This document shows, one piece after another, positions 1 to 64,000 of a stretch of DNA of 64,000 bases. The DNA lies in IMG/VR virus record IMGVR_UViG_3300023179_000098, positions 1 through 64,000 of that record. The stretch is one strand, 5' to 3'. Origin of the DNA: a virus. The notes below the pieces were generated by a model. The model was not told the origin of the DNA. It ran no database searches and saw only the letters and a list, made by a program, of their open reading frames with translations. Every line of letters starts with the position of its first letter. Positions within the stretch are counted from its first letter, which is position 1. The translations under genes and the position numbers were made by a program.

Positions 1-341
1 TTAATACTAAATATAATTGGTGGCGACATAAATTAGGCTTTGGCTACTGGAGCCTTAGTAAATATCTCAAGCACAGAGTTAAGCGTGCTATAGATTTTAT
101 GTTTCAGTTTGAATTAAATCTAGCTAATTATTGCAGTCGCAAACACTTTGACGGAATAATCTGTGGACATATACACCGTAGTGAGATTAAAATTATTAAT
201 GATATAATATATATGAATTGTGGAGACTGGGTTGAAAGCTGTACAGCCCTAGCTGAAACTAGTAATGGCAATTGGGAAATCATAGAATGGCATACAATAA
301 AACATGAAAACAACCTGGATCCTATTCCTAGCAGTAGTTAA
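1..341 (+). CDS. LpxH-like metallophosphoesterase, 3' part only
   Basis: The 5' end lies outside the window; the frame is open from base 3. The visible 112 residues match the C-terminal part of the UDP-2,3-diacylglucosamine diphosphatase-like metallophosphoesterases as I know them: a YWSLSKYLKHRVK segment, then the metal-binding motif DGIICGHIHRSE, then YMNCGDWVESCTAL. In that family GHIH supplies metal-ligand histidines and the enzymes cleave pyrophosphate in lipid A or related lipid precursors. The N-terminal metal ligands cannot be checked here. The gene sits directly upstream of a glycosyltransferase, so the two may act together on an envelope lipid or sugar of the host. The exact substrate is unknown. 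The family assignment is fairly safe; the reaction is inferred. Confidence 0.8.
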   Translation, partial: NTKYNWWRHKLGFGYWSLSKYLKHRVKRAIDFMFQFELNLANYCSRKHFDGIICGHIHRSEIKIINDIIYMNCGDWVESCTALAETSNGNWEIIEWHTIKHENNLDPIPSSS

Positions 342-495
342 TATATATGATTCACAAGATGTACCTGGACGCATCCAATTAGGTTTTACTAGTCAACTTA
401 GTTGCGAAACAGCACTACAATCAATGACTAGTTGGGTAAAATTTCCTTGGTTCAAGGTAGAAGGTCGCTGTGAAAAAAATCTTAGTAATAACTGA
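304..495 (+). CDS. small exported or membrane-anchored protein, unknown
   Basis: A 63-residue frame overlaps the end of the metallophosphoesterase by 38 bases and the start of the glycosyltransferase by 26. It starts MKTTWILFLAVVNIY, a short basic then hydrophobic stretch that could be a weak signal peptide or membrane anchor. A body with two cysteines (SCET and GRCEK) and an aromatic FPWFKVEG segment follows. Small Cys-pair proteins of this shape are common in phage genomes, but I recognise no function. There is no good ribosome binding site before the ATG, so translation may depend on coupling to the upstream gene. It could be a chance frame, although its exact placement across the gap between two real genes favours it being used. 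Confidence 0.55.
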   Translation: MKTTWILFLAVVNIYDSQDVPGRIQLGFTSQLSCETALQSMTSWVKFPWFKVEGRCEKNLSNN

Positions 496-1462
496 TAACT
501 TACCGGATCAAATCAATGGGGTGGTTACAACGTATACGAATTTGGCCAAGGTTGCACTTGGTCATGGTTATTGTATTGATTATTGTGATCCCACTAGGTT
601 CCGTTATATTAATTGCCCTGGCTACCCAGAAGTTAAACTTGCCCTACCCACAAAAATGGCCCAGGCGATTTCGTCGGCAAATGCACATTATTATCACATC
701 GCCACAGAAGGTCCTGTGGGTCTTAGTGCTAGAGCATATCTTACAAGCCGTGGTATTAGGTATAATACTAGTTATCATACTAGATTTCCTGAAGGTCTTC
801 GAACTCTACTAGGCATTCCTGAAAGCCTAACTTGGCGTTATATTCGCTGGTTTCATAAACATAGTGGCCGTTGCCTAACCACTACTCGAAGTGTTGCTAG
901 TGAGCTAGAACAACAGGGTATTAACAATGTTGTGACCTGGACTCGTGGAGTTGATACTACATTATTCAATCCACAGCCCCGCAACCCTAAACCATACAAA
1001 ACACTGTTATGCGTTAGCCGCGTTAGTAAGGAGAAAAATCTAGAAGATTTTTGTAGCCTACAGATTCCAGGTACACGCAAGATCTTAGTAGGTGATGGGC
1101 CACACCTAAACTACTTACGTAGTCATTACCAAGATGTTGATTTTGCAGGAATGAAAACTGGAGCAGAGCTAGCTAATTACTATCAGCAGGCCGATGTTTT
1201 CGTATTTCCTAGTCGATGGGATACTTTTGGCATTGTTATGCTGGAAGCAATTGCTTGCGGCACTCCAGTAGCAGCCTATCCCTGCAATGGGCCACTAGAT
1301 GTCGTTGAGCGTAGAACGAATGGTTCACTTAATGAAGATCTTAGCCTGGCTGTTGAAGAATGTTTCGGTCTTAGTAAGGCACGTGTATATTTATCAAGTC
1401 GTCGTTGGACCTGGCAAAATTGCTGGGAAATCTTTCACGAAAATTTAGTGGAGCCTATATGA
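470..1462 (+). CDS. glycosyltransferase, GT4 family
   Basis: A 330-residue GT-B type glycosyltransferase. The N-terminal Rossmann domain begins KKILVITDNLPDQINGVV, the typical GT4 opening where the NGV loop faces the acceptor. The C-terminal domain begins near residue 180 (KTLLCVSRVSKEKNLEDF) and holds the nucleotide-sugar site, DTFGIVMLEAIACGTPVAA. The first acid of the EX7E motif is Asp here, a conservative change. The GTG start at 470 is preceded by AAGG at about 461. The gene ends in an ATGA overlap with the terminase small subunit, so it is translated with the packaging genes. A role in host envelope glycan or glycolipid modification, perhaps to exclude competing phages, is inferred from its partner upstream. 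Donor and acceptor are unknown. Confidence 0.88.
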   Translation: MKKILVITDNLPDQINGVVTTYTNLAKVALGHGYCIDYCDPTRFRYINCPGYPEVKLALPTKMAQAISSANAHYYHIATEGPVGLSARAYLTSRGIRYNTSYHTRFPEGLRTLLGIPESLTWRYIRWFHKHSGRCLTTTRSVASELEQQGINNVVTWTRGVDTTLFNPQPRNPKPYKTLLCVSRVSKEKNLEDFCSLQIPGTRKILVGDGPHLNYLRSHYQDVDFAGMKTGAELANYYQQADVFVFPSRWDTFGIVMLEAIACGTPVAAYPCNGPLDVVERRTNGSLNEDLSLAVEECFGLSKARVYLSSRRWTWQNCWEIFHENLVEPI

Positions 1463-1923
1463 CCACCAATCTACCTGCTGAAACATTACAGATTTCACCA
1501 GAAGCGCTGGAAATTGCTAACAGCTATCTCCAGGAAAACAGTGCACAGCTTGTTAGCGATAGCTTAGGTGTACCGCTTGATCGTGTATGCGAAACACTAG
1601 CTCGCCCAGAAGTACGTGGCTATATAGATCGTGTATTCTTTGATATAGGCTACAATAATCGCTTTCTTATGCGTCGTGCTATGGATGCAGTCATTAAACG
1701 CAAATTTGAGGAGTTGGAGGAGGCTGGTGTTGGATCAGGTAAGGATATTGCCGATCTATTACACTTATCACATAAAATGTCAATGGACCTATTAGATCGT
1801 GAAATACAACTACAAAAATTGCGTACTGAAACACAACCACAAAAACAAGTAAATGTACAAATCAATGATGATGGCACTAAATATTCACAACTTATACATA
1901 AATTGATTAGTGGTGATATTTAA
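1459..1923 (+). CDS. terS: terminase small subunit
   Basis: A 154-residue protein placed directly before the large terminase. I chose the ATG at 1459, which overlaps the glycosyltransferase stop as ATGA, rather than an in-frame upstream start at 1405 that lies inside that gene. The N-terminal half looks like a helix-turn-helix DNA-recognition domain (LVSDSLGVPLDRVCETLARPEV). It is followed by a helical segment (RRAMDAVIKRKFEELEEAG) and a polar tail, which is the usual order in small terminases: DNA binding, oligomerisation, then contact with the large subunit. Small terminases diverge strongly, so the call rests on length, predicted helices and position. It would recognise the packaging site and load DNA onto the motor. 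Confidence 0.8.
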   Translation: MTTNLPAETLQISPEALEIANSYLQENSAQLVSDSLGVPLDRVCETLARPEVRGYIDRVFFDIGYNNRFLMRRAMDAVIKRKFEELEEAGVGSGKDIADLLHLSHKMSMDLLDREIQLQKLRTETQPQKQVNVQINDDGTKYSQLIHKLISGDI

Positions 1924-3215
1924 TGCTAGTAGTAAGTAGACAAGATATAGATACAGAAAGTATAACAGAGTATAATTCTAGTGAAAGATTTATAAAACTA
2001 CCTATTGATAATTACTTAAAATTGATGGGTATGTATGATACTATCAATAGACCCCAAATCGCACTAATCAACGCAGTCAATAGCCCTAAGTATAGGTTTA
2101 TTTGTGCTGCACTTGCTAGACGACTAGGCAAAACTTATATAGCTAATGTAGTAGGTCAATTAGTAACACTTATACCTAATTCAAATGTACTTATAATATC
2201 TCCTAACTACAGCTTAAGTGCTATAAGTTTTGAGTTACAGCGTAGGCTAATAAAACACTTTGACTTAGAAGTTACGCGTGATAACTTAAAAGATAAAGTT
2301 ATTGAACTATCAATTGGTTCAACCATTCGTATGGGTTCTATTAGTACAGTTGATTCAACTGTGGGTAGAAGTTATGACCTTATAATATTTGATGAAGCTG
2401 CACTGTCGGAGCACGGTGAGCGTGCTTTTAATGTGGCACTACGACCCACACTAGATAAAGCAAATGCAAAAGCAATCTTTATTAGTACACCTCGCGGACG
2501 CCAAAACTGGTTTTCGCAATTTTATTTACGTGGATTTGATCCACAGTTTCCAGAATGGTGTTCTATACAAGCTGATTATACTGAAAATACTCGTATGAGT
2601 GCATCGGATGTTGCAGAAGCTCGTCGATCTATGCCTCGTTCTGAGTTTGAACAAGAATATATGGCATCATTTACTAGCTATCTAGGTCAAATCTATGAAG
2701 GCTTTCAGTCAGAGTGGATTCTTGATGAGTTACCTAGTACTGTACGTGGTGAGTGTTTTAGTGGCTGTGACCCAGGTTATCGTGATAGTACAGCTTTTGT
2801 TACTATAATCTACGATAATTCTACTGATACATTTTATTGTGTTGAAGACTATTGTGAAGCAGAGCGTAGTACTGCACAACATGCCGAGCACTTTCATAGG
2901 ATGATTGAGCGCTGGGGTTCTGAAGTAATATTTATTGATAGTGCAGCAGCACAATTTAGTAGTGATCTTGCATATATCTACGATATATCAACTACAAAAG
3001 CTAAAAAAGATGTTTTACCCGGTATAGCCTATGTTCAAACTATTATACAACAAGGCAGATTACGTGTATTAAAAAATTGCGAGCATGTATTAGCTATGCT
3101 TGATCAGTATAGGTGGGATGATCGTGAGGGATTAACACGTGAAAGACCTAAACATGATAAGCATAGTCATATAGCCGACGCACTTCGGTATGCTTTATAT
3201 AGCTACGTGGTATAA
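1923..3215 (+). CDS. terL: terminase large subunit (ATPase-nuclease)
   Basis: The 430-residue packaging motor shows all expected motifs. A Walker A-like segment LARRLGKT is at residues 64-71, Walker B DLIIFDE at 152-158 and a coupling motif STP at 188-190. The C-terminal RNase H-like nuclease has acidic residues in GCDPG (Asp283), FIDS (Asp339) and HIADA (Asp419). The enzyme pumps DNA into the prohead through the portal and cuts the concatemer. The start overlaps the small subunit stop as TAATG, giving translational coupling. Length and motif spacing are normal, with no sign of an intein or intron even though an HNH nuclease follows directly. Confidence 0.97.
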   Translation: MLVVSRQDIDTESITEYNSSERFIKLPIDNYLKLMGMYDTINRPQIALINAVNSPKYRFICAALARRLGKTYIANVVGQLVTLIPNSNVLIISPNYSLSAISFELQRRLIKHFDLEVTRDNLKDKVIELSIGSTIRMGSISTVDSTVGRSYDLIIFDEAALSEHGERAFNVALRPTLDKANAKAIFISTPRGRQNWFSQFYLRGFDPQFPEWCSIQADYTENTRMSASDVAEARRSMPRSEFEQEYMASFTSYLGQIYEGFQSEWILDELPSTVRGECFSGCDPGYRDSTAFVTIIYDNSTDTFYCVEDYCEAERSTAQHAEHFHRMIERWGSEVIFIDSAAAQFSSDLAYIYDISTTKAKKDVLPGIAYVQTIIQQGRLRVLKNCEHVLAMLDQYRWDDREGLTRERPKHDKHSHIADALRYALYSYVV

Positions 3216-3225
3216 AAAAGTGGTA

Positions 3226-3255
3226 TTGACTTTTGCTATGGTTTTGGGTTACAAT
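3226..3255 (+). promoter_or_regulatory. sigma70-like promoter before HNH/portal genes
   Basis: TTGACT at 3226-3231 and TACAAT at 3250-3255 are separated by 18 bases, in the only real gap between terL and the HNH gene. The match is close to the bacterial housekeeping consensus. It would drive the HNH, portal and capsid genes separately from the packaging genes. Confidence 0.7.
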
Positions 3256-3280
3256 AGCTAAAATAAAAGAAATATAGTTT

Positions 3281-3745
3281 ATGGCAATAAATACTAATAA
3301 AAGAATTGCAGTTAAATGGATTAGAGACAAGGCTAAGTCGGCCTATGAAAAGCAATCTCATTGCTATATATGTAACAGTACTAGTGAACTAGAATTACAT
3401 CATTTACATAGTATTACCTATTTGTTAGAAATTTGGGCAAAAGCTAATAACTATGATATAAGTACTGATACCGGAATACTTAGTGTTCGTGACGAGTTTA
3501 TTAGTAGCCACCATGAAGAAATATATAGCCTAGTATACACCCTGTGTAATAGGCATCATGTTCAACTACATGGAATATATGGTAAAAGTCCATTACCAAG
3601 TTCGGTTAGTAAACAACAGCACTGGATACAAGTACAACGAGAAAAACATATATCGGGATTAAGCAATTATAGAGGCAGCATGCCCCAGTCCAGTTCGTTT
3701 AGCGAATTTACAGGGGACTTAAGTGGCACTAGAAAAATTTCGTAG
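3281..3745 (+). CDS. HNH endonuclease-like protein
   Basis: A 154-residue protein with a His-Me finger signature: a Cys pair CYIC at residues 28-31, ELELHHLHS with the candidate catalytic His at 40-41, and a second cluster TLCNRHHVQLHG at 88-98 giving Cys89, Asn90 and His92/93/97. Such domains nick or cut DNA using one metal ion. HNH proteins next to terminase and portal genes are known to assist DNA cleavage during packaging in several HK97-like phages. That role fits here, but a free-standing homing nuclease is the alternative. Its last 23 bases overlap the portal gene in another frame, so it is an integrated part of the operon and not a recent insertion. Confidence 0.75.
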   Translation: MAINTNKRIAVKWIRDKAKSAYEKQSHCYICNSTSELELHHLHSITYLLEIWAKANNYDISTDTGILSVRDEFISSHHEEIYSLVYTLCNRHHVQLHGIYGKSPLPSSVSKQQHWIQVQREKHISGLSNYRGSMPQSSSFSEFTGDLSGTRKIS

Positions 3746-4910
3746 TTGGATTGTTGAAAAGCTAAATCCAGCACAACCTACTATACATTTCGATGAAGGC
3801 ACTAATATTAGTGGCGGTCATCGTATTCTATCTTATAGAAATGCTTTTCGAGCAATTGATAGTGTAAATAGATCAGTTAACATGATAGTTAGTGCATGTA
3901 GTTCACTAGACTATGATGTAAAAGACAAACAACATGATGGAGTAGTTAATGGTACTCGTCAAAAAAGTTTAGTTAATCTATTAAACTTTAGACCTAATCC
4001 CTATCAAAGTGCACAAGATTTTAGACGAGAAATATTTAAAGACTTACTACTAGATGGAAATGCATTTATACACTTTGATGGTGTATTTATGTATCACTTA
4101 CCAGCAGAAAATGTTGAGATTGTAACAGATCCTAAAACATTTATTCGTGGTTTTAAATACAGTGGTAATGTACTATTTCCCGAAAATGAAGTATTTTACT
4201 TTAAAGATGTTAGTTCTACAAGTATTTATCGTGGAACTAGTAGATTGGAAAGCTGTTTAGAGAATATTAATATACTCTATTCAATGCAAGAATTTCAACA
4301 AAAGTTTTTTGAAAATGGTACAATCTTTGGATTAGTACTTACATCGGAAAATACATTAAGTCAGCAAGCTAAAGAAAAAACCTTAGCTTACTGGCAACAA
4401 AGATATAATAGTAAAGCAGGCGGAAAAAGACCTATTATTCTTGATAGTGGCCTTAAACCACACAAATTATCAGACCAAAATTTTAGCGATTTAGATTTTG
4501 ACAAGGCTATACGTACCCATTCGGAGCGTATAATGATGAATATAGGAGTTCCTCCTGTATTACTACAAGGTGGTAACAATGCTAACATTGCCCCTAATTT
4601 ACGCTTATTTTACTTGGAAACAGTATTGCCAATTGTTAGGCTCTATATTTCCGCAGTTGAACGATATTTTGGATATGACGTGGAAGCGGTAACCAGTAAT
4701 GTATCGGCACTGCAACCAGATCTAAAAGATGTAGCAAGTTATCATCAAACACTAGTTAATGGTGGAATTATTACGCCAAATGAAGCTAGAGTAGAATTAA
4801 GGTATCCCAAGCTAGTAACTGGTGGAGATACTATTAGAATACCTGCTAATATAGCAGGTTCAGCAGCTGATCCATCGCAAGGTGGTAGGCCTAGTACGAC
4901 GAGGGAGTAA
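3723..4910 (+). CDS. portal protein, HK97 family
   Basis: A 395-residue protein that would form the dodecameric ring at the capsid vertex through which DNA enters and leaves. Segments typical of the HK97 gp3-like family are present: an N-terminal AIDSVNRSVNMIVSACSSL helix, SLVNLLNFRPNPYQSAQDF, DLLLDGNAFIHFDG near residues 102-116, and SERIMMNIGVPPVLLQGG towards the end. It starts with GTG at 3723 behind a purine-rich AGGGGA, inside the 3' end of the HNH gene. The tail is Ser/Thr/Pro-rich and unstructured. Its length is normal for the family. Confidence 0.95.
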   Translation: MALEKFRSWIVEKLNPAQPTIHFDEGTNISGGHRILSYRNAFRAIDSVNRSVNMIVSACSSLDYDVKDKQHDGVVNGTRQKSLVNLLNFRPNPYQSAQDFRREIFKDLLLDGNAFIHFDGVFMYHLPAENVEIVTDPKTFIRGFKYSGNVLFPENEVFYFKDVSSTSIYRGTSRLESCLENINILYSMQEFQQKFFENGTIFGLVLTSENTLSQQAKEKTLAYWQQRYNSKAGGKRPIILDSGLKPHKLSDQNFSDLDFDKAIRTHSERIMMNIGVPPVLLQGGNNANIAPNLRLFYLETVLPIVRLYISAVERYFGYDVEAVTSNVSALQPDLKDVASYHQTLVNGGIITPNEARVELRYPKLVTGGDTIRIPANIAGSAADPSQGGRPSTTRE

Positions 4911-4911
4911 T

Positions 4912-6981
4912 ATGACTAAAAAAATTGATAAATTACTCTATTTAAGCAGCAAGTTTACCGCTAGTACAGAAACTGACGATAGCATTTATATTGAAGGATA
5001 TGCTAGCACAGTAGACCGTGATAGACAAGGTGATGTTATTCCTATGAAGGCGTGGAATGAGGGGTTAAGTAATTACCTTAAAAATCCAATTATACTAGCC
5101 TATCACAACCATCAAATGCCTATTGGCAAGATGGTAGAACATAAAGTCACCGACCAAGGTTTATGGGTACGTGCCCAGATTCCTGCGGAAATAGGTGACG
5201 TTTATAAGCTGATTAAAAAGGGTATCTTAAGTGCGTTTAGTGTAGGATTTAGGGTTCGGGATGCTGATTATGACAGCGCCAGTGAATCTTTTCTTATCAA
5301 GGAGTTGGAATTACATGAAATTAGTGTAGTTTCAGTGCCAGCAAATCAAAACACATTATTTAGTTTGGCCAAAGCATTTGATAATGCACAAGAGTTTGAA
5401 TTATATAAACAGCAATTTGCACCCAAGGAATCAGCTAAACAGCTAGATACCCCAAAGCCAGCAAAAAGCACTAAAAACGAGGAATGGGACATGGATCCAA
5501 AAGAGTTAGAGAAATTATTAGCAGATGCTGCTGCTAAAGCTGCTGAGCAAACCGCAAAAGCTGTTTTAGAAGCACAAACAAAAGCTGCTGAAGACGCAAA
5601 GCGTAAAGTTGAAGAAGAAGAAGTTCTACAAGCTAAGATTAAAGCTGCAGTTAACGCAGTTCAGCCAGCTCCTGTAGTTCAAACAGTTGATACAGGTGCA
5701 GAGCGCCTACTAAGCGACATTGAAAAGCGCTTAGAAGATCAAGCTACTGAGCACAGAACAGCCCTAGAAGGTTTAGAGAGTGCTATTCGTGAAAAAGCTA
5801 AAGAGCTAGAAGCACTACAAAATAAGAGTGGTGAATTAGAAGCACTACAGCGTAGTCGTATGCAGTTTACTGAGCCACAAGGCCCAGAAATTAGCTATGC
5901 TGAAAAAGAAAAAGCTGTTTTAGTTAGTAAAATCTTACGTAGACCAATGCAAGACACCAAGTTCGGTAAGATTGTATTAGAAAAAGCTGCTGCTAGTTTT
6001 GGTGCTGCTGCACGTGGTCCTGTTATTGCTACAGGTACAAGTATGCAAGAGCTTTATGAAACTGAAGTAGTTACTAGACTAGAGAGTGAAATGCGTCGTC
6101 AATTAGTAGTTACAAGCGCATTAACAAGTACAACTATGACTACTCCTGTAATGCGTATTCCAGTAAATCCAGATACACAAGATAATGCTACTTGGATTAT
6201 AGGTGCTGGTGCAAATGAAGCTGCAGTTTATGGTACAGGTGCTGATAGTAGTTCAGTTTTAGCTACTGCTGGTAGTTCTGGTCTAACTAGAAGGCACGCA
6301 TTAAAAGAAATAACTCTTACCGCTTATAAATTAGCAACAAAAGAGTATATTGCTTTTGAAGAAGACGAAGACAGTCTAATTCCAGTACTTCCACTAGTTC
6401 GTGATGCATTAACTCGTCGCATGGCAAAATCATTAGATGTAGCTATGCTGCGTGGAGCAGGTAGTGCTTTAAGCACACCAATTAAAGGTTTAACTGAGTA
6501 TGATCCTGCTGGTGGTACTCCCTCAGTAACAATTAATGTAGCTAGTCCTGGCAATGTATTAACAGTAGCAAAAGTTATGGAAGCTCGTAAAAAATTAGAT
6601 GCTTGGGGTTTAAATCCAAGTGAACTAATTATTTTTGTTAGCACACAAGGCTACTATGAGTTATTAGAAGATACTAATTTCTTAACTGTTGATAAGGTAG
6701 GTGATCGTGCCACACTATTAACAGGACAGATTGGTAGTATTGGTAATACTCCTGTTATTGTTAGTGCAAGTTTTGCAGCAATTACACCTGCTAGTGGTCA
6801 ACCTACTGCAGTAATCTTTAATCCACGTAACTTCTTAGTAGGAACACATCGTAGTATGCGTATTGATAGTGATGATGAAATTGTGACACAACGTAGCGTA
6901 CTAGTTGCTAGTATGAGAGTTGGTATGACACAACTTTCAACAATTGATGGCGAGGGTGCCGTAACAGTAAGATACGCTTAA
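4912..6981 (+). CDS. fused prohead protease, scaffold and major capsid protein
   Basis: One frame of 689 residues joins two functions that HK97 encodes in separate genes. Residues 1-155 are an HK97-type prohead protease (S78/U35 fold): EGYASTVDRDRQGDVI, then ILAYHNHQMPIGKM with candidate catalytic His65, then LSAFSVGFRV with Ser110, then ELELHEISVVSVPANQN. Residues about 165-325 are Ala/Glu/Lys-rich coiled coil, corresponding to the scaffold or delta domain that is removed on maturation. The rest is the HK97-fold capsid protein, containing for example ELYETEVVTRLESEMRRQ and MRIPVNPDTQDNATWI. The ATG at 4912 follows GAGGGAG; an in-frame codon at 4882 lies within the portal gene and is less likely. 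A second, well-placed start at 5491 would yield the scaffold-capsid part alone. Confidence 0.93.
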   Translation: MTKKIDKLLYLSSKFTASTETDDSIYIEGYASTVDRDRQGDVIPMKAWNEGLSNYLKNPIILAYHNHQMPIGKMVEHKVTDQGLWVRAQIPAEIGDVYKLIKKGILSAFSVGFRVRDADYDSASESFLIKELELHEISVVSVPANQNTLFSLAKAFDNAQEFELYKQQFAPKESAKQLDTPKPAKSTKNEEWDMDPKELEKLLADAAAKAAEQTAKAVLEAQTKAAEDAKRKVEEEEVLQAKIKAAVNAVQPAPVVQTVDTGAERLLSDIEKRLEDQATEHRTALEGLESAIREKAKELEALQNKSGELEALQRSRMQFTEPQGPEISYAEKEKAVLVSKILRRPMQDTKFGKIVLEKAAASFGAAARGPVIATGTSMQELYETEVVTRLESEMRRQLVVTSALTSTTMTTPVMRIPVNPDTQDNATWIIGAGANEAAVYGTGADSSSVLATAGSSGLTRRHALKEITLTAYKLATKEYIAFEEDEDSLIPVLPLVRDALTRRMAKSLDVAMLRGAGSALSTPIKGLTEYDPAGGTPSVTINVASPGNVLTVAKVMEARKKLDAWGLNPSELIIFVSTQGYYELLEDTNFLTVDKVGDRATLLTGQIGSIGNTPVIVSASFAAITPASGQPTAVIFNPRNFLVGTHRSMRIDSDDEIVTQRSVLVASMRVGMTQLSTIDGEGAVTVRYA
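5479..5493 (+). promoter_or_regulatory. internal ribosome binding site and start for capsid protein
   Basis: GAGGA at 5479-5483 lies 7 bases before an in-frame ATG at 5491. The product would begin MDPKELEKLL and be 496 residues long, the normal size and opening of a free-standing HK97-type capsid precursor. It starts just after the protease domain and a low-complexity Lys/Pro/Ser linker. This suggests that most capsid subunits are made from the internal start and only a few copies carry the protease. Confidence 0.55.
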
Positions 6982-6995
6982 TTTTTTAAGTTTAG

Positions 6996-7045
6996 GCAGG
7001 ATTCGCGAGAGTCCTGCTTCCAAAACCTATCTGGGTTTTGGAAGC
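6996..7045 (+). terminator. tandem hairpins after the capsid gene
   Basis: Two stem-loops fill the gap behind the capsid gene. The first pairs 6996-7004 with 7009-7017 around a GCGA tetraloop, with one G-U pair. The second pairs 7016-7027 perfectly with 7034-7045, 12 bp with a 6-base loop. They share bases 7016-7017. Neither is followed by a clear U-run, because an AAGGAG ribosome binding site comes next. They may act as a partial terminator or as an RNA-stabilising element that keeps capsid mRNA abundant. Confidence 0.55.
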
Positions 7046-7060
7046 ATAAGGAGTTTTTAT

Positions 7061-7633
7061 ATGGCTGATTTAATTACCAGAGTCGAATATAAAGATTATA
7101 TGGGGATTAGTACTAATAATAAAGATAAAGAAATAGATCTATTAATTCCTATGGTTAGCCAACTAGTAAAAACTTATTGCCGTAGAACATTTATAGATCA
7201 TGTATTCGACCCTAAACTGGAAGTTTTTCAGGGTGGATTTCAAGATATAATTTTATCAGAAACACCAGTTATAGAAATATTAGATTTTGGTTATAGTATA
7301 GATTATGGTCAAACTTATGAAGTATTAACTCAATACACTGACTGGGTACTTGTAGGTAATACTATTAAATCTATTAAGTATACTGGTGGTCGTTGGAATA
7401 ATTTAATCAATGGATTTAAAGTAGAGTATCAAGCTGGTTATGCTGATGGAACTCCACCAGATTTAAAACTAGCTATAATGGATTTAATAGAATACTATTC
7501 AAAAAATAATAGTGCAGTACATGTTAATCGTGATGTTACTCCTAATGTAACTCAGATTTCTTATGTAGCTACTACAAATTTTCCTGCACATATTAAACGC
7601 ATATTAGACCAATATGTTTCGGATTATGCATAA
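7061..7633 (+). CDS. head-tail connector, HK97 gp6-like
   Basis: A 190-residue protein located right after the capsid gene, the usual place of the gp6/gp15-type adaptor that docks under the portal. The N-terminal helix set (KDKEIDLLIPMVSQLVKTYC) and the internal pattern PVIEILDF, then VEYQAGYADGTPPDLKLAIMDLIEYY, match the gp6-like connector family. In that family the AGY and PPDLK segments are typical. A strong AAGGAG site precedes the ATG. It would form a ring of 12 or 13 subunits between portal and head-closure protein. Confidence 0.85.
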   Translation: MADLITRVEYKDYMGISTNNKDKEIDLLIPMVSQLVKTYCRRTFIDHVFDPKLEVFQGGFQDIILSETPVIEILDFGYSIDYGQTYEVLTQYTDWVLVGNTIKSIKYTGGRWNNLINGFKVEYQAGYADGTPPDLKLAIMDLIEYYSKNNSAVHVNRDVTPNVTQISYVATTNFPAHIKRILDQYVSDYA

Positions 7634-9303
7634 TGAGCATAGCAGAATTTACAAAATCTTTGCGAGATAAAAGTAACAGTGAATTTAATGCTAAAGCTGA
7701 AAAATTACTAAGTGATTTTGTAACTAATGCTACAGAAGCCTTTCAATCAAAAAGTCCTATTAGACGTGCAGGTAGCGTAATTACAGAAGGTAAAGCTGTA
7801 GTAGGTGGCAGAGAAATAGCTTTATCCAGAGAGTTTCGTAGACAAGGCGAGCGACAAGGACGTACTAGGTTAATATTAACCGAAGACGACTTAGTTCAAA
7901 TGTTTAAACTATATAATATTACATCTAGTACTAATCCTATGGTACTATACGCTGTATTTTTAGCTAAAAGATATGGTAAAAAATTAGCTAGACATTTTGA
8001 AGTTTATATGCGAGATGGTTCCATAATTGAACGTGGTAGAAAACCTATAGCTGATGTAATTAATGATCTTGGAGAAAGTGGCAGACAAACCGAAATAGTA
8101 GCAATTAGAGGCTTAAACTTTAGTCATGATAATACTGCTAAACATGTAGCAGAATTTTTACAAGATTGCAAAGCGTTTCCAGGTAAAACTGTAAAAGAAA
8201 TACAAGAAATAATTTTAGGTGACTATGAACGTGGTCACGTATATGCACAAACAACAGGTAGAGCATTAGTAAGTTTAGGCGAACTAGTAGATCAAGAAAA
8301 TATATTAAATAGTATAGTAAAATTATATGAAATAATTGATGAACGTTCGTCCTCACTATCAGAGTTTGACGGAAAATATCAAGAATTACTAGCAAGATGT
8401 AGAAAAGATTTTACTGGTAGTAGACTTGCGATGAACATTCAGTTTCAATTAAAAAGAGTTGATACTGGAAAAGGCAACCAAGATACAGCAGACATTAGTA
8501 AAGGTGTACAGATAGTTAAATTTTTACAAAACTTAATTAAAAATGTAAAATTAACTTCTACTGGAAAAAAATTAATTAGCGACCCTGCTGCTGTTAATTT
8601 ACGAGAATTTGATAAAGCTTTAACTGATTTAAACACTAAACTAACAAAATATCAGCTACAAATAAATAGAGTATTAGCTGGTACTACTGATTCTGAATAT
8701 TTATCAAAACTTCAAACTAGTGATTCTTTAACTAAATATATAACTAATACATTTGATAATATATTTAGAGATAAACCTGTAGTTAATTTAAAAGTTGATA
8801 CTGGCAATAAGCAAATACTAAAAACAGAACCTTTTAAAGTTAAGTTACAAACTACACTAGAAAAAATTAAACCTAAAATTAATAGTTTTAAAAATGATTT
8901 AAAAAAGAATATAGCTGAAATAAAGAAAACCAAAACAGCTAAACTTGAAAGTAGAGCTAGATTTGATAAACAAAGTACTGATTTAATTAGTTTACAGAAC
9001 TTGTTAAATCAAAAATTAATAGAAACAGTTAAGCAAAATATGGGTACTGGAAATGACCGAAATGTGCTTAACTTAAGAACTGGTAGATTTGCTGAAAGTG
9101 TTAGAGTAGATAGATTAAGCGAAAGCAAACTAGGAGCAATAACAGCATTTTATAGTTATATGCGTAATCCTTATGCTACTTTTAGTAGCGGTGGTCAACA
9201 ATCAAGACCTAGTAGTAGAGATCCTAAACTATTAATTTCTAAGTCAATAAGACAAGTAGCTGCGGAATTAATGATTACTAATTTAAGAAGTGTTAATGTA
9301 TGA
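7633..9303 (+). CDS. neck or tail-completion protein with long helical insert
   Basis: A 556-residue protein between the connector and the tail terminator, where HK97-like phages encode head-closure and tail-completion proteins of 100-180 residues. The last 70 residues (NLRTGRFAESVRVDRLSE, then ITAFYSYMRNPYATFS, then SRDPKLLISKSIRQVAAEL) look like the conserved end of phage neck or tail-completion proteins. The first 150 residues are basic and carry RREFR/RRQGERQGR-type stretches. The middle, about 200-450, is Lys-rich and mostly helical, and is unusually long. I infer a virion neck role from position and the C-terminal motif. No enzymatic motif was seen. It overlaps both neighbours (TAATG at the start, ATGA at the end). 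Confidence 0.65.
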   Translation: MSIAEFTKSLRDKSNSEFNAKAEKLLSDFVTNATEAFQSKSPIRRAGSVITEGKAVVGGREIALSREFRRQGERQGRTRLILTEDDLVQMFKLYNITSSTNPMVLYAVFLAKRYGKKLARHFEVYMRDGSIIERGRKPIADVINDLGESGRQTEIVAIRGLNFSHDNTAKHVAEFLQDCKAFPGKTVKEIQEIILGDYERGHVYAQTTGRALVSLGELVDQENILNSIVKLYEIIDERSSSLSEFDGKYQELLARCRKDFTGSRLAMNIQFQLKRVDTGKGNQDTADISKGVQIVKFLQNLIKNVKLTSTGKKLISDPAAVNLREFDKALTDLNTKLTKYQLQINRVLAGTTDSEYLSKLQTSDSLTKYITNTFDNIFRDKPVVNLKVDTGNKQILKTEPFKVKLQTTLEKIKPKINSFKNDLKKNIAEIKKTKTAKLESRARFDKQSTDLISLQNLLNQKLIETVKQNMGTGNDRNVLNLRTGRFAESVRVDRLSESKLGAITAFYSYMRNPYATFSSGGQQSRPSSRDPKLLISKSIRQVAAELMITNLRSVNV

Positions 9304-9743
9304 GTAAACGAACTCAAATTATAACAGCATTAGCCGAAGCGTTTAAAACAATAGATGGCAATACGCCCTATACAACTAATTTACAAAATCAAAGTTTTGC
9401 TAAATTAAAGTTTTGGGATGAAGTAAATGATTTCCCGGCCGTTTACTTGTCGCCTAGTAGTGAAACTCGGGAATATTTACCTGGAGAATTTAAGTGGGGT
9501 TTTTTAAGAGTTTGTGTAAAAGTATATTGTAAAGATGAAGAACTAGCACAACAGCAACTAGAAAGCTTACTTAGTGATCTAGAAATATGTATAGACGCTA
9601 ATCGTAGACTGGTATACGACGCAAATAACAATTACGAAACCACAGAGATTTTAATAGATTCAATAACTACCGATGAAGGGCTACTAACTCCTTATGCTGT
9701 AGGCGAAATCTATTTGCAGGTTCGTTATCAAATTATGAATTAA
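9300..9743 (+). CDS. tail terminator protein, gpU/gp10-like
   Basis: A 147-residue protein starting inside the stop of the previous gene (ATGA) and followed by the tail tube gene. This is the place of the tail terminator in lambda (gpU) and HK97 (gp10). The pattern fits: an N-terminal helix RTQIITALAEAFKTID, a strand with FPAVYLSPSSE, a helix LAQQQLESLLSDLEICID, and a C-terminal strand GEIYLQVRYQI. The protein would cap the tube end once the tape measure has set its length and would join the tail to the head. Confidence 0.75.
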   Translation: MSKRTQIITALAEAFKTIDGNTPYTTNLQNQSFAKLKFWDEVNDFPAVYLSPSSETREYLPGEFKWGFLRVCVKVYCKDEELAQQQLESLLSDLEICIDANRRLVYDANNNYETTEILIDSITTDEGLLTPYAVGEIYLQVRYQIMN

Positions 9744-9784
9744 CAATATTTTATAGCCTAACGCAGATAAATATCTTGTAACAG

Positions 9785-9806
9785 CTAGAAAAATATTTCT
9801 TTCTAG
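9785..9806. other. small hairpin before the tail tube gene
   Basis: CTAGAAA at 9785-9791 pairs with TTTCTAG at 9800-9806 around an 8-base loop, in the 79-base gap before the tube gene. It is followed by an A-run and AAGGAT, the probable ribosome binding site. It could shape initiation of a highly expressed gene. I see no convincing promoter in this gap. Confidence 0.35.
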
Positions 9807-9822
9807 AAAAAAAGGATAGAGT

Positions 9823-11520
9823 ATGTCAGTTAATTTATTACGTAATAGTAAGGTGTTCTTTACTACAAATGTTGAACTTGTAGACCCTAATCGTGGACAA
9901 ATTCAACTAGCCGGTCATACTAATGCAACAACATTTGAAATGCAAGTTTTAGATGACTTAAGTTTTAACCAAACAACAGCAGTAGAAACGATTGCTGTAA
10001 ATGAAGCAGGTACAACACCTATTCGTGGACAGCGACAGTTTAATACTGCACTTAATCCCGTAGATTTTAACTTTAGTACTTATCTGCGCCCAGCAAAAGT
10101 AGGAACTGTTGGCGGTGTAGTTACTAAGGTCACAGCTATTATTGGTGGTCTTGCTTTTCGTAGCTGGGATAGTACTGTAGATGTATTAGATTCCACATTA
10201 CAAACTACTTACAATAATGTTGACGGTATTACTGCAGGTCAAGCAATTGGTAGCGATTACGGGCCTAATACTAATGTTCAAGTAGCTTTACCAGCAGCTA
10301 CAGGAGCAAAACCATTAATTTTAGCACCAATTTTTGGAACTGATAGTACAAAAACAACAACATATGAAAAATTAGTTGGTTTTAGAATTATAAATGGTGG
10401 TGAAGGTTACAGTACTTTAGGTACTGTAGCTGCTACAATTTTTGATCCAGATAGTGGTTCAGAAGGTACTTCTATTACTCTAAATATAGATACAGTATCA
10501 GCAGGAGGCAGTGGATACAAGACAACTTGTGAAGAAGCACATCTATGGAATGCTATGTTTAGCCCTGATCAACCTTATACTAGTGCAGCTAGTTTTACTA
10601 ATCAAGTAAATGGTACAGATGGTGCTTTTAAAGAAGTAGCTACTTACGTAAATACACATCCAGCCAGAGTAGAATTAGGTAAAAGTAATAGTCACCAATT
10701 ACAAAGATTTGGTATGGTTGTAGTATTTGATCAAAATACTTTCTTGCTAGATGATTGTTCTATTACTCAAGCTAGTATTGATTTTGGTATTGATCAAATT
10801 GCTACAATACAGTGGAGTGGTCAAGCCAGAGCTATTCGTAGAATACCCAGTCCTACAATTAATTTTCCAATTAGTGGTGGTGTAACACAAAGTGCTGGTA
10901 CAGGTACATTTACAGCGCCATTAGGTGGCGGAATAAGTTTACTTGGAAACTTTCGTGGAAAAATTACAGATGCTCCATTTATCGCTAATAAACTAAGCAC
11001 AGTTACTTTAGTTCAAAGCATTGGTAGTTTTGGTGGAGCACCTTTCTATACATTTGCTGGTAGTACAACACCTGGTGTTAAAAGCTACACAATTCCATTA
11101 ACAGCAGGTAATATTACGCTACAAAATAATATTACATATTTAACTCCAGCTTATATGGGTGCAGTTAATCAAGCTGTTACTTATTTTACTGGTAGTAGAA
11201 ATGTAACAGGTAGCTTAACAGCTTATTTACGTAGTGGAACTGGTACTAATTATTTTACCGCTGATTTATTCAGTGATTTAGTAGCAAAAATTAATACAGA
11301 TAGTGACCCTGAATTTGCACTACAAGTTGAAATTGGCGGTAGAACTAACGCTACTAGAGTTGAATTAGCAATGCCAGCAGTTGTATTAACAATTCCAACT
11401 GTTAATGCAGAAAGTGTAATTACTAGTGCTATTAACTTTACAGCACAAGGTAGTGATCAAACCAACAAAGTCTTCAATATATTAGAAGATAATGAGATAA
11501 TGATTAAATATTTTGTTTAA
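9823..11520 (+). CDS. major tail (tube) protein with extra domain
   Basis: A 565-residue protein in the tail tube position, between the tail terminator and the chaperone genes. The start (VNLLRNSKVFFTTNVEL) and the phrase TALNPVDFNFSTYLRPAKV suit a tube protein, with conserved C-terminal strands such as TAYLRSGTGTNYFTADLF. Tube proteins are usually 200-350 residues. Here the excess includes a segment at about 186-240 with GGEGYS and AGGSGYK, a GxGY-type motif that also occurs in the fibre protein at 26904. This looks like an added surface domain that would decorate the tube. An efficient AAAGGAT site precedes the ATG, and a hairpin terminator follows. Confidence 0.85.
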   Translation: MSVNLLRNSKVFFTTNVELVDPNRGQIQLAGHTNATTFEMQVLDDLSFNQTTAVETIAVNEAGTTPIRGQRQFNTALNPVDFNFSTYLRPAKVGTVGGVVTKVTAIIGGLAFRSWDSTVDVLDSTLQTTYNNVDGITAGQAIGSDYGPNTNVQVALPAATGAKPLILAPIFGTDSTKTTTYEKLVGFRIINGGEGYSTLGTVAATIFDPDSGSEGTSITLNIDTVSAGGSGYKTTCEEAHLWNAMFSPDQPYTSAASFTNQVNGTDGAFKEVATYVNTHPARVELGKSNSHQLQRFGMVVVFDQNTFLLDDCSITQASIDFGIDQIATIQWSGQARAIRRIPSPTINFPISGGVTQSAGTGTFTAPLGGGISLLGNFRGKITDAPFIANKLSTVTLVQSIGSFGGAPFYTFAGSTTPGVKSYTIPLTAGNITLQNNITYLTPAYMGAVNQAVTYFTGSRNVTGSLTAYLRSGTGTNYFTADLFSDLVAKINTDSDPEFALQVEIGGRTNATRVELAMPAVVLTIPTVNAESVITSAINFTAQGSDQTNKVFNILEDNEIMIKYFV

Positions 11521-11526
11521 TAACCT

Positions 11527-11553
11527 ATACGGCTGGGAAACTAGCCGTATTTT
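11527..11553 (+). terminator. terminator after tail tube gene
   Basis: ATACGGCT at 11527-11534 pairs with AGCCGTAT at 11543-11550, with a possible G-U pair inside, followed by TTT. The U-run is short, so some read-through into the chaperone genes is expected. This would lower their expression relative to the tube protein. Confidence 0.7.
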
Positions 11554-11570
11554 AATATACTTAGATAACA

Positions 11571-11984
11571 ATGTCCGATATTAGTTTAAAAAATTTATTA
11601 GTTCCATCAAAAGCGGTTGAAGTAGAGTTTCCTGGCATGCCTGGATTCTTTATTCATATAGCGTTTTTAGCAAGAGAAACACTTATAAATATTCGCAAGA
11701 AAGCTACTAAAACAACTTTTAAAAATCGTCAACCTCATGAAGAATTAGATGATGAGTTATTTTTACAATTATATGTAGAAAATGCTGTTAAAGGTTGGCG
11801 TGGTTTAAAAATTAGATATTTAGAAGAACTAGCACCAGTTGATGTTAGTAAGCTTGATCCAGAAGATGAATTGAACTATACTACTGAAAATGCTTTATAT
11901 TTGATGAAAAATAGTAATAGCTTTGACAGTTTTATTAGTGAACAGGTAAATGATCTGGGAAACTTTTCCAAGAGCAAATCCTAG
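11571..11984 (+). CDS. tail assembly chaperone, gpG-like
   Basis: A 137-residue protein between tube and tape measure, the invariant place of the tail assembly chaperones. The N-terminus (SLKNLLVPSKAVEVEFPG, then FFIHIAFLARETLINIRKK) resembles gpG-type proteins, and an acidic helical tail follows. Just before its stop there is a GGGAAAC heptamer at 11957-11963 in the correct phase for a -1 slip. The slip leads into the next open frame and a 259-residue G-T type product. The short form and the fusion together would coat the tape measure and recruit tube subunits. No ribosome binding site of note was seen. Confidence 0.88.
   Translation: MSDISLKNLLVPSKAVEVEFPGMPGFFIHIAFLARETLINIRKKATKTTFKNRQPHEELDDELFLQLYVENAVKGWRGLKIRYLEELAPVDVSKLDPEDELNYTTENALYLMKNSNSFDSFISEQVNDLGNFSKSKS
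11957..11963 (+). other. programmed -1 frameshift site GGGAAAC
   Basis: The bases read G GGA AAC in the frame of the upstream chaperone gene, an exact X XXY YYZ slippery heptamer; lambda uses GGGAAAG. The upstream frame stops at 11984 and the -1 frame stays open to 12349. A ribosome slipping here continues as LFQEQILEVEKQ and onwards. The phase agrees with a -1 shift and not with +1. Confidence 0.9.
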
Positions 11985-12349
11985 AAGTAGAAAAACAAGT
12001 TAAAAATTATTTACAAAATCGTCAAGCTGGAATGTCAAAGGAAAAATACTTTGATATGTGCGAACAATTAGGTACAATACCTATTGATAGTGAAATACCA
12101 GTTGAAATAGACGATTTACCATTGCAAGTGCAACAAACATTTAATGTTTATCATATGTTGCAAGATCAATGGGAAGGATTTGCTGGATTATATTTGGGAA
12201 AAAGTTTATTAGGTTTACAAGAGATACTAAAGTTTAATCAGTTAGAAGAAGATGAATACGGTCTTATATTACAGCTATTAAAAATGATAGATATAATAAG
12301 AACTGATATTATTAATACCGAAAGGGAGAAAAAGTCTGCAAAAAAGTAA
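11963..12349 (+). CDS. tail assembly chaperone, frameshift extension (gpT-like)
   Basis: This -1 frame adds about 128 residues to the gpG-like protein through the slippery site at 11957. The first ATG inside it (12032) has no ribosome binding site. The 22 codons before that ATG are open and continuous with the rest, so expression as a fusion is the better reading. The extension is helical and acidic (SKEKYFDMCEQLG, then VQQTFNVYHMLQDQWEGF). In lambda the T part binds the tape measure while the G part binds tube subunits, and the same division is likely here. A gene caller may list only 12032-12349. Confidence 0.82.
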   Translation, partial: LFQEQILEVEKQVKNYLQNRQAGMSKEKYFDMCEQLGTIPIDSEIPVEIDDLPLQVQQTFNVYHMLQDQWEGFAGLYLGKSLLGLQEILKFNQLEEDEYGLILQLLKMIDIIRTDIINTEREKKSAKK

Positions 12350-12370
12350 TATCTTTTGCAGACTTTTTTT
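12331..12370 (+). terminator. strong intrinsic terminator after chaperone genes
   Basis: AAAGTCTGCAAAA at 12331-12343 pairs perfectly over 13 bp with 12354-12366, leaving a 10-base loop, and a run of T continues to 12370. The left arm overlaps the end of the chaperone frame, whose stop lies in the loop. It separates the chaperone transcript from the tape measure, which has its own promoter. Confidence 0.9.
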
Positions 12371-12391
12371 ATTGCTAAAAAAATTTTTTGA

Positions 12392-12420
12392 TTGACATTT
12401 TGTTACCTTTATGGTATAAT
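12392..12420 (+). promoter_or_regulatory. perfect-consensus sigma70 promoter before tape measure
   Basis: TTGACA at 12392-12397 and TATAAT at 12415-12420 are both exact consensus boxes, with the optimal 17-base spacer. The promoter sits between the terminator ending at 12370 and the tape measure ATG at 12465, leaving a leader of about 37 bases with a GGAGTAGG binding site. The spacer closely resembles that of the promoter before 57825. Confidence 0.88.
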
Positions 12421-12464
12421 TGGTTTAATCGTATAATTATATCCGGTAAATACTTGGAGTAGGT

Positions 12465-15400
12465 ATGGCAGGCAATACTATAGACTATAATATTAATGTT
12501 AGTGACAATGGATCAATTGATAAACTAACAAACAAAGCCAAGGAATTTCGTGGCGAAGTCACAAGATTACAAAATATTGCAGGTACCGGCACTAAATCCG
12601 GAGATCAAGCTATGCGCCGTTCTACAGCAGCACCAGGCGGTAGTAATTTAGAAGACTATACCACTGCTGGTGGAGTAACAGGTAGACGTGGGGCAGGTGC
12701 TCGTGATTTTGCAGCTGAATCAAAAGGTGTAGGTGGATTAGTTAGACTATATGCAGAATGGGCAGCAAATATTTATGCTGTAACTGCAGCATTTTCAGCA
12801 TTGCAAGGTGCTATGCAAACTGAAATAATGATTCGTGGTATGCAACAATTAGGAGCAGCTACAGGAACTAGTTTAGTTGGAATGACAAAAGAGTTTGTTG
12901 CAGCAACAGATGGCATGGTAAGTTTTAGAGAAGCAGCAGAGGCTGTTACCAAAGTTACTACCAGTGGTATGGGCAAACAACAAGTTTTAGATATCGCTAC
13001 AGTTGCTAAAGGGGCAAGCCAAGCTTTAGGTTTAAGTATGACTGATGCAGTTAGTAGATTGAGCCGTGGTATTACAAAACTAGAACCAGAACTATTAGAC
13101 GAATTAGGTTTATTTACAAAATTAGATAAAGCCGTTAGCGATTATGCTCGTAGTGTAGGTAAAAGTGAAGGTCAATTAACAGACTTTGAGCGCCGCCAAG
13201 CTTTTGCTAATGCTGTACTAGAAGAAGGTAAGAAAAAATTTAGTGAAATTGCACAAGCAGGTAATCCCTATGATCAATTACTTGCTAATCTTAAAAATGT
13301 GGCTACTGATATATTAAATGTTGTTAATACTATAGTCGGACCAATAGCCAAATTATTGGCAGACAATACTGGTTTAATTACTGCTGCTATAGGTTTATTT
13401 GCCTTAAAAATTGTAGGAAAAGTTTTTCCTGTATTGAGTGATTATAGAGACAAACTAGACACAATTGCTAAAGAAACAAAAGATAGGGCTGCTAAAATTG
13501 CAACAGCTGCTGAAGAGCGTCAAGTTTTTGGTAAAACAGGGTTAGAAGCTAAGGCAGGAATTCCACAAGCAACAGAAGCATTAAAAGCAGCTAAAGCAAG
13601 AGAAGATGCAGCTAGAGAAGAATTAAATTTAACTAATAAACAAAATATGTCTTTAGCAGATAGAACTATTAAAGAACAAAAAATTAATAGTTTAATAAAA
13701 GACAGAATTGCTGCTGAAGTTGCATTAAAAGAAGCTGGTGAAAAAGTGGATAAATTAAGTTCTAGTCCTAGTACTTGGTCTCCTACTGCCGCTATGCAAA
13801 GACAAAGAGCAAAGGATGAAGCAGGTAGAGCCGCAAGAACAGGAATAGTAGCTGATGTTAGTAGAAAATTTGAAACAAAAGGTGTTAGAGAGTCATTTGC
13901 TTCTCTTGGAGATCAAGTTAAAGAAAATGCTGCTGTTTTAGGGGGTTGGGGCAGAGCAACTACTCGTGCAGCAGGTACATTAGCTATATTAGGTCAAGCT
14001 ATTAGTCAAGTAGGTAGTTTTATATTTAGTAAATTACTAGGTCCAATAAGTGCAATAATTACTGTATATGAGATACTTAATGCATTATTTGATAGTAATG
14101 CTAAAGAAATGAGAAAGTTAAACGATAGTTTAGACCAACTTAGTGATGCTACAAAAACTGCTCTAGATACTAATGAAAAATTTAAAAATAGTATGAGCAT
14201 AGATGCAGTACTTGCATATGCTAATACTTTAAAAGGTTTAGATGAAAATATACAAAATGTAGTTAAAAGCTTTAAAGATACTAAAAAAGCAGAAGGTTGG
14301 TGGAATACTGTTATTAATGTTTTAAAAGATATAACACCTGGATTTGATAGTGTAGAAGAAGCAACTAGTGAAGGTTTAGGTAAAGCATTAAGCGCTGGAT
14401 TAAATAATATTAAATCTGAACCTTTAAAACAACAGTTAACACAAAAATATAAAGATATATTAAAGATAGATAGCAAAACTCCATTAACAGCTAAAACTAT
14501 GGAAGATGCTTTAAATAAATTAGATGGTTTTGGCAAAAAATCAGCAGCAGAATATCAAAAAGCTCTAGATGATCTATCTATAGCACAAAGCGAAGCAAAT
14601 AAGCAAGTACAGGAATATGCACTATATTTACGTGGATTAACTGATGCAGGAGATCTAGCAACTAAAAGTACCCAAAGCTTTATGAATAGCTTAAAAGATA
14701 GTAGTCCAATGGGTCAAATGCTTCAAAATAACATAAAATATTTAACACAATTAAATAGTGCACTATCTTCTTCAGATTTTAAATCGCAAGCAGCTGCAAT
14801 GGATGCTATTTCTAGAGTAGATTTTGCTGGTACATTTGGTGCTGGAGCAGTTGAAGCGGCTAGATTAAGTGATGAATTTCAAGAACAAAAACCTTTAATT
14901 GATGCTGTTAACGCATCTTTGCAAGACCAAAAGAAAACATTAGAAGAGCTTCAACAAGGTAGAAAAAATGAGTGGTATCAATTTGGACCCGAAACTAAGG
15001 AAGGTGCTGCTGAAAGAAAAGCAAAAATCGCAGAAACTCAAAGTGTTATAGATGCTCAAGAGCGGATAATAAATCAGTTTGAAACTAGATTTAGAGAAAT
15101 GGCAAAAAGAATTACTGAAATTACTGGTCAAGCAGCTAGTCAAATGGCAGAAATAGCTTTAAATAAACATAGGATAGAATTAGCAAAAATAAAAAATGAT
15201 CTGGAAAGATTTGGATTAGGCTTAGTACCAGTAAAAACTGAATCTAATTTGCGTGCACAAGCCCAACTAGAGAAACAATCAATTCGTTTAGAGGCTCAGC
15301 TTGTTAATTCTCAAAATGATTTAGCTAATAGTTTAGACAGATTACGTATTGAAATTGAGCTGCAGCGTACTGAAGATAAAATACGCGCTCTTGAAGCCAA

Positions 15401-17591
15401 AGGAGAGATGAGAACTGTAGATGCTATGGCTAGTGGTAAAGGATTAACTTCTAAATCTGGTGAACTAGACATGCTTTATCAAAGTAGAGATAGAACTCAA
15501 AAAGCTGTAAAAGCTCTTTCTAGTAACTTAAGTGCTCAAGAGATGCAAGGCTTACTAACCACATATCCAGAATTAAGCGATGCTTTTAACAGAAAACTAA
15601 AACAAGTAGAAGCACAAGCTAAAGCTAGTGCTGATCAAGCAAAAGTTGATGCAAAAACTGCTGTAGAAATTATTAAAGTAAAAGCAGAAGAAGCTAGAGC
15701 AGATATTGCATTTGAGTTAGAAAAAACTAGTAGAATTATTTCACAAATAGGTAGTGATACTCCAGAAAAATTACAAGCACAAATTGATTTTTCTAAAGAT
15801 CAGTTAGCAAAAAATTTAAAAATTCTAGAAAATAAACGAAAAGAATTTTTAGATCAAGTTGATGTTGCTCAAGGATTAACAAAAGCAGATCAAACGGAGA
15901 CAAAAAATAAAATTAACTTAGAGTATGATAGGCTAAAATTTTTAGAAGAAGATAAAAATTTTAGTGAAAATTTAAATAGATTATCTCAACAAAGAGTAAT
16001 GTCTACAAAAGAAACTAATGACTTACTTATAAAAAGATTAGAGTTACAAAAACAACTAATACGTGGAGACTCATTAGAAGCATTTGATCAATTAGCTGCT
16101 AAAAATAAAGAAATATTAAGATTACAACAAGAAATGGAACTAGTAGATGCACAGGAAGCTAGTATAAAATCAACAGCTCTTCTAGCAAAATTTCGAAAAG
16201 ACAATGAAAAAGAATTAGCTAATGAGTATTATGTAGATCCAGAAAAAGTAGCACAATTAAAAAGTTTAACAGCTAACGTCACATCTGATGAAAGACGTGT
16301 TAGAAACTTAATGTCTATACAAGGATTAACAAGAGAAGTTGCAGAAGATGGAGAAAGATATGAGCGCACTACTAAATTAATAGCTATTAATGAAGCTCAA
16401 CTTCAAGCACAGTCACAATCTAGAATTATGGTTGAAGAAAGAAATTTTGCAATTAAAGAACAAGAGCTAAGATTAGAAGAAACCAGCTTAGGCATTCAAG
16501 GTCAATTAGGCACTTTAGTAGGAGACGAACTAAAATTAGCTGAAATGAGTTTACAATTTCGCAGAATAGACCTACAGCTAATGTTAGATCAAAAACGAGC
16601 ACTTGAAAATTTAGCTACAGCACAGCGTGCACTAAAAGAAGCCGAACGTCAAGCAGGAACAACACAGGATGAACTTGGGATTGAAATGCCTAATACTACT
16701 GCAGGGGTAATTAAAGCTCAAAGTGATGTTACTCAGGCAGAAAATACTATTAAAAATCTTGGTGAAACAGCAGAAAGAACAAAAGATCAATTGCGAGCAG
16801 CATTTGTACCAGACTTTATTACAAAATTTAGTGAAACTTGGAATAGTGCATTCGATAAAATGACTGATGCATTTATGAATTTTATAAAAACTGGAAAACT
16901 TAATTTTAAAGATTTAACACTATCAATTCTACAAGATTTTACTAAAATGTTGCTTCAAATGGCTATTAAACAAGCTGCAGCTGCTACATTAAAAGCGGCA
17001 TTAGCATTTCTGGGCTTTCCAATGCCATTTGCCAAAGGCGGTACATTTGGAGAAGGTACAAGTACTGGTGGAAGTTCTTTTAATAGCTATGTAGATGCAG
17101 GTGGTTTTGCTAAAGGCGGTATGTTTGGTTCAAATATGCAAGCATATGCTATGGGAGGTGCTTTCGGTAAGGGAATGGAAGCCTATGGAAAAGGAGGAGC
17201 TTTTAGTTTACCTGGATATGCAAAAGGCGGAGCATTTACAAATAATATAGTTGAAGCACCTACAGTTTTTAAATTTGCAAAAGGTGGTGCTCCAGATAAC
17301 TTAGGAGTTATGGGAGAAGCAGGACCAGAAGCAATAATGCCATTAAAACGTATGAGTAATGGCAATTTAGGTGTAGAAGGTGGTGGTAGTGGAACAACAG
17401 TAGATATTAAAATAAATAATTATACTGGTCAACAAGCAACCACAAAAGAAACAACAGATAGTAGAGGAAATCGCAGTATACAAGTAACTATTGGAGATAT
17501 GTTAAGCGGAGAAGTAGCTAGAAATAATAGCAATATGCAAAATTCAATAGGTAGCACATTTGGTGTACGACCCCAGTTAATTAAGAGGTAA
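12465..17591 (+). CDS. tail tape measure protein
   Basis: A 1708-residue protein that sets tail length and occupies the tube lumen. It is largely helical and coiled coil (for example residues 340-440 and 890-1280), with hydrophobic segments near 298-323 (TGLITAAIGLFALKIVGK) and 505-545 that could enter the host membrane. The C-terminal part is lambda-gpH-like: FITKFSETWNSAFDKM, TGKLNFKDLTLSILQDF, and a Gly-rich repeat AKGGAFGKG/AKGGMFG ending with VMGEAGPEAIMPLKR. At roughly 1.5 angstrom per residue the tail would be about 250 nm, long for a siphovirus. It has its own promoter and starts after GGAGTAGG. Confidence 0.96.
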   Translation: MAGNTIDYNINVSDNGSIDKLTNKAKEFRGEVTRLQNIAGTGTKSGDQAMRRSTAAPGGSNLEDYTTAGGVTGRRGAGARDFAAESKGVGGLVRLYAEWAANIYAVTAAFSALQGAMQTEIMIRGMQQLGAATGTSLVGMTKEFVAATDGMVSFREAAEAVTKVTTSGMGKQQVLDIATVAKGASQALGLSMTDAVSRLSRGITKLEPELLDELGLFTKLDKAVSDYARSVGKSEGQLTDFERRQAFANAVLEEGKKKFSEIAQAGNPYDQLLANLKNVATDILNVVNTIVGPIAKLLADNTGLITAAIGLFALKIVGKVFPVLSDYRDKLDTIAKETKDRAAKIATAAEERQVFGKTGLEAKAGIPQATEALKAAKAREDAAREELNLTNKQNMSLADRTIKEQKINSLIKDRIAAEVALKEAGEKVDKLSSSPSTWSPTAAMQRQRAKDEAGRAARTGIVADVSRKFETKGVRESFASLGDQVKENAAVLGGWGRATTRAAGTLAILGQAISQVGSFIFSKLLGPISAIITVYEILNALFDSNAKEMRKLNDSLDQLSDATKTALDTNEKFKNSMSIDAVLAYANTLKGLDENIQNVVKSFKDTKKAEGWWNTVINVLKDITPGFDSVEEATSEGLGKALSAGLNNIKSEPLKQQLTQKYKDILKIDSKTPLTAKTMEDALNKLDGFGKKSAAEYQKALDDLSIAQSEANKQVQEYALYLRGLTDAGDLATKSTQSFMNSLKDSSPMGQMLQNNIKYLTQLNSALSSSDFKSQAAAMDAISRVDFAGTFGAGAVEAARLSDEFQEQKPLIDAVNASLQDQKKTLEELQQGRKNEWYQFGPETKEGAAERKAKIAETQSVIDAQERIINQFETRFREMAKRITEITGQAASQMAEIALNKHRIELAKIKNDLERFGLGLVPVKTESNLRAQAQLEKQSIRLEAQLVNSQNDLANSLDRLRIEIELQRTEDKIRALEAKGEMRTVDAMASGKGLTSKSGELDMLYQSRDRTQKAVKALSSNLSAQEMQGLLTTYPELSDAFNRKLKQVEAQAKASADQAKVDAKTAVEIIKVKAEEARADIAFELEKTSRIISQIGSDTPEKLQAQIDFSKDQLAKNLKILENKRKEFLDQVDVAQGLTKADQTETKNKINLEYDRLKFLEEDKNFSENLNRLSQQRVMSTKETNDLLIKRLELQKQLIRGDSLEAFDQLAAKNKEILRLQQEMELVDAQEASIKSTALLAKFRKDNEKELANEYYVDPEKVAQLKSLTANVTSDERRVRNLMSIQGLTREVAEDGERYERTTKLIAINEAQLQAQSQSRIMVEERNFAIKEQELRLEETSLGIQGQLGTLVGDELKLAEMSLQFRRIDLQLMLDQKRALENLATAQRALKEAERQAGTTQDELGIEMPNTTAGVIKAQSDVTQAENTIKNLGETAERTKDQLRAAFVPDFITKFSETWNSAFDKMTDAFMNFIKTGKLNFKDLTLSILQDFTKMLLQMAIKQAAAATLKAALAFLGFPMPFAKGGTFGEGTSTGGSSFNSYVDAGGFAKGGMFGSNMQAYAMGGAFGKGMEAYGKGGAFSLPGYAKGGAFTNNIVEAPTVFKFAKGGAPDNLGVMGEAGPEAIMPLKRMSNGNLGVEGGGSGTTVDIKINNYTGQQATTKETTDSRGNRSIQVTIGDMLSGEVARNNSNMQNSIGSTFGVRPQLIKR

Positions 17592-17595
17592 TAAT

Positions 17596-18399
17596 ATGCC
17601 AGGAGCAGTTTATAGCTGGCCTTTGGAACTACCTACTTGGCCACAAGTAGGTTTCCAAGAAGATATAAGAATGAAAATTCTTAGAACTCCTATGGACAAA
17701 GGCATATCAAAATTACGTACTGATGGAGTTGTTCATACAACACTAAAAGCCACATATTTCTTAGAAGACTATCAAGTATTAGAATTAGAAAATTTTATCT
17801 ATAATGAAATAAAAGGTACTCTTAGATTTAGTTGGGCCCATCCAAGAACTTTTCAAAATGTAGAAGCTAGAATTATTCCTAATAATGGTAAAAGTTATAT
17901 TGATATAGGTTATAAATTAGACAAATACTTTACTACTTCTATTAGCTTACAAGTTATGCCAGAGTTTACTAATGCTGATGCAAATAACTCAGTATTTGGT
18001 CAAGCAAGTAGTCCTCCATATACATGGCCTAATACTTTGCCAGCTTTACCATTACGTGGTTATAGTGAAACAGGCAATTTAAATATTACTAGAACCGAAG
18101 ATGGAATGAAACAACGTAGATTAGGCGAATTTCCAGGAACTTTAGATTTAAGCTATACTTTAACGGGTACACAAGTAGATACTTTAATAAATTTTTTAAC
18201 TGTTACTTTAAAAGGAACTAGAAGATTTAACTTTGTTCATCCAAGAACTGGAGAAACAGAACAAGTTAGGGTAGTGGATAATGGCGGAAGTATATGCAGT
18301 ATTACTCATGTAGGTACTGGATCAGGCAGTACTAATATTACACATTTAAAAAATACTAGTTACTATACAGTTGGTTTAAATTTAGAGATTATAAGATGA
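17596..18399 (+). CDS. minor tail protein, duplicated gpM-like domains
   Basis: A 267-residue protein made of two related halves of about 130 residues. Both open with YxWP and P-rich text (YSWPLELPTWPQVGFQED and YTWPNTLPALPLRGYSET). They continue with a KxR motif (ISKLRTDG and MKQRRLGE) and then an F-x-H-P-R-T strand (FSWAHPRTFQ and FNFVHPRTGE). Each half matches the layout of lambda gpM-type distal tail proteins (FGDGYEQR-like loop, then FxWxxP), which form a ring at the tail tip. The tandem duplication is odd, since lambda gpM is a single domain. An AAGAGG site precedes the ATG and the end overlaps the next gene as ATGA. Confidence 0.75.
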   Translation: MPGAVYSWPLELPTWPQVGFQEDIRMKILRTPMDKGISKLRTDGVVHTTLKATYFLEDYQVLELENFIYNEIKGTLRFSWAHPRTFQNVEARIIPNNGKSYIDIGYKLDKYFTTSISLQVMPEFTNADANNSVFGQASSPPYTWPNTLPALPLRGYSETGNLNITRTEDGMKQRRLGEFPGTLDLSYTLTGTQVDTLINFLTVTLKGTRRFNFVHPRTGETEQVRVVDNGGSICSITHVGTGSGSTNITHLKNTSYYTVGLNLEIIR

Positions 18400-19007
18400 G
18401 TAGATTAAATTCATTAAGTGCAGCAGCTATAAAAGCACTATATTCTGCCGATGCAGATGATACTTTAATAGTTCTAATTACAATATATGATCCTAGTGAT
18501 GATACAGAACCAGTTGTTAGATTAGCAGATAATTATACTACTTATTTTAATGCTCCAGCAATCATAGGTAATACAAATGTAAATAGAATAGTTTCCGCTC
18601 CCGTAGGAGCAGCAGCTTTTCCACCTATAGAATTAGAAACAGACGGTGAAGATATAATTTATGGTGTAATAGGTCCTGGTAGTGAAAAGTATATATTCTT
18701 ACCATTAACTATTACACTACCAGACGAAACTGCAGGCCAAAGTCCAAAATGTGTTTTAACTCTATATGATGTAGCAGGATATTTAACTCCACTAATTCGT
18801 GAAGTTTATGGTCCCCCACTAGTAAAATTACAATTAGTATTAGCTAGTAATCCTTCCCAAGTAGAAATTACTTTTACAGATTTTTTTCTTACAAATATAA
18901 CATATACCAGAGAATCTATACAAGCAGAATTAAATATGATAAACTTGGATAGAGAACCATTTCCTCAACATCAATTTACACCAGCTTATTTTCCAGGACT
19001 ATTCTAA
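18396..19007 (+). CDS. minor tail protein, gpL-like (DUF1833 type)
   Basis: A 203-residue protein between the M-like gene and the NlpC/P60-I-J gene, the position of lambda gpL. It is mostly beta strand: LIVLITIYDPSDD, VRLADNYTTYFNAP, FPPIELETDGEDI, then KCVLTLYDVAGYLTPLI. The order of a strand pair with polar turns, followed by LPLTITLPDET, looks like the DUF1833 family that regularly precedes P60 peptidases in phage tail modules. I assign it to the tail tip. No Cys cluster is present, so it lacks the iron-sulphur site of lambda gpL. It overlaps both neighbours. Confidence 0.68.
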   Translation: MSRLNSLSAAAIKALYSADADDTLIVLITIYDPSDDTEPVVRLADNYTTYFNAPAIIGNTNVNRIVSAPVGAAAFPPIELETDGEDIIYGVIGPGSEKYIFLPLTITLPDETAGQSPKCVLTLYDVAGYLTPLIREVYGPPLVKLQLVLASNPSQVEITFTDFFLTNITYTRESIQAELNMINLDREPFPQHQFTPAYFPGLF

Positions 19008-22000
19008 TGTGGGCAAATAAATATATCGGAATACCTTATAAAGATGGCGGCAGAGATATTGACGGCTTAGATTGCTGGGGATTAGTTCGTCTTGTTTATA
19101 AAAATGAATATAATATAGACTTACCAAGTTTTAATAATGAGTATATTATAACTGATAGAGAGCGTGTAAACGAACTATTTAGTCAATATAGAGAAGGTTG
19201 GGCTATAGAAGATAGTCCTAAAGAAGGAAATGTAGTATTACTACGTTTATTTGGTGAAGAATCTCATGTTGGTGTTTTAATTAATAGTAAACAATTCTTA
19301 CATGTAAATCATAAAACACCAGCAGCTATAGATAGTCTAGACAGTATTCGTTGGCGTAATAGAATTGTTGCTTTTGGTAGTTATAAACCAGAGAATCAAG
19401 TTATATTAAATGGTAGACCACATCCTCTTAAAACTCAAAATTTTTCTTTACCAATAAATCCTGGTACTAAATTAATAGAATTAGTTAAGATAATTAGTCA
19501 AAAATATAATGTATCAAAAGAATTATTACAAAATTTATTAATTATAGTAAATGGACGTATAATTGATAAAAATAACTGGGAATACTACTCTGTTCAAATG
19601 GGCGACAGAATAGAATATAGAGCACTTCCACAAGGTGCTGTTGCTAGAGCATTTGCATTTATTGCTTTAATAATTATAGCACCTTATTTAGCTGGAGTAC
19701 TTCAATACGCCGGATTAGCTATGGCTGGTAGTGGTCTTGGACTTGGTGCTGCTCTTGGTGCTGGTGTAACTGCTATGGCAACAGGATTTGCTGCATATGG
19801 TTTTGTAGGTTATGCTTTAATGGGAGGCATATTACTTGCTGGTAGTTATTTAATTAATGCTATAGCTCCAGTAAGACCCCCAGCTGAGGCAAAAGATCCA
19901 GGTCAAGCCGAACAGCAGATGATTGCTACGGGAGTACAAAATCAGCAATTAAGGTATGAAACAATACCTATTGTACTTGGTAAAATGAGAATTACTCCTC
20001 CATTAGGTGCTCAAAATTTTATTACCTATCAATCAGAAATTGATACTTATTTAAGTTTATTTTTATGTTGGGGATATGGACCGCTAGTATTAAATACAAA
20101 TACTCTTAGAATAGGTAATATTTCAATAGATAATTACACAATAGATGCTATAGAACATTTAGATATTAAAATTAATGACTATGATTCAACAGTATCTCCT
20201 CCAATTGGAGGAGGAACATATTATACTAGTAATGGCGATCAAACACGTTTTGACACTATATATGGTAATGACATTGTACAAGTATTTAAAAATTCAGAAA
20301 TCATAAACTTAGGCCATCCGGATTCTCCTGCAATAACAACTTCTGCTGTTGCTCCAACAATTGAAGTTGCTATTCCATCACTTGGTAGCACTGATACGCC
20401 ATATAATAGTATAGAAATTGCATATCATTTTCCACAAGGTATGCGTAAAATTAAAGCTAAAGGTGAAAATGCTGGAGAAGATTACTCAGTAGATAGTCAA
20501 GGACCACTAGTACGTACTGAAATTAAATATGGAAGTAGTGGTACATGGACTCTTCTTTCTGAGGAACAGTTTGGTAATATTGGTAAAAAGAAAGATGCTT
20601 TTACACTGACAAGAACTTATACAGTTAATACTAGGGATAGTATTACTATAAGAGTACAAAGATTAACTGGTGGAGCAAGTGATCCACCTAATCCTGGTGA
20701 TACCTCTTTTGCAACATTGACAGCTGCATCAGGACAATGTGTAAATGTTGAAGATTATGAAGGTACTGAGACATATGATGCTGGAGAGGGGATAGCATAT
20801 TCTTTTTTTAGATGGATGCAGAGAGATGTAGTAAGAGCGGAAACTAATCAACAAGCTTGTATAGCTGCTGGAGGAGTTTGGCGTACAAATTATGATAGTG
20901 ACAATGAAAAAGCTAAAGAATGGCGGTATGCTACACAAGTAAATTTACTTAGTTTAACAGGAAGACGTCAAGCTAAAGCTTTTAATGCTCCTTTAAATAC
21001 TAATATATCTAGAACAGCAATTAGATTAAAAAGTAGTAGAGAAATAAATGGGCAATTAGAAGGAATAAATGCAGTAGTTCAAACTGTAGCAAGAATATGG
21101 AATGGAACAGATTGGAATACTTTAGCAGGTACAAGTAATCCAGCTAGTTTATTTATTCATGTATTAATGAGTCCAGCAAATCCCAGAAAAATATCTTCTG
21201 CTGAAATGGCTAACAGAATTAACTTAGCTGAATTAGGCGATTGGTACACATATTGCGAAACACATAACCCAAAATTTACATATAATGCACTAGTAAATGG
21301 AAAAACAAGCGTACTAGATGTTCTAAAAGATATTTGTGCAGCTGGTAGGGCAAGCCCTACACAAATTGATGGAAAGTGGACAGTTACTATAGATAGAGTA
21401 AAACCAAATATTATACAATATTTTAGTCCACATAATAGTTGGAACTTTGAAAGTACTAGAAATTTAAATAAAGTACCAGATGGTTTACGTATTACCTTTA
21501 ATGATGAAGCTAGTGATTATCAGCAATCTGAACATATAATATTTAAATCTGGAAAAAATAGAAATAATAGTGAGTTATATGAAACAATAAGTTTACCTGG
21601 TATTACAAATAGTAGTTTAGTAGAAGATCATGCTAGATGGCATATTGCTCAAGCTATATTACGCAGAGAAATTTATAGTTTAAATACAGATATGGAATAC
21701 TTAGTGTGTAATCGTGGCGATAGAGTAACTGTAGCTCATGATGTACCTATGTGGGGTTTAGGAAGCGGCAGAGTAAAAAATGTATTATCTAATACTTTAT
21801 TAGAAATAGATGATCCAGTATTAATAGACCCTACTATTAATTATATAATTAGAGTAAGAAATTCTACACAAACACCTTCAACAATAACTGGTTCAGCAGG
21901 TCCAGCAGGTTTAGAATCAACTATTAAAAAATCTGGATTTGTGTATAGTGCTGCTAATAGGGATATAGCAGGAGTAGTTACGCTTACAATATCTAGCATA

Positions 22001-25000
22001 GATCCTAATCCATTTAGTGTTGATGATCTATTAAGTGTTAGTGGAAGTTTAGGTGGTAATATTAGAGTAAGCGAAATAGGTGTTGGATTTATTAAATATG
22101 AAACTACTACTTATACTGTAGCTACTAGTGCTGGTGGTACTATAGCTCTTGCAAAAGGTTTATTTAAAAAACTAACGCTTGATACAGCTATATCAAATAT
22201 AGCACAAACAGATCTATTTTTAATCGGTAATACTACACAAAAAACAAATGATTTAATAGTATTAGGTATAGAAACAACCAGTGGAAAAACAGCAAAAATA
22301 GCTTTTACTGATTATGCTTCAAATATTTTTACTGACTATAAAAATGAAACAGAAGCTTTAATATTTAACACTAATATTACTCTTCCACCAGGTTTATCAG
22401 GTTTTGAATTAAAAGATAAACCAACTGTAACAGAAGTTATAAGTGATGATAGAGTATCTATTTTACTTGCAAATAATATATGGAAATATAAGCTAAGAAT
22501 AGTTTATAGTAATTTTATTTTAAGTGATAATACAACTACTAGTCATACAGGCTCTAGTTCTAGAGCTATAATACAATATGTAGAGTGTGAATATGCTACA
22601 GTAGGTACTGCATCTAATGAAAGATCTATAAGAGTTCCTTATGAACAATTAGTTGTAGATATTGATGATGTTCAAATAGGAGAAGAATATAAAGCTAGAC
22701 TTCGTTATATTACTAGAAACGGTGTTGCTGGTCCATGGACTTCTGTAATTACTGCTACTACATTTCCACAAATGAAAATTGTTGGCAGAGATACTAACTA
22801 TGGAGAAATTGATGAATTAGTAGTTAATCATGATGGTAGATATTTAGAAATTACTCCAGTTACTGTTCCTACTCCTAAAGATTTTAGACATTATGAAGTA
22901 AGAGTTTGGAAAAATTCATTACCAGGTACTACTAGCGGAGATTTTTGGGATGATACTACTTTTGAAGGAACTTTAACAGCAGGAACTAATACTATATCTG
23001 TATCTAGTGGAAATACTGCTTTATTAAGAGTTGGAAAAATTCCTCAAAAAATTAGAGGAACAGGAAGTTTTGATACAACAGCTACAGTTACTGGCGTAAC
23101 TTCTACTACTGTAACTATGAGCAGTAATAATTCAATTACTGGAACAATTGTATTTACCTTAGATAAAGGAGTAATGGGACTAGGTACAAGTACTGGTACA
23201 TATAAGCAAGATTTAATTAATTTTGATCGACCCAGATTAAATCAAGCAGGTGTAAAATATAGAATAAATTCAAGAATAGTATCTACTACTAATACTTATA
23301 GTAAATATTCTGGAATCAATAATATAGTTTTAGGCAATATAGCACCAGGACCAAGTACAGTAAAACCTGAAATAGGTTCCTATTCCTTAGAGATTACAAA
23401 TCCAACACAAGGATTAATTAGACGTAGTGATGCAGCAGGTATGCGAGTTTATATGAGTGATCAATCTGGATTTACTCCAAATAATGATTACGCAGAATTA
23501 GTAGGTAGTATTAGTGGAACTACTTTAACGGTAACTAATGTAACTAGCGGCAGATTAGCTCCTGGAGCTGTACTACAAGGTGCAGGAATAGGCCCAAGAT
23601 ATTCTGGATATACTGGAACTATAGTATTACAAACCTCTAATAATGTTAGTACTGGCACTTTAGTAACAACTACCTCCAGAATAATATTAATTACAGGCTT
23701 AAATACTGTAAATAATTTAAGACCAGGACAATATATTGAATTAAATACTCCTAGTACAGGTAGTTTTGGTACAGTTTCAGGATCTCCAGCACTAGCAATA
23801 ATAGATACAATAGATAGCTCTTCTCAAATAAGTGTTCGTACACAAACAAATAATAATAGTGCACTAAGTGTTGCAATAACTCCACCAACAGTCGGAGCAA
23901 TAACTTTTAGTATATCTTCAGGTATAGCTAGTTTTTCTGATATATCTGTCAGTATATTAAGCGGTCCAATTCTTACAACTGGTGGCTCAGGAACTTATAC
24001 TGTTAGTGTAGCACAAACTGTACCAGCAGGTACAGTTATAAAAGCTTTTTCTAATAGAGTATATGATGGAGAAAGTTTTACAGCAAATATTTCTAATGTA
24101 TATCCTGAAAAAAAGTTTTATTATAGACATGCTGTATTAAGTTTATTAGCAAAAACACCTAGTCCTGTATATTTAGAAGATTATTACTATAGTGATGAAA
24201 AAGAAATTACAGTTTATAGTTCAGAGGCGACAGTAGTAGATAATATACCTCCACCAACTCCTACTGGCATTACAGTAGAAGCAGGAATGACAAATATTTT
24301 TATTAAATTTGAAAGCAGACCCTACTATAATTTAAGTAGGAATACTGATGATTTAGTAAATAGTAGTTCTTCACATAAAGCAACTGTAATGTATATGGTT
24401 CCAAATAGAAATACTTCAGATGTGATGACATTTGAGAATATTATTGCTACTGGTACTGCAGAAGTACATTACTTATCTGGTGAGCAAGAATATTTTACAA
24501 GTATTCCAGCTCAGCCAGGTACTATTTATTATATTTGGTTTAAAAACCAAAGCAAAGCCGGTATATTTAGTATAGGAGCATTAGGACCGTTTATTGTAGA
24601 AACTGGTATTGATATAGAAAAATTACTTCATTCTTTGACCGGTAAATTAACAGCGGGCCAGTTATACGGTCTATTAGGTAGTCGTATAAATGAAATAGAT
24701 AGAGGTGATAGTCCAATAGCTACAAAAGTAGACCAATTAGAAGGACAATATACTGTTAAAATAGATAATAGTGGAAATGTTGCCGGATATGGCTTATCTA
24801 GTACTGGTACTGGTCTTAATCATGCCGAAAGTCAATTTGGAGTTCGCGCCGATTATTTTTGGGTTGCTCCAGTAAGTCACGTTAGTGATACTGAGCCTGC
24901 AGCTAGCGATAGATATAAAGGATATGTTTGGGTTGATACTTCTGCTGGTAGTGTTGATAAAGTCGGTGCAATAACTGGAACTAATTTTTATGTTAATACA

Positions 25001-26206
25001 TATAAACCAGATATTCATAATAGTAGCGTATTTCCTAATTCTACTAGTTTACACTATTGGAAAGAATATACTAGTGAAGAACTAAGCAGAAGAACAGGGT
25101 TTAGATGGAGAGGAATTTGGAGTCCTGCAACAGATTACCAAAATAAAGATATTGTAGAACAATCTGGTACTGGTAATATCTATTGGTTTTCGGCTACAAA
25201 TTCTGTTTTTGGAAACCCTGTATTAACAAATACAACTTATTGGACACAATTAGTTCCAAATACTGGTTTAACTGGTACAACTCCAGATAATTTAAAATAT
25301 AAAGATTTATGGATACCTAATAGAAGATATGATTTAAAAGATATAGTTAGAGTAGGAGGTCAGTTTTTTGAATGTATAAAAGCTTATGATCCAATTAGAT
25401 TAACCGCTATGTCAACTACAAAACCACCCAAACCAGGAACTGATGGGGCGGAAACAAGTAGTACTGCTGTTCAATCAGCTTTAGATAGTACAACAGATGG
25501 GCATAGATTTACATGTACTGGATTAAGTGCAGCACCTACAGCCGGTACCACTGTATATGTAATTGATGACGGTACTAATACTTATAATGACTTTATTGGT
25601 TATAGTTATAATAAAAAAGGAACATTTTATTATGTCATAGGTACTCCAGCACCTACTAATACAAGTTTTTCACTTAGCACTAGATTAAATGGTCCTGGAA
25701 TTGTTACAAAGGCAGGTGGAACAACTAGGTATTGGGTTAGAAAAACTGTTGCTGAAAGCGGACCAGATCCTAGTATACCAGATGAAGCAATAGATCTAGT
25801 AAATGATTTTAAGTGGACAACAGATGCAACTAGAGTACCATTTCCATTTGTGGTAGTTACACAACCTTTAACCGAAGTTCAAAATAATGGTGTAAAACAA
25901 CCAACTGGTGTATTTATTGATTCGGCGTTTATTAAAAATGCTAGTATTACTAATGCAAAAATTGCAAATGCCGCTATTGATAATGCTAAAATTGCTAATT
26001 TAGATGCAGGTAAAATTACTACGGGTTATATAAATGCTGGTAGAATAGAAGCAGGATCAATTGATGCTGCTAAAATTACTGCTACGCAATTAGATGCAAT
26101 AAGTGCTAATTTAGGTACTGTAACTGCTGGTATAGCCAGAAGTAGTGATAACAAAATGATTATTGATTTTAATTCAAAATTTATTAGAATAGATACAGGA
26201 ACATAA
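19007..26206 (+). CDS. NlpC/P60 peptidase, I-like and J-like tail tip fusion
   Basis: A 2399-residue protein that appears to combine three lambda tail-tip functions. Residues 1-130 are an NlpC/P60 endopeptidase with DGLDCWGLVRLVY (Cys23), ESHVGVLIN (His87) and a third polar residue near His99, able to cut peptidoglycan stems during entry. Residues about 130-290 resemble gpI: a ubiquitin-like segment followed by a long Gly/Ala-rich hydrophobic stretch (FAFIALIIIAPYLAGVLQ, and a Gly-Leu-Ala repeat). The rest is a J-like host-specificity protein with hub domains, fibronectin-like repeats, two CBM5/12-like modules (nt 25099-25265 and 25300-25860), and a C-terminal coil of repeating NAKIANAAIDNAKI text. 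The frame is unbroken and starts in a TAATG overlap. Confidence 0.88.
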   Translation: MWANKYIGIPYKDGGRDIDGLDCWGLVRLVYKNEYNIDLPSFNNEYIITDRERVNELFSQYREGWAIEDSPKEGNVVLLRLFGEESHVGVLINSKQFLHVNHKTPAAIDSLDSIRWRNRIVAFGSYKPENQVILNGRPHPLKTQNFSLPINPGTKLIELVKIISQKYNVSKELLQNLLIIVNGRIIDKNNWEYYSVQMGDRIEYRALPQGAVARAFAFIALIIIAPYLAGVLQYAGLAMAGSGLGLGAALGAGVTAMATGFAAYGFVGYALMGGILLAGSYLINAIAPVRPPAEAKDPGQAEQQMIATGVQNQQLRYETIPIVLGKMRITPPLGAQNFITYQSEIDTYLSLFLCWGYGPLVLNTNTLRIGNISIDNYTIDAIEHLDIKINDYDSTVSPPIGGGTYYTSNGDQTRFDTIYGNDIVQVFKNSEIINLGHPDSPAITTSAVAPTIEVAIPSLGSTDTPYNSIEIAYHFPQGMRKIKAKGENAGEDYSVDSQGPLVRTEIKYGSSGTWTLLSEEQFGNIGKKKDAFTLTRTYTVNTRDSITIRVQRLTGGASDPPNPGDTSFATLTAASGQCVNVEDYEGTETYDAGEGIAYSFFRWMQRDVVRAETNQQACIAAGGVWRTNYDSDNEKAKEWRYATQVNLLSLTGRRQAKAFNAPLNTNISRTAIRLKSSREINGQLEGINAVVQTVARIWNGTDWNTLAGTSNPASLFIHVLMSPANPRKISSAEMANRINLAELGDWYTYCETHNPKFTYNALVNGKTSVLDVLKDICAAGRASPTQIDGKWTVTIDRVKPNIIQYFSPHNSWNFESTRNLNKVPDGLRITFNDEASDYQQSEHIIFKSGKNRNNSELYETISLPGITNSSLVEDHARWHIAQAILRREIYSLNTDMEYLVCNRGDRVTVAHDVPMWGLGSGRVKNVLSNTLLEIDDPVLIDPTINYIIRVRNSTQTPSTITGSAGPAGLESTIKKSGFVYSAANRDIAGVVTLTISSIDPNPFSVDDLLSVSGSLGGNIRVSEIGVGFIKYETTTYTVATSAGGTIALAKGLFKKLTLDTAISNIAQTDLFLIGNTTQKTNDLIVLGIETTSGKTAKIAFTDYASNIFTDYKNETEALIFNTNITLPPGLSGFELKDKPTVTEVISDDRVSILLANNIWKYKLRIVYSNFILSDNTTTSHTGSSSRAIIQYVECEYATVGTASNERSIRVPYEQLVVDIDDVQIGEEYKARLRYITRNGVAGPWTSVITATTFPQMKIVGRDTNYGEIDELVVNHDGRYLEITPVTVPTPKDFRHYEVRVWKNSLPGTTSGDFWDDTTFEGTLTAGTNTISVSSGNTALLRVGKIPQKIRGTGSFDTTATVTGVTSTTVTMSSNNSITGTIVFTLDKGVMGLGTSTGTYKQDLINFDRPRLNQAGVKYRINSRIVSTTNTYSKYSGINNIVLGNIAPGPSTVKPEIGSYSLEITNPTQGLIRRSDAAGMRVYMSDQSGFTPNNDYAELVGSISGTTLTVTNVTSGRLAPGAVLQGAGIGPRYSGYTGTIVLQTSNNVSTGTLVTTTSRIILITGLNTVNNLRPGQYIELNTPSTGSFGTVSGSPALAIIDTIDSSSQISVRTQTNNNSALSVAITPPTVGAITFSISSGIASFSDISVSILSGPILTTGGSGTYTVSVAQTVPAGTVIKAFSNRVYDGESFTANISNVYPEKKFYYRHAVLSLLAKTPSPVYLEDYYYSDEKEITVYSSEATVVDNIPPPTPTGITVEAGMTNIFIKFESRPYYNLSRNTDDLVNSSSSHKATVMYMVPNRNTSDVMTFENIIATGTAEVHYLSGEQEYFTSIPAQPGTIYYIWFKNQSKAGIFSIGALGPFIVETGIDIEKLLHSLTGKLTAGQLYGLLGSRINEIDRGDSPIATKVDQLEGQYTVKIDNSGNVAGYGLSSTGTGLNHAESQFGVRADYFWVAPVSHVSDTEPAASDRYKGYVWVDTSAGSVDKVGAITGTNFYVNTYKPDIHNSSVFPNSTSLHYWKEYTSEELSRRTGFRWRGIWSPATDYQNKDIVEQSGTGNIYWFSATNSVFGNPVLTNTTYWTQLVPNTGLTGTTPDNLKYKDLWIPNRRYDLKDIVRVGGQFFECIKAYDPIRLTAMSTTKPPKPGTDGAETSSTAVQSALDSTTDGHRFTCTGLSAAPTAGTTVYVIDDGTNTYNDFIGYSYNKKGTFYYVIGTPAPTNTSFSLSTRLNGPGIVTKAGGTTRYWVRKTVAESGPDPSIPDEAIDLVNDFKWTTDATRVPFPFVVVTQPLTEVQNNGVKQPTGVFIDSAFIKNASITNAKIANAAIDNAKIANLDAGKITTGYINAGRIEAGSIDAAKITATQLDAISANLGTVTAGIARSSDNKMIIDFNSKFIRIDTGT

Positions 26207-26210
26207 TAAA

Positions 26211-26897
26211 ATGTTTGGAGAAGAAATTCCTACATATATGTATACAAGATTGCAAGAAACAGGTAAGTTATATATTTCTAACAATCAAGGAAAACCACAA
26301 AGTAATTCAGAATTAGTTGAAAATAGTACACTTATATTATTATATAGATCAAATAATAATGTTTATGAATTATCTGATATTGAAAGAGAAGAAATGAATA
26401 CACTAAAATTACCTATACTATGTGTAGGTAATTTTAGAAGACTTAGTAATATTTTTATACCTGATAGATATGCAGAAAATCATGGGTACTTAAACAGAAT
26501 TTATATATGCGGTGTATTCGATACTTTTACATTAGTATCAGACTATTTTAGACGAGAATGGAATATTTGGATAGCAGATGACCTAGATCATCCAAAATCT
26601 ACTTATCTTGATTCTAACGGTCAACCTATTGAAGAAATAGGAATAGCAATTTCATATAGTTCTGGCATACAAAAACATGATGTAATTACTTTTAGTTTAC
26701 AAGATGAATCTATGGGTCAGCCTGATCATATGGCAGTTTATTTGGGTAATAATAGAATTATGCATCAATATTTGGATAGATTTTCATGTATAGAAGAATT
26801 AAGTATTTATATGAAAACAAAAATATTTGCAGTTTATAGATCTCCACAAGTTCATAGATTAATAGCAGCTAATGGTGATCACGTTACGTTACAGTAG
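26211..26897 (+). CDS. second NlpC/P60-like tail protein, probably inactive
   Basis: A 228-residue protein with the P60 layout: a helix CGVFDTFTLVSDYFRREW near 99-116, then GIQKHDVITFSLQDE, then PDHMAVYLGNNRIMHQYLD. The second block carries the histidine and the downstream HxxxDxFS-type text that phage tail P60 peptidases share. In those enzymes the helix reads DCxxLVxDYY and the Cys is the nucleophile; here it reads DTFTLV with an ACT codon. A Cys lies four positions earlier but is out of place. I infer a structural or substrate-binding role in the tail tip. The N-terminal 90 residues are unassigned, though a role as a gpK-type adaptor is plausible. Confidence 0.65.
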   Translation: MFGEEIPTYMYTRLQETGKLYISNNQGKPQSNSELVENSTLILLYRSNNNVYELSDIEREEMNTLKLPILCVGNFRRLSNIFIPDRYAENHGYLNRIYICGVFDTFTLVSDYFRREWNIWIADDLDHPKSTYLDSNGQPIEEIGIAISYSSGIQKHDVITFSLQDESMGQPDHMAVYLGNNRIMHQYLDRFSCIEELSIYMKTKIFAVYRSPQVHRLIAANGDHVTLQ

Positions 26898-26903
26898 GTT
26901 AGA

Positions 26904-29900
26904 ATGGTTGAAAAAACTACTTTTTTTACAGGATTACTTAATGTAATACCTTCTCCTTATGACTTAGGCAAATGGCTTCAAGCATTGCCGGCAACTGGCT
27001 GTGTATTGGCAAGAGATCCATTATTAAAAACTAGAAGTCCTAGTAAAGGTGTACCATTAAAAATTACAACAACATCTGCTAGTTCTTATGTAGATATTCC
27101 TACAAATTTATACAAAAGTTATAATGGCGATTTTTGGGAAGGTTCAGTATATGTAAGTACAAACACGTCAACACCTACTAATATTAAAATAGGTTTATAT
27201 ATTACTGACTATAATGGATCAGTTTTACAAACTGCTGAAACTACTTTGGTTGTAAGTAACCAATGGATAAAAAGAACATTTTTTATTACTAATACAAGTA
27301 CCGATGCTCCACCACCTAGTGTAACTAATGATGGAAATCCTAATCAAATTAGAATAAAAATATTTGGTCCTACTGCAAATGGAGTACAAGTTTGGTTAGA
27401 TGATTTAAGATTACACAGAAATGAAACTGTGATGAGTATATTTAAATCAACACCTACACTTGATGGAGATCACCCACTAAGAGATCCATTTAGTTATTAT
27501 GAAAATATGTATTTTGATACTAGATTTGATTATTTTAATATACCCGGTAACATTACTTATAATAGTATTACTGTAACTTTGCCGTATAGACCTAATCAAA
27601 AGATTAAAAAGAGAAAAAAACCAGGTAGGACAAGAAGAAAACGTTGGGTAGATGTTCCTATAAGTGGTTATAGTAAAACAACTGGATTAGCTCATAATTT
27701 AGGAAAAATACCAATTGCTATAACCTATGAACCAGGTGGAGCATATTTTGGAGGTTCAACTATAATACAGTCAGTAGGCACCGGCAGTTTTAGAACTGCT
27801 TGGGTAACTACTGATGAGAATAATTTATATATAAATGAAAGATGGTATACTGTATTTAATCCACTACCTGCAATAACTATAACATTAGATTGTTATATAT
27901 TTAATGAACCTGCTAGTGTAATTACTACAGCACCGGCCGCACCGGTATATGAACCAGGACAACCTTTAGTAATAGGTACTATAGCAGGAGACCTTGCAAC
28001 TAGTTCTGATGGACAAACTAATGATTGGAAATCTAGATTAGAAGGAGCTAGTATTGTAGATGGTGCTTCAACACAGTATTTATATAATATTGTTTCATTG
28101 TTTTATTTAAATGGAAAATATTACGCCTATCATAGAGAAGCAGAAGGGCCATTAGTATTACCAGATGGTTCTGTACAATTTGCAAATGAGTATTGGTCTG
28201 GATGGACTAGTGATAATCGGGCTCTTGGATGGAGCAGTTTAGATAATACACTAGTACCACCATTGCAAGAAGCTATGATGGTACCTGGTAGTACCACTGA
28301 TGCTGTTGGTATAAGTATAAGTGAAAGTTTTCCAAAAAGTCTTATTGAAGTTTATGGAGAGCCTGCCGATCCCACCGATCCAAATAGTACAGAACCTTTT
28401 TTAGGCTATGGTACGCAACAACCACTGCCTTATAAAGTATATACTAGTAGTAATAAAGGAGAGACTTGGACTCAAAGAGGAACTTTACCAAGTTCTGCTC
28501 CTAATATTTATGGTAGTGGAGGTGCGGGAGTAGCTTGTACATCTGGAGGAAATGCAGTTGCTGTAGGTTGTATGTTGGGTGGAGAAAGTGTAGAAAAAGT
28601 AAATATTATAGGTACTTGGGATAAATTTGATAATGAAAATTTTACACCAAAAACAGTTAGTATAACTTTTAGTGCTCCAGAAATACCAGGGGGTATAACT
28701 GCAACTGGACAGCCTATAATTGATAAATATCAGAAATTAGTTGGAATTAGTATGACTAATAGAGGAAGTGGTTATATTCAACCACCTACTATTACTATAA
28801 CTGATACTGATACTACTCCTAATCCAGGAACAGTAACAGTAACAGCAAATAATACAAGAACAGTAGCGCCGGTCTATGATGGATTTGGAAATTTGGTAAG
28901 TCCAGAACAAAAATTTTGGAAAGTAGGTTCAGCAACAGCCAGCGGAACTAGTGGTTTACATAAAAGAACAACAACCATAACTTTTAGTAATGGTGCTACT
29001 GCAAATCTTACATTTAATAACGGACAAGTAACAACAATAAGTATAACTAATACTGGAAGTGAAGTAGGACCTTCAGCTTCAGCACCTACAATTACAGCAA
29101 CAATTTCAGATACAGATGATGGTACAGAAGTTTTAGGAACAGCTGTAGCAGTTTTAACTAGTGGCAGATGTAAAAAACCTACAGCAGCTTATTCCACAGA
29201 TTTTGGATTAACCTGGAATGCTTCTACACTACCAACAGTAGATTTTGGTGGTTTATGTGATGTTGAATATGCTTCGGCAGGAGGTTTTGTAGCAGTAGGA
29301 CAAAATAATTTAATTTTAAAATCTAGTAATGGTAGTAGTTGGACCAATGTATCTCCAAGTAGTTATAGTAAACAAACACATTGGCAACGAGTAATTTATG
29401 CAAAAAGTAATTATTTTTGTTGCGGATTTAATAACGGATCATCATTTATAATTAAATCTAGTGATGGTAGTAGTTGGTCAGAAGTATTTAATATTTCTAA
29501 CGTTTGTTTACAGGATATAGCACATTATATTTTTGAGGGTAAATTAATTGCCGCAGGCGGAGAAGCAGGATTTTTAGAAGAAACTTTTTCAGGTCCTAAT
29601 GTTGTTTATCCTGGAGAAGCTTGTTGGCTAAAAATAACTGGTGCTAAACCAGGAACTATAATTAGTATAACGGGTTCGGAGGCAGCAGCAAGTTATAGTA
29701 ATAGTGCTACTGTAGACAATAATGGTGAAGTACTACTAGGAAACCTGGCAGGAAGTTTTAGTTTAGGTACTTTAGGTGCTACAAATAATTACACATATAG
29801 TTTTGTAAGTCCTATTACATTTAATACTATTACTCATACAGTTAGATATGTAGAACAAGTAAGTAATAGTATTTATACTTCTCCAACTTCTAATTCTAGT

Positions 29901-30089
29901 GATTATACAAATACAACTGGATATTGGACAGAAGCCGCTAGATATAAACCAAATGAGGCACCAGTATCACGAACAGCTAATATTGGAAAAACCTATATTA
30001 CTAGTGATGGAAATTCTTGGACTAATATAGTTAATGGACCTACTAAATATATAAATAGGATAATAGCTTCATCGGATTATATACCTTAA
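26904..30089 (+). CDS. tail fibre protein with Asp-box (BNR) repeats
   Basis: A 1061-residue protein. Residues about 35-170 form a beta-sandwich resembling carbohydrate-binding jelly rolls (VPLKITTTSASSYVDI, then VQVWLDDLRLHRNE). A very basic stretch follows at about 231-248 (KIKKRKKPGRTRRKR). The second half carries at least five Asp-box-like motifs of type SxDxGxxW: SSNKGETW, STDFGLTW, SSNGSSW, SSDGSSW and TSDGNSW. These mark a beta-propeller as in sialidases and other glycan-binding proteins. Between them lies a GxGY-type segment (TNRGSGYIQPPTITI). No sialidase catalytic Arg triad was identified, so I call it a glycan-binding fibre and not an enzyme. It follows the tail-tip genes with a 6-base gap. 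Confidence 0.72.
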   Translation: MVEKTTFFTGLLNVIPSPYDLGKWLQALPATGCVLARDPLLKTRSPSKGVPLKITTTSASSYVDIPTNLYKSYNGDFWEGSVYVSTNTSTPTNIKIGLYITDYNGSVLQTAETTLVVSNQWIKRTFFITNTSTDAPPPSVTNDGNPNQIRIKIFGPTANGVQVWLDDLRLHRNETVMSIFKSTPTLDGDHPLRDPFSYYENMYFDTRFDYFNIPGNITYNSITVTLPYRPNQKIKKRKKPGRTRRKRWVDVPISGYSKTTGLAHNLGKIPIAITYEPGGAYFGGSTIIQSVGTGSFRTAWVTTDENNLYINERWYTVFNPLPAITITLDCYIFNEPASVITTAPAAPVYEPGQPLVIGTIAGDLATSSDGQTNDWKSRLEGASIVDGASTQYLYNIVSLFYLNGKYYAYHREAEGPLVLPDGSVQFANEYWSGWTSDNRALGWSSLDNTLVPPLQEAMMVPGSTTDAVGISISESFPKSLIEVYGEPADPTDPNSTEPFLGYGTQQPLPYKVYTSSNKGETWTQRGTLPSSAPNIYGSGGAGVACTSGGNAVAVGCMLGGESVEKVNIIGTWDKFDNENFTPKTVSITFSAPEIPGGITATGQPIIDKYQKLVGISMTNRGSGYIQPPTITITDTDTTPNPGTVTVTANNTRTVAPVYDGFGNLVSPEQKFWKVGSATASGTSGLHKRTTTITFSNGATANLTFNNGQVTTISITNTGSEVGPSASAPTITATISDTDDGTEVLGTAVAVLTSGRCKKPTAAYSTDFGLTWNASTLPTVDFGGLCDVEYASAGGFVAVGQNNLILKSSNGSSWTNVSPSSYSKQTHWQRVIYAKSNYFCCGFNNGSSFIIKSSDGSSWSEVFNISNVCLQDIAHYIFEGKLIAAGGEAGFLEETFSGPNVVYPGEACWLKITGAKPGTIISITGSEAAASYSNSATVDNNGEVLLGNLAGSFSLGTLGATNNYTYSFVSPITFNTITHTVRYVEQVSNSIYTSPTSNSSDYTNTTGYWTEAARYKPNEAPVSRTANIGKTYITSDGNSWTNIVNGPTKYINRIIASSDYIP

Positions 30090-30104
30090 AAAGAGAATAA
30101 ATAT

Positions 30105-30383
30105 ATGTACATAAGTTTTGAAGAAGATAAAGTTATAGTTGAAAGAACTAAGGGAGTAGTAGATGCTACTATATTTAATAGTAGTAATAAATATATGTAT
30201 AAAGATATTACATCTACTAAACCAATAAAAATTGTTACTGGCCCAACACTATATAATGGAATTAATGGTAGTGGTAAACCACAATTAAAATATGTTACAC
30301 CTTTATTAAGTGTTCAAATTTCTGATAATGGAGAACCAGCTGGAACTGTTGTGCCATATTTTATTCACTTTGATATACAATAA
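30105..30383 (+). CDS. hypothetical small virion-region protein
   Basis: A 92-residue protein, mostly beta strand (YISFEEDKVIVERTKGV, then LLSVQISDNGEPAGTVV, then YFIHFDI), without Cys or membrane segments. I do not recognise it. It lies between the Asp-box fibre and the Gly-rich adhesin and ends in a TAATG overlap with the latter, so it is co-translated with it. A small accessory or adaptor for that adhesin is a reasonable guess, but there is no direct evidence. Confidence 0.7.
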   Translation: MYISFEEDKVIVERTKGVVDATIFNSSNKYMYKDITSTKPIKIVTGPTLYNGINGSGKPQLKYVTPLLSVQISDNGEPAGTVVPYFIHFDIQ

Positions 30384-32170
30384 TGGGCTTAATAATTAAA
30401 GATAATATAGTAGAAATCAAAGATACTAGCAATAATTTAAAGTTTAGTACTAATAGATTATTATCCAGCATAATCTTTAGACAAAGTGGAACTATAAATG
30501 TAACTGATTTCAACTATCAAGCTCCTATTATAGTTAAAGAACATCCTGCAATTGTAGATGATCCAGAAAAATTTTTTATGTTTATTAGTCTTAATATTTA
30601 TGGTGGAGATATTAATAGTCAAGCAGAAACTATTAATGGATCTGGTTCTGTATTATTAGCCGCTTATAAAGATAATGATGGATATTTATCTGGTTCAATG
30701 ATTTTAGATTTTCAATCAACTCCTGGTATATTATATGCTAAAATTACTAAACATGTAATAGGAGGAGCAAAAATTGATTATACTGGTCAAAACTTTGCTG
30801 ATGGTCCAAATATATGGATTAATTATGCAATACAATATTGTAGATTTGCTAGCTCAATAGTACCACAAGTAGAACCTCTTGAACGATTTACAGCTAACTT
30901 ATTATTAGTAGGGGGAGGTGGCGGAGGTGGCGGAGGTTCTCATGGAGTAGGTGGTGGCGGAGGTGGGGCGGGAGAATTTAAAGAAATAAGCTCCACATTA
31001 GAAGTCCAAAGAACTTATGATATATATGTAGGATATGGCGGAGCCGGCGGTGGTAATCTTAGAACAGATGGACATGGAGTAAGAGGAGAACATACCAGAT
31101 TTTATAACTATACTGCACTAGGTGGAGGTGGAGGTGGTAATGGTAGTTCAGGTGGCTACTATCCTGGTCAAGGTGGTTCCGGTGCCTTTGGAAGTGGTAG
31201 TGGTGGAAGCGGAGGAGATCAGTATTGGGCAGATGGTGGTGCTGGTAGCAATCCGTCTCTTAGAGTTTTCTATAGTTTTCTTGTAACAGATAATGCAAAT
31301 GCTCCTACTTTAGCCGGATCCTCTGGTGGAAGTACTAATATAGAATTAAAAGACTACTATTCAAGTATTGCTGGTACTATACTTAATCCAGCTGTGCCTG
31401 CTGGAAGAACCAATGCAGGAGGAAGAGGAATTTGGATGAATGGTGGGGGTGGAGGTGGTGCAGGTAGTGCTGGTGTAGATGCTCAAATACCTATAAGTAA
31501 AGATAGATTTAATCTTTATGATAATTTTGGAGGATTAGGTGGATCAGGATATCCATCTAATATTACTGGTACTAGTCAAATATATGCAGCAGGTGGTAGC
31601 GGTGGTACATCTGGAGGCGCTCGTGGTATTAGTGTAGATAGTATAGGCGGAGAAGGGGGGTCTACATATGCTCCTATTGGGGGTAATGCTGTAATTAATA
31701 CAGGTAGTGGTGGTGGCGGAAAAGGTACAACTACTATAGTAAATGAAATTATTTCAGGATGGGTTAAATCTTCAGGCACAACTTTAATGGGTACTACTGC
31801 TAGTGGGGGAGTATTATCAACTTTGATTAGAACAGCGTTTACTGTTGATTTATCTGTAAACGATGTAATATTAGTAGATAATCAACAAAGAACTATTACA
31901 GCAGTAACAGATAACTTTACAGCAACTGTTGATAAACCTTTTGATCCTCCAATAACAACGCCGTCTTTATTAGCTAATCTAACTAGAGGTGCTGGATTCG
32001 TAGGAGGAAATGGTGCTAGTGGTGTTTTTGTTTTAAAAATACCAAATACTTATACTGCTAATTTTACAGATGGAGTAGTATATCAACATATTACTAGTGT
32101 AAGCGGATATAATATATATAAAGTAACAGAAACTAAAACAATCTATGAAACTGTTACAATAGTAAAATAG
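30383..32170 (+). CDS. glycine-rich tail adhesin
   Basis: A 595-residue protein. An N-terminal domain of about 170 residues (IVEIKDTSNNLKFSTNRL, then LNIYGGDINSQ) probably attaches it to the tail. It is followed by a Gly-rich domain at about 173-455 with runs of seven to nine glycines (LLLVGGGGGGGGGSHGVG, then YGGAGGGN). This matches the Gly-rich domain found in many phage fibres, where glycine runs form packed polyglycine-II helices and the loops bind receptor. Near residues 465-530 there is a small module (LIRTAFTVDLSVNDVILV, then RTITAVTDNFTATV) also seen in other fibres of this window. The C-terminal strands (YQHITSVSGYNIYKVTET) may be a trimerisation or cap unit. Confidence 0.8.
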   Translation: MGLIIKDNIVEIKDTSNNLKFSTNRLLSSIIFRQSGTINVTDFNYQAPIIVKEHPAIVDDPEKFFMFISLNIYGGDINSQAETINGSGSVLLAAYKDNDGYLSGSMILDFQSTPGILYAKITKHVIGGAKIDYTGQNFADGPNIWINYAIQYCRFASSIVPQVEPLERFTANLLLVGGGGGGGGGSHGVGGGGGGAGEFKEISSTLEVQRTYDIYVGYGGAGGGNLRTDGHGVRGEHTRFYNYTALGGGGGGNGSSGGYYPGQGGSGAFGSGSGGSGGDQYWADGGAGSNPSLRVFYSFLVTDNANAPTLAGSSGGSTNIELKDYYSSIAGTILNPAVPAGRTNAGGRGIWMNGGGGGGAGSAGVDAQIPISKDRFNLYDNFGGLGGSGYPSNITGTSQIYAAGGSGGTSGGARGISVDSIGGEGGSTYAPIGGNAVINTGSGGGGKGTTTIVNEIISGWVKSSGTTLMGTTASGGVLSTLIRTAFTVDLSVNDVILVDNQQRTITAVTDNFTATVDKPFDPPITTPSLLANLTRGAGFVGGNGASGVFVLKIPNTYTANFTDGVVYQHITSVSGYNIYKVTETKTIYETVTIVK

Positions 32171-32178
32171 GAAATAAA

Positions 32179-32397
32179 ATGGGAATTAAAATAGTATCTT
32201 TTGGTAGTGATAATATATCGGGTAAGACAGAAGTAACAGTACAATTACTAGAACGTAACGGTAATTTGACAAGAGTCAAAGATACTTATACACTACTTGT
32301 AGATGGAATATTTCTAACTATTAATCAAGGATTTTTAGAAGTTTTATATGAGAAATTAAGAGAATATGGTATAGAGCCATTTCCTGAAAAACTTTAA
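32179..32397 (+). CDS. hypothetical protein, 72 residues
   Basis: A small basic/acidic mixed protein with two beta strands (KTEVTVQLLERNG and VKDTYTLLVDGIFLTI) and a C-terminal helix (FLEVLYEKLREYG). It has a clear AGGAAA site eight bases behind the adhesin stop, which supports real expression. I do not recognise the family. It is the last gene of its transcription unit, since a terminator and a new promoter follow. Confidence 0.65.
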   Translation: MGIKIVSFGSDNISGKTEVTVQLLERNGNLTRVKDTYTLLVDGIFLTINQGFLEVLYEKLREYGIEPFPEKL

Positions 32398-32427
32398 AAC
32401 TTCTATAATTATAGAATTAAATTTTAA

Positions 32428-32470
32428 TAACCAAAGTCAATTTTTATATTGACTTTGGTTATCTTTTCTT
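32428..32470 (+). terminator. terminator whose right arm carries a promoter -35 box
   Basis: The 13-base arms 32428-32440 and 32449-32461 pair perfectly around an 8-base loop, followed by TCTTTTCTT. The right arm begins with TTGACT, which is the -35 box of the promoter at 32449-32477. Just upstream, 32401-32416 is a separate perfect 16-base AT-rich palindrome. No gene is seen in this 129-base gap. Confidence 0.8.
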
Positions 32471-32477
32471 GTATAAT
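32449..32477 (+). promoter_or_regulatory. sigma70-like promoter before collagen-fibre cluster
   Basis: TTGACT at 32449-32454 and a perfect TATAAT at 32472-32477 are separated by 17 bases. It would drive the coiled-coil protein and the large fibre genes behind it. The -35 box is part of the preceding terminator stem. Confidence 0.85.
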
Positions 32478-32526
32478 AGCAATTAAAATACCACAAAATT
32501 TATTTTTACAGACAGGAGGAAGTTAG

Positions 32527-32856
32527 ATGGATATTGATAAAGAGGGATTTCTACAAACTATCTCACTTCTATCCCTTGCTATTATAGGACTGTTAGTTGG
32601 AATTCAGAAGTTAGTCAGAGACTGGAAGACTACAAATGCAGAAACTAATATAATATCTGTAATGCATACTGAGATAGAACGTATGAGTCTTCAAAATACA
32701 ACTCTTAGTACTGAACTAGGAAAATTGCAGGAAGAAATAATTCGTTTAAACGGATTAATAAGTAAGCTTAATATTGAAAATAATAAGCTGCAAGAAGAAG
32801 TTTCAAAACTAACTTTAGAGTTAGACAGTATAAAAACGTTAACTAATAAAGGATAA
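32527..32856 (+). CDS. membrane-anchored coiled-coil protein
   Basis: A 109-residue protein with one N-terminal membrane segment (residues about 11-28, TISLLSLAIIGLLVGIQK) followed by a basic patch (KLVRDWK) and a heptad-patterned coiled coil from about 50 to 105 (LSTELGKLQEEIIRLNGL, then NNKLQEEVSKLTLELD). It is the first gene behind the promoter at 32449 and has a strong AGGAGGAAG site. The topology resembles inner-membrane spanins and other single-pass phage proteins, but no outer-membrane lipoprotein partner is seen nearby. A role in lysis or in host-envelope interference is possible. I cannot decide. Confidence 0.7.
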   Translation: MDIDKEGFLQTISLLSLAIIGLLVGIQKLVRDWKTTNAETNIISVMHTEIERMSLQNTTLSTELGKLQEEIIRLNGLISKLNIENNKLQEEVSKLTLELDSIKTLTNKG

Positions 32857-32862
32857 AAAATT

Positions 32863-33468
32863 ATGACTCCTGGTAGAGTTAACTTAAGAATATATCAAGG
32901 TAGCACTTTTAGTCAAATGTTTAGATGGGAATCTAAAACTATAACTTATGCTACTATTCAAACAATCCAAAAATCAGCTCCTTGTGTAATAACCGTATTT
33001 CCTGGTCAGCCAAAACCACCACCTTCCTGGAGAGTTCGAATAACTGGTGCTAATGGTATGAAGGATATAAATTTAGATGGACTACCTGATCAATACTATA
33101 TAGTAAGTAATATATATTTAAATGATATTACTATTGATGAGATAAATAGTTTAAATTATGGTACTTATACTGGAAATGGGGCCTTAAGTTGGTACGAACC
33201 AGTACCACTAGGTAATTATACGGCTCAATTACAAATAAGAAAAAGTATTAATGATAGTGCTTTTGAGGTAGAATTAACCTCTGCAGCAGGTGAAATAATT
33301 CTAGATGATATAGATAAAACTATAGAAATAGTTATTCCTAAAACAATTACTTCTGGTCTCACTTTTAGTACCGGTGTATATAGTTTAGAATTAACTGATA
33401 CTATTACTGGAAAAACTATTACTTTTATACAAGGTAATGTTACTTTAATTAGAGAGGTTACACGATGA
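32863..33468 (+). CDS. virion protein preceding the collagen-like fibre
   Basis: A 201-residue beta-rich protein. The start GRVNLRIYQGSTFSQMF and the later LGNYTAQLQIRKSIND fit a common small phage protein that begins with a YQGATF-like strand and precedes fibre genes. Residues 60-110 are an insertion with VRITGANGMKDIN. Its stop overlaps the start of the first collagen-like fibre as ATGA, so the two are translated together. An adaptor or connector that mounts the fibre is the likely role, inferred from context. There is no enzymatic motif and no signal peptide. Confidence 0.65.
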   Translation: MTPGRVNLRIYQGSTFSQMFRWESKTITYATIQTIQKSAPCVITVFPGQPKPPPSWRVRITGANGMKDINLDGLPDQYYIVSNIYLNDITIDEINSLNYGTYTGNGALSWYEPVPLGNYTAQLQIRKSINDSAFEVELTSAAGEIILDDIDKTIEIVIPKTITSGLTFSTGVYSLELTDTITGKTITFIQGNVTLIREVTR

Positions 33469-36400
33469 CAACAACTAGTGAAACAAGTGTAGTTGTTGAA
33501 AGAGACTCTACCATAGTAATAACAGCCGGTTTAATGGGTGTACGTGGCTTACAAGGATTACAGGGTATTCAAGGTATTCAAGGTGGAGGATTTAATCAGA
33601 ATCAAGGAATACAAGGTTTGCAAGGTATACAGGGATTACAAGGTGATCAAGGTATACAAGGAGCAATTGGTCAAGGAATACAAGGTATTCAGGGATTTCC
33701 AGGTATTCAAGGTCTACTTGGACCACAAGGTGTAAGTATAAATATTAAAGGTAATGTACCTAATTTTGCAGGATTACCAACTGTAGGAAATAATTATGGT
33801 GATGGTTGGGTTTCCGAAGACGATTTAAAATTATATATTTGGGTATTTCCAGGAATATTTAGAGATGCAGGTCGTATAGTTGGTCCACAAGGTATTCAAG
33901 GTATTCAGGGCCGTCAAGGTATACAAAGTATACAAGGTATACAAGGTATTCAGGGTATTCAGGGTATTCAGGGTATTCAGGGTATTCAGGGTATTCAAAG
34001 TATTCAAGGTATTCAAGGTATTCAAGGTATTCAAGGTATTCAAGGGTTGCAAGGTACTTGGGGTATTGCTGGTGGATATACAGCAAGGTGGAAATTTACT
34101 AATTCAATGACAGGTTCTGATTCAGGTCCAGGATACGTTAAATTAGTTAACAGAGCTTGGACAGATACAACTCCTGGAACAGTGTCTATTATTGTTTCTA
34201 GACTAGATTATGACTTAGTTAATAATGCTAGATTTTTTGATTCTTTTTTAAATTTTGGTACGCCTGGAAATATACGCGGAATACTATCAATAGCTAAGTT
34301 ACAATCACCACAAGATAGATGGCAAGCTAAAGTTAAAAATGTATATAATTTTACTTCTGGTACTAATAATTACGTAGAAATAGAAACAGAATTTTTAACT
34401 AGTAGTGGAGGTGCTCCTAGTTTTGATGATATTCTTGCTATTACTTTTGCACCTACAGGTATTCAAGGCGTCCAAGGTATTCAAGGTATTCAAGGTATTC
34501 AAGGTATTCATGGCGATAATGGCGGAATACCTTATATTTTTAGTGATAATATTACTCCAATTACATTATCAAGTCCACCTTTAGGTAGTGGTTTAATAAA
34601 ATTTAATAATAATAGTATTGGTTCTGTTAATAAAATATATATTAGTAAATATACTTCTGATGCTACAGATGTACAAAGCTATATACTAACATGGGATAAT
34701 AGTACTTCTACTGAAAAAGGCGAAATACTAATTAAAAGTAATAATTTACAAGATGATACTCTAATAGTATTTACAGTAACTAATGTTGTAAATTATACAC
34801 TTCATTTAGAAATAGACGTTATCTATAGAAGCGGAGATCTACCAGATAATAATGAACGTTGTGCGGTAGAATTTTATAAAATTGGAGACAGAGGTAGTCA
34901 AGGACTACAGGGTATACAAGGTATACAAGGTACACAAGGTACACAAGGTACACAAGGTATAATTGGTATGCCTGGTGGTAGCAGTAAACCCTATTTTTGG
35001 GATTCAAACACTGTAAATTTAAACCCTGGCGTAGGTATAGTTAGACTAAGTCGTGCCTGGACAGATGTTACTGTTAGTGTAGCACAAATTTATATTAATT
35101 TTACTGATGCATCTTCAAACTCAAGTTATTCTTGGTTAAAAAATTTAGATAAATACGGATCTCCTGACGTTTATTACGGTACTATAACTTTGATGGAGGA
35201 AGGTCATTCTGACAAAAGATGGTATGGTAAGTTAATAAAGGTAGATGAAGATAGCACAGGATATTTTAAATTAGATGTATTATTTATAGATACAGATGGT
35301 GCTCCACCTACTAATAATAGTAAAGTTATTGTTTCATTTAATCCCGCAGGTATTCAAGGTATTCAGGGAATCCAAGGTATTCAGGGAATCCAAGGTATTC
35401 AGGGAATCCAAGGTATTCAGGGAATCCAAGGTATTCAGGGAATCCAAGGTATTCAGGGAATCCAAGGTATTCAGGGAATCCAAGGTAGAAGATTTACTCC
35501 TAAAGGCGTATGGAATTCAACATCAACATATCAGTACTTTGATATTGTACATTATAGAGGTAGTAATTGGTTAGTAAAAGATAATTTTGTTACTGAAACA
35601 CTAACTGCTGTAAGTATAGATCCAACAGGATTATTTACTTGTGCTCCCGTTAATTTAGCTGCTGGATTAAGGGTTAATGACAGAGTTTATATTACTGGTA
35701 GCAACGGTGGCGGCGGAACAGGTGCTATAACAGGATACGATCCTTTAGGAACTTATTATTATATTATTACAGTTCCTAATGCAACTACTCAATTTACATT
35801 AAGTACTACTATAGGGGGCCCACCAGTAACTACTGTTCCTGGTATATTAAGTAGTCCAATGACAATTGTACTTACTAGTGATATAGTACCTAGAGAAAGC
35901 GATTATTGGACATTATTGGTATCACAAGGTGTTCAGGGTACACAAGGTATTCAAGGTATACAAAGCATTCAAGGTATACAAGGACGTCAAGGTGTACAAG
36001 GTGCGGTTGGTATGGCTTTTAGAATTGCTCAAGTTTTTGTTAATAGAGCAGCTCTAATGAATCATGAAAATATTGGTGCCCCTTCTATAATACCAGGAGA
36101 ATTTGCGCTTATAAATAATCCGGATAAAAGTGACTTAGACGATAGTAAGTTATTTTTATGGACAGGACCCAAAACCGGAGGGGTTGGAGGATATGTAGAA
36201 GTTGGTGACCTTAGTGGTATGACTGGTTTAACAGGTCCACCAGGTCCAGCAGGTTCATCAGGTTCAGCAGGTGCACAAGGTCCTCGTGGTTTTGGTTATG
36301 ATCAACTACAAGGTGTACAAGGACCACAAGGTAGTGGTACACAAGGTCGTCAAGGTATACAAGGTATACAAGGTGGTGGATTTGATCAATTACAAGGACC

Positions 36401-37940
36401 TCAAGGACCTCAAGGCGAATCTGGTTCACAAGGTCGTCAAGGTGTTCAAGGGTTGCAAGGTCGTCAAGGTGTTCAAGGTGTAGCAGGTTATGGTATTAGT
36501 ATTAAAGGTGTTGTTGCAGACGTAGTTTCGCTTCCTGCCGGAGCCACAACTGGCGATGCCTATATTGTTAGTGATGATAATCATCTATATATTTGGGATG
36601 GTTCGATTTGGTTTGATGCAGGTCCAATAAGTGTACAAGGAATACAAGGAATACAAGGAATACAAGGATTTCAAGGTACTCAAGGCTTTCAAGGCTTTCA
36701 AGGTTTTCAAGGTGTTCAAAGTATTCAAGGTGTACAAGGTGTACAAGGACTTGGCGGAGCATACTTTGTTGCTCAAACTTTTACGGGACCAGCAGGACCA
36801 ACAGGATCTCAAGGTGCTACTGGTAATATAGGACCTCAAGGTACTACGGGTAATACAGGAGCTCAAGGTTTTAAAGGAGACATAGGGCCTGTAGGTATTC
36901 AAGGTTTAACAGGATTTGGAATAACTTGGAGAGGAGCATATACCAGTACTAGTGGTACAACTGTATTTGATAGTAATCATGCTGTTTATTATAATGGTGA
37001 TAGTTGGATAGCTAAACGTGGGACTGCTACTAGTGATCTTCTAGCTATAATGGAAGTACAAACCGGCGGCGTATTTAAATGTAATACTACAGTAACCCTA
37101 AATAATCCTAGCGGATTAAAAATTGGCGATAGAGTAACAATTACAGGTGCCCCAGTAGCTGTAGGTGGAGTCCAACCAATAGCAAGTGGTAATTATAACC
37201 CATCAGGACTTAATCATTATTATATAATTGCTACATCAGGAACACCAACCACAGAATTTATATTATCTGAATTTCCTAATGGAACGCCAATAGGAACAAA
37301 TGCAATTCCTCCTACCGGTACAACAGCACCAATAGCTTTTGGTGTAAGTTTTAGAGGTCCTACTGGTTTTTATGGTCAAGCACCTGTAGATGGTGGTATT
37401 TATTGGAGCAGAATGACTGCTCAAGGTATTCAAGGTATTAAAGGTGATCTTGGTTCACTTCCTACTGGTGGTGCCACTGGCGAAGCACTGGTAAAAGTAA
37501 GTAATGCAGATTATGATGTAACTTGGGGACCTGGTGGATCGGGTGGTGGTGGCGGAGTAACTAAATTAATATTTCGTTTAGATTATACTAATGCTGGTGC
37601 TTTAAATACTGTAACTAAAGTTAGTGGTCTTGGTAGCGCAATAATTAGTGGTACTCCTACTAATACTGCCTCAAAAATAGAAATAACATTATCTGGATTT
37701 ACATTACCACCAATTGGTATAATAGGTTATGGATATAACTCAACTAGTGGTTATCAACCAGTTTCTGTAGGTACGACCTTTTTAACAAGAAGTTTAATAC
37801 CAAGTACTGGAACTACACCTGACGCTTTTAGTGCATTTGATCCATCAATACATAAACTAACTTTAGATACTAGTCCAGGAATTTATGGTACATCTAATGC
37901 AGCAAATAGACATGCATATGTAATATTATATGGAGTATAG
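33465..37940 (+). CDS. giant collagen-like tail fibre 1
   Basis: A 1491-residue protein built from Gly-X-Gln triplet runs (GIQGIQ and variants) separated by globular modules. In order: a short N-terminal strand region; collagen; a GDxxxVSEDDLKLYIW module; long collagen; three related beta domains (nt about 34075-34460, 34520-34890 and 34985-35350); the 7-copy perfect repeat at 35358; a CBM5/12-like module with another domain inserted (35488-35930); a PGEFALINN module; collagen; a second interrupted CBM5/12-like module (36919-37430); and a C-terminal beta domain with a Gly-rich hinge. Collagen-type phage fibres form trimeric rods. The modules would be arranged like beads, with the CBM-like units offering polysaccharide contacts. 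The function is inferred from these modules. Confidence 0.9.
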   Translation: MTTTSETSVVVERDSTIVITAGLMGVRGLQGLQGIQGIQGGGFNQNQGIQGLQGIQGLQGDQGIQGAIGQGIQGIQGFPGIQGLLGPQGVSINIKGNVPNFAGLPTVGNNYGDGWVSEDDLKLYIWVFPGIFRDAGRIVGPQGIQGIQGRQGIQSIQGIQGIQGIQGIQGIQGIQGIQSIQGIQGIQGIQGIQGLQGTWGIAGGYTARWKFTNSMTGSDSGPGYVKLVNRAWTDTTPGTVSIIVSRLDYDLVNNARFFDSFLNFGTPGNIRGILSIAKLQSPQDRWQAKVKNVYNFTSGTNNYVEIETEFLTSSGGAPSFDDILAITFAPTGIQGVQGIQGIQGIQGIHGDNGGIPYIFSDNITPITLSSPPLGSGLIKFNNNSIGSVNKIYISKYTSDATDVQSYILTWDNSTSTEKGEILIKSNNLQDDTLIVFTVTNVVNYTLHLEIDVIYRSGDLPDNNERCAVEFYKIGDRGSQGLQGIQGIQGTQGTQGTQGIIGMPGGSSKPYFWDSNTVNLNPGVGIVRLSRAWTDVTVSVAQIYINFTDASSNSSYSWLKNLDKYGSPDVYYGTITLMEEGHSDKRWYGKLIKVDEDSTGYFKLDVLFIDTDGAPPTNNSKVIVSFNPAGIQGIQGIQGIQGIQGIQGIQGIQGIQGIQGIQGIQGIQGIQGIQGRRFTPKGVWNSTSTYQYFDIVHYRGSNWLVKDNFVTETLTAVSIDPTGLFTCAPVNLAAGLRVNDRVYITGSNGGGGTGAITGYDPLGTYYYIITVPNATTQFTLSTTIGGPPVTTVPGILSSPMTIVLTSDIVPRESDYWTLLVSQGVQGTQGIQGIQSIQGIQGRQGVQGAVGMAFRIAQVFVNRAALMNHENIGAPSIIPGEFALINNPDKSDLDDSKLFLWTGPKTGGVGGYVEVGDLSGMTGLTGPPGPAGSSGSAGAQGPRGFGYDQLQGVQGPQGSGTQGRQGIQGIQGGGFDQLQGPQGPQGESGSQGRQGVQGLQGRQGVQGVAGYGISIKGVVADVVSLPAGATTGDAYIVSDDNHLYIWDGSIWFDAGPISVQGIQGIQGIQGFQGTQGFQGFQGFQGVQSIQGVQGVQGLGGAYFVAQTFTGPAGPTGSQGATGNIGPQGTTGNTGAQGFKGDIGPVGIQGLTGFGITWRGAYTSTSGTTVFDSNHAVYYNGDSWIAKRGTATSDLLAIMEVQTGGVFKCNTTVTLNNPSGLKIGDRVTITGAPVAVGGVQPIASGNYNPSGLNHYYIIATSGTPTTEFILSEFPNGTPIGTNAIPPTGTTAPIAFGVSFRGPTGFYGQAPVDGGIYWSRMTAQGIQGIKGDLGSLPTGGATGEALVKVSNADYDVTWGPGGSGGGGGVTKLIFRLDYTNAGALNTVTKVSGLGSAIISGTPTNTASKIEITLSGFTLPPIGIIGYGYNSTSGYQPVSVGTTFLTRSLIPSTGTTPDAFSAFDPSIHKLTLDTSPGIYGTSNAANRHAYVILYGV
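33945..34043 (+). repeat. 9-bp tandem repeat coding Gly-Ile-Gln
   Basis: Eleven 9-base units of the GGTATTCAG/GGTATTCAA type lie in phase with the collagen-like frame. Five identical GGTATTCAG copies are followed by GGTATTCAA copies, and one unit at 33999 starts AGT, giving Ser in place of Gly. This is coding minisatellite DNA and not CRISPR: there are no spacers. Confidence 0.9.
35358..35483 (+). repeat. seven perfect 18-bp tandem copies in fibre 1
   Basis: An 18-base unit, GGTATTCAGGGAATCCAA, is repeated seven times without a single mismatch and encodes Gly-Ile-Gln twice per unit. Synonymous codons alternate inside the unit (GGT/GGG, ATT/ATC, CAG/CAA) yet are identical between units. This points to a recent expansion by slippage or recombination. 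Confidence 0.95.
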
Positions 37941-37942
37941 TT

Positions 37943-40900
37943 ATGGCTGTAATATCGTGGAAAACTAATGCAGCACAACTAGGAATTCCACCTAAAATTA
38001 TTAAAGGAACCGTAACACAAGTAGTGGGTAAAGACTTTTGGCTTTACCCCTATTCTCAAAACGATCAATTTTGGGCTGGTGGTGTTACTCCAAAATATTA
38101 TACATTTGTTATAACTTTTAGTATTACTCCTACCCAACATGAAAGTAGTTTAACTAGAATCGCTAATTACTATGATGGACTTGATATAGAAGTTGGTGAT
38201 TTTGTTGGTGGAATAACAAATAACAAATTTTTGCAAGTAACTGCAATACTAAATAAAAATAGTGATGAAATTGTTGCAGTATGTGAAGATAGATTAAGAT
38301 ATAATGCATTTTTATACCTAAATCCTAGTATAGACACTGGCGAAGATGTAATATTCTTTCAAATTAATGAAAGAGGACAGCCAATAGTAGACCCAGTACC
38401 AAATACAATTACTAGTGAAATTTTTAGTATAAGTCTAGCTAGCTATTTTCAATATTTAAATCCAGCTGAAAATTATTTATTAGAACAAGATAATCATAAT
38501 TTTAAAATTGGAGAACCTGTTAGTGTAGACAACGGCATATTTCAAAAAAGTAATAGTTCTAATATAGATAAATATATCGGTACAGTAACACAAGCAGGAC
38601 CCGGTCCTAATAAATTTTTATTAAGACCTAATAATGGTATAATTGATTATGTACCAGGACTTCCTGGTAATGTAGGTGACTTTATATTTTTAGATGATAC
38701 AACTGGAAATTTAGTTACTATATCTACTATAGAAAGAGCATTATTTATTAAGTTAGCTAATGCTATACCTACAAGTACATCAAGTGTTATAGCTAATATA
38801 GATGCTACTGATGGTGATGTAGTCAGAATAAATGGCGTAGATATTACACTTAATTCTTTAGGCGCAACAGCTCAAGTACCTATAACAGATATTATATTTA
38901 CAATAAATAATTATACTATTTATCATAATGTAACAGCAAGACAAATATGGAGACCAACTCAAACTATAACTGACTTTGCCCAAGTTACCGCTAGCTCTGG
39001 AGAAATATTCGCAAAAGTACCATTTATAGGGGTTATAAATGGTTTTTCTGTTTTATTTGATACACATATAAATGGTGATATTTATACAGCTACACCAGGT
39101 AATTTATTTGCTACAACAGCCGATTTAGCATATGATATTAATAGAGCAGGTATAGCCTATATAGAAGCTAGTGTTGGACCTTTAGGTGAATTAATACTAA
39201 CTAATACTGAAGGCGGTAATATTACCGTTTCTAATCTTTCTCCTAATCCTGATGGATTTACTTTTAAAGAAATAACTGGACTTTTTAGTGTAAATAATAC
39301 TTATACTGAGCAACTGCTATTATTATCAAGGGCTGATGGAGGGCCTATTATATTAGCAGATCTAGTAGGTAGTTATTTTAGTACAATAGATATTGATAGT
39401 ACTCAAAATGGTAGATATGCTTTAGGATTAAGAATAGAAGGTGGCGGTGGTTTAACTGGTTCTCAAGGTACAGCAGGTTGGCAAGGATTTCAAGGCATAC
39501 AAGGCATACAAGGCATACAAGGTATACAAGGAATTCAAGGTGGTGGATATAATCAAGCTAGTGGTACTCAAGGTGCTCAAGGTGGTCAAGGTACACGTGG
39601 ACCTATTGGATCACAAGGCTTAACTGGCGTTGGCGCAGATGGTTCACAAGGTCGTCAGGGTATTCAAGGTGCAACAGGTCAGGGCTTACAAGGAATACAA
39701 GGATATCAAGGCTATCAAGGTATACAAGGTATACAAGGTATACAAGGTATACAGGGCGAACAAGGTATACAAGGTGCACAAGGATTTGGTTATCAACAAA
39801 ATCAAGGTATACAAGGTATACAAGGTCCTGGTTCAGCCGGTGCAATTGGTTATACATATTATACGTATACTGGAGATGGTTTACAAGTACTTTTCTATGG
39901 AGGCCTTGGAGCCAATTTAGAAAATGTACTAGTAACATTAAATGGAGTTAGTCAAACTCCGGGTACTGATTTTGGTATATACTTAGATGAAGTAGTATTT
40001 ACAGTTGCTCCTCCTTTAGGTACAAAAATACTTATTAGACTATTAGGTGCCGAAGGTATACAAGGTACTCAAGGTACTCAAGGTACTCAAGGTTTTGGAT
40101 ATAAACAAAATCAAGGTATTCAGGGTATTCAAGGTTTACAGGGTATTCAAGGTATTCAAGGTATTCAAGGTATTGAATTTAGAGTATCTGCCGGATTACT
40201 TCCTCCTACATCTCCAAGAGTAGGAGATCTTTGGTGGGCTACTGATATAGCTGTAATGTTCTTTTACTATTTTGATGGTGATACTTATCAGTGGGTTACA
40301 GCTAATGTAGGTTCTAGTGGAATACAAGGTATACAAGGTGTACAGGGTTGGCAAGGCGTTCAAGGTATTCAAGGTGTTCAAGGTATTCAAAGTATACAAG
40401 GTATTCAAGGTATAAGTGGATCCGCTGTAGCAAAAGGTGACAGCATTGTTTGGAAAGGTATATACGATTCTGCTACTGCTTATGTATTAAATGATGCAGT
40501 TTATTATAATGGCGGTAGCTATATATTTGTAAATACTACAACTGCTACAGCACAACCACCTATAACTGGTACAACAGTAAATTCTACATATTGGAATCTT
40601 ATGACTGCTCAAGGCGTGCAAGGACGTCAAGGCGTGCAAGGATTTCAAGGCATACAAGGCGTACAAGGACGTCAAGGTATTCAGAGTATACAAGGTATAC
40701 AAGGTGTACAAGGATTCGGATCAGTTCTTAGAGGCTCGTATAGTTCAACAACTACTTATTATAAAAATGACATTGTTTTTTATATTGCAGATAGTTATGC
40801 CTATATTAATAGTACTCCTGCTGTTAATCAAACACCTATTATAACTGGATATGAACTTAGTTTATCTAATGCTGGATTTAATGCAGTAAATCAAACGTAT

Positions 40901-41650
40901 ACAAAAGATAGTGCTACTGTTTTTCAAGGAAGTGGTGGAGTAGTTATTGAAGAAGTTAGCGGTAGCTGGGAATGTAGATATGGAGGAGTAGTTTACTATA
41001 CTTCTACTGATTTAATAAATTGGACAGATATATTAGGAAATAGTCCAGCTCCTACCGGTACCTTATCTACTAGTGCTGGTGTTTTAAATACCGCATATTG
41101 GAGTAGATTGACTAAATATAGTCAAGGTATACAAGGTATACAAGGTATACAAGGTAGACAAGGCATACAAGGTGTACAAGGTTTAGCTGGAGATGCTTAT
41201 GTAGGAGCTCTTGTAAAAGGAGATGAAGGTAGGCAAGGCATACAAGGCATACAAGGTATGTACGGAACTGCTTTAAGTCCTAGATATACTAAAGTAGTTA
41301 CAACTACAACTTTAAATACAAATTCTGGTGTTAATATTGATGTTCCTGCATTTACTGGATATGCTATTTATAAGATAGAAGTTGATAGAGCTGCTTGGGT
41401 TCGTGTGTATACTGATAGTCTTAGTAGAACACTTGATCAAACTAGATTAGAAGCAAATGATCCAAGTTTTGATTCTGGTTTAATTGCTGAAATAATTACT
41501 TCAGGAGCAAGAGTTGTTACACTTATGCCAGTAGTACTAGGATTTAATGATGAAACCCCTCCACAAGAAATTATGCCTGTTAGAATAGTTAATAGAGGGG
41601 GTGCTGCTACTGTAACCGCTATTTTTACTATTATTAGAACAGAGATATAA
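37943..41650 (+). CDS. giant collagen-like tail fibre 2
   Basis: A 1235-residue protein. The first 500 residues are globular and beta-rich (ISWKTNAAQLGIPPKIIK, DFVGGITNNKFLQVTAIL) and probably attach to the virion. Gly-X-Gln runs then alternate with modules: a YTYTGDGLQVLFYGG domain (nt about 39850-40050), a PPTSPRVGDLWWATD unit (40190-40310), one plain CBM5/12-like module (40444-40605) and one interrupted CBM5/12-like module (40717-41120). The C-terminal domain (YTKVVTTTTLNTNSGVNI, AAWVRVYTDSLSRTLDQT, PVRIVNRGGAATVTAIF) resembles, from memory, a terminal domain found in cyanophage fibres. It lies between fibre 1 and the subtilisin-like protease, with only a few bases on either side. Confidence 0.9.
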   Translation: MAVISWKTNAAQLGIPPKIIKGTVTQVVGKDFWLYPYSQNDQFWAGGVTPKYYTFVITFSITPTQHESSLTRIANYYDGLDIEVGDFVGGITNNKFLQVTAILNKNSDEIVAVCEDRLRYNAFLYLNPSIDTGEDVIFFQINERGQPIVDPVPNTITSEIFSISLASYFQYLNPAENYLLEQDNHNFKIGEPVSVDNGIFQKSNSSNIDKYIGTVTQAGPGPNKFLLRPNNGIIDYVPGLPGNVGDFIFLDDTTGNLVTISTIERALFIKLANAIPTSTSSVIANIDATDGDVVRINGVDITLNSLGATAQVPITDIIFTINNYTIYHNVTARQIWRPTQTITDFAQVTASSGEIFAKVPFIGVINGFSVLFDTHINGDIYTATPGNLFATTADLAYDINRAGIAYIEASVGPLGELILTNTEGGNITVSNLSPNPDGFTFKEITGLFSVNNTYTEQLLLLSRADGGPIILADLVGSYFSTIDIDSTQNGRYALGLRIEGGGGLTGSQGTAGWQGFQGIQGIQGIQGIQGIQGGGYNQASGTQGAQGGQGTRGPIGSQGLTGVGADGSQGRQGIQGATGQGLQGIQGYQGYQGIQGIQGIQGIQGEQGIQGAQGFGYQQNQGIQGIQGPGSAGAIGYTYYTYTGDGLQVLFYGGLGANLENVLVTLNGVSQTPGTDFGIYLDEVVFTVAPPLGTKILIRLLGAEGIQGTQGTQGTQGFGYKQNQGIQGIQGLQGIQGIQGIQGIEFRVSAGLLPPTSPRVGDLWWATDIAVMFFYYFDGDTYQWVTANVGSSGIQGIQGVQGWQGVQGIQGVQGIQSIQGIQGISGSAVAKGDSIVWKGIYDSATAYVLNDAVYYNGGSYIFVNTTTATAQPPITGTTVNSTYWNLMTAQGVQGRQGVQGFQGIQGVQGRQGIQSIQGIQGVQGFGSVLRGSYSSTTTYYKNDIVFYIADSYAYINSTPAVNQTPIITGYELSLSNAGFNAVNQTYTKDSATVFQGSGGVVIEEVSGSWECRYGGVVYYTSTDLINWTDILGNSPAPTGTLSTSAGVLNTAYWSRLTKYSQGIQGIQGIQGRQGIQGVQGLAGDAYVGALVKGDEGRQGIQGIQGMYGTALSPRYTKVVTTTTLNTNSGVNIDVPAFTGYAIYKIEVDRAAWVRVYTDSLSRTLDQTRLEANDPSFDSGLIAEIITSGARVVTLMPVVLGFNDETPPQEIMPVRIVNRGGAATVTAIFTIIRTEI

Positions 41651-41651
41651 T

Positions 41652-43589
41652 GTGGAAAAAGAATATATTGTAATATTAAAAAATGCAGCAGATTTAGATC
41701 AATTCTATGAAGATATGGAATCTCGTTATGGTGATAACGAAATTCCTGCTAGAATTATAGAATGCGCTGCAAGAAGATCTACAAGCAGAAGTACACATTA
41801 TTATCTTACAGATGAAGAAGCAGAACAAATAAAAAAAGACAGTAGAGTTTTAGATGTAACTAGAATTATAAAAGATACTAAATCTAGATCGAGATTAACT
41901 GGTTTAAATTTTGATCCTAGACAAACTTGGAATTATTATTATCCTGCTATTGCAGGAGATAGTAGAAGTTATAGCGGCTGGAATAAATTAGAATTTAATA
42001 ATGATATATGGGAGCTTTTTCCTGGTAGCACTAATCCTAATTTAAAAGGAAAAAGAGGTGCCTTTTACGGTAGTCATGCTTGGGTAAACTGGGGCTTATT
42101 AAGATGTACAAAAAGAGCTCAAATTCCTAATTGGGGATCAGATGGAAACCCAGAAGTATTTGAATCTATAGAATTAGGTGTACTGGGAGAAAATGTTGAT
42201 GTAATAATAGCAGACGGATTAGCCGATAAAAACCATGTAGAATTTAAAATTAATGTTGATGGAACAGGTATAAGTTCTAGATACAAATATTATAATTGGT
42301 TTTTACATAATTCTACTGTTAGAGGTATAACTAGTACTGAGTTTCCAAATTATAGTATTACAACTCCACTTGCTATAAATGCCGAAAATGATCATGGTAC
42401 TATGGTTAGTTCAATAGTTGCTGGAAATACTTGTGGATGGGCTAGAAAAGCTAATATTTATAATATTCCTTTTAATGATTATTGGTTAGGCTGGTATTAT
42501 AATCCTGGTAACAGTGCTGGATATGAGTATGATGTAATTAATTATATAAGAGAATTTCATAGATATAAGCCAGTAAATCCAATAACTAATCGTAAAAATC
42601 CTACCATTGTTAATATGAGTTATGGTTATGCATTACCCACTGATATGGATTCATATCAGCATATTTGGTTTATGAACAAAAAATATAGTAGACCAGGAAA
42701 TAGTTGGATAAATATTAATGGTAAACTAGATCTGACAGCAAGATTTAAATTTGGTTTAATAGATGGTTATGCTGATTTAAATGAAAATTTTATATTCTAT
42801 GCTACAAGAGTTCCTACTATTGATCAAGATATTATTGATGGTATAGCCGAAGGCATTATATTTGTAGCTGCTGCTGGAAATTCGTATAATTATGTAGATA
42901 TACCAACAGGTGCTCATTATAATAATAGATTAGTTATTTCTAATGAAACTACTTTTACTGACGATCAATACTTTCATAGAGGCGCTAGCCCTGGAGCTTG
43001 TCCAGGAGTAATTATGGTTAGTGCCGTAGACTGTACAAAAGTAGAAAGAAAAGCAAGTTTTAGTTGTGCCGGACCTAGAACCAGTATATTTGCACCAGGT
43101 GTAGGAATTACTGGAGCTGGAGTAGGAGCTTATGCTTATGATGAAAAAGAAAGTACTATAGATACAAGAACTGCTCAATTAGATAGTTCTGGAAAGTTTA
43201 TACCTAAGCCTCCATTTACTCAAATGCAGTATAAAACTAGAGCGCCTGGAACCAGTTTTGCATGTCCACAAGTAACAGGTGTTTTAGCTTGTATACTGGA
43301 AGCATATCCTACACTTAATCAAGCACAAATAACAGCTAAAATGCTTGAAATGGCTACTAAAAATCAATTATTAAATGAATCACCAGCATTTAATCCCAGT
43401 TATTCAAATACGCATTTTGGAAGAACTAATACAACAACATATGGTGCTCCTAATTTATATTTAGGATATGTTTCTCCAGCAGTAAGCCAAGCCGCCTCAG
43501 CTACACAAAAATTTCCTAAATCTAATAATGGTATTAGAAGCAGTGATGGACAAACTTGGCCTAGAGCTAAGTTTTATAGACAATCTTAA
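41652..43589 (+). CDS. subtilisin-like serine protease (S8) with I9-like propeptide
   Basis: A 645-residue protease with a complete subtilase triad: Asp188 in VDVIIADGLAD, His248 in ENDHGTMVSSIVAG and Ser535 in APGTSFACPQVTG, plus the oxyanion Asn410 in VAAAGN. Residues 1-75 (YIVILKNAADLDQFY, then HYYLTDEEAEQIKKDSRV) look like an inhibitor I9-type propeptide that folds and then silences the enzyme until it is removed. There is no signal peptide, so it acts in the infected cell or as a virion part. A large insertion lies between the His and Asn motifs. The start is GTG at 41652, one base after the fibre 2 stop. Fibre processing or digestion of host surface protein are the two plausible roles. 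Confidence 0.92.
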   Translation: MEKEYIVILKNAADLDQFYEDMESRYGDNEIPARIIECAARRSTSRSTHYYLTDEEAEQIKKDSRVLDVTRIIKDTKSRSRLTGLNFDPRQTWNYYYPAIAGDSRSYSGWNKLEFNNDIWELFPGSTNPNLKGKRGAFYGSHAWVNWGLLRCTKRAQIPNWGSDGNPEVFESIELGVLGENVDVIIADGLADKNHVEFKINVDGTGISSRYKYYNWFLHNSTVRGITSTEFPNYSITTPLAINAENDHGTMVSSIVAGNTCGWARKANIYNIPFNDYWLGWYYNPGNSAGYEYDVINYIREFHRYKPVNPITNRKNPTIVNMSYGYALPTDMDSYQHIWFMNKKYSRPGNSWININGKLDLTARFKFGLIDGYADLNENFIFYATRVPTIDQDIIDGIAEGIIFVAAAGNSYNYVDIPTGAHYNNRLVISNETTFTDDQYFHRGASPGACPGVIMVSAVDCTKVERKASFSCAGPRTSIFAPGVGITGAGVGAYAYDEKESTIDTRTAQLDSSGKFIPKPPFTQMQYKTRAPGTSFACPQVTGVLACILEAYPTLNQAQITAKMLEMATKNQLLNESPAFNPSYSNTHFGRTNTTTYGAPNLYLGYVSPAVSQAASATQKFPKSNNGIRSSDGQTWPRAKFYRQS

Positions 43590-43607
43590 TAAGGATTTAA
43601 ATATAAA

Positions 43608-46600
43608 ATGCCAGCTATAAATTTTCCAAATAGTCCAATTAATGGTCAAACTTTTACTGTTGCTGGTATAACTTATACCTATGACTCATATTATCCAAGA
43701 TGGGTAGCAAGTGTTGCTAGAGGTATTCAAGGTATTCAAGGTATTCAAGGTATCCAGGGTAGTCAAGGAATTCAAGGACGTATTGGTCCACAAGGTATTC
43801 AAAGTTTACAAGGTATACAAGGAATTCTAGGACGTCAAGGTATTCAGGGTATTCAGGGTATTCAAGGGCGTCAAGGTATTCAAGGTAATCCAGGTGAAAG
43901 AGGTCCTACAGGCGTATTTTCTATAACCAGAATTTATAGTACTAGAGCTGCATTAGAATCAGATACTAATCCACAGAAAGCAGTATTAGTATCTATGATT
44001 CCAGGAGAGTTTGCAATAGTCAAAACCACTTCTATTAGCGATCCTGATAATGGTAGAGTATATTTATGGTTAGGACCTCCCGGAGGAGCTAATTGGCTAT
44101 TCATTGGTAGTATTTTTTCAATGATTGCTTTGCAAGGCCTTCAAGGTATACAAGGTCCAAATGGTCCTATTGGAACACAAGGTTATGAGGGTCCAGTAGG
44201 ACCTCCTGGTCCTGGAGCAGATCCAGCAAATACTGGTAGTAGTATTATTCCTATTGCTGATGGTGTTTATGACTTAGGCAGTCCAACAAAAAGGTTTAAG
44301 TCATTATATTTAAAGCCTAGTACAATTTATCTTGGTGATACTAGTATTAGTATTAGCCAAAACGGTAGTTTGTCTGTTACACCGGCAGGTTCAGTTGAAC
44401 CAATTAATGTTAGCGAAAATATAGTAACTAGTAGTACACAACCATCAAACCCTAAAGAAAATTTACTATGGTTTAATACTGCTAATACAAAATTATATGT
44501 ATATTCTGCTGGAAACTGGATAGTAATTCAAGGTAGTGATGGTGCTCAAGGTGATTTAGGTTTACAAGGCGCAACTGGGTTTGAAGGACCTCAAGGTGCT
44601 AGAGGTTTTACTGGATCACAAGGTATTCAAGGTGAACAAGGTATTCAAGGTGAACCTGGTATTCAAGGTGATTTAGGTTTACAAGGTATACAAGGACCAG
44701 GCGGAGAATATTTTGTTAGTGCAGCTTATACTGGTCCAGAAGGTCCACAAGGTATTCAAGGCACTCAAGGTGATCAAGGTATACAAGGACCAGGCGGAGA
44801 ATATTTTGCAGCTGTAACTTATACTGGTCCAGAAGGTCCACAAGGTATTCAAGGCACAGAAGGTGCTCAGGGTATAGAAGGTGCTCAGGGTATAGAAGGT
44901 GCTCAAGGTTTTGACGGAATACAAGGAATTGCAGGAGAATTTGCAGCACAAGGCGTTCAAGGCGAACAAGGCGTTCAAGGCGAACAAGGGCCTCAAGGTA
45001 TACCAGGAGACGAAGGTGTACAAGGTATAAGAGGTATACAAGGTGCAAAAGGCGAATTTTTTGCTATAGAAACTTATACTGGACCTCAAGGTATACAAGG
45101 TATACAAGGTGAATCTGGTATTCAAGGACTAGATGGTTTGGGTACACAAGGTATCCAAGGTGAAATAGGTATTCAAGGGGCTCAAGGATATAGTTATTTA
45201 TACAGTTCATTAAATTATAGTCAAACAAAAGAAGCATTTCCAATAGTATTTGATAATTTAATGACTCTACCAATAGATATAGTTACATGTCAAATAACTA
45301 CAACAGGTAGCCCAGTTCAGATTATTGTTCAAAGTGAAGTAATATTTACCTTACTAACCGGCGATCCAGCAAATACAGAAGTAAATATTTATAGAGATAA
45401 TACAGAATTAAATCAATTAACAACTGTTTCTTCTTATAGTACTGGTATTAGTAATCCATTTGCAGTACAAATTATTGATAATCCTCCTACAGGCACTTAT
45501 ACATACTCATTAAAAATTAAAAGTATGTTAAATGCTTCTCAGGTTAAATTTGGCAAAATTACAGGACCAGTAATAAGTGTAGTAGAATTACATAATGTTC
45601 AAGGTACACAAGGTGTACAAGGTTTTGGATATCAACAAAATCAAGGTATACAAGGTATACAAGGAATACAAGGCCAACAGGGAATACAAGGTGATCAAGG
45701 TATACAGGGTATACATGGTATCAAAGGAGATACTGGATTAGCTTTTACAATTGCTAAGGTATATACTAGTGTAGCTACATTATTAGCAGATACTGCTCCT
45801 ACAAATATAATAGAAGGACAGTTTGCAATTGTAGATACTGGAGATGCTAATAACGTAGATAATAATCGATTATATCTATGGAATGGTGTTAATTATCAAT
45901 TTATTACAGATTTAAGTGGTTCTGCTGGTATTCAAGGTATACAGGGAGAACAAGGTATACAAGGTATACAAGGTATACAAGGTATACAAGGTATACAAGG
46001 TATACAAGGCTTACTAGGATTTCAAGGTACTCAAGGTATACAAGGTGAGCAGGGTACTCAAGGTGTACAGGGTACACAAGGTTTATTAGGATTTCAAGGT
46101 ACTCAAGGTACTCAAGGTATACAAGGTGAGCAGGGTATACAAGGTGAGCAGGGTATACAAGGTATACACGGCTTACTAGGATTTCAAGGTACTCAAGGTA
46201 TACAAGGTGAGCAGGGTATACAAGGTGAGCAGGGTATACAAGGTATACAAGGTATACAAGGTAGTCAGGGTATTCAAGGTGAGCAGGGCATACAGGGTAC
46301 TCAAGGAGAAGCTGGAGTACAAGGTTTAGACGGAATTATTGGTGGCCAAGGTACTCAAGGTACTCAAGGTGAACAAGGTACTCAAGGTGTACAGGGTACT
46401 CAAGGTGTACAGGGTACACAAGGTTTATTAGGATTTCAAGGTACTCAAGGTATACAAAGCGAACAAGGTATTCAGGGCATACAAGGCGAACAAGGTATTC
46501 AGGGTATTCAGGGTATTCAGGGTGTTCAAGGTACTAAGGGAGAAACTGGACTAGCTTTTACAATTGCTAAAATATATACCACTGTAGCGTCTTTATTAGC

Positions 46601-48167
46601 AGATACTTCGCCATCTAGTATTTTACCAGGACAATTTGCTATTGTAGATACTGGTGATTCTAATAACTTAGATAATAATAGATTATATCTATGGAATGGT
46701 GTTAATTATCAATTTATTACAGATTTAAGTGGTTCTGCTGGTATTCAAGGTATTCAAGGCACTCAAGGTATTCAAGGCACTCAAGGCGAACAGGGTATAC
46801 AGGGTATAATAGGACCACCAGCATTATGGAATTTTACTGGTGCATATAATCCAGGAGCTAGTTATGCTGTTGGAGATTTAGCCACTTATGAAGGTCAAAC
46901 TTGGTATAGACTTAATTCAAATGGCGGAAATGTTGGCGATACACCTAGTGAAGGAACTTTTTGGACCAAAATTGCATCAGTTGGATTGCAAGGTACACAA
47001 GGTACACAAGGTACACAAGGTGAACAGGGTATTCAAGGTGCTCAGGGTATTCAAGGTGCTCAGGGTATTCAAGGTGCTCAGGGTATTCAAGGTGCTCAAG
47101 GTATTCAAGGTGTTCAGGGTATTCAAGGTGAACAAGGTACTCAAGGTACTCAAGGTACTCAAGGTACTCAAGGTACTCAAGGTACTCAGGGTACTCAAGG
47201 TGCTCAGGGTACTCAAGGTGCTCAGGGTATTCAAGGTGAACAGGGTATTCAAGGTGAACAGGGTGTACAGGGTGTACAGGGTGAACAGGGATTACAAGGT
47301 GAAAAAGGTTTATCTGGACAATTTGCTGGTCAAGGTATACAGGGTATTCAAGGTGAACAGGGTATTCAAGGCACACAGGGTATTCAAGGTGAACAAGGTA
47401 TACAGGGATTACAAGGTGAAAAAGGTTTATCTGGACAATTTGCTGGTCAAGGTATACAGGGTATTCAAGGCGTACAGGGTGTACAAGGCACACAGGGTAT
47501 TCAAGGCATACAGGGATATTTAGGCTATCAAGGTATACAGGGTTCTCAAAGTGTACAAGGTATACAAGGTATTCAAGGTATACAGGGTGTACAGGGTGTA
47601 CAAGGTATACAGGGTTCTCAAAGTGTACAAGGCGTACAAGGCGTACAAGGCGTACAAGGCAATTTAGGTGCTCAAGGTATTCAGGGTTCCCAAAGTGTAC
47701 AAGGTATTCAAGGTATACAGGGTTCTCAAAGTGTACAAGGTATACAAGGTATACAGGGTTCTCAAAGTGTACAGGGTATACAGGGTGTACAAGGTATACA
47801 AGGCAATTTAGGTGCTCAAGGTATTCAGGGTGTAGGAACAACTATTAGAGTAGTAACAGTCGGTGATGCTACAAGTATTACTCCAAATGGTGATATTACA
47901 GATATGGTATATCAATCTAATAGTCAATCCGCAGGAACTTTAAATATAAATGCACCTACAGGAACACCTAGTGATGGTCAAAGATTGATGTTTAGAATAC
48001 GTAGTGTTAATGTTCAAACTTATTCTTGGAATGGTATTTATCAAGGAAGCCTAGACGTTACATTACCAACAGCTTCTAGTGGAGGCAATAAGTGGGATTA
48101 CTATGGATTTATCTATAATACAATAGCTGCAAAATGGCAACTACTAGCTAGAATGACTGGATTTTAA
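43608..48167 (+). CDS. giant collagen-like tail fibre 3
   Basis: A 1519-residue protein, the richest in collagen triplets. The N-terminus (INFPNSPINGQTFTVAGI, then YDSYYPRWVAS) is a typical phage fibre attachment segment. Modules between the Gly-X-Gln runs are a PGEFAIVKT unit, a YDLGSPTKRFKSLYLKPS strand repeat with an NLLWFNTANTKLYVY unit, a beta domain (nt 45190-45600), two near-identical FAIVDTGD units (about 45734-45925 and 46548-46740) and a short CBM5/12-like module (46828-46980). The last run has five SQSVQG interruptions where Ser replaces Gly. The C-terminal domain (MVYQSNSQSAGTLNINAP, then KWDYYGFIYNTIAAKWQL) is probably the tip. It follows the protease by 18 bases. Confidence 0.9.
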   Translation: MPAINFPNSPINGQTFTVAGITYTYDSYYPRWVASVARGIQGIQGIQGIQGSQGIQGRIGPQGIQSLQGIQGILGRQGIQGIQGIQGRQGIQGNPGERGPTGVFSITRIYSTRAALESDTNPQKAVLVSMIPGEFAIVKTTSISDPDNGRVYLWLGPPGGANWLFIGSIFSMIALQGLQGIQGPNGPIGTQGYEGPVGPPGPGADPANTGSSIIPIADGVYDLGSPTKRFKSLYLKPSTIYLGDTSISISQNGSLSVTPAGSVEPINVSENIVTSSTQPSNPKENLLWFNTANTKLYVYSAGNWIVIQGSDGAQGDLGLQGATGFEGPQGARGFTGSQGIQGEQGIQGEPGIQGDLGLQGIQGPGGEYFVSAAYTGPEGPQGIQGTQGDQGIQGPGGEYFAAVTYTGPEGPQGIQGTEGAQGIEGAQGIEGAQGFDGIQGIAGEFAAQGVQGEQGVQGEQGPQGIPGDEGVQGIRGIQGAKGEFFAIETYTGPQGIQGIQGESGIQGLDGLGTQGIQGEIGIQGAQGYSYLYSSLNYSQTKEAFPIVFDNLMTLPIDIVTCQITTTGSPVQIIVQSEVIFTLLTGDPANTEVNIYRDNTELNQLTTVSSYSTGISNPFAVQIIDNPPTGTYTYSLKIKSMLNASQVKFGKITGPVISVVELHNVQGTQGVQGFGYQQNQGIQGIQGIQGQQGIQGDQGIQGIHGIKGDTGLAFTIAKVYTSVATLLADTAPTNIIEGQFAIVDTGDANNVDNNRLYLWNGVNYQFITDLSGSAGIQGIQGEQGIQGIQGIQGIQGIQGIQGLLGFQGTQGIQGEQGTQGVQGTQGLLGFQGTQGTQGIQGEQGIQGEQGIQGIHGLLGFQGTQGIQGEQGIQGEQGIQGIQGIQGSQGIQGEQGIQGTQGEAGVQGLDGIIGGQGTQGTQGEQGTQGVQGTQGVQGTQGLLGFQGTQGIQSEQGIQGIQGEQGIQGIQGIQGVQGTKGETGLAFTIAKIYTTVASLLADTSPSSILPGQFAIVDTGDSNNLDNNRLYLWNGVNYQFITDLSGSAGIQGIQGTQGIQGTQGEQGIQGIIGPPALWNFTGAYNPGASYAVGDLATYEGQTWYRLNSNGGNVGDTPSEGTFWTKIASVGLQGTQGTQGTQGEQGIQGAQGIQGAQGIQGAQGIQGAQGIQGVQGIQGEQGTQGTQGTQGTQGTQGTQGTQGAQGTQGAQGIQGEQGIQGEQGVQGVQGEQGLQGEKGLSGQFAGQGIQGIQGEQGIQGTQGIQGEQGIQGLQGEKGLSGQFAGQGIQGIQGVQGVQGTQGIQGIQGYLGYQGIQGSQSVQGIQGIQGIQGVQGVQGIQGSQSVQGVQGVQGVQGNLGAQGIQGSQSVQGIQGIQGSQSVQGIQGIQGSQSVQGIQGVQGIQGNLGAQGIQGVGTTIRVVTVGDATSITPNGDITDMVYQSNSQSAGTLNINAPTGTPSDGQRLMFRIRSVNVQTYSWNGIYQGSLDVTLPTASSGGNKWDYYGFIYNTIAAKWQLLARMTGF
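47285..47470 (+). repeat. 69-bp direct repeat inside fibre 3
   Basis: Bases 47285-47353 recur at 47402-47470, offset by 117 bases, and include the non-collagen phrase GLQGEKGLSGQFAGQ. Recombination between the copies would delete or add exactly 39 residues without changing frame. Confidence 0.85.
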
Positions 48168-48169
48168 AA

Positions 48170-48439
48170 ATGGCTCAAGTTATTAGATTTACTAGGGATT
48201 ATAAAAATATAAAACTACAGGACAGTATTATACTACCTGAAGATCATGGAAAAACAGAAGAAGAAATAGAGCAATTAATAGAACAAAAATTTCAAAATTG
48301 GATAAATATTTTTGAGAATCCACTACCTGCTGAAGAGCCGGTAGTGGATGATCAAACTACTAATAGTGAAACAATAACACAAGAACAAGTTGCAGAATCA
48401 CAATCTGCAGAACCAGATCAACAAGAGCCTGTAGTATAA
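48170..48439 (+). CDS. hypothetical acidic protein
   Basis: An 89-residue protein between fibre 3 and the LamG adhesin. The first half (AQVIRFTRDYKNIKLQDS, then EEEIEQLIEQKFQNWINIF) is a strand plus amphipathic helix. The second half is acidic, Gln/Glu/Pro-rich and unstructured. Small proteins of this shape behind phage fibre genes are sometimes fibre-assembly chaperones, but I cannot confirm that here. Its stop codon lies in the loop end of a 10-bp terminator hairpin, so it closes the transcription unit. Confidence 0.7.
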   Translation: MAQVIRFTRDYKNIKLQDSIILPEDHGKTEEEIEQLIEQKFQNWINIFENPLPAEEPVVDDQTTNSETITQEQVAESQSAEPDQQEPVV

Positions 48440-48448
48440 CAGGCTCTT
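48423..48448 (+). terminator. hairpin overlapping the stop codon before LamG adhesin
   Basis: The 10-base arms 48423-48432 and 48439-48448 pair perfectly around AGTATA. Only a weak T-rich tail follows (ATATTATTT). It probably reduces transcription into the next gene without abolishing it, since no clear promoter is seen in the remaining 24 bases. Confidence 0.65.
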
Positions 48449-48472
48449 ATATTATTTGAGAGTAGATAAGTT

Positions 48473-51400
48473 ATGGCAACAAAAACATGGGTAGGTGCAA
48501 GTGGAGCCAGTTATAATACAGCTGCAAGCTGGAGTCCTAGCGGAGTTCCTGCTAGTGGCGACGACTTATACTTTGATATGGGCAGTGCTGATATAACTGT
48601 TACCGGATCAGCTGCAGCCACTTTTAGAAATATAACTATAACTGGCGGATTTTTACTAACATTTAGTAGTGCGCAAACTTATACTATTCAAGGTGATTTT
48701 TTAAATATTGGTACTAATGGTTCCAGATTTGCTACTGGTACAGGTACAGTGTTTCAGTGGACTGGTGGTAACGCCCAAACATTTAATCCAGGCTATGGTA
48801 CTACTTTTCATAATATTACTATAAATAAAACGCAAGGAACCACACTAACACTACAAGGTGCACTTGATGTTTTAGTAACAACTGCTAGTACACTTACTTG
48901 GACAAATGGCAATATTAATTTAAATGGTAATAGTATTAATGCTAGGGCATTTACTAGTACTGGTACTACAGCCGGCACAGATAGAACACTTACACATAAT
49001 GCAGACATTAATATTAGTGGAATTACTGGTACAGTTTTAAACTATAATAGTACACTTATTACTACAAATATAAAAACCGGTAGTTTTGTAGTTAGTCCTG
49101 TAAGTGGTACTAATAGTATTACTGTTACAGGTATGGGCGGTCAAATGTCTGCTACTGTTGCGGCTACTCAAGTTAGAAGTCGTGCACCTAACCTTAAACT
49201 ATATGCTGGTGGAGATGTAGCTGAAAATGCTAGAAATTATGTTGTCACAGGTGCCTGGGAGTATATTAATGCAAATTCAAACTTTACTAACGGTAGTTAT
49301 TTTGGTACTTGGACAGGTATAGATGGTAACGGCGCAACTTTTGTTCAAGGCACAGCTACAACTAATAATGAAGTAAGTGGATGGCTATTTCTAGAAAGTA
49401 ATAAGACCAGTTATTGGAATTACGACCCTAGAGTTTATAGAATTAGTACAGTTGCTGGAGGTGTTGCTGCTGGTACAGTATTAACTAATGCTGTGGTCAA
49501 TGTTACTGGAGATGCTAATGATGCTAAAGCTGCAATATTTGATTTAGCCTGTCAATATGCCACACATAATATTGGCATATTAGCAAATTTTGCTAGTTAT
49601 AATAATTTTATTTTAAACTGTAGTGGTGCTAATAGTACGTTTAATTTTATAAGGGTATATGATGATATAAATACTAGTGGTACAACTCAGATTAATTTAA
49701 GTTCTACCAATGGAGCCTATAACTGGTCTAACAGTAATACAAATCTACGAGCAGGCACAATTACACACACTCAAGGTACTTTAAATCTAAATGGCAATAA
49801 TATTTATACCAGAAACTGGAGTACTAGTGGTGGCAATAGAACTTATAATTTTGGTAATGGTTGGATAGTAGTTAATGGTAGCCATAGAGATGGCATAAAT
49901 GGTGCTGGTACTCTAAGTATGAGTACTCAAACAGCTAGTACTACTCTAACTAGTGATTGTAATACAAATGCAGATGGTGGATTTATTATACAATCTACTG
50001 GTACTTGCAGTCTTACAGCTAGTCATTGGTCTGCAGAAACTTTACCAAATCTAGTTGTAAATAGTATTAGTGGAACACTAACTACTACTAGTTTAAGCGG
50101 ATCTTGTAGAACCCTAAGATTATGGGGTTCAGTAGTTATAGGTACTTCCAGTACTGCTGTATCACTTTCATTTAGAGATACTCCAGTCGATAATGGGTCT
50201 GGTATACCTTCAATATTACAGTGGAATGGTCAAGATCCACAAGGCACATTAAGTACTAGATATTTAAATATACAATTTCTTCATACTACTAATAACGTTT
50301 ACTTAGATTGGAGATTTGAAGGAGCAGGAGCAGGAGCTGCTAGTACTGATAGACGCAGATTAGGTGCTATTACTACTGATACTGTTAGTTTAGGTGTTAA
50401 TAATAGCATAACTATACGGGCATATTGTACCAGTATAAACTACACCAAACCAGATGGTACTGTAAACATAGAATATTGTGATGTAGCTACAACATCAACA
50501 TTTAATCCAGCTAGTGGTACCACAACATTTAATTACAATAATATACTTACTACAGATTTAATATGCGGCGGCAGTGCCGGAACCAATACACATAACTTAA
50601 ATTATTATAGAAATGGTACTGGACTACCCCAAGCTACAGCAGGCGTTAGATTTGGACAACTAACATTAAGTGGTACTAGTACTTCAAACGTATATAATTT
50701 ATACGATGTAGTACTTACTGGAAATACTACTAGTTTAGATTTAAATTTTACTGGAGGTGGCACACTATTTATTAGAAATAGTAATAGCACTGTAGGTAGA
50801 TTTACTTGTACTGAAACTACAATTGCCAGAACGATTAACTTTGGCACTTATTGGTTAGGTTTAGAAGCTAGTGGAATATTAACTTATACTCCTGGAACTA
50901 GTCCTACTGTAATTTTTACATCTGTTACAACTACTACACAAAAAACACATTATAGCGGAGCAGGTGGTATTGCTATTAGAGGTAGTGGAGTTGGTTTAAC
51001 TACTAGTAATATAGCAGAATCAAATGCTTTAAATTTACTATTTGAAGATGGTTATAGTGCAACTTTTACAACTCCGGTATACAGAAACATAATAACAGTT
51101 ACTGGACCAAATGAGTATAAAAGTGGTGGTTGGTTTAGTACTACAGGTGCTCAAACACTTACAATATACGGAGACTTACTATTACACTATGGCCCAGAAC
51201 AGGCCAACACAATGAATTGGCCAAGCTATACATTTAATTTTAGTGGAACCGATACTAGTGTACCACAGTATATAAATACTAATAATTATTTTGGTAATAG
51301 TTTTCAACCACAAATTGTAATCGGTACTGCTAACTTTAATGCCGGTGCACCAAAAATATTAAGCACTACTGGCAGACCTACTTATATTAAAACAGTAAAT

Positions 51401-54400
51401 CATAGTGCTGGCACTCTAGTAATAAATGCAGGTCTATCACTGGTATGTGATAGATTTACTCCTACAGGTGGTACTATATATGCCTATGGAGATATTTATG
51501 CAAACTGGTGGGATGATGCTGATAATGCTAATTTAGACTGGCAAGGTAGTGGATATGTAGAAGTAGGAAATACTATAAGTACTAGTATCAGTGGTTGGAC
51601 AAGTCGTCCTAGATTTGACAGTGGTGGTACCTCGACTGCTACAGAAGGACCAAATCTACGAGTAGTTAACTTTGGCGACAGCATTTGGACTTATTATATA
51701 AACGCGGTTAAAAAACTAAAGTTGGCTAATACTTCGTCTACTCGCAGAGCTAATATTCATGTTTACAAAGGTTTAGAATTAGCTGGTGGTAATATTACTA
51801 ATGTTACTACACCTCAAGCTCTAGAACCCGATTTAGATTATACCAGTGGTGGTTATAGCGGCCCATCAATATATTCTAGAAATATTGGCGGAACTACAAC
51901 TACTTTTGTTAGTACTACTACTATTTTTTTTACAGTTGCTTATAGACTACCTAATAGCGGTGTGTATGAAATAACTGCTACAAATAATACAAATGGTGGC
52001 AATGGTTGCCCACAGTTTTACATAATTAATAAGCCTAGTAATACTCCTGGTACTGTTGGTAATGTAAATTTTACAGGACTTACTGGCGTTAACGGTGTAA
52101 CTCATGCTTTGGGTGTATACAACGGCTATATAGGTTCAAGAACAATATTAATTGATTGTAATAATAGAATAGTTTATTGGGCTGACGGAAATAATAATGC
52201 ATTTCCTGTTCCTAATGCTACAAACGGTAATGGTTACTGGTTTCTTGTTACTGATGGTAGTAGTACTCAGGCTATGAATATGGACATAAACTGGGCTACA
52301 GCTACTAGTAATACCAGTTATTTGCAAGCATACTATATAGGAGTAAATCAAGCTCCTAATATAAATATTGCTGCTGGAAATAATGGTAGATATTTATTTA
52401 GTAGTACTAGTAATATGAGTTCTGCTTTTTATAGTCTAAGCACTACTTTTAGCCAAACCATAGACCTAGATCCTAGATCAGCAACCTTAAAATTTATAGA
52501 TATAAATTTAGCTAATGAAAACACTATAGTTAGAACAAACGGTGTAAATGTAGAAACTCCTAGAATAGCTGGAGATTTTGCTAATTTAGAATTAGATAGT
52601 GGTCAAATAACACTAACAGGTTCTGGAGATGTATTAGACGTAAAAACTATAATAAGTGGAGAAACTACTACAGCTAAATATAGTACTTATTTTAATGGTA
52701 CTAGCTATATTACTGTACAACAAAGTAGTAATACGCCTAGTAGTATTATAAATCTTAATAATACCATACTTTGGCAAGCAGAGCTATGGTATTGGCCAGA
52801 ACAAAATTATTCAACAAAGTGGGATGAGGTTACAGGTCCATTAAGTGTATGTTTATTAACAAAACGCAGTAGTCAAACTGCTAGTACCCCTGACTGGGAA
52901 ATAGCCGTAGATCCAGTAACTCAAAGACTAGAGTTTATAAACGGTGCTACTACTTATGCTACTAGCATAGTTCCAACACCAGATACTTGGAATTATATAC
53001 GTGTTAATTATGTAGCCAATAACTATGGTAATGCTGGCGGTGGTGGTGGTCAAGATGGTTCTTCATTTTTCGATGGCAAGTTTGAGTACCGTGGCAGATC
53101 TGGTACTGTAGTAGGTCAAAGTTGGATAGAACCAGCGGCATCATTACCAGTTACAACAAATTGGAGTGTACTTTTTGACGGCACAGATGACGGTTTAGTA
53201 GTTGCTGATAGTTCAAACTATTATTTTGGTAGTAATAATTTTACTATTGAATTGTGGATATATAATACAGCTTTTGATCCATCAGGAAATATGCTTTTTG
53301 AAAAAGGCGTATTTGCTAGTGGTAAAGAATTTCGTGCCTATATAACAGCTACTACAGTAGTTTTTGAAGGTAATCTTACAGCTACTGCTACTGGTACTTA
53401 TACAACAATTACAGCTACAACAACTAACAGTTTAAATACGTGGTATCATTATGCATTTGTTCGTAGTGGTAACATACTATACATATTACGTAATGGAGCA
53501 CTACTAACTAGTGCAGCATTTACAGGCACTATATTTAATACTACTCAGTTAATGAGTATAGGTGGGGCTGCTGACGGAAATAATAACTTTATAACTAACG
53601 GATATATAAGTAATTTTAGAATTATTAGTGGTCAAGCGCTAGCTACTGGAGCATATACAGCACCTATCAGTCCATTAACTACTACAACTACTGGTTGGCT
53701 AGTTAGTGGATCGCCTGTAGCACTAACAGGAACTGTTGCGCTATTAACCTGTAATACCGATAAGTTTGCTGATAGTAGTAACAGTCAGTTAAGAATGGCA
53801 TTTCGTGCTGGTGTTCCACAAATAACTAGTTTTTCTCCGTTTGGTGCTAGTTACTATAATTCTGTAGCTTTTAATAGTGCTAGTTATCTACAAGTGCCTA
53901 ATAGTACTGATATAGACTTAGGCAATGGTGGTAGTGATTGGACTGTAGAGTGTTGGTTCAATATGCCACAATTAAAAACTAGTGGTGCTACCTATTTAAT
54001 GGGCATGTCTAACGGTGCTGGAACTGTTAATAAATGGCTATTAGCTATAAATACTAGTACAGGTTTTGGCTATCAAGTTAATAGAGTTGGTTTTCAAACA
54101 TACGTTAGTACCGTTAGTCAGTGGATTAATAGTAGTTATACTTGGGAAGCTAATAAGTGGTATCATATAGCAGCGGTATATACCAGCAGTGATACAACAA
54201 CAAGATTGTATGTTAATATGCAGCTTGTTGGTAGTATGGTATATAACGCTAGTAGTACTACTGGTGTATTACGTATTGGCAGTGACGGTGAAAGTAGCGC
54301 ATACTTTCAAGGTTATATATCAAATGTTAGAATAGTAAAAGGTACTGCAGTTTATCAAGTTGGTTCATTACCAACTTTTGCTAGTATTAGTATTCAGCCA

Positions 54401-57358
54401 CTTACAGCAATTGCAAATACTAAACTATTAACTTGTCAAGGTAATGGTTATTTTGATAATAACACACAAGTAGCACAAAAAACTATTACTCGCAGTAGTG
54501 ATGCTCTTAGAATAGACAATTTTTCTCCTTTTTATAGCGGTGTTGCGCCTGCTGCTAATGCTCCTACAAGTAGTACTATTGCTAATACTGGATTTCATGG
54601 TCCTCTACAAGGAGGCACTAGTTTAGTTAGTTCTTATGCTGGTGCAGGAGGAGGTGGTTATTGGGGTGGTAGTGGTGGTGGCTATAGTGAATCAAATACT
54701 ATGGGTGGTGGTGGCGGAGGCAGTAGCTATATACACTCAACCCTAGCTAGTGGTACAATATATGATGGTTACTATAATACCGCAGGTAATAGTACAGATG
54801 TTGATAGAGGTACTAGCGGAAATAGTGGTGCAGCAAGTAGTGTAGGTACTGATGGTAAGGTAATAATAACTTATGGTGCTACTACACTTAGCTATAGTAC
54901 AGCAGGTATTTATACTTGGACATGTCCTATAGGTGTTACTACAATATCTACAAAGTGTTGGGGTGCTGGTGGTGCAGGCGGGCACAGTGGTGGTTGGGGT
55001 TTTGGATTTTTTGGTGGAGCAGGAGCCGGCGTAGTAGCTACTGTTACAACCGTACCTAACACCATTTACTATATTACAGTAGGCAGTGGTGGTGGAAGTA
55101 TTAGTGCTGGATATAGTGAATTAGGTGGTAGCAGTATAGTAAATACTACTATTAGTGAATTTGGTGGTGGTGGCGTAAGTAGTCGCCATAATGTAGATAA
55201 TAGATATGGAGGCGGAGGCGGAGGATATAGCGGAATATTTACTACTAATCCTGCTACACAAGCTAGCGCACTAATAGTAGCTGGTGGAGGTGGTGGAGGT
55301 GGTTCAAGTAGAAGTCGTAATTCATTAAGCTTTTTAACAGGTACTACAGCTGGAAGTACTGGTACTAGAACTTTAATTAGTAATGCTATAACTTCACTAA
55401 CGCACACTGATAATAATCCTTATTTAATAGGTAGTTATTATAGAGGATATATTAAAGATGTAGAGATAAATAGTAGCACTTATGACCCAAATAATACTAT
55501 ACCTACACAAGCATTGACTAGCTCAATAAACACATTACTATTAACCTGCCAAAATAATACTTTAATAGATAACAGTCCTATTACCAAAACGCTAACTGCT
55601 ACAGGTACCTTAAGCAGACATATATTTAGTCCAACAGCTATAAAAAATGAAGCAGAGTTACTATTTACGGGTAGCAGCGATAGTAGAGCATATATAACTG
55701 GAGATATTGGTACTATTACCAATAATAAGCAGTATACTCCTGGTAGTTATAACAGTGCACTAGTACCGTTTGCTGGTACATACAGTATACTACACGAAGC
55801 TTTATCACAACAAAGTACACTACGCTCAGCTTCAGTTAATTCATTGCATAATTTAAATAATACTACACCGTTTACTATAGAATTTTGGTTATATCCTATT
55901 AGAAATACTACAATGAGTGGTTCAGAAAATCATATAGCAAATACATTTAGTAATCTATATGGTTGGAGTATTGCTTTTATGCCAACTTATATTAGGTATC
56001 AAGTTTGGGAAAATAATACAAATAGTAATGTAACAGTTAATACTACAATTAATCTTAATACTTGGTATCATATAGCCATTCAAAGTACTGGTACTAATTT
56101 AGTATTTTTTGTAAACGGTCAACAGATAGGTACTACTTATACTAGACCTAGTTATACTGGTAATGATACTGCTGGAATTATTTTTGGCACATATACACAA
56201 AACTTTACTTATCGTGGCAATGGTAGTTGGCGACTAAGTAATTTTAGATTTGTACGTGGCAGTACCGTATATAATAGTGGTAATTTTACCCCATCTACAA
56301 CTCCATTAACCATTATAAATGATACAGTGTTTTTAGGACTAAATACTAGCACATTTGTAGATCAAACTAATAATGTAACTACTTGGTTTGTAGATGGTAA
56401 TACTCCTGTAGTACAAGGCGGCCCACAACAAGGTGTAGATGGTACTGGTTATTTAGAGTTAATACCTATTGATACTAATGGAGCTAGCATAACAGTTAAT
56501 ACACTACAAAAGGGTGCTGGCAATTATAGTAAAGGATTTAAAACTCCTATTGATTATACTGCTACCTTATATAACGAAGGATTAGTAGGTTCGGTTAGTA
56601 GGTGGAGTAATAAATTAACTTATTATATGGCACAATGGGCTGATTTAGGTAGTGGCATTGGTCATGGACCAATTATAAATACTACTTATACTTTAACTCA
56701 TACTGGATTACCAACACATACTCATGTTAGGTATAGATTAAAATGGCATTTTATAGATTCACCAGATAACGAAACTAATACACTAAGTATTGATGGAGTT
56801 ACTTATTTACAGTTTACTAAATCTGGTACAACTGAAGGAGCTACTGCTGTTACAACTAATTTACTAAGTACATTTACTTGGAAAAATGGTTACTATAGCT
56901 ATAGTCCACAAGCAAATATTGCTCATAGAGATGGTTATTTTACTATAGATACTGGCTGGATACCACATACTGCTAGTACCATAGCAATAGCACATTTTAG
57001 TGGACTAAATGAAGCACAAACCAATGAAGCCACTTATTTAACACATGCACAACTAGATTTTCAAAATAATGGTATCGACGTTGTACCCACCAATAGTTAT
57101 CCACTAATATTAAATGCAAATAATTTTAGTCTTAGTGGTAATAGAACTAATCAATTAAATTATGTAACAGGAGCATATTTACAACCTAGTAGTGTTGCAA
57201 ATATGCAGTTTAATTATCTAGGTATAAGAGATAGCTATGTTACAGGAGGTTTACCGCCAGGTTGGTATGGGTTAGAGAGTGAAAATTATGGCAATAATCC
57301 AGGTTGGGTATGGGTGCAAGTAGCAGAAAGTAGAGGATTTTTTCTATTTATGTTTTAG
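48473..57358 (+). CDS. giant LamG-domain adhesin
   Basis: A 2961-residue protein. The start KTWVGASGASYNTAASWS followed by GVPASGDDLYFD is the opening of a beta-solenoid type seen in large bacterial adhesins, and the first 1350 residues are repetitive Thr/Ser/Asn strands. LamG-like domains follow: about 1400-1520, 1561-1770 (YYFGSNNFTIELWIYN), 1793-2000 (DWTVECWFNMPQ) and 2440-2630 (PFTIEFWLYPIRN). A Gly-rich domain at about 2043-2285 lies between the third domain and an orphan LamG C-terminal half (GSYYRGYIKDVEINSS). LamG domains bind sugars or proteins. A C-terminal module (HVRYRLKWHFIDSPD, then DTGWIPHTASTIAIAHFS) recurs in the gene at 60991. There is no signal peptide, so it is a virion fibre. 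Confidence 0.85.
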   Translation: MATKTWVGASGASYNTAASWSPSGVPASGDDLYFDMGSADITVTGSAAATFRNITITGGFLLTFSSAQTYTIQGDFLNIGTNGSRFATGTGTVFQWTGGNAQTFNPGYGTTFHNITINKTQGTTLTLQGALDVLVTTASTLTWTNGNINLNGNSINARAFTSTGTTAGTDRTLTHNADINISGITGTVLNYNSTLITTNIKTGSFVVSPVSGTNSITVTGMGGQMSATVAATQVRSRAPNLKLYAGGDVAENARNYVVTGAWEYINANSNFTNGSYFGTWTGIDGNGATFVQGTATTNNEVSGWLFLESNKTSYWNYDPRVYRISTVAGGVAAGTVLTNAVVNVTGDANDAKAAIFDLACQYATHNIGILANFASYNNFILNCSGANSTFNFIRVYDDINTSGTTQINLSSTNGAYNWSNSNTNLRAGTITHTQGTLNLNGNNIYTRNWSTSGGNRTYNFGNGWIVVNGSHRDGINGAGTLSMSTQTASTTLTSDCNTNADGGFIIQSTGTCSLTASHWSAETLPNLVVNSISGTLTTTSLSGSCRTLRLWGSVVIGTSSTAVSLSFRDTPVDNGSGIPSILQWNGQDPQGTLSTRYLNIQFLHTTNNVYLDWRFEGAGAGAASTDRRRLGAITTDTVSLGVNNSITIRAYCTSINYTKPDGTVNIEYCDVATTSTFNPASGTTTFNYNNILTTDLICGGSAGTNTHNLNYYRNGTGLPQATAGVRFGQLTLSGTSTSNVYNLYDVVLTGNTTSLDLNFTGGGTLFIRNSNSTVGRFTCTETTIARTINFGTYWLGLEASGILTYTPGTSPTVIFTSVTTTTQKTHYSGAGGIAIRGSGVGLTTSNIAESNALNLLFEDGYSATFTTPVYRNIITVTGPNEYKSGGWFSTTGAQTLTIYGDLLLHYGPEQANTMNWPSYTFNFSGTDTSVPQYINTNNYFGNSFQPQIVIGTANFNAGAPKILSTTGRPTYIKTVNHSAGTLVINAGLSLVCDRFTPTGGTIYAYGDIYANWWDDADNANLDWQGSGYVEVGNTISTSISGWTSRPRFDSGGTSTATEGPNLRVVNFGDSIWTYYINAVKKLKLANTSSTRRANIHVYKGLELAGGNITNVTTPQALEPDLDYTSGGYSGPSIYSRNIGGTTTTFVSTTTIFFTVAYRLPNSGVYEITATNNTNGGNGCPQFYIINKPSNTPGTVGNVNFTGLTGVNGVTHALGVYNGYIGSRTILIDCNNRIVYWADGNNNAFPVPNATNGNGYWFLVTDGSSTQAMNMDINWATATSNTSYLQAYYIGVNQAPNINIAAGNNGRYLFSSTSNMSSAFYSLSTTFSQTIDLDPRSATLKFIDINLANENTIVRTNGVNVETPRIAGDFANLELDSGQITLTGSGDVLDVKTIISGETTTAKYSTYFNGTSYITVQQSSNTPSSIINLNNTILWQAELWYWPEQNYSTKWDEVTGPLSVCLLTKRSSQTASTPDWEIAVDPVTQRLEFINGATTYATSIVPTPDTWNYIRVNYVANNYGNAGGGGGQDGSSFFDGKFEYRGRSGTVVGQSWIEPAASLPVTTNWSVLFDGTDDGLVVADSSNYYFGSNNFTIELWIYNTAFDPSGNMLFEKGVFASGKEFRAYITATTVVFEGNLTATATGTYTTITATTTNSLNTWYHYAFVRSGNILYILRNGALLTSAAFTGTIFNTTQLMSIGGAADGNNNFITNGYISNFRIISGQALATGAYTAPISPLTTTTTGWLVSGSPVALTGTVALLTCNTDKFADSSNSQLRMAFRAGVPQITSFSPFGASYYNSVAFNSASYLQVPNSTDIDLGNGGSDWTVECWFNMPQLKTSGATYLMGMSNGAGTVNKWLLAINTSTGFGYQVNRVGFQTYVSTVSQWINSSYTWEANKWYHIAAVYTSSDTTTRLYVNMQLVGSMVYNASSTTGVLRIGSDGESSAYFQGYISNVRIVKGTAVYQVGSLPTFASISIQPLTAIANTKLLTCQGNGYFDNNTQVAQKTITRSSDALRIDNFSPFYSGVAPAANAPTSSTIANTGFHGPLQGGTSLVSSYAGAGGGGYWGGSGGGYSESNTMGGGGGGSSYIHSTLASGTIYDGYYNTAGNSTDVDRGTSGNSGAASSVGTDGKVIITYGATTLSYSTAGIYTWTCPIGVTTISTKCWGAGGAGGHSGGWGFGFFGGAGAGVVATVTTVPNTIYYITVGSGGGSISAGYSELGGSSIVNTTISEFGGGGVSSRHNVDNRYGGGGGGYSGIFTTNPATQASALIVAGGGGGGGSSRSRNSLSFLTGTTAGSTGTRTLISNAITSLTHTDNNPYLIGSYYRGYIKDVEINSSTYDPNNTIPTQALTSSINTLLLTCQNNTLIDNSPITKTLTATGTLSRHIFSPTAIKNEAELLFTGSSDSRAYITGDIGTITNNKQYTPGSYNSALVPFAGTYSILHEALSQQSTLRSASVNSLHNLNNTTPFTIEFWLYPIRNTTMSGSENHIANTFSNLYGWSIAFMPTYIRYQVWENNTNSNVTVNTTINLNTWYHIAIQSTGTNLVFFVNGQQIGTTYTRPSYTGNDTAGIIFGTYTQNFTYRGNGSWRLSNFRFVRGSTVYNSGNFTPSTTPLTIINDTVFLGLNTSTFVDQTNNVTTWFVDGNTPVVQGGPQQGVDGTGYLELIPIDTNGASITVNTLQKGAGNYSKGFKTPIDYTATLYNEGLVGSVSRWSNKLTYYMAQWADLGSGIGHGPIINTTYTLTHTGLPTHTHVRYRLKWHFIDSPDNETNTLSIDGVTYLQFTKSGTTEGATAVTTNLLSTFTWKNGYYSYSPQANIAHRDGYFTIDTGWIPHTASTIAIAHFSGLNEAQTNEATYLTHAQLDFQNNGIDVVPTNSYPLILNANNFSLSGNRTNQLNYVTGAYLQPSSVANMQFNYLGIRDSYVTGGLPPGWYGLESENYGNNPGWVWVQVAESRGFFLFMF

Positions 57359-57366
57359 GAAATCAA

Positions 57367-57705
57367 ATGTTTATACTAAATTTTATTCCTAGTTGATTTT
57401 TTCCACTAGTTGCAATTATAGCATTAGCTATATTTATAATTAGTAGGTATATACGATTGCCACAGGCACAACTACTACACTATGGCAGTGCGGTTTATAG
57501 TGGAAGTACTATTACAGTACCAACTCAACCAGCTACAGTTAATGTAAATTATCTTGGTATTAATAGTTCTGTAGTTAGTGGGGGTGCAAATCAGTATTGG
57601 TTTGCTAATAATAGTATTCATTATGGTGGTAATATTGGTTGGAATTTTGGTCAAGTACAAGTTAGTGTACAAGATAAATCTTTTTTCTTTTTTATAATAA
57701 TCTAA
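57367..57705 (+). pseudogene. small membrane/adhesin-tail frame split by a TGA codon
   Basis: An ATG at 57367 opens MFILNFIPS, then meets TGA at 57394, then continues in the same frame as FFPLVAIIALAIFIISRYI, a convincing membrane segment, and on to a stop at 57705. The later part (VNVNYLGINSSVVSGG, then YYGGN-like and FFFFI text) resembles the last 50 residues of the LamG adhesin (FNYLGIRDSYVTGG, then NYGNNPGW and FFLFMF). So this looks like a membrane peptide joined to a duplicated adhesin end, broken by a nonsense codon. The downstream part could restart from TTG at 57457, giving 82 residues. TGA elsewhere acts as a normal stop, so recoding is unlikely. Confidence 0.5.
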
Positions 57706-57719
57706 AACCTAGCTAAACG

Positions 57720-57747
57720 TGTGCCATACTAAATTTAGTATGGCACA
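57720..57747. other. perfect 28-bp palindrome
   Basis: The 14-base arms 57720-57733 and 57734-57747 are exact inverted copies (TGTGCCATACTAAA and its complement). No T-run follows on the + strand, so a simple terminator is doubtful. Its right arm covers the -35 region of the promoter at 57742-57770. That makes an operator or a combined terminator-promoter element possible, as at 32428-32477. Confidence 0.75.
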
Positions 57748-57770
57748 AAGTGTTACTTTTATAGTATAAT
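57742..57770 (+). promoter_or_regulatory. probable promoter with perfect -10 and weak -35
   Basis: TATAAT at 57765-57770 is exact; 17 bases upstream stands GGCACA, only half matching TTGACA. The spacer carries TGTTAC, TTTAT and a final G at the same positions as the perfect promoter at 12392. This argues that it is a true member of the same promoter set, perhaps activator-dependent or controlled at the palindrome. Confidence 0.6.
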
Positions 57771-57824
57771 ATGTAAAAATAAAATTTTTAGTTATTAAAA
57801 TTTTAATGTAAAGAGACTATTACT

Positions 57825-58280
57825 ATGTCATCAACAAAAATTACAGACATAAATATTACACCAACAGGTGTAACTGCTGGATATTATACTAATGCCAATA
57901 TAACAGTTAATGCAGAAGGTCAAATTTTAACAGCTACACATGGTAATACTATAACTGTACCTCTTAGTCATTTTAATTATACTATAATGGGTAAATTATC
58001 TAAAAGTGGCGGTAAAAAAAGATGGTATTCTCCTTCTACATTAACTATAATAGAAATTAGAGGATATTTAGTTAAAGCGTCTAATTCACTTACTAAGGTA
58101 GCGATAAAAAAGAATGGAACACTAGCCAAAGAAATAGATTTTTTAGCTTATGCTACTTATACAAGTAGTAGCAGTACAAATGAAATTTCTATGATTCAAG
58201 GTGATTATTTAACAGTTGATCTAGTACAAATTGGTGCAGGATCAGAAGATCTATATATGCAATTTATATATAGTAATTAA
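57825..58280 (+). CDS. fibre-associated beta protein
   Basis: A 151-residue protein beginning a new transcription unit behind the promoter at 57742. The N-terminus (ITPTGVTAGYYTNANITV, then NAEGQILTATHG) is a phrase type often found in tail fibre shafts, where strands repeat as PTGVTAGxYxNAxITV. The C-terminal 90 residues are beta-rich (LTIIEIRGYLVKASN, then LYMQFIYSN) and look like a small jelly-roll head. I infer a short fibre or fibre-tip protein. The family is not certain. An AAAGAG site precedes the ATG. Confidence 0.7.
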   Translation: MSSTKITDINITPTGVTAGYYTNANITVNAEGQILTATHGNTITVPLSHFNYTIMGKLSKSGGKKRWYSPSTLTIIEIRGYLVKASNSLTKVAIKKNGTLAKEIDFLAYATYTSSSSTNEISMIQGDYLTVDLVQIGAGSEDLYMQFIYSN

Positions 58281-58293
58281 AGGAAAATAAAAA

Positions 58294-58569
58294 ATGATTT
58301 TTGAGTTACCAGTAGCTATTAGCGAAAATACTAATATAGTAGAAAAATATAGAGTGGTATTAGAGGATAATAATACTGTTGCTAAGCTCTATAGAATAGA
58401 GATAAGATTAATTGAAGAAAAAGAAGAAGAAATAGAAATTTATTCAAATAGTTTTTATAAACATCCACTTAAATTTGATAATAATGGTCAACGATATAAG
58501 TGGTTAGATTGCGAAGAAGTAATTAATTGGATGATGGGTAAAGGTTATTCTGAAAAGGAATCTGACTAA
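58294..58569 (+). CDS. hypothetical protein, 91 residues
   Basis: A small acidic protein with strands (EKYRVVLEDNNTVAKLYR) and a charged turn (EEKEEEIEIYS), ending in a helix (CEEVINWMMGKGYSEKE). It has a good AAGGAAAA site and ends in TAATG, overlapping the next virion gene. I do not recognise it. Its size and place directly before a large structural gene would fit an assembly chaperone or connector. Confidence 0.65.
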   Translation: MIFELPVAISENTNIVEKYRVVLEDNNTVAKLYRIEIRLIEEKEEEIEIYSNSFYKHPLKFDNNGQRYKWLDCEEVINWMMGKGYSEKESD

Positions 58570-60977
58570 TGGCTATAATTAAATATGCTACAAAAAAAGA
58601 CGTAATCAGTGTTTTCGAGGACCCTAATCCAGGAAAGAACACTATTTATTTAGAGGGTGAAGGCTACTTAAAAGATAGCTTAGCTTATAAACACAATAGT
58701 CATATGTTTATGACTCCGGGTGGAAGTAGAATCGACTATAGAGGTACAAATATACATATTAAAAATGAACCTATTACTGTTAGTTTGGGTGGTACAAGCT
58801 ATGGACCAAATCCAAGAAGTGGTACTTTTGCTGGTCAAACAATGGCTTTGGTAAAAGATGTGGGTTATTTTGGTCATACTACGCTTGGTAATGATATGAG
58901 TGCAGCAACTACTGCAATTGATACGCTTAATATGAACTCTCAAACAAATTTAGTTGTTCTAAATTACATGAATATGGTAGAGGGATTACAACGAGGTGCT
59001 ATTAATAGAGTAGTTTCTAACGATTTAGGTGCTGTTTCTGTTATGTGGTATTTAGATGGTGGATATGGTAATCCATTAACAGTAATTATTTGGCCTGCTG
59101 GAGGTACTCCTTCAGAAATGTATGCAGTACCTCCAAGTATTATAAGTACTGGTACACAATTATCAAGTACTTGGAATCAAACTAGTCAAGGTACTTTTTA
59201 TGGTATGCCTACAGAAGAAGATAAAAGTACCGGATGGATTTCAGAATTATGTATTGTAAGTAGTGGGGGTAAATCAGCTGCAGTTAGTAGAGGTGGCAGA
59301 GGCTCTGATCCTTGGTACGGTGTTAGTGAATTTGCTAAATTTATTAGACCTACTTTTGCATTACGTAGAATAAATTTACGTACAGGAGAAAGAGCAGGAC
59401 CACTACAAACATTTAATTCAAGTTTAGATCCTCTTACTACGCCAGGAGTATTATTTGATGAAATGACTGGCCAATATATTGGTAAAAATAAAAGCAATAC
59501 TCCTTGTTATTTCTTTAATGATTGCAGAAGCGACCATGTTGGCTTTTTAGTTGCCCATAATGCTGGTGAATTAACGAATGTAGCAGCTACAACTGTTGAA
59601 CAAATTATTAATACTGCTCCAGATGGATCAGGAGTTAGATTTGCTAATGGTAAGCGAAATACCAATAGTACTTCATTGGGTGAGTTTGCCAAATTTTCTT
59701 CAAAGGTTTTCAATAATTCTACTAATAGTGACGTTAAACACTGGTTTACACCATTTTTTGATAAAAATTTAAACTATTATCCCTACTTATATGTTTGGAC
59801 AACAACACCAGGCGCCGAAAGTTTTGTTAGATATAACGTAGATATAACTCTAAACAATGGAAATGTAGCTCCTAGTACTAGTACAGAGGGTTTAAGTAAA
59901 AGTTTTGGCACTAGTGCGTTTACAGGCAAAACTGGTCCTAATTTTGCTGGCGGAATTAGTGGTAGATACAGAAATACTAGAACTTTAGTTAGTGGAATAC
60001 CAACTCCAACCACTACTTTAATTAAAAATACATCAAGTGCAGATAATGGATTAGCTGATGTTATGTATAATGAACATCATTCTACATACGAAGATATAGG
60101 TTTAGCTGTTGCTAGTGCAACTACTATTACTGGTGGAAGTACGAATTTTGATACAAAATTAGTAGCAGGAGATGTAATTAGAATTGGTACTGAAGTAAGA
60201 ACTATAGCGTCTGTTGCATCGGCAACTAGCGCTACAGTTACTCAAGCTTTTACTACTCCAATAAGTGTTATTACAAAAATAGAAAAGTTAAATAGATATT
60301 TAACTATGTACACTATGGCCGGTTCATTTAATAAATACGGTACAGCTGCTGGAGGTTCTAGTCAAGATGGTGGACGTGTTGTATTTACTTATAAAGTAAG
60401 TATGGACGCTAGTACAACACCACCTGTACCTAAAAAATTAACTTATCATTCATCTTTTTCGGCTCCTAGTACTCTTAAAAGTGTTGTATTTTTAAAAGAC
60501 GATAGATCACTTGTAGGTATTATACTACAAGACAGAATTGTAATATATCAGTGGAATGATACAGATGGATGGGTAGGAACAACAGAATTGCCAGGAATTT
60601 TTACTAGTTTAGGTAGAGATGCAACAGACAGAATTTGGGCAACTGAAGCTCCTTCAGATCAAGGTTATGTAAATATTCATAGTTTAAGTATATCTATTCC
60701 AGTACGAATTGTACTTAGAACTTTACAAACTAATTATGACTATGATAATACACCAATTAATAGTCAAGTATTTGTTTCTGCTTTCAATTTCTTAAATCAA
60801 AGAATCAATGCATTACCTGTAGCCCTATCTATTACAGGAACAAGCATGAAATTTGTTGTTGGTGGAGCAGAATTATCTCAAACCACTGTTACTACTAGTA
60901 ATACAGGAGATGCCCCAGTAGATATTAGAATAGTAAGTGCAGGCATTAGTGAAATAATTGCAACAGTAAGTATTTAA
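58569..60977 (+). CDS. large virion structural protein, unknown fold
   Basis: An 802-residue protein starting in a TAATG overlap. The N-terminus (IIKYATKKDVISVFEDPN, then NTIYLEGEGYLKDS) and the strand- and Gly-rich body with several WYG, DGGYG and SSGGK loops suggest a beta-propeller or beta-helix. Around residues 525-565 a short module (TITGGSTNFDTKLVAGDV, then RTIASVASATSATV) matches the one in the Gly-rich adhesin at 30383. The C-terminal end (VVGGAELSQTTVTTSNTG) resembles an Ig-like strand set. It has no signal peptide and no enzyme motif I can name. Position between fibre genes makes a fibre or tail surface protein likely. Confidence 0.7.
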   Translation: MAIIKYATKKDVISVFEDPNPGKNTIYLEGEGYLKDSLAYKHNSHMFMTPGGSRIDYRGTNIHIKNEPITVSLGGTSYGPNPRSGTFAGQTMALVKDVGYFGHTTLGNDMSAATTAIDTLNMNSQTNLVVLNYMNMVEGLQRGAINRVVSNDLGAVSVMWYLDGGYGNPLTVIIWPAGGTPSEMYAVPPSIISTGTQLSSTWNQTSQGTFYGMPTEEDKSTGWISELCIVSSGGKSAAVSRGGRGSDPWYGVSEFAKFIRPTFALRRINLRTGERAGPLQTFNSSLDPLTTPGVLFDEMTGQYIGKNKSNTPCYFFNDCRSDHVGFLVAHNAGELTNVAATTVEQIINTAPDGSGVRFANGKRNTNSTSLGEFAKFSSKVFNNSTNSDVKHWFTPFFDKNLNYYPYLYVWTTTPGAESFVRYNVDITLNNGNVAPSTSTEGLSKSFGTSAFTGKTGPNFAGGISGRYRNTRTLVSGIPTPTTTLIKNTSSADNGLADVMYNEHHSTYEDIGLAVASATTITGGSTNFDTKLVAGDVIRIGTEVRTIASVASATSATVTQAFTTPISVITKIEKLNRYLTMYTMAGSFNKYGTAAGGSSQDGGRVVFTYKVSMDASTTPPVPKKLTYHSSFSAPSTLKSVVFLKDDRSLVGIILQDRIVIYQWNDTDGWVGTTELPGIFTSLGRDATDRIWATEAPSDQGYVNIHSLSISIPVRIVLRTLQTNYDYDNTPINSQVFVSAFNFLNQRINALPVALSITGTSMKFVVGGAELSQTTVTTSNTGDAPVDIRIVSAGISEIIATVSI

Positions 60978-60990
60978 ATAGGAATATATA

Positions 60991-63900
60991 ATGGCAACAT
61001 ACAGTATTAGTCCTAACTCTAGTACAATTAATGAAGGTGGTTCAGTTACTTGGACTATCATTACAACTGGTGTTGCAAATGGTACTCAATTATTTTGGGA
61101 AAATATTGGAACGTCAACAGCAAGTGATTTTACTAGTGGTTCTAATACTGGAAGTATAGTAATTAATAATAATTTTGCAGTTCTGCCTTTAGCAGTTAGA
61201 GAAGATTTTACTTCTGAAGGCGGAGTTGAAACTATTATACTTAGATTAAGAGAAACTAGTTTAAGCGGCCCTATAGTTGCATTAGCATCTGCAGTTAATA
61301 TAGCAGATACTTCTACAGAAAAAACTTATACAATTGTATCTAGTTCTACAACTGTAGGTGAAGGTAATGCTATAACTTGGACTATTACAACTACTAATGT
61401 TGCTACAGGTACTGCACTTTATTGGATAAACATAGGAAATACTGGAGCCACAGATTTTGTAGAATCAACAAAGTCTGGCGTTATTTATGTTAATAGTTCA
61501 GGTATAGCCACATTAACCTTAAATTTAATTGGTGATTTAGCACTAGAAGGTGCTGAAAATATAATTATTCAAATAAAAACAGATAGTGTAGCTGGACCAA
61601 CTGTAGCTGCTGCACCCGCTGTTATAGTTATTGACAGCTCTATAGGTACTAATGGTAATTTTATACAAGAACCAGAAACAATAATTGTAAATGATAAATT
61701 AGTTCTTAGTTCTAATAAAAGAAAAAATAATATATTTATAATAGAAAGAATTAATTTTATTTCTGAAAAACTACGTTTATCTGAACCTAAAACAGAAGGT
61801 ACTTTTACAATACCAATAGTTTCTAATGGTAAATTAACAAATACTATACCAAATTATAGACTACAAGTTAATTCTTCAAAAATATACGACATAGATAATT
61901 TAATTAATCCAAGATTTAGCCCTAATGTAATAAATATTTCCAGTAAATATATTATAAATAGTATAAAAAATTATACTATAGGTGATTTGAAAACTTTTAC
62001 TGATAGTAATAATGGCGTTAGTTTATTGAAAATAGATACTGCTGTAGATGGCACTTTGGATATAAGAGATTACTATAATAATAATCGTAGATGGACTGTG
62101 TTATTAAATTCTACAACTAGTGTACCTTGGGGTTCTTTAAAAGTTGAAGTAGATTCTGTAACGGGATTTAGGTATTTAGATTTAAGTGGTGGAACATTTG
62201 AAGTAGCTAAAATAAATAATAAGGATACTCAAATCTATCAACAGCCTACAGCTATCCAAGCAAGAACTATTCCAGGAGGAGTATCTCCTGCTGTAGAAAT
62301 AAAAAAGAATAATACTAGATTTTATTTGTGGAAACCTAGAACTCAAAGTTTGAGTGCAGTATTACTTAATAAATCTTTATTTATTGCTACAGATAGTGAT
62401 GAAGGAACTAGGGGTGGTAGTAATGTTACATATAATAAAGGAGTATTAACTGGAAGTAATGTTGTACATTTAGATAGAGTAAATAATAATAATTTTTTTG
62501 AAATTTCCCAAGGTAGCCCTACTGTTTGGACAACTGCTTCTACAACTTATACAACAACAGGCGCTCCTAGTAAATTAAACGGTATTACACATACAGAAAC
62601 ATTAGTAAATTCTTCAACTGTAGGGTTTTTATCTGAATGGCAAACATTAATTGTTACCTCCGAGTCAGAAGATAATAGTATTGAAGGAACATGTTGGACT
62701 CAAAATATACTTGCTATACCTTCAACCAATACTACTCCTGCTCAACCAGCAAGATACTTATTAAATGGAGTAGGTACTCAGTTTTTAAGAGATTTAAAAG
62801 TAGGTGATAGTATAATAAATAAAGATTTTGTTGGTTATGGTTTTCAAGGTAGAAAATTAGTAACTGGTGCTCCTGATAATGGCGGTGCTACTGCTCCTGC
62901 TACACAAATAAATACTGTTAAAGCTATAATTAATAATACTCTTGCGGAAGTTACTACTCAATGGACCGCACCTAATTCAATAGGATATATAATTCCATTT
63001 GCACCATATACAATATTTAAAAATTTAACAAAGCAATCTAGAGGTTTAACAAAATATTATGTTGATGGAGTTCTAGTAGCTACATCAACTAAAACATATC
63101 AAAGCTGGTTAATTGACAAAATTGGAGCAATGAATAGTACTGCTAAAACAACTACAACCGCACATGCGGCCCCAGGATTTTTAGCACAAGCTGGAATATT
63201 AGATAAGACTCTTAGTGATATAGAAGCATATGAATTACATGTTAGATTAAAATATCTTAAAGATAGTACTGTCGATCAATCGGTTTATTTAATAGAACCA
63301 CATTATAGTCAAGAAAAATACGAAGCTTCAAGTGCTTCTAGTCCTGCCTTTACAGAAATTAGACAAATAGTATTTATAGAAGGAAGTGCAGGAGATAGTG
63401 CATTAGCTAATTGGAATAGAGGTGATACTTTTTCATTTACTAATATTAGTGGACTAGGTCCTGTTGTAGCACATGGTAGTGGTGCTGGAACTTATACGCT
63501 TACATTAAATTATTTACCACCTCATGATAAAATAAGATATAAAGTTTATTGGCATGGAGTAGATAGTTTAGACTTAGAACCTAGTTCTATTATTATTAAT
63601 GGTCAAATATATGCTCAATTTAATGTAAAAACTGAGCCGCCTACTGAAGTAACTTTTACGACAAATTTATTTGAAAGTTATTCAGTTATTCCAGCAACTT
63701 ATAGTTATGCACCATTTTATAATAACACTAATAATAATATTTATATAGCATTTGATAGCGGTTTTATATCACATACTTCTTCAAATTTTGTTGTAGATCA
63801 TATACTTGGACACAATCAAGCTCAGACTGATGAAGCTCAATATATAAGTCATGTAGAAGTAGAAATATTAACACTAGTACCAACAGGAGTAAGTTCATTA

Positions 63901-64000
63901 GGTTTTATTAATCCACCAGATTTATTATCTAGACAATTAATAGTAACTAATAGAAATTTAATAACTAGTGAAAAACTTAAAACAAATATTGGGCCAGGAG
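60991..64000 (+). CDS. Calx-beta domain adhesin, 5' part
   Basis: An open frame begins at the ATG at 60991 (after AGGAATATATA) and runs without a stop for at least 1003 codons to the window end. The first 215 residues hold two Calx-beta-like domains, each opening with YSISPNSSTINEGGSVTW or YTIVSSSTTVGEGNAITW text and ending in an acidic strand. Such domains bind calcium and stiffen adhesins. A long unassigned part follows. It includes VGTQFLRDLKVGDSII, the same small module as in other fibres. Near 855-965 there is a copy of the C-terminal module of the LamG adhesin (IRYKVYWHGVDSLD, then DSGFISHTSSNFVVDHIL). It would be a further host-recognition fibre. Confidence 0.85.
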   Translation, partial: MATYSISPNSSTINEGGSVTWTIITTGVANGTQLFWENIGTSTASDFTSGSNTGSIVINNNFAVLPLAVREDFTSEGGVETIILRLRETSLSGPIVALASAVNIADTSTEKTYTIVSSSTTVGEGNAITWTITTTNVATGTALYWINIGNTGATDFVESTKSGVIYVNSSGIATLTLNLIGDLALEGAENIIIQIKTDSVAGPTVAAAPAVIVIDSSIGTNGNFIQEPETIIVNDKLVLSSNKRKNNIFIIERINFISEKLRLSEPKTEGTFTIPIVSNGKLTNTIPNYRLQVNSSKIYDIDNLINPRFSPNVINISSKYIINSIKNYTIGDLKTFTDSNNGVSLLKIDTAVDGTLDIRDYYNNNRRWTVLLNSTTSVPWGSLKVEVDSVTGFRYLDLSGGTFEVAKINNKDTQIYQQPTAIQARTIPGGVSPAVEIKKNNTRFYLWKPRTQSLSAVLLNKSLFIATDSDEGTRGGSNVTYNKGVLTGSNVVHLDRVNNNNFFEISQGSPTVWTTASTTYTTTGAPSKLNGITHTETLVNSSTVGFLSEWQTLIVTSESEDNSIEGTCWTQNILAIPSTNTTPAQPARYLLNGVGTQFLRDLKVGDSIINKDFVGYGFQGRKLVTGAPDNGGATAPATQINTVKAIINNTLAEVTTQWTAPNSIGYIIPFAPYTIFKNLTKQSRGLTKYYVDGVLVATSTKTYQSWLIDKIGAMNSTAKTTTTAHAAPGFLAQAGILDKTLSDIEAYELHVRLKYLKDSTVDQSVYLIEPHYSQEKYEASSASSPAFTEIRQIVFIEGSAGDSALANWNRGDTFSFTNISGLGPVVAHGSGAGTYTLTLNYLPPHDKIRYKVYWHGVDSLDLEPSSIIINGQIYAQFNVKTEPPTEVTFTTNLFESYSVIPATYSYAPFYNNTNNNIYIAFDSGFISHTSSNFVVDHILGHNQAQTDEAQYISHVEVEILTLVPTGVSSLGFINPPDLLSRQLIVTNRNLITSEKLKTNIGPG

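Follow-up and report, generated by a model that had tools for sequence, protein, structure and literature searches.

A protease–capsid fusion gene with a conserved putative internal start for a protease-free capsid precursor

T5-like phages (Demerecviridae) encode their prohead protease (pb11) and major capsid protein (MCP; pb8) in two consecutive genes, and in ten such phages the TAA stop of the protease gene lies 3–17 nt upstream of the MCP ATG; in JSF10 the stop is positioned in frame between an AAAGGA sequence and the MCP start. The T5 MCP has an N-terminal scaffolding domain that is removed by the protease, and T5 proheads contain 775 copies of MCP (PMC5292684). A second arrangement is found in the NCBIfam family NF045541, in which the protease and MCP are fused; its members include PAJU2 (where the product is annotated as 'prohead protease fused capsid protein'), JLK-2012 and E. 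coli prophages. Phages require hundreds of shell subunits and few proteases, and a fusion seems to impose a one-to-one ratio. We found no published precedent for a protease–MCP fusion with an internal start, although our search covered few subscription journals and is weak evidence of absence.

The 64,000-nucleotide stretch analysed here (the window) comes from an IMG/VR virus record of 69,333 bases (IMGVR_UViG_3300023179_000098), and has the same gene order as T5, protease then MCP, but in one continuous open reading frame (ORF). A mechanical ORF list opens this frame at a GTG at 4882 (699 aa), but the ATG at 4912 is preceded by a Shine-Dalgarno (SD) sequence, GAGGGAG, and agrees with the starts in relatives, indicating that the full-length protein is 689 aa rather than 699. 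The SD for this start is below -5 kcal/mol in 90% of representative relatives. The main features are:

4901–4907, + strand: SD of the full-length start, GAGGGAG, read from the sequence (dG -8.0)
4908–4910: TAA stop of the portal gene, between the full-length SD and the ATG at 4912
4912–6981, + strand: fused ORF of prohead protease, delta (scaffolding) domain and MCP, 689 aa, with Pfam and NCBIfam matches above cut-offs
4963–5364, + strand: Peptidase_S78 domain, residues 18–151
5491–5985, + strand: predicted delta domain with two coiled-coil helices, its end set by alignment with mature T5 pb8
5986–6978, + strand: predicted mature HK97-fold capsid part, T5 pb8-like, from profile alignment and Foldseek

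Elsewhere in the window, an ORF between the terminase and portal genes (3281–3745) resembles an HNH endonuclease by eye, and one in the tail gene region (41652–43589) resembles a subtilisin-type serine protease, also by eye. Collagen-like GIQG repeats mark three very long ORFs (33465–41650 and 43608–48167), which are probably tail-associated.

The protease part is by profile match an HK97 family prohead protease, scoring 68.7 bits against the Peptidase_S78 profile (cut-off 21) and 79.7 bits against TIGR01543 (cut-off 59), and the HK97-type MCP profile TIGR01554 matches at 40.3 bits (cut-off 27.5). The AlphaFold2 model of the fusion (mean pLDDT 66, which is moderate) has a beta-rich protease domain at residues 8–140, an unstructured segment at residues 169–195 (pLDDT under 50), helices at 196–248 and 263–317 predicted with moderate confidence as expected of an N-terminal helical delta domain, and an HK97 fold after residue 329. 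The top Foldseek matches of the capsid part are the capsids of DT57C and T5, its closest solved homologs, and mature T5 pb8 aligns from about residue 360 in a profile search, from which we infer the delta-domain cleavage site. Since the delta helix begins at residue 196 and T5 pb8 aligns downstream of it, an ATG at 5491 sits at the expected beginning of a stand-alone MCP precursor.

The first-pass annotation of this DNA had singled out that codon, proposing that GAGGA with a 7-base spacing and an in-frame ATG at the protease–scaffold boundary would yield a 496-residue, capsid precursor-like product. The letters are as it described, the boundary coincides with the first predicted helix of the delta domain, and the predicted product consists of a delta domain followed by an HK97-type MCP:

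5479–5483, + strand: internal SD, GAGGA, in codons 190–191, with a conserved AGGA core
5491–5493, + strand: ATG at codon 194 of the fusion, the putative internal start, in frame with the ATG at 4912
5491–6981, + strand: predicted internal product, an MCP precursor of 496 aa lacking the protease and beginning MDPKELEKLL

Seven nucleotides, ATGGGAC, separate the SD from the ATG, and the signal has the form of a nested gene, an in-frame internal start giving a co-terminal protein without the protease. However, the genes of the window contain 222 in-frame internal ATGs, 11 of which have upstream sequences whose pairing with the anti-SD is equal or better, so in a single sequence the signal is only moderately unusual and is suggestive at best; SD strength moreover tells little of initiation rate.

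Comparison with relatives is more informative. Scans of IMG/VR yielded 222 full-length fusions, the window included; junction peptides were among the patterns used in some scans, and scans without them gave the same result. None of 50,697 annotated phages compared reaches 60% identity, and a search of bacterial genomes found no close relatives. The codon aligned with the ATG at 5491 is ATG in 221 of the 222 and TTG in the other (L156), and the reading frame is single and open throughout, including the variable linker, in all but L156. L156 further carries a stop codon in frame within its delta domain, and the two changes reflect either decay or sequencing error. Upstream of the start the codons are GAG GAA, AAG GAA, AGG AAA or AGG GAA, such that the amino acids vary while AGGA or AGGG is retained; among 99 representatives AGGA is present in 98 and AGGG in the remaining one. 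In L196-type relatives an inserted codon alters the spacing and the ATG is nonetheless kept. Among the conserved in-frame ATGs an SD precedes codon 194 alone; it is below -5 kcal/mol in 78 of 78 members of one set, compared with ≤5% at the other ATGs. By these comparisons, conservation of the signal is far beyond chance. An initiation signal is not lacking at 5491, both the SD and the ATG being present and conserved.

Selection acts on the nucleotides themselves. In a tree of the 99 representatives (<92% nucleotide identity, with the junction left out of tree building), residue 190 switched among E, K and R at least 13 times, whereas its third base, the G of AGGA, changed 0 times. Codons 190 and 191 have the fewest third-base changes among 51 E/K/Q columns (0; median 11), as do codons 175, 174, 186 and 184 among 115 small-residue columns (0–2; median 21), and of the 118 columns with variable amino acids in the 78-member set only 177 and 190 invariably end in G. 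Synonymous constraint in sliding windows of 11 codons reaches its maximum of 1.54 at the junction and is ≤1.26 elsewhere (mean 0.98, sd 0.10); the 28 highest-scoring windows (starts 164–191, together spanning codons 164–201) are, bar one neighbour, all at the junction. The most constrained RNA thus encodes a variable and predicted unstructured segment of the protein, and the constraint extends well upstream of the SD:

5407–5508, + strand: stretch where synonymous constraint peaks within the ORF (about codons 166–199), in the disordered, amino acid-variable linker
5431–5447, + strand: conserved hairpin UCAGCUAAACAGCUAGA, with six pairs kept in 99 of 99 representatives
5461–5469, + strand: GCA-AAN-AGC, with nearly invariant third bases

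The hairpin (17 nt; consensus UCAGCUAAANRGCUNGA) can form six pairs and one bulge, and 31 nt separate its 3' end from the internal SD downstream; it includes codon 177, one of the two columns always ending in G. One pair is U-G in 76 representatives and U-A in 23, and the bulge (third base of codon 178) varies freely, having changed at least 13 times. No pair has changed on both sides, so the support for the hairpin is constraint rather than compensatory covariation. A pairing partner for GCA-AAN-AGC was sought and none was found, and neither the hairpin nor the junction motif has an exact copy elsewhere in the window. This additional upstream constraint, in the hairpin and GCAAANAGC, indicates that selection acts on more than an SD, and the hairpin possibly has a regulatory role. 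We do not claim an ancestral hairpin in the T5-like phages, in which stem-loops upstream of the MCP gene vary and may be codon-driven.

Because the constraint begins about 25 codons upstream of the start and takes in the hairpin, the segment could be mainly some other cis element, such as an mRNA processing site, an operator or a promoter, with an SD and an ATG inside it by coincidence. We consider this very unlikely: constraint on the SD and ATG falls precisely on the positions used in initiation, no sigma-70-like promoter was found at the junction, and an Rfam search of the element gave no match. Such an element may instead coexist with an internal start rather than replace it.

The position of the internal start is also that of a genuine gene start in split relatives. 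The MCP start in T5-like phages lies at the boundary homologous to the ATG at 5491, and loss of a T5-type protease stop would give the fused arrangement with the MCP start untouched. In the NF045541 family, which shares the fused architecture but is distant in sequence (its profile requires 525 bits and the window reaches 50, which leaves it outside the family), a start codon and SD-like sequence are likewise present at the junction in 14 of 14 fused members examined, the codon being ATG (GTG in Arsenophonus) and the weakest SD -4.3 kcal/mol (L295); such signals are commoner by chance there, with 21% of in-frame ATGs in these ORFs reaching -5 kcal/mol. Two further members, L299 and L300, have a separate MCP gene that starts at the position homologous to the fused junction start, and fused and split states therefore coexist in this family. 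In L299, L300 and L302 the protease ORF ends near residue 195–210. From the sequence distance between them, the two fusion families probably arose independently. The second family, of which L285 (2483–4420) is an example, has prophage copies in 1246 of the 5426 complete E. coli genomes, mostly annotated plainly as 'phage major capsid protein'.

If the fusion were instead the sole product, every MCP would bear a protease that is freed by self-cleavage, and the internal start would be a relic. No intact member has a stop in the frame across the junction, and the herpesvirus protease does cut itself from its scaffold (PMC12474303). A relic would be expected to drift, however, whereas the junction is the part of the ORF most constrained at synonymous sites, and one protease would be made for each of hundreds of subunits (775 in T5; PMC5292684); we give this explanation very little credence. 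It is similarly improbable that the SD-like sequence, although exactly at the predicted domain boundary, serves only to slow ribosomes and let the protease fold ahead of delta-domain synthesis: pausing needs no start codon, yet the ATG is kept even where spacing is shifted, matches by homology the genuine MCP start of relatives with split genes, and recurs as ATG or GTG in the second family. Release of the protease by frameshifting was rejected, as there is no conserved slippery site (GCAAAAAGC vs GCAAATAGC).

We favour the interpretation, with a probability of roughly 0.87, that this is a protease–MCP fusion with two translation starts and two co-terminal products, which arose from adjacent genes when the protease stop codon was lost and the ribosome-binding site and start of the MCP gene were retained. 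Support for a nested start giving a protease-free precursor, as the first-pass annotation proposed, comes from nucleotide-level selection on the SD, start codon and upstream hairpin, the agreement of the start with the delta-domain boundary, the homology to the T5-like MCP start, and the recurrence in a distant fusion family. Ribosomes starting at 4912 would make protease–delta–MCP, and those starting at 5491 would make delta–MCP, equivalent to a normal HK97/T5-type capsid precursor and presumably the bulk subunit. Both would co-assemble through their delta and capsid parts, the fusion thereby supplying the prohead with a restricted amount of protease, after which the protease would remove the delta domains and presumably itself. 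That an internal start would correct the stoichiometry of the fusion is a sound inference.

The junction start would account for how protease–capsid fusions stay workable, and annotations of 'one capsid protein' would become two products; the prediction is directly testable in culturable phages such as PAJU2 and with E. coli reporters. More tentatively, and with rather less than an even chance in our estimation, the junction could be a regulated initiation module in which the ratio of plain MCP to protease–MCP, or its timing, is governed in cis by the hairpin and GCAAANAGC, which might work as a standby site or as an operator bound by a protein, and a retained internal MCP start could be a general rule for phage protease–capsid fusions, the phage counterpart of herpesvirus UL26/UL26.5.

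The parallel with lambda C/Nu3 drawn in the first-pass annotation is fair functionally, in that translation from an internal in-frame start inside a protease ORF yields a co-terminal, protease-free product, but it does not extend to the product, which in lambda is a separate scaffold and not the MCP; nor is lambda C an S78 protease fused to an MCP. By analogy of function the closest parallel is herpesvirus UL26/UL26.5, where a protease–scaffold fusion is accompanied by an abundant co-terminal, protease-free product. The herpesviruses differ in being non-phage systems in which the protease is joined to the scaffold and not to the MCP, and the short form has its own transcript. The scaffold derived from the herpesvirus fusion is about 10% (PMC12474303), and the comparison suggests that phages may employ the same solution as the herpesvirus protease–scaffold gene.
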